Shown in pieces: positions 1 through 7,498 of a stretch of 7,498 nt of DNA (positions are counted from its first letter, which is position 1; each line of letters starts with the position of its first letter). This stretch comes from Chloroflexota bacterium (lineage in GTDB: Bacteria; Chloroflexota; Limnocylindria; Limnocylindrales; CSP1-4), in contig JAJYJR010000279.1 in NCBI GenBank assembly GCA_021789355.1, forward strand, positions 1-7,498, read 5' to 3'. Position numbers and translations under genes: made by a program. The notes beneath the pieces were generated by a model that saw nothing but the letters and a program-made list of their open reading frames with translations, had not been told where the DNA came from and did no database searches.

Positions 1-966
1 CTGGTGGACCAGGACAAGTGCCGCGGCTGGCGGTTCTGCGTCAGCGGTTGCCCCTACAAGAAGGTCTACTTCAACCATCGCACCGGCAAGGCCGAGAAGT
101 GCACCTTCTGCTACCCCCGCATCGAGAGCGGCCAGCCCACCATCTGCTCCGAGACCTGCGTCGGCCGGCTGCGCTACGTGGGGATCGTGCTGTACGACGC
201 AGATCGGGTGGAGGCGGCCGCCTCCGAACGGGACCCGCAGCGCCTGCGCCAGGCGCAGCTCGGCATCGTCCTCGACCCGGAGGACCCGGCGGTGCGGGTC
301 CGGGCGCGCCAGGACGGCATCCCCGAGGACTGGATCGAGGCAGCCCGTCGCTCGCCCGTCTACGCTCTGGCGGTCCGGTTCGGCGTGGCCCTGCCGCTCC
401 ATCCGGAGTTCCGCACGTTGCCCATGGTGTGGTACGTGCCGCCGCTCTCGCCGGTGGTGTCCGCGCTCGCCGACGAAGACGAACAGCGCGATCCAGACCT
501 GGTGTTCCACGCCATCGAGCGGCTGCGCATCCCGGTCGATTACCTCGCGAACCTGCTCGCAGCCGGCGATGCGGACGCGATCCGCGCCGTGCTCCGCCGG
601 CTGGCGGCCCTGCGCACGTACATGCGCGCGCAGCAGATCGAGGGCCAGGGGGACGCGGCCATCGCGAGCTCCGTCGGCCTGGCGCCGACCGACCTCGAGC
701 AGCTGTACCGCCTGCTGGCCGTCGCCAAGTACGAGGACCGCTACGTGGTGCCCCCCGCGCACCGCGAGACTGCCGACCGGCTCCTGGCCGCCACGGACTC
801 GGACGATGCCTGCAGCGTGGATGCGGAGGGACGGTTCGAGCGAACGGCGCAGGCCTTCCGAGGGCAGCTGGTCCAGCTCGACCCGCGTCATCCGGCGCCG
901 AGCGCACCGGCGCCGGATGGGACGTCCACCCCGCCGGCGCAGATCGCCCCGGGGGGTTGGGAATGA
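1..966 (+). CDS. narH: Respiratory nitrate reductase beta subunit NarH, 5'-truncated by the window edge
   Basis: This is the electron-transfer subunit of membrane-bound nitrate reductase. It carries iron-sulfur clusters that pass electrons from the NarI hemes to the molybdenum site of NarG, on the cytoplasmic face. The frame is open from base 1, so the N-terminal part (about 210 residues by comparison with E. coli NarH) and the first cluster motifs are missing; 321 residues are visible. Counting from the first visible codon, cysteines lie at 7, 13, 17, 34, 37, 49 and 53, and W10 sits where a fourth cysteine of the group would be. That Trp substitution is the known NarH hallmark that makes one cluster [3Fe-4S]. 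Further family signatures are SPVYALAV, LPLHPEFRTLPMVWYVPPLS and KYEDRYVVP. The stop overlaps the narJ start as ATGA. The closely related nitrite oxidoreductase NxrB cannot be excluded from this fragment alone. Confidence 0.96.
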   Translation: MVDQDKCRGWRFCVSGCPYKKVYFNHRTGKAEKCTFCYPRIESGQPTICSETCVGRLRYVGIVLYDADRVEAAASERDPQRLRQAQLGIVLDPEDPAVRVRARQDGIPEDWIEAARRSPVYALAVRFGVALPLHPEFRTLPMVWYVPPLSPVVSALADEDEQRDPDLVFHAIERLRIPVDYLANLLAAGDADAIRAVLRRLAALRTYMRAQQIEGQGDAAIASSVGLAPTDLEQLYRLLAVAKYEDRYVVPPAHRETADRLLAATDSDDACSVDAEGRFERTAQAFRGQLVQLDPRHPAPSAPAPDGTSTPPAQIAPGGWE

Positions 967-1679
967 GCGATCCCCCGGTCGGGTCCTCGGCCAGCCAGCC
1001 GGCCGGACCCGACGAGTCGACCACGCCCGGGGACCTCGCGGTGCGGGACGATCCCCGTGCCCACCTGAACGCGCTCATCTCGCTGTTGCTGCAGTACCCG
1101 GACGCGACGCTCGCGGAGGATCGCGGCGCCGTCATGGATGCGGCCGCGGCGTTGCCGCTCTCCCCCCAACGCACCGCGCTGCTGGCCTTTCTCGACTACT
1201 GGTCGAGGGCTTCGCTGGCGACCCTGGCGCAGGAGTACGTCGCCACCTTCGATCTGCAGAAGCGCTGTGCGCTGTACCTGAGCTACTACCTCTACGGCGA
1301 CAAGCGGCAACGAGGCGTGACGTTCCTCCGGCTCAAGCAGCTCTACGCGGCCGCGGGGTGGGAACTGACCACGCGCGAGCTGCCGGACTATCTGCCGCTC
1401 ATGCTGGAGTTCGCCGCCTCCGGTCCGGCCGGGCATGGGGAGCTGCTGCTCCAGGAGTTTCGCCCGGGGCTCGAACTGCTGCGACGCGCTCTGCAGGACC
1501 TGGCCAGCCCGTATGCCCACCTGCTCGACGCCATCGTGCTCGGCCTGCCCCGCCTGACGCGCGGCCAGCAGGAGCTCGTCGAGCGCCTGGCGGCCGACGG
1601 ACCGCCCAGTGAGCTGGTCGGGATCGAGCCGTTCGCGCCCCCCGAGGTGATGCCGCCGATCGGAGGGCGGCGCGGATGA
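963..1679 (+). CDS. narJ: Nitrate reductase assembly chaperone NarJ
   Basis: NarJ is a cytoplasmic chaperone of the NarJ/TorD family. It binds apo-NarG, allows molybdenum cofactor insertion and holds NarGH until it docks on NarI. The product is 238 residues, normal for the family. Family features are YVATFDLQKRCALYLSYYLYGD (split by the conserved FD, residues about 92-113), the RGV segment that follows, and ELPDYLPLMLEF at 139-150. The all-helical character also fits. The ATG at 963 overlaps the narH stop by 4 bp, which implies translational coupling. The first 30 or so residues are rich in Ser, Pro and Asp and look like a disordered extension before the fold starts near DPRAHLNALISLLLQYP. 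The C-terminus ends in a Pro/Gly-rich tail. Identification rests on motifs and on its position between narH and narI. Confidence 0.95.
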   Translation: MSDPPVGSSASQPAGPDESTTPGDLAVRDDPRAHLNALISLLLQYPDATLAEDRGAVMDAAAALPLSPQRTALLAFLDYWSRASLATLAQEYVATFDLQKRCALYLSYYLYGDKRQRGVTFLRLKQLYAAAGWELTTRELPDYLPLMLEFAASGPAGHGELLLQEFRPGLELLRRALQDLASPYAHLLDAIVLGLPRLTRGQQELVERLAADGPPSELVGIEPFAPPEVMPPIGGRRG

Positions 1680-2398
1680 GCGGGCCCGCGCTGCTCTTCT
1701 GGATCGTGCTGCCCTACGTGGCGCTGACGACCTTCGTGGTGGGCCACGCGTGGCGCTGGCGGCGCGACCAGTTCGGCTGGACCAGCCGATCGAGCCAGCT
1801 GATGGAGAGTCGCCTGCTCCGCTGGGGCGGCCCGCTCTTCCACTATGGCGCCTTCGCTGCCATCGCCGGTCACGTGCTCGGCATCCTCGTGCCGGCCAGC
1901 TGGACGGCCGCGCTCGGGATCTCCGAGCCGATGTACCACCTGCTCTCTGCGGGAGCCGGGACCGCCGCGGGGCTGGCCGTCGTGGCCGGGTTGCTGATCC
2001 TGCTCTACCGGCGCGCCAGCGTCCCGCGCGTCGCCGTCACCACCACCCGTATCGACATCGCCGTGTACGTGTTGCTCACGGTGACCATCGGTCTCGGCAT
2101 CCTCGAGACTGTGGGGGTCAACCTGCTTGGCGGCGGGTACGACTACCGGACGAGCGTAGCGGTCTGGTTCCGCGGGTTGTTCCTTCTGGATCCACACCCG
2201 GAGCTGATGGTGGCCGCTCCGACCGTCTACCAGCTGCACGTGCTGGCGGCCTGGCTGCTCTTCGCGCTCTGGCCGTTCAGCCGCCTGGTGCACGCCTGGA
2301 GCTACCCGATCCTGTACCTGGGCCGCCCCTGGATCCTCTATCGCGGCTACCGACGCCGGGCACCCGTCCCGTCGATGCCGTTGACCCATAGCCGCTGA
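1676..2398 (+). CDS. narI: Nitrate reductase gamma subunit NarI, diheme cytochrome b
   Basis: NarI is the integral membrane subunit that oxidises quinol on the outer side of the membrane and sends electrons through two b hemes to NarH. The 240-residue product has about five hydrophobic segments, near 5-25, 53-74, 87-110, 127-148 and 184-206. Four histidines match the known heme ligands: H56 and H66 in the second segment (PLFHYGAF and AGHVLG), and H188 and H206 in the last (QLHVL and RLVHAWS). The first pair has the same numbering as in E. coli and the second pair is shifted by one. The conserved YPI after H206 is also present. The ATG at 1676 overlaps the narJ stop by 4 bp. The basic C-terminal tail would face the cytoplasm, where NarGH docks. 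All ligands are intact, so the gene looks functional. Confidence 0.96.
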   Translation: MSGPALLFWIVLPYVALTTFVVGHAWRWRRDQFGWTSRSSQLMESRLLRWGGPLFHYGAFAAIAGHVLGILVPASWTAALGISEPMYHLLSAGAGTAAGLAVVAGLLILLYRRASVPRVAVTTTRIDIAVYVLLTVTIGLGILETVGVNLLGGGYDYRTSVAVWFRGLFLLDPHPELMVAAPTVYQLHVLAAWLLFALWPFSRLVHAWSYPILYLGRPWILYRGYRRRAPVPSMPLTHSR

Positions 2399-2421
2399 GC
2401 CAGCCGGGAGCCCCGCACATC

Positions 2422-3099
2422 ATGGGTGGTCCACAGCACGCGCGCTATCCGATCGGCGGCCGGATGTCGGATGTGGTCCTCGGGCTGGCGCTGCGCTTTC
2501 GCCTCACGGCGCTCACGCAGCGCTACAACTCGGTGGCCGTGCTCGGGGCGTTCTCGCTGATCAACGGCTTCCTCTCCATCGGACTGATGGCGGCAGCGGC
2601 GTTCGTGACGGGCCAGCCCTTCATCTTCCCCTCGCTCGGTCCGACGGCGTTCCTGCTCTTCTACACGCCGCAGGCAGCTTCCGCATCGCCCCGCAACACC
2701 GTGCTGGGCCACCTGATCGGGGCGCTGGCCGGCTACCTGTCCCTGGTCGTGTTCGGGCTGCTGCAGGCCGGCCCGGCGCTGGCGACGGGCGTGAGCGGCC
2801 CGCGGATCGGCGCGGCCGCGCTCTCGCTGGGATTGACCGCAGGCTGCATGGTGTGGCTGCGGGTGCCGCACCCTCCGGCCGGCGCCACGACGCTCATCGT
2901 GAGCCTGGGCATCCTCGCGAAGCCCGAACAGCTCGCCGTGCTCATGCTGGCCGTGGTTCTGCTGGTGGTGCAGGGGCTGGTCATCAACCGGCTAGCTGGC
3001 TTGGCCTATCCGCTATGGGCGCCTCGCGCAGAGGAGGCCGTGGCGCATGTGTTGCCGGACGGCGGAGTGAGCGGGGGCAGGACGCTCTCGGGCCGCTGA
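2422..3099 (+). CDS. HPP-family integral membrane protein, candidate nitrite transporter
   Basis: This is a 225-residue membrane protein with the signature that names the HPP family: H150-P151-P152 followed by AGATTLIVSLG. A second conserved block is FPSLGPTAFLLFYTP (69-83) with SPRNTVLGHLIGA (89-101). Hydrophobic segments lie roughly at 38-62, 66-82, 95-115, 129-146 and 171-190. HPP proteins from a chloroplast and a cyanobacterium have been reported to move nitrite. A position 23 bp after narI fits export or import of nitrite made or used by the reductase, but that role here is inference. The ATG at 2422 has GGGAG 12 nt upstream, which is somewhat far. An in-frame ATG at 2464 is an alternative start that loses only 14 hydrophilic residues. 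The gene is probably the last of the nar transcript. Confidence 0.88.
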   Translation: MGGPQHARYPIGGRMSDVVLGLALRFRLTALTQRYNSVAVLGAFSLINGFLSIGLMAAAAFVTGQPFIFPSLGPTAFLLFYTPQAASASPRNTVLGHLIGALAGYLSLVVFGLLQAGPALATGVSGPRIGAAALSLGLTAGCMVWLRVPHPPAGATTLIVSLGILAKPEQLAVLMLAVVLLVVQGLVINRLAGLAYPLWAPRAEEAVAHVLPDGGVSGGRTLSGR

Positions 3100-3107
3100 C
3101 GGCTTTG

Positions 3108-3137
3108 GCAAGTGCAGAGTTCGCAAGTGCAGGGTTC
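3108..3137. repeat. 15-bp tandem duplication downstream of the HPP gene
   Basis: Two abutting copies of a 15-bp unit, gcaagtgcag(a/g)gttc, lie at 3108-3122 and 3123-3137 and differ at one base. They sit between the end of the HPP gene and the 3' end of tRNA-Thr. I see no strong rho-independent terminator for the nar/HPP transcript here, only a 4-bp stem at 3092-3103 followed by TTT. The role of the repeat is unknown and it may be simple slippage. Confidence 0.8.
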
Positions 3138-3238
3138 GGTTGGTGGCCGGCATCGGGTTGGAGGGGGGTCGGATGCGGGTTGACCTGCGGGGGACAGCCT
3201 TCGGTCTTCGAGTCACTATCAACCGGCTCGGTCAGTTG

Positions 3239-3313
3239 TGGAGCCGCCTCTCGGATTCGAACCGAGGACCTGAGCTTTACGAAAGCCCTGCTCTACCACT
3301 GAGCTAAGGCGGC
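3239..3313 (-). tRNA. tRNA-Thr, anticodon CGT
   Basis: The minus strand folds into a complete cloverleaf of 75 nt including an encoded CCA. It has a 7-bp acceptor stem GCCGCCT/AGGCGGC, a D-arm GCTC/GAGC, and an anticodon stem GGGCT/AGCTC with one G-U pair. The loop is TTCGTAA, giving anticodon CGT, which reads ACG. The variable loop is 5 nt, and the T-arm is CTCGG/CCGAG with the loop TTCGAAT. G1-C72 and C2-G71, with G35 and U36, agree with threonine identity. The discriminator base is T. A TAAACA hexamer on the minus strand (3329-3334) lies about 15 nt before the 5' end and could be a -10 box; I see no convincing -35. The 3' end faces the nar operon. Confidence 0.95.
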
Positions 3314-3379
3314 GAGAGGTGTCCGACCTGTTTACGAATGAGCTTTCGGCCCGTGCTCATGTGAGCGTGATCCGTGCGT

Positions 3380-3413
3380 GGGGGGTTTGGGCTTGGGGGG
3401 TTTGATTGGGGGG
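3380..3413 (+). other. Canonical G-quadruplex motif
   Basis: Four G-runs of 6, 3, 6 and 6 are separated by loops of 3, 3 and 7 nt (TTT, CTT, TTTGATT), which satisfies the standard G3+N1-7 rule on the + strand. The motif lies 67 bp upstream of the 5' end of tRNA-Thr, on its non-template side in C-rich form. Its T-containing loops and G-run regularity stand out from the surrounding mixed GC sequence. Folding in the cell is an inference. Confidence 0.75.
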
Positions 3414-3861
3414 TGATCGCACCGAACGGCCGGTCGCGCAAGGGGTTCGCGCGGGCGATTCCGGACCGGCGACCATCGTGCTCCCTCGTCATGTCTGTTC
3501 GGATGGACGAGGTAAGCGGGAACGAAGCCAGTGGTAAGCGCCGCCCGCTACGGTTCGGCTTGGGCCGCGCTCCGCGTGTCGGGGGTCTCCCGCGGACCGG
3601 CTCAGAACGATCGGCACGGCGACGACCCCGGCAGCGACGCGGCCTTCTTCCTGGCGGCGCGCTTATTGACTGGGTTCTCCCCGAGCAGAGTCTCGATCAA
3701 CTGTCCGTCTCGCGGCGCTCGCTTGCGTTCGTGGGTAGGTCCTGGGTCCTCCTGAGGCGAGTGCCTTCGGAGGTAGGCGAGCGGCACGACGATGAGCCGG
3801 CGAGCGTCCCGCGCCAGCCGTCGGACGGAGCTGTGGGCGCAGATCAGGAGCGCCGCTGTGA

Positions 3862-3891
3862 CTGGCGAGCTGGCACGCCGCCGCCTATGCT
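3862..3891 (+). promoter_or_regulatory. Probable promoter giving a leaderless methyltransferase mRNA
   Basis: A -10-like TATGCT (3886-3891, matching TANNNT) lies 18 bp after a weak -35-like CTGGCG (3862-3867). It ends 6 nt before the GTG at 3898. Transcription would therefore start at or next to the start codon, the usual layout of leaderless genes in high-GC bacteria. A GGAGG also occurs at 3892-3896, but it is only 1 nt from the GTG, too close to act as a ribosome binding site. Confidence 0.45.
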
Positions 3892-3897
3892 GGAGGC

Positions 3898-4908
3898 GTG
3901 AAACGGTCGGTGATCGGCTCGGTGACCCTCGATCTCGGCGATGCCATGGAGCGCTACGAGACGTGGGAGCGGCCCACGGTCGTGATCGTCGACGGGCCTT
4001 ACGGCCTGCGCTCCTTCCCCGGCGATCCGCCCACGGTCGAGGAGCTGCCCGAGTGGTACGCGCCCCACGTGGCGGCCTGGTCGAAGGCGGCGCTCCCCGA
4101 GACGTCCCTGTGGTTCTGGGGGACGGAACTCTCCTGGGCGACGGTCCACCCGGTCCTCAGGCTGCACGGCTGGGACTACCGCACCGCCTACGTGTGGGAC
4201 AAGGGCAAGGCGCACATCGCCGGCAACGTCAACAGCCGATCGCTGCGCAAGTTCCCCGTGGTCACCGAGCTGATCGTCCATTACGAGCGGCGGGTGGTCC
4301 TGGCCGCGGGCGACGGTCGCCAGCTCCCGATCAAGGACTGGCTGCGGGCGGAGTGGTCGCGCTCGGGGCTGTCGTTTTCGCAGACCAACGACGCGTGCGG
4401 GGTCGCCAACGCCGCGACCCGCAAGTACTTCACCACCGACTGGCGCTGGTACTTCCCGCCGCCCGAGATGATGGTGCGGCTGGCCGACTACGCCAACCTC
4501 CACGGTGCAGCGACCGGACGCCCGTACTTCAGCCTCGACGGCCAGACGCCTCTGACGGCCGGGGCGTGGGCGAAGATGCGCTCGAAGTGGCACTACGTCC
4601 ACGGCATCACCAACGTGTGGGCCGCGCCGGCGCTCCACGGCTCGGAGCGGCTGCGCAACGGCAACGGCCTGCAGTCGGCGCACATGAATCAGAAGCCGCT
4701 CGCCCTGACCGAGCGGATGATCCTCGCCACCTCCGACCCCGGGGACGTGGTGTGGGAGCCCTTCGGCGGCCTCTGTACGGGCGCGGTAGCCTCCCTACGG
4801 ACGGAGCGCCGCGCGTTCGCGGCCGAGATCCTGCCCGCGTACTATGAGTTGGCTGTGGCTCGCCTGGAGGATGAGGCCCGTGACCGCGAGGATGCCCGAG
4901 CCGGCTGA
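3898..4908 (+). CDS. Beta-class site-specific DNA methyltransferase (N6-adenine or N4-cytosine)
   Basis: This 336-residue protein has the motif order of beta-class amino-methyltransferases (N6_N4_Mtase fold). The catalytic motif IV comes first, as VIVDGPYG (D32-G33-P34-Y35). The AdoMet-binding part comes at the C-terminus: motif X HMNQKP (262-267), motif I EPFGGLCTG (287-295) and an acidic residue E310 in AAEI. Motif IV is normally [D/N/S]PP[Y/F]; here the first Pro is Gly. The middle section, about 144-210 (SFSQTNDACGVANAATRKYF and beyond), resembles a helix-turn-helix-like insert and probably holds target recognition. It would methylate an exocyclic amino group at a specific site and so protect DNA from the overlapping downstream nuclease. 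The GTG start is supported by the promoter spacing. The base specificity and target sequence cannot be read from the sequence. Confidence 0.9.
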   Translation: MKRSVIGSVTLDLGDAMERYETWERPTVVIVDGPYGLRSFPGDPPTVEELPEWYAPHVAAWSKAALPETSLWFWGTELSWATVHPVLRLHGWDYRTAYVWDKGKAHIAGNVNSRSLRKFPVVTELIVHYERRVVLAAGDGRQLPIKDWLRAEWSRSGLSFSQTNDACGVANAATRKYFTTDWRWYFPPPEMMVRLADYANLHGAATGRPYFSLDGQTPLTAGAWAKMRSKWHYVHGITNVWAAPALHGSERLRNGNGLQSAHMNQKPLALTERMILATSDPGDVVWEPFGGLCTGAVASLRTERRAFAAEILPAYYELAVARLEDEARDREDARAG

Positions 4909-5683
4909 GCCGCCGCCCATCCCCACGCCCGTCCCCGTTGAGCCCACCGAACCCCCCGAACTCGTCGAGCTGTGGAAGCGCGTGCGCGGCGCCCTCTTCG
5001 CCCTGCCGGGCCGCTTCCACGTCGCGCTCAACATCAGCGGCGTGCTGATCCCCGACCTGCACACCCTCTCGGCCGCTCTCGGCGCCACGATCGAGGCGCA
5101 GGTGGTGGACACGCTCAACGACGTGCGCACCCTGTGGGACCCGGAGAGCGAGTGGACCGGCTACGAGTTCGTGCGCCAGCCGCAGCGCTTCCCCGACGTG
5201 ATCCTGCGCGCGTCGAACCCGGACGCCCAGCCGTCGATCCTCATGGGCATCGAGCTCAAGGGCTGGTACGCGCTGGCGAAGGAGAAGGAGCCCTCCTTCC
5301 GCTACAAGGTGACGCCCGCGGTGCCCACCCCCTTCGACCTGCTGTGCGTGATGCCCTGGGCGCTCGACAACGTGATCGCCGGCACGCCCCAGCTCTTCGC
5401 GCCGCACGTGGTGGGCGCCCGCTTCGCGGCCGAGTACCGCAACTTCTGGTGGGAACACCTGCGCACCGCGCGCGGCGACCGCACGATCCGCTACTCCGCG
5501 GTCACCCAGTCGTATCCGCAGCGGGACCTGCCGATCGCCGACCAGGCCGTCTCCGACGATGGCTCGAACTTCGGCCGCTACAGCCGCTCGGGCCTCATGG
5601 TCGACTACATCACCCGTCTATTCGACGAACCGCTGTGCGGCGTGCCGCTCGGCAAGTGGCAGGGCTTCCTGGCGCAGTTCTAA
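4880..5683 (+). CDS. PD-(D/E)XK nuclease, probable type II restriction endonuclease
   Basis: This 267-residue product, counted from GTG 4880, has a clear PD-(D/E)XK active site. R103-F-P105-D106 is followed 18 residues later by the hydrophobic strand ILMGIE125-L-K127, so D106, E125 and K127 are the predicted metal-binding and catalytic residues. E72, in a preceding helix, could supply another acidic ligand. After the core come the conserved-looking GWYALAKEKEPSFRYKVTPA and a segment ending PWALDNVIAGTP. The N-terminal 27 residues are Pro/Glu-rich and probably disordered. The gene overlaps the methyltransferase by 29 bp, as expected for a coupled restriction pair. GTG 4880 is chosen because GGAGG lies 9 nt upstream. 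ATG 4844, 4871 and 4892 are in frame but are badly spaced or lack a site. I do not recognise a characterised homologue. Confidence 0.72.
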   Translation: MTARMPEPAEPPPIPTPVPVEPTEPPELVELWKRVRGALFALPGRFHVALNISGVLIPDLHTLSAALGATIEAQVVDTLNDVRTLWDPESEWTGYEFVRQPQRFPDVILRASNPDAQPSILMGIELKGWYALAKEKEPSFRYKVTPAVPTPFDLLCVMPWALDNVIAGTPQLFAPHVVGARFAAEYRNFWWEHLRTARGDRTIRYSAVTQSYPQRDLPIADQAVSDDGSNFGRYSRSGLMVDYITRLFDEPLCGVPLGKWQGFLAQF

Positions 5684-5851
5684 CCCGATTCCGACGGCCG
5701 GAAGGCCCCCGGAGTACCCCTGGGGGCTGTCCCAGCGGCCCGTGCCATCGTGCAGGGAATGAATACCGACATCGCGGCGCTCCTCGGCCTTCCCCCGCTA
5801 CGCTGGACCTCGGTCGACGAGGTACTGGCGGAAATCGCCGAGGCAGCCTGA
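5684..5851 (+). pseudogene. Coding-like open tail after the nuclease stop, or a small ORF
   Basis: The nuclease ends at TAA 5681-5683, yet the same frame stays open to TGA 5849-5851. The second half of that translation looks protein-like: from ATG 5759 it gives 30 residues containing MNTDIAALLGLPPL and SVDEVLAEIAEAA, with mostly G/C third positions. GTG 5750 and ATG 5759 are possible starts, but neither has a properly spaced ribosome binding site. It may be a short remnant of an unrelated gene's 3' end, since such endings occur in NADH or molybdopterin oxidoreductases, though I cannot assign it. It could also be a very small real gene. The nuclease itself looks complete without it. Confidence 0.3.
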
Positions 5852-5912
5852 GCCTTCACGTCCCAGGCCGACCGCAGCCCCATCGCGGCCGCGCCTGCAT
5901 CCCGTCTGGAAT

Positions 5913-5956
5913 CAACGACGCCCGCCCCGGGGAGCGAACCAGGGCGGGCGTCGTTG
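5913..5956. terminator. Strong hairpin, probable bidirectional terminator
   Basis: A perfect 15-bp inverted repeat (5913-5927 with 5942-5956, arm caacgacgcccgccc) flanks a 14-nt loop. It lies 61 bp after the open tail of the nuclease region and 14 nt beyond the minus-strand stop at 5971-5973, so it could end transcripts from both sides. No T-run follows on either strand, so it is not a classic rho-independent terminator. T-poor hairpins of this kind are common at gene ends in GC-rich genomes. Confidence 0.6.
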
Positions 5957-5970
5957 CGTGAGAGATGCGC

Positions 5971-6099
5971 TCAGAGTCGGCGGTCGCGGATGGCGCGGAT
6001 CACGGCCGGCAGGGTCCGCGCCGCGTCAAGCGGCGTCTTGCCCCAGCCGTGACTGGCCCGGAAGGGATCGCCACGACTGGCCACCGCGTCGAAGGCCAG
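5971..6099 (-). pseudogene. 3' remnant of an unidentified gene
   Basis: The minus strand reads 42 codons with strongly G/C-biased third positions, beginning right after an in-frame stop (6100-6102). The peptide starts LAFDAVASRGDPFRASHGWG and ends in an amphipathic helix, TLPAVIRAIRDRRL, before TGA. The stop is followed after 14 nt by the hairpin at 5913-5956, as expected of a genuine gene end. There is no good start codon: an internal GTG at 6084 has no ribosome binding site. Upstream in all three minus frames the translation loses coding character. I read this as the surviving C-terminus of a gene whose front was deleted. The family is not recognised. Confidence 0.35.
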
Positions 6100-6133
6100 T
6101 CAGCAGAGGGGGCGCATGGAGCGGGCGACCGGA

Positions 6134-6149
6134 TCGCCCGATCGGGCGA
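6134..6149. repeat. 16-bp perfect palindrome
   Basis: TCGCCCGATCGGGCGA is its own reverse complement. Partial copies of the same word flank it: GGGCGACC occurs at 6123-6130 and again at 6144-6151. It lies between the minus-strand remnant and the 20-bp tandem repeat, outside any gene I can support. A symmetric protein-binding site or a recombination relic is possible, but there is no direct evidence for either. Confidence 0.7.
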
Positions 6150-6190
6150 CCCCCGACCTTCGGCGGACGGAACCAAAGTCAAGGGACCGG

Positions 6191-6239
6191 CGCGCCGAAG
6201 GTGGGGCGGGCGGGCCGAAGGTGGGGCGGGCGGGCCGAA
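6191..6239. repeat. 20-bp tandem repeat, about 2.5 copies
   Basis: A 20-bp unit, cgggccgaaggtggggcggg, is repeated at 6191-6210 (one mismatch, c for g at the third base) and at 6211-6230. It continues as a 9-bp partial copy to 6239. The unit is G-rich on the + strand and C-rich on the minus strand. It lies in apparently non-coding DNA between the remnant and the small hypothetical gene, and the translations over it are low in complexity. Confidence 0.85.
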
Positions 6240-6332
6240 TCAACGCGGGCAGGGCCGGCGGCCCGGGTGCCGACGGCGGCCACGCCAGCACCACGAGGGT
6301 GGGGTGCCGCGCCTGAGGAAGCCGCAGCCCCG

Positions 6333-6563
6333 TCAGCTGCGGAACAGATCGTCGCCAACCGGCGCGCCGTCGCTCCCGACGACCCGGACCCCGCGCAGAT
6401 CTGGGATCGCATCAAGGACCCACAGGGCGTTGCCGGCATTGATCGCCTGGACGTGGGTCGAGTACGCGGTCGGCAGGATCTGCCAGCGGCCGTGACCACC
6501 GTCTTCGACCGCGACGGCCACGGCCACCCAGAAGGGCGGCTTGCCGCGCTGGCCACTGCTCAT
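6333..6563 (-). CDS. Small hypothetical protein
   Basis: This is a 76-residue protein from ATG 6563 with a very good ribosome binding site: GGGAGGG at 6570-6576, 6 nt before the start. Third positions are strongly G/C, so I consider it a real gene although it is short. The sequence begins polar, then has a hydrophobic strand FWVAVAVAVEDGGHGRWQIL (11-30), a central segment with AINAGNALWVLDAIPDLRGV, and ends GDDLFRS. There are no Cys residues, no clear membrane helix and no signal peptide. The pattern suggests a small alpha/beta fold. An in-frame ATG 45 bp further upstream would add a Gly/Glu-rich stretch but bypasses the ribosome binding site. The family and function are not recognised. Confidence 0.65.
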   Translation of the reverse strand: MSSGQRGKPPFWVAVAVAVEDGGHGRWQILPTAYSTHVQAINAGNALWVLDAIPDLRGVRVVGSDGAPVGDDLFRS

Positions 6564-7006
6564 CGGCGTCCCTCCCTCGGCTGAGTGTCTCCCCGGTTCG
6601 TTGGCCAAGCGTTGGCCGAGATTGTGTCCGGCTTTGCGGCCGACCTCACCTGAGCTGCGGTCCCTCGTCGGATCGGAGCGACCTGGAGCTTGGTCCGCAG
6701 GGGTTCGGCGTCAAGGACGCGGACGACAAGACGGCACTCGGGACGCGCTGGCCGGCGCGAAGGGCGCCGTCTGGGGTCGCCACGTCGTCCGTCACACGTC
6801 GCCCCACGGCGCCAGCCGCGGGACGCCCGATTCGAGCCGCCAGAATCCCGGCCGAATGCCCCTGTGCGCCGTCAGGCGGCCGCGTCAGCTCGTTCAGGGC
6901 CATTTCGGGACGGCAGGTCGGGGGTGGTCGCTCGACGGCCTCTCAGGGGCTCCTGCGCGGTTTCGGGTCTCGCGTCCGACAAACAGAAACGGTCCGCGGT
7001 AATGGC
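6564..7006. other. Intergenic or decayed region, no convincing gene
   Basis: This 443-bp stretch separates two minus-strand small genes. Several frames are open on both strands, but their translations are rich in Arg, Ser and Pro with mixed third positions and no ribosome binding sites. The minus-strand frame at 6646-6903, which starts MALNELTRPP, is the least bad. A short + strand stretch before TGA near 6650 (LAEIVSGFAADLT) looks like a gene end but is only about 18 codons after another stop. Direct TTGGCC repeats lie at 6601-6617. The region looks like gene debris, and I cannot name any source. Confidence 0.5.
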
Positions 7007-7261
7007 TCAGGGCACGCCGATGTGCCTCACGAGGTCCGTAAGCACAGCCACGGCCACGTCCCGGCCCACACCCCGCAGGGCGTCCAGGAGCGCGCCGAGC
7101 TTCCCCTTGCGCTCCGTGTTCGTCTCTTCGGCCAGGCGTGCCTCGAGGACCGCGATCAGCCCGTCGAAGGGATCCTCGCTGGGCCACTGGCCCACCGCCC
7201 GCCGACCCCGTTCACGCAGCCGAACGTCACGCAGGGCGAAGGGCATGGTCTGGCTGCTCAC
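7007..7261 (-). CDS. Hypothetical helical protein
   Basis: The minus strand encodes 84 residues from GTG 7261. Nearly the whole C-terminal two thirds is convincingly coding. An Arg-rich N-terminal part with RDVRLRERGRRAVGQWP is followed by EDPFDGLIAVLEARLAEET and then by two further helices, LGALLDALRGVGRD and VAVAVLTDLVRHIG, ending GVP. The second half looks like a compact all-alpha domain. The start is uncertain. GTG 7261 forms a GTGA overlap with the stop of another open frame; ATG 7246 is an alternative; and the frame stays open up to 7438 with good third positions over the first 50 or so bases beyond 7261. Neither start has a strong ribosome binding site, so the front may have been lost or may lie further upstream. 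The function is not recognised. Confidence 0.5.
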   Translation of the reverse strand: MSSQTMPFALRDVRLRERGRRAVGQWPSEDPFDGLIAVLEARLAEETNTERKGKLGALLDALRGVGRDVAVAVLTDLVRHIGVP

Positions 7262-7446
7262 GTCATCGCCCGAGATGTAGTCCCCGTCCGCCGCTTGATC
7301 GCCTGACCCACACGGGCACGCTGCCGATGGGTCAAGGGCTCCGAGACGGATGCCGCCGATGCGGGCGGCCCGCGGTGAGCGAGCGATTCGTGCGCGACGC
7401 GGGGCCCGGGTACTTGACGAGCGGCTGATCTCGCCCACCGTCGGGC

Positions 7447-7498
7447 ATGGTTCGTGTCCGACGCGCGCACGCCTTCGTGCTCGATCTCAACGACGCAC
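7447..7498 (+). CDS. Possible N-terminus of a TnpB-like protein (IS200/IS605 type), cut by the window edge
   Basis: From ATG 7447 the + strand encodes 17 residues to the end of the window, MVRVRRAHAFVLDLNDA. A short basic start followed by an aromatic-hydrophobic strand and then a DLN/DPT-type turn is the usual opening of TnpB (OrfB) proteins, the RNA-guided nucleases of IS200/IS605 elements. That match is by pattern only and the stretch is very short. A TTGAC, a common type of target-adjacent motif for these elements, lies at 7414-7418, and small hairpins occur at 7352-7373. No strong ribosome binding site is visible. A minus-strand frame is also open across this stretch, so the call is tentative. 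Confidence 0.33.
   Translation, partial: MVRVRRAHAFVLDLNDA

What the first reader, a model, noticed from the sequence alone, without database searches (positions are those of the whole stretch)
3898..5683. Overlapping methyltransferase and PD-(D/E)XK nuclease: a probable uncharacterised type II restriction-modification system
Seen: beta-class methyltransferase motifs (IV, X and I in that order) and, overlapping by 29 bp, a protein with D106-X18-E125-x-K127 in the right hydrophobic context. Known: such adjacent pairs are nearly always restriction-modification systems. Inference: the nuclease cuts the site the methyltransferase marks. I recognise no characterised relative of the nuclease, and its extended block after the ELK motif looks family-specific.
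Basis: partly seen in the sequence, partly recalled or inferred. Interest (0 to 1): 0.7.

Follow-up and report, generated by a model that had tools for sequence, protein, structure and literature searches.

The report
Widespread unnamed two-gene restriction-modification system
Two overlapping bacterial genes, a DNA-marking enzyme and a DNA-cutting enzyme, almost certainly form a restriction-modification defence system whose cutter belongs to a common but unnamed family; it is a new example of a well-known kind of immunity.

Summary
M (3898-4908) is a beta-class DNA methyltransferase (PF01555, E 9e-15); R (GTG 4880-5683, 29-bp overlap) carries P105-D106-X18-E125-L-K127.

(1) Linkage: an M relative lies near R in 78 of 80 genome loci, 6 of 6 viral loci and 6 of 7 plasmid records opened of 10 found. 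Exceptions: one contig end, two copies of R in pieces.
(2) Catalytic residues: D, E, K all present in 74 of 80 genome loci; five of six departures are truncated or broken copies.

No third gene recurs. R has no Pfam, NCBIfam or PHROG family, but 77 of 79 members match a PADLOC type II restriction-enzyme profile over the core. M's motif IV is unusual: D-G-[A/P/G]-Y-G. The recognition site could not be assigned. Verdict: an unnamed, widespread type II R-M family; new member of a known kind.

The parts
3898..4908 (+). M: beta-class DNA methyltransferase (PF01555), 336 aa from GTG 3898 (alternative in-frame GTG 3910)
   Evidence: Pfam PF01555 E 9e-15; PHROG DNA methyltransferase 5e-20; PADLOC MTase_II 3.4e-20; CcrM 6pbd E 3.3e-11 by sequence; 5337 relatives among the 7999 candidates scored, a capped search
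3991..4005 (+). M motif IV, D-G-P-Y-G (residues 32-36); family form D-G-[A/P/G]-Y-G instead of the usual [DNS]PP[YF] (usual form recalled)
   Evidence: of 86 rows aligned: D 80 (6 gaps), G 81, third position A 41 / P 35 / G 6, Y 82, G 82
4681..4773 (+). M motifs X (HMNQKPL, residues 262-268) and I (DVVWEPFGGL, residues 283-292)
   Evidence: H262, Q265, K266, W286, E287, P288, F289 and G291 in 86 of 86 rows
4880..5683 (+). R: PD-(D/E)XK nuclease, 267 aa from GTG 4880 (open frame from ATG 4844); overlaps M by 29 bp
   Evidence: 865 database homologues E<=1e-3 among 2206 candidates; model pLDDT 95.1, pTM 0.90; PADLOC REase_II PDLC03462 4.2e-5 and PDLC03583 4.7e-3 for this protein; no Pfam, NCBIfam or PHROG family up to E 1
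5192..5260 (+). R catalytic signature P105-D106-X18-E125-L-K127
   Evidence: 79 sequences; 91 loci; D106 just before strand 107-111, E125 and K127 on strand 120-130 of the model
5261..5302 (+). Family-specific block following ELK: GWYaLAKEkEPSFR (W129, L132, E135, P138, R141 invariant)
   Evidence: 79 sequences
4866..4882 (+). GGAGG (4866-4870) 9 nt before GTG 4880: probable ribosome-binding site of R inside M
   Evidence: read directly; inference

Best explanation
A two-gene type II restriction-modification system. M methylates one base (probably adenine N6, since motif IV begins with D; inference) in a short site throughout the host DNA. R, a PD-(D/E)XK endonuclease, probably a homodimer with D106, E125 and K127 holding Mg2+ at each cleavage centre, cuts the same site in unmethylated incoming DNA. 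M is upstream and R is read from a start inside M's end, so R is probably made by translational coupling after M, which protects the cell while the system establishes itself. Shown: the gene pair, the motifs, their conservation, the linkage, the predicted nuclease fold. Inferred: activity, shared site, modified base, cut position (blunt would fit the EcoRV/HincII/SwaI side of the fold family), regulation.
For: M and R motifs present and R triad conserved. M relative near R in 78 of 80 genome loci spanning more than 15 phylum-level groups by record title, two of them titled archaea; 6 of 6 viral loci; 6 of 7 plasmid records opened, of 10 found. The R frame runs open across M's stop codon in 76 of 85 same-strand pairs. 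M and R pairwise distances correlate (r 0.73, 0 of 999 permutations as high; 75 pairs). No third gene recurs: in 87 loci plus the window R is in 88 and M in 86, and the next family that is not an overlapping shadow frame is in 5. Model pLDDT 95.1; 47 of the 50 rows listed by VIA-align are restriction enzymes or MutH, though these are only 9 different proteins, with EcoRV and HincII filling most rows. PADLOC REase_II profile PDLC03583 matches 77 of 79 members, best 3.8e-12. Patchy spread: 6 of 117 genomes sampled in one order, all 6 within one family of 8 genomes.
Confidence: 0.92

Rival explanations
1. The methyltransferase is a solitary epigenetic or anti-restriction enzyme and the nuclease beside it does something unrelated (repair, recombination).
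For: M occurs without R in 9 of 12 viral contigs of the M scan and in the R-less genome G029.
Against: The converse is almost never seen: M is near R in 78 of 80 genome loci, 6 of 6 viral loci and 6 of 7 plasmid records opened; correlated divergence.
Confidence: 0.03
2. The pair is part of a larger defence system (BREX-, DISARM- or DND-like) in which the methyltransferase and nuclease are two of several components.
For: Some such systems also contain DNA methyltransferases and nuclease domains (recalled, not tested).
Against: No third gene family recurs beside the pair: beyond R, M and overlapping shadow frames the largest family printed is in 5 of 88 (an ABC ATPase by its sequence, recalled). 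Many loci are cut short by contig ends, so distant partners could be missed.
Confidence: 0.02
3. A restriction-modification pair, but R nicks, or the site is asymmetric and one M protects it incompletely, so it is not an orthodox type IIP system.
Against: A single M and a single R of ordinary size, with no specificity subunit or second methyltransferase recurring in the loci, fit a palindromic site best; most of the enzymes matched are homodimeric type IIP enzymes (recalled).
Confidence: 0.1

Closest known systems
Type II restriction-modification systems (orthodox, type IIP)
   Same: One methyltransferase gene and one PD-(D/E)XK nuclease gene, adjacent and overlapping, patchily distributed, on plasmids and phages too
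   Different: R is in no Pfam, NCBIfam or PHROG family; site unknown
R.SwaI / R.HincII / R.EcoRV / R.NlaIV (EcoRV side of the PD-(D/E)XK restriction enzymes)
   Different: 6-18% identity in these structural alignments, no sequence match, no significant Foldseek hit
PADLOC REase_II profiles PDLC03583 and PDLC03462
   Same: PDLC03583 matches 77 of 79 members, best 3.8e-12
   Different: In the 10 members looked at, only profile positions 40-163 of 319 match; the window's own protein scores weakly (0.0047; PDLC03462 4.2e-5); which named enzymes lie behind these profiles is not shown by the tools
CcrM and other beta-class N6-adenine methyltransferases
   Same: PF01555, motif order IV-X-I; best solved match CcrM (E 3.3e-11 over residues 239-323)
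   Different: Motif IV is D-G-[A/P/G]-Y-G in the family instead of DPPY (recalled); the sequence match covers only the C-terminal part

Membership tests
Type II restriction-modification system | Methyltransferase and endonuclease genes next to each other | tested here: met
   window; 78 of 80 genome loci, 6 of 6 viral loci, 6 of 7 plasmid records opened
Type II restriction-modification system | No further recurring subunit (no S, no helicase/ATPase motor) | tested here: met
   87 loci plus window: R 88, M 86, next family that is not a shadow frame 5; loci cut by contig ends limit the view
Type II restriction-modification system | Both enzymes act on the same DNA site; methylation blocks cleavage | not testable with these tools
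   site-avoidance attempts inconclusive
PD-(D/E)XK nuclease superfamily | P-D ... E-x-K on adjacent core strands | tested here: met
   invariant in 79 sequences, D/E/K all present in 74 of 80 genome loci; strands 107-111 and 120-130 in the model
PD-(D/E)XK nuclease superfamily | Core fold | tested here: met
   predicted model pLDDT 95.1; 47 of 50 listed structural rows (9 different proteins) are restriction enzymes or MutH; predicted, not solved, and middling Z
EcoRV/HincII/SwaI branch of restriction enzymes | Closest fold similarity within the superfamily | tested here: inconclusive
Beta-class amino-methyltransferase (N6A/N4C) | Motif order IV ... X, I | tested here: met
   IV 32-36, X 262-268, I 283-292
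Beta-class amino-methyltransferase (N6A/N4C) | Motif IV [DNS]PP[YF] | tested here: not met
   D-G-[A/P/G]-Y-G in the 86 rows aligned; PF01555 is nevertheless well above its cut-off (55.7 against 26.7 bits), so I read it as a variant motif, not as another kind of enzyme

The most novel reading that the evidence does not exclude
R founds a previously unnamed, cross-phylum branch of EcoRV-side restriction enzymes that reads a site no characterised enzyme cuts, and its partner M is a family in which the catalytic DPPY loop has been replaced throughout by DG[A/P/G]YG, so both halves of the system differ from described enzymes.
Probability: 0.25. Interest if true: 0.55.

Novelty: new member of a known kind. 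Interest (0 to 1): 0.4.

Why it matters
Where the 120 listed homologues carry a source name it is 'hypothetical protein' (one has only a technical tag), and R misses the general family libraries searched here, so common annotation probably overlooks a frequent defence system (865 homologues in a database clustered at 90%; plasmids, mycobacteriophages, many phyla). A family profile from these alignments would let it be counted, and its site may be a new tool specificity.

Tried and rejected
Recognition site from host avoidance. Pooled carrier loci (85 loci, 880 kb) show depletion of many palindromes, among them CTAG, GGCC, GGCGCC and CAGCTG, but without controls this is not specific. Against two relatives lacking R (400 and 420 kb) three carriers (400 kb each) are depleted in CTCGAG (O/E 0.55, 0.66, 0.49 against 0.86, 0.72) and slightly in CAGCTG (0.63, 0.65, 0.69 against 0.78, 0.85). 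Several hundred patterns were compared; CTCGAG was not at the top of the carrier/non-carrier list (GTASTAC, CCTCGAGG and about twenty others came before it), and I singled it out for its size of effect and its counts. Whole-genome counts over 6 carriers and 15 non-carriers: CTCGAG divided by its reversed control GAGCTC is 0.65-0.71 in four carriers, below all 15 non-carriers (0.78 and up), but 1.22 and 1.26 in the other two; CAGCTG divided by GTCGAC lies within the non-carrier range. CTCGAG is a weak lead, not a result; the four carriers may not be independent.

Literature: searches (20 of 176 listed; 3 of 3; 8 of 212; 0 found; 12 of 29; 10 of 68; 10 of 14); no title or abstract start that I saw names this family or pair. 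Most subscription papers are not held. Seen as passages only: PMC5764923 and PMC9635641 (phages Tortellini and Xavia; words beginning methyl or restriction do not occur), PMC7276702 (plasmid pRWAY04; methyltransferase and restriction do not occur), PMC4081073 (SwaI does not occur). All others were seen as search listings.

Rows dropped: nine R and three M copies were set aside as broken; some of these flags were false (a stop upstream of the true start), so interruptions were recounted. L008 and L021 were left out (same or near-same phages as L006). L020, L021 and viral loci L001-L011, L013 and L014 were not in the neighbour comparison. Plasmid hits H6-H8 and phage hits other than H13 were not opened as annotated regions.

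Full report
WHAT IS THERE. The window holds the 3' part of narH, then narJ, narI, an HPP membrane protein (Pfam), a tRNA-Thr(CGT) on the minus strand at 3239-3313, and then the gene pair. M is 3898-4908 (GTG start, possibly GTG 3910) and R ends at 5683; from GTG 4880 it overlaps M by 29 bp, with GGAGG 9 nt upstream. G+C is level across the window (0.71 before the pair, 0.70 in M and R, 0.72 after), so composition does not mark it as foreign.

M. PF01555 at E 9e-15, PHROG and PADLOC DNA-methyltransferase models at 5e-20 and 3.4e-20, CcrM as the best solved relative (E 3.3e-11). Motif order IV, X, I makes it beta class. In 86 aligned rows motif IV is D-G-[A/P/G]-Y-G (D in all 80 rows that have a letter there) rather than DPPY or SPPY (recalled), while motifs X (H...QKP) and I (D..WEPFGG) are near invariant. 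That the target is adenine N6 is an inference from the leading D.

DO THEY BELONG TOGETHER. A genome scan with R confirmed 84 loci and returned 80, from Chloroflexi, Proteobacteria, Poribacteria, Acidimicrobiia, Planctomycetes, cyanobacteria, Actinopolymorpha and others, two with archaeal titles. An M relative lies near R in 78 of 80. The two exceptions are L048, where R begins 101 bp from the contig end, and L085, where R itself is in two pieces. Of 10 plasmid records with R, 7 were opened: 6 have an annotated methyltransferase directly upstream; the seventh, Rossellomorea, has R in two pieces and no M. R's frame is open across M's stop codon in 76 of 85 same-strand pairs; three pairs (two cyanobacteria, one haloarchaeon) are on opposite strands. 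M and R distances correlate (r 0.73, 0 of 999 permutations, 75 pairs); a shared host phylogeny could contribute. No third gene family recurs in 87 loci plus the window; many of these loci are cut short by contig ends.

DISTRIBUTION. In the family that holds Actinopolymorpha 6 of 8 genomes carry R, and these are the only 6 of 117 sampled genomes of the order; all 6 also have M, and one of the two R-less genomes has an M relative with unrelated-looking neighbours. In the viral M scan 12 loci have a full-length M relative and 3 of them R; adding the R scan makes 15 contigs with M, 6 of them with R. So M is sometimes solitary and R hardly ever is, as expected if an unprotected nuclease is lethal and a left-over or phage-borne methyltransferase is harmless or protective (established reasoning for R-M systems).

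MECHANISM. Most likely an orthodox type II R-M system: M marks the host's sites, R cuts unmarked ones, and the M-then-R overlapping order delays R. Site, modified base, cut position and activity are not shown. Attempts to read the site from avoidance in carriers were inconclusive; CTCGAG is a weak lead that two of six carriers contradict.

VERDICT. Observation confirmed, interpretation supported. What is new is the scale: a widespread R-M family, unnamed in the libraries searched here, with an uncharacterised nuclease and an unusual motif IV in its methyltransferase. It is a new member of a well-known kind.

Noticed in passing
L001-L005, L007, L009-L011 (viral contigs): Full-length M relatives without R in 9 viral contigs; in L003 a following frame looks like a phage Dam-type methyltransferase (judged by eye), suggesting solitary protective methyltransferases.
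   Followed up: partly
L204:4253-5332 (genome G029): A chromosomal M relative about 54% identical to the window's in a genome lacking R; neighbours look unrelated (a thioredoxin-domain-like protein, an IclR-like regulator, judged by eye).
   Followed up: partly
L020 (Rossellomorea plasmid) and L085: R homologues in two pieces with no M beside them: apparent decay of the nuclease where M is missing.
   Followed up: partly
L022 (Cutibacterium acnes plasmid pTZC1) 1281-3285: An uninterrupted M-R pair on a plasmid that also carries tet(W) nearby; an R-M pair could help the plasmid persist (inference).
   Followed up: no
L090 (Armatimonadetes): Matches to two M-R pairs within about 6 kb, the second R match cut short at residue 126.
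   Followed up: no
L101:2475-3952: The R match starts at residue 122, 36 bp after the M match ends, so the N-terminal part of R seems to be missing.
   Followed up: no
L092, L093, L100: Unusual arrangements: M and R on opposite strands in two cyanobacteria; in a haloarchaeon M lies downstream on the other strand and the R match covers residues 42-211 only.
   Followed up: no
window 2422-3099: HPP-family membrane protein directly after narHJI; may be tied to nitrate/nitrite transport (recalled, untested).
   Followed up: no
window 5684-7498: About 1.8 kb after R without a recognisable gene in the four frames tested against Pfam; includes a G-rich 20-base unit twice in tandem near 6200-6239 (read by eye).
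   Followed up: partly
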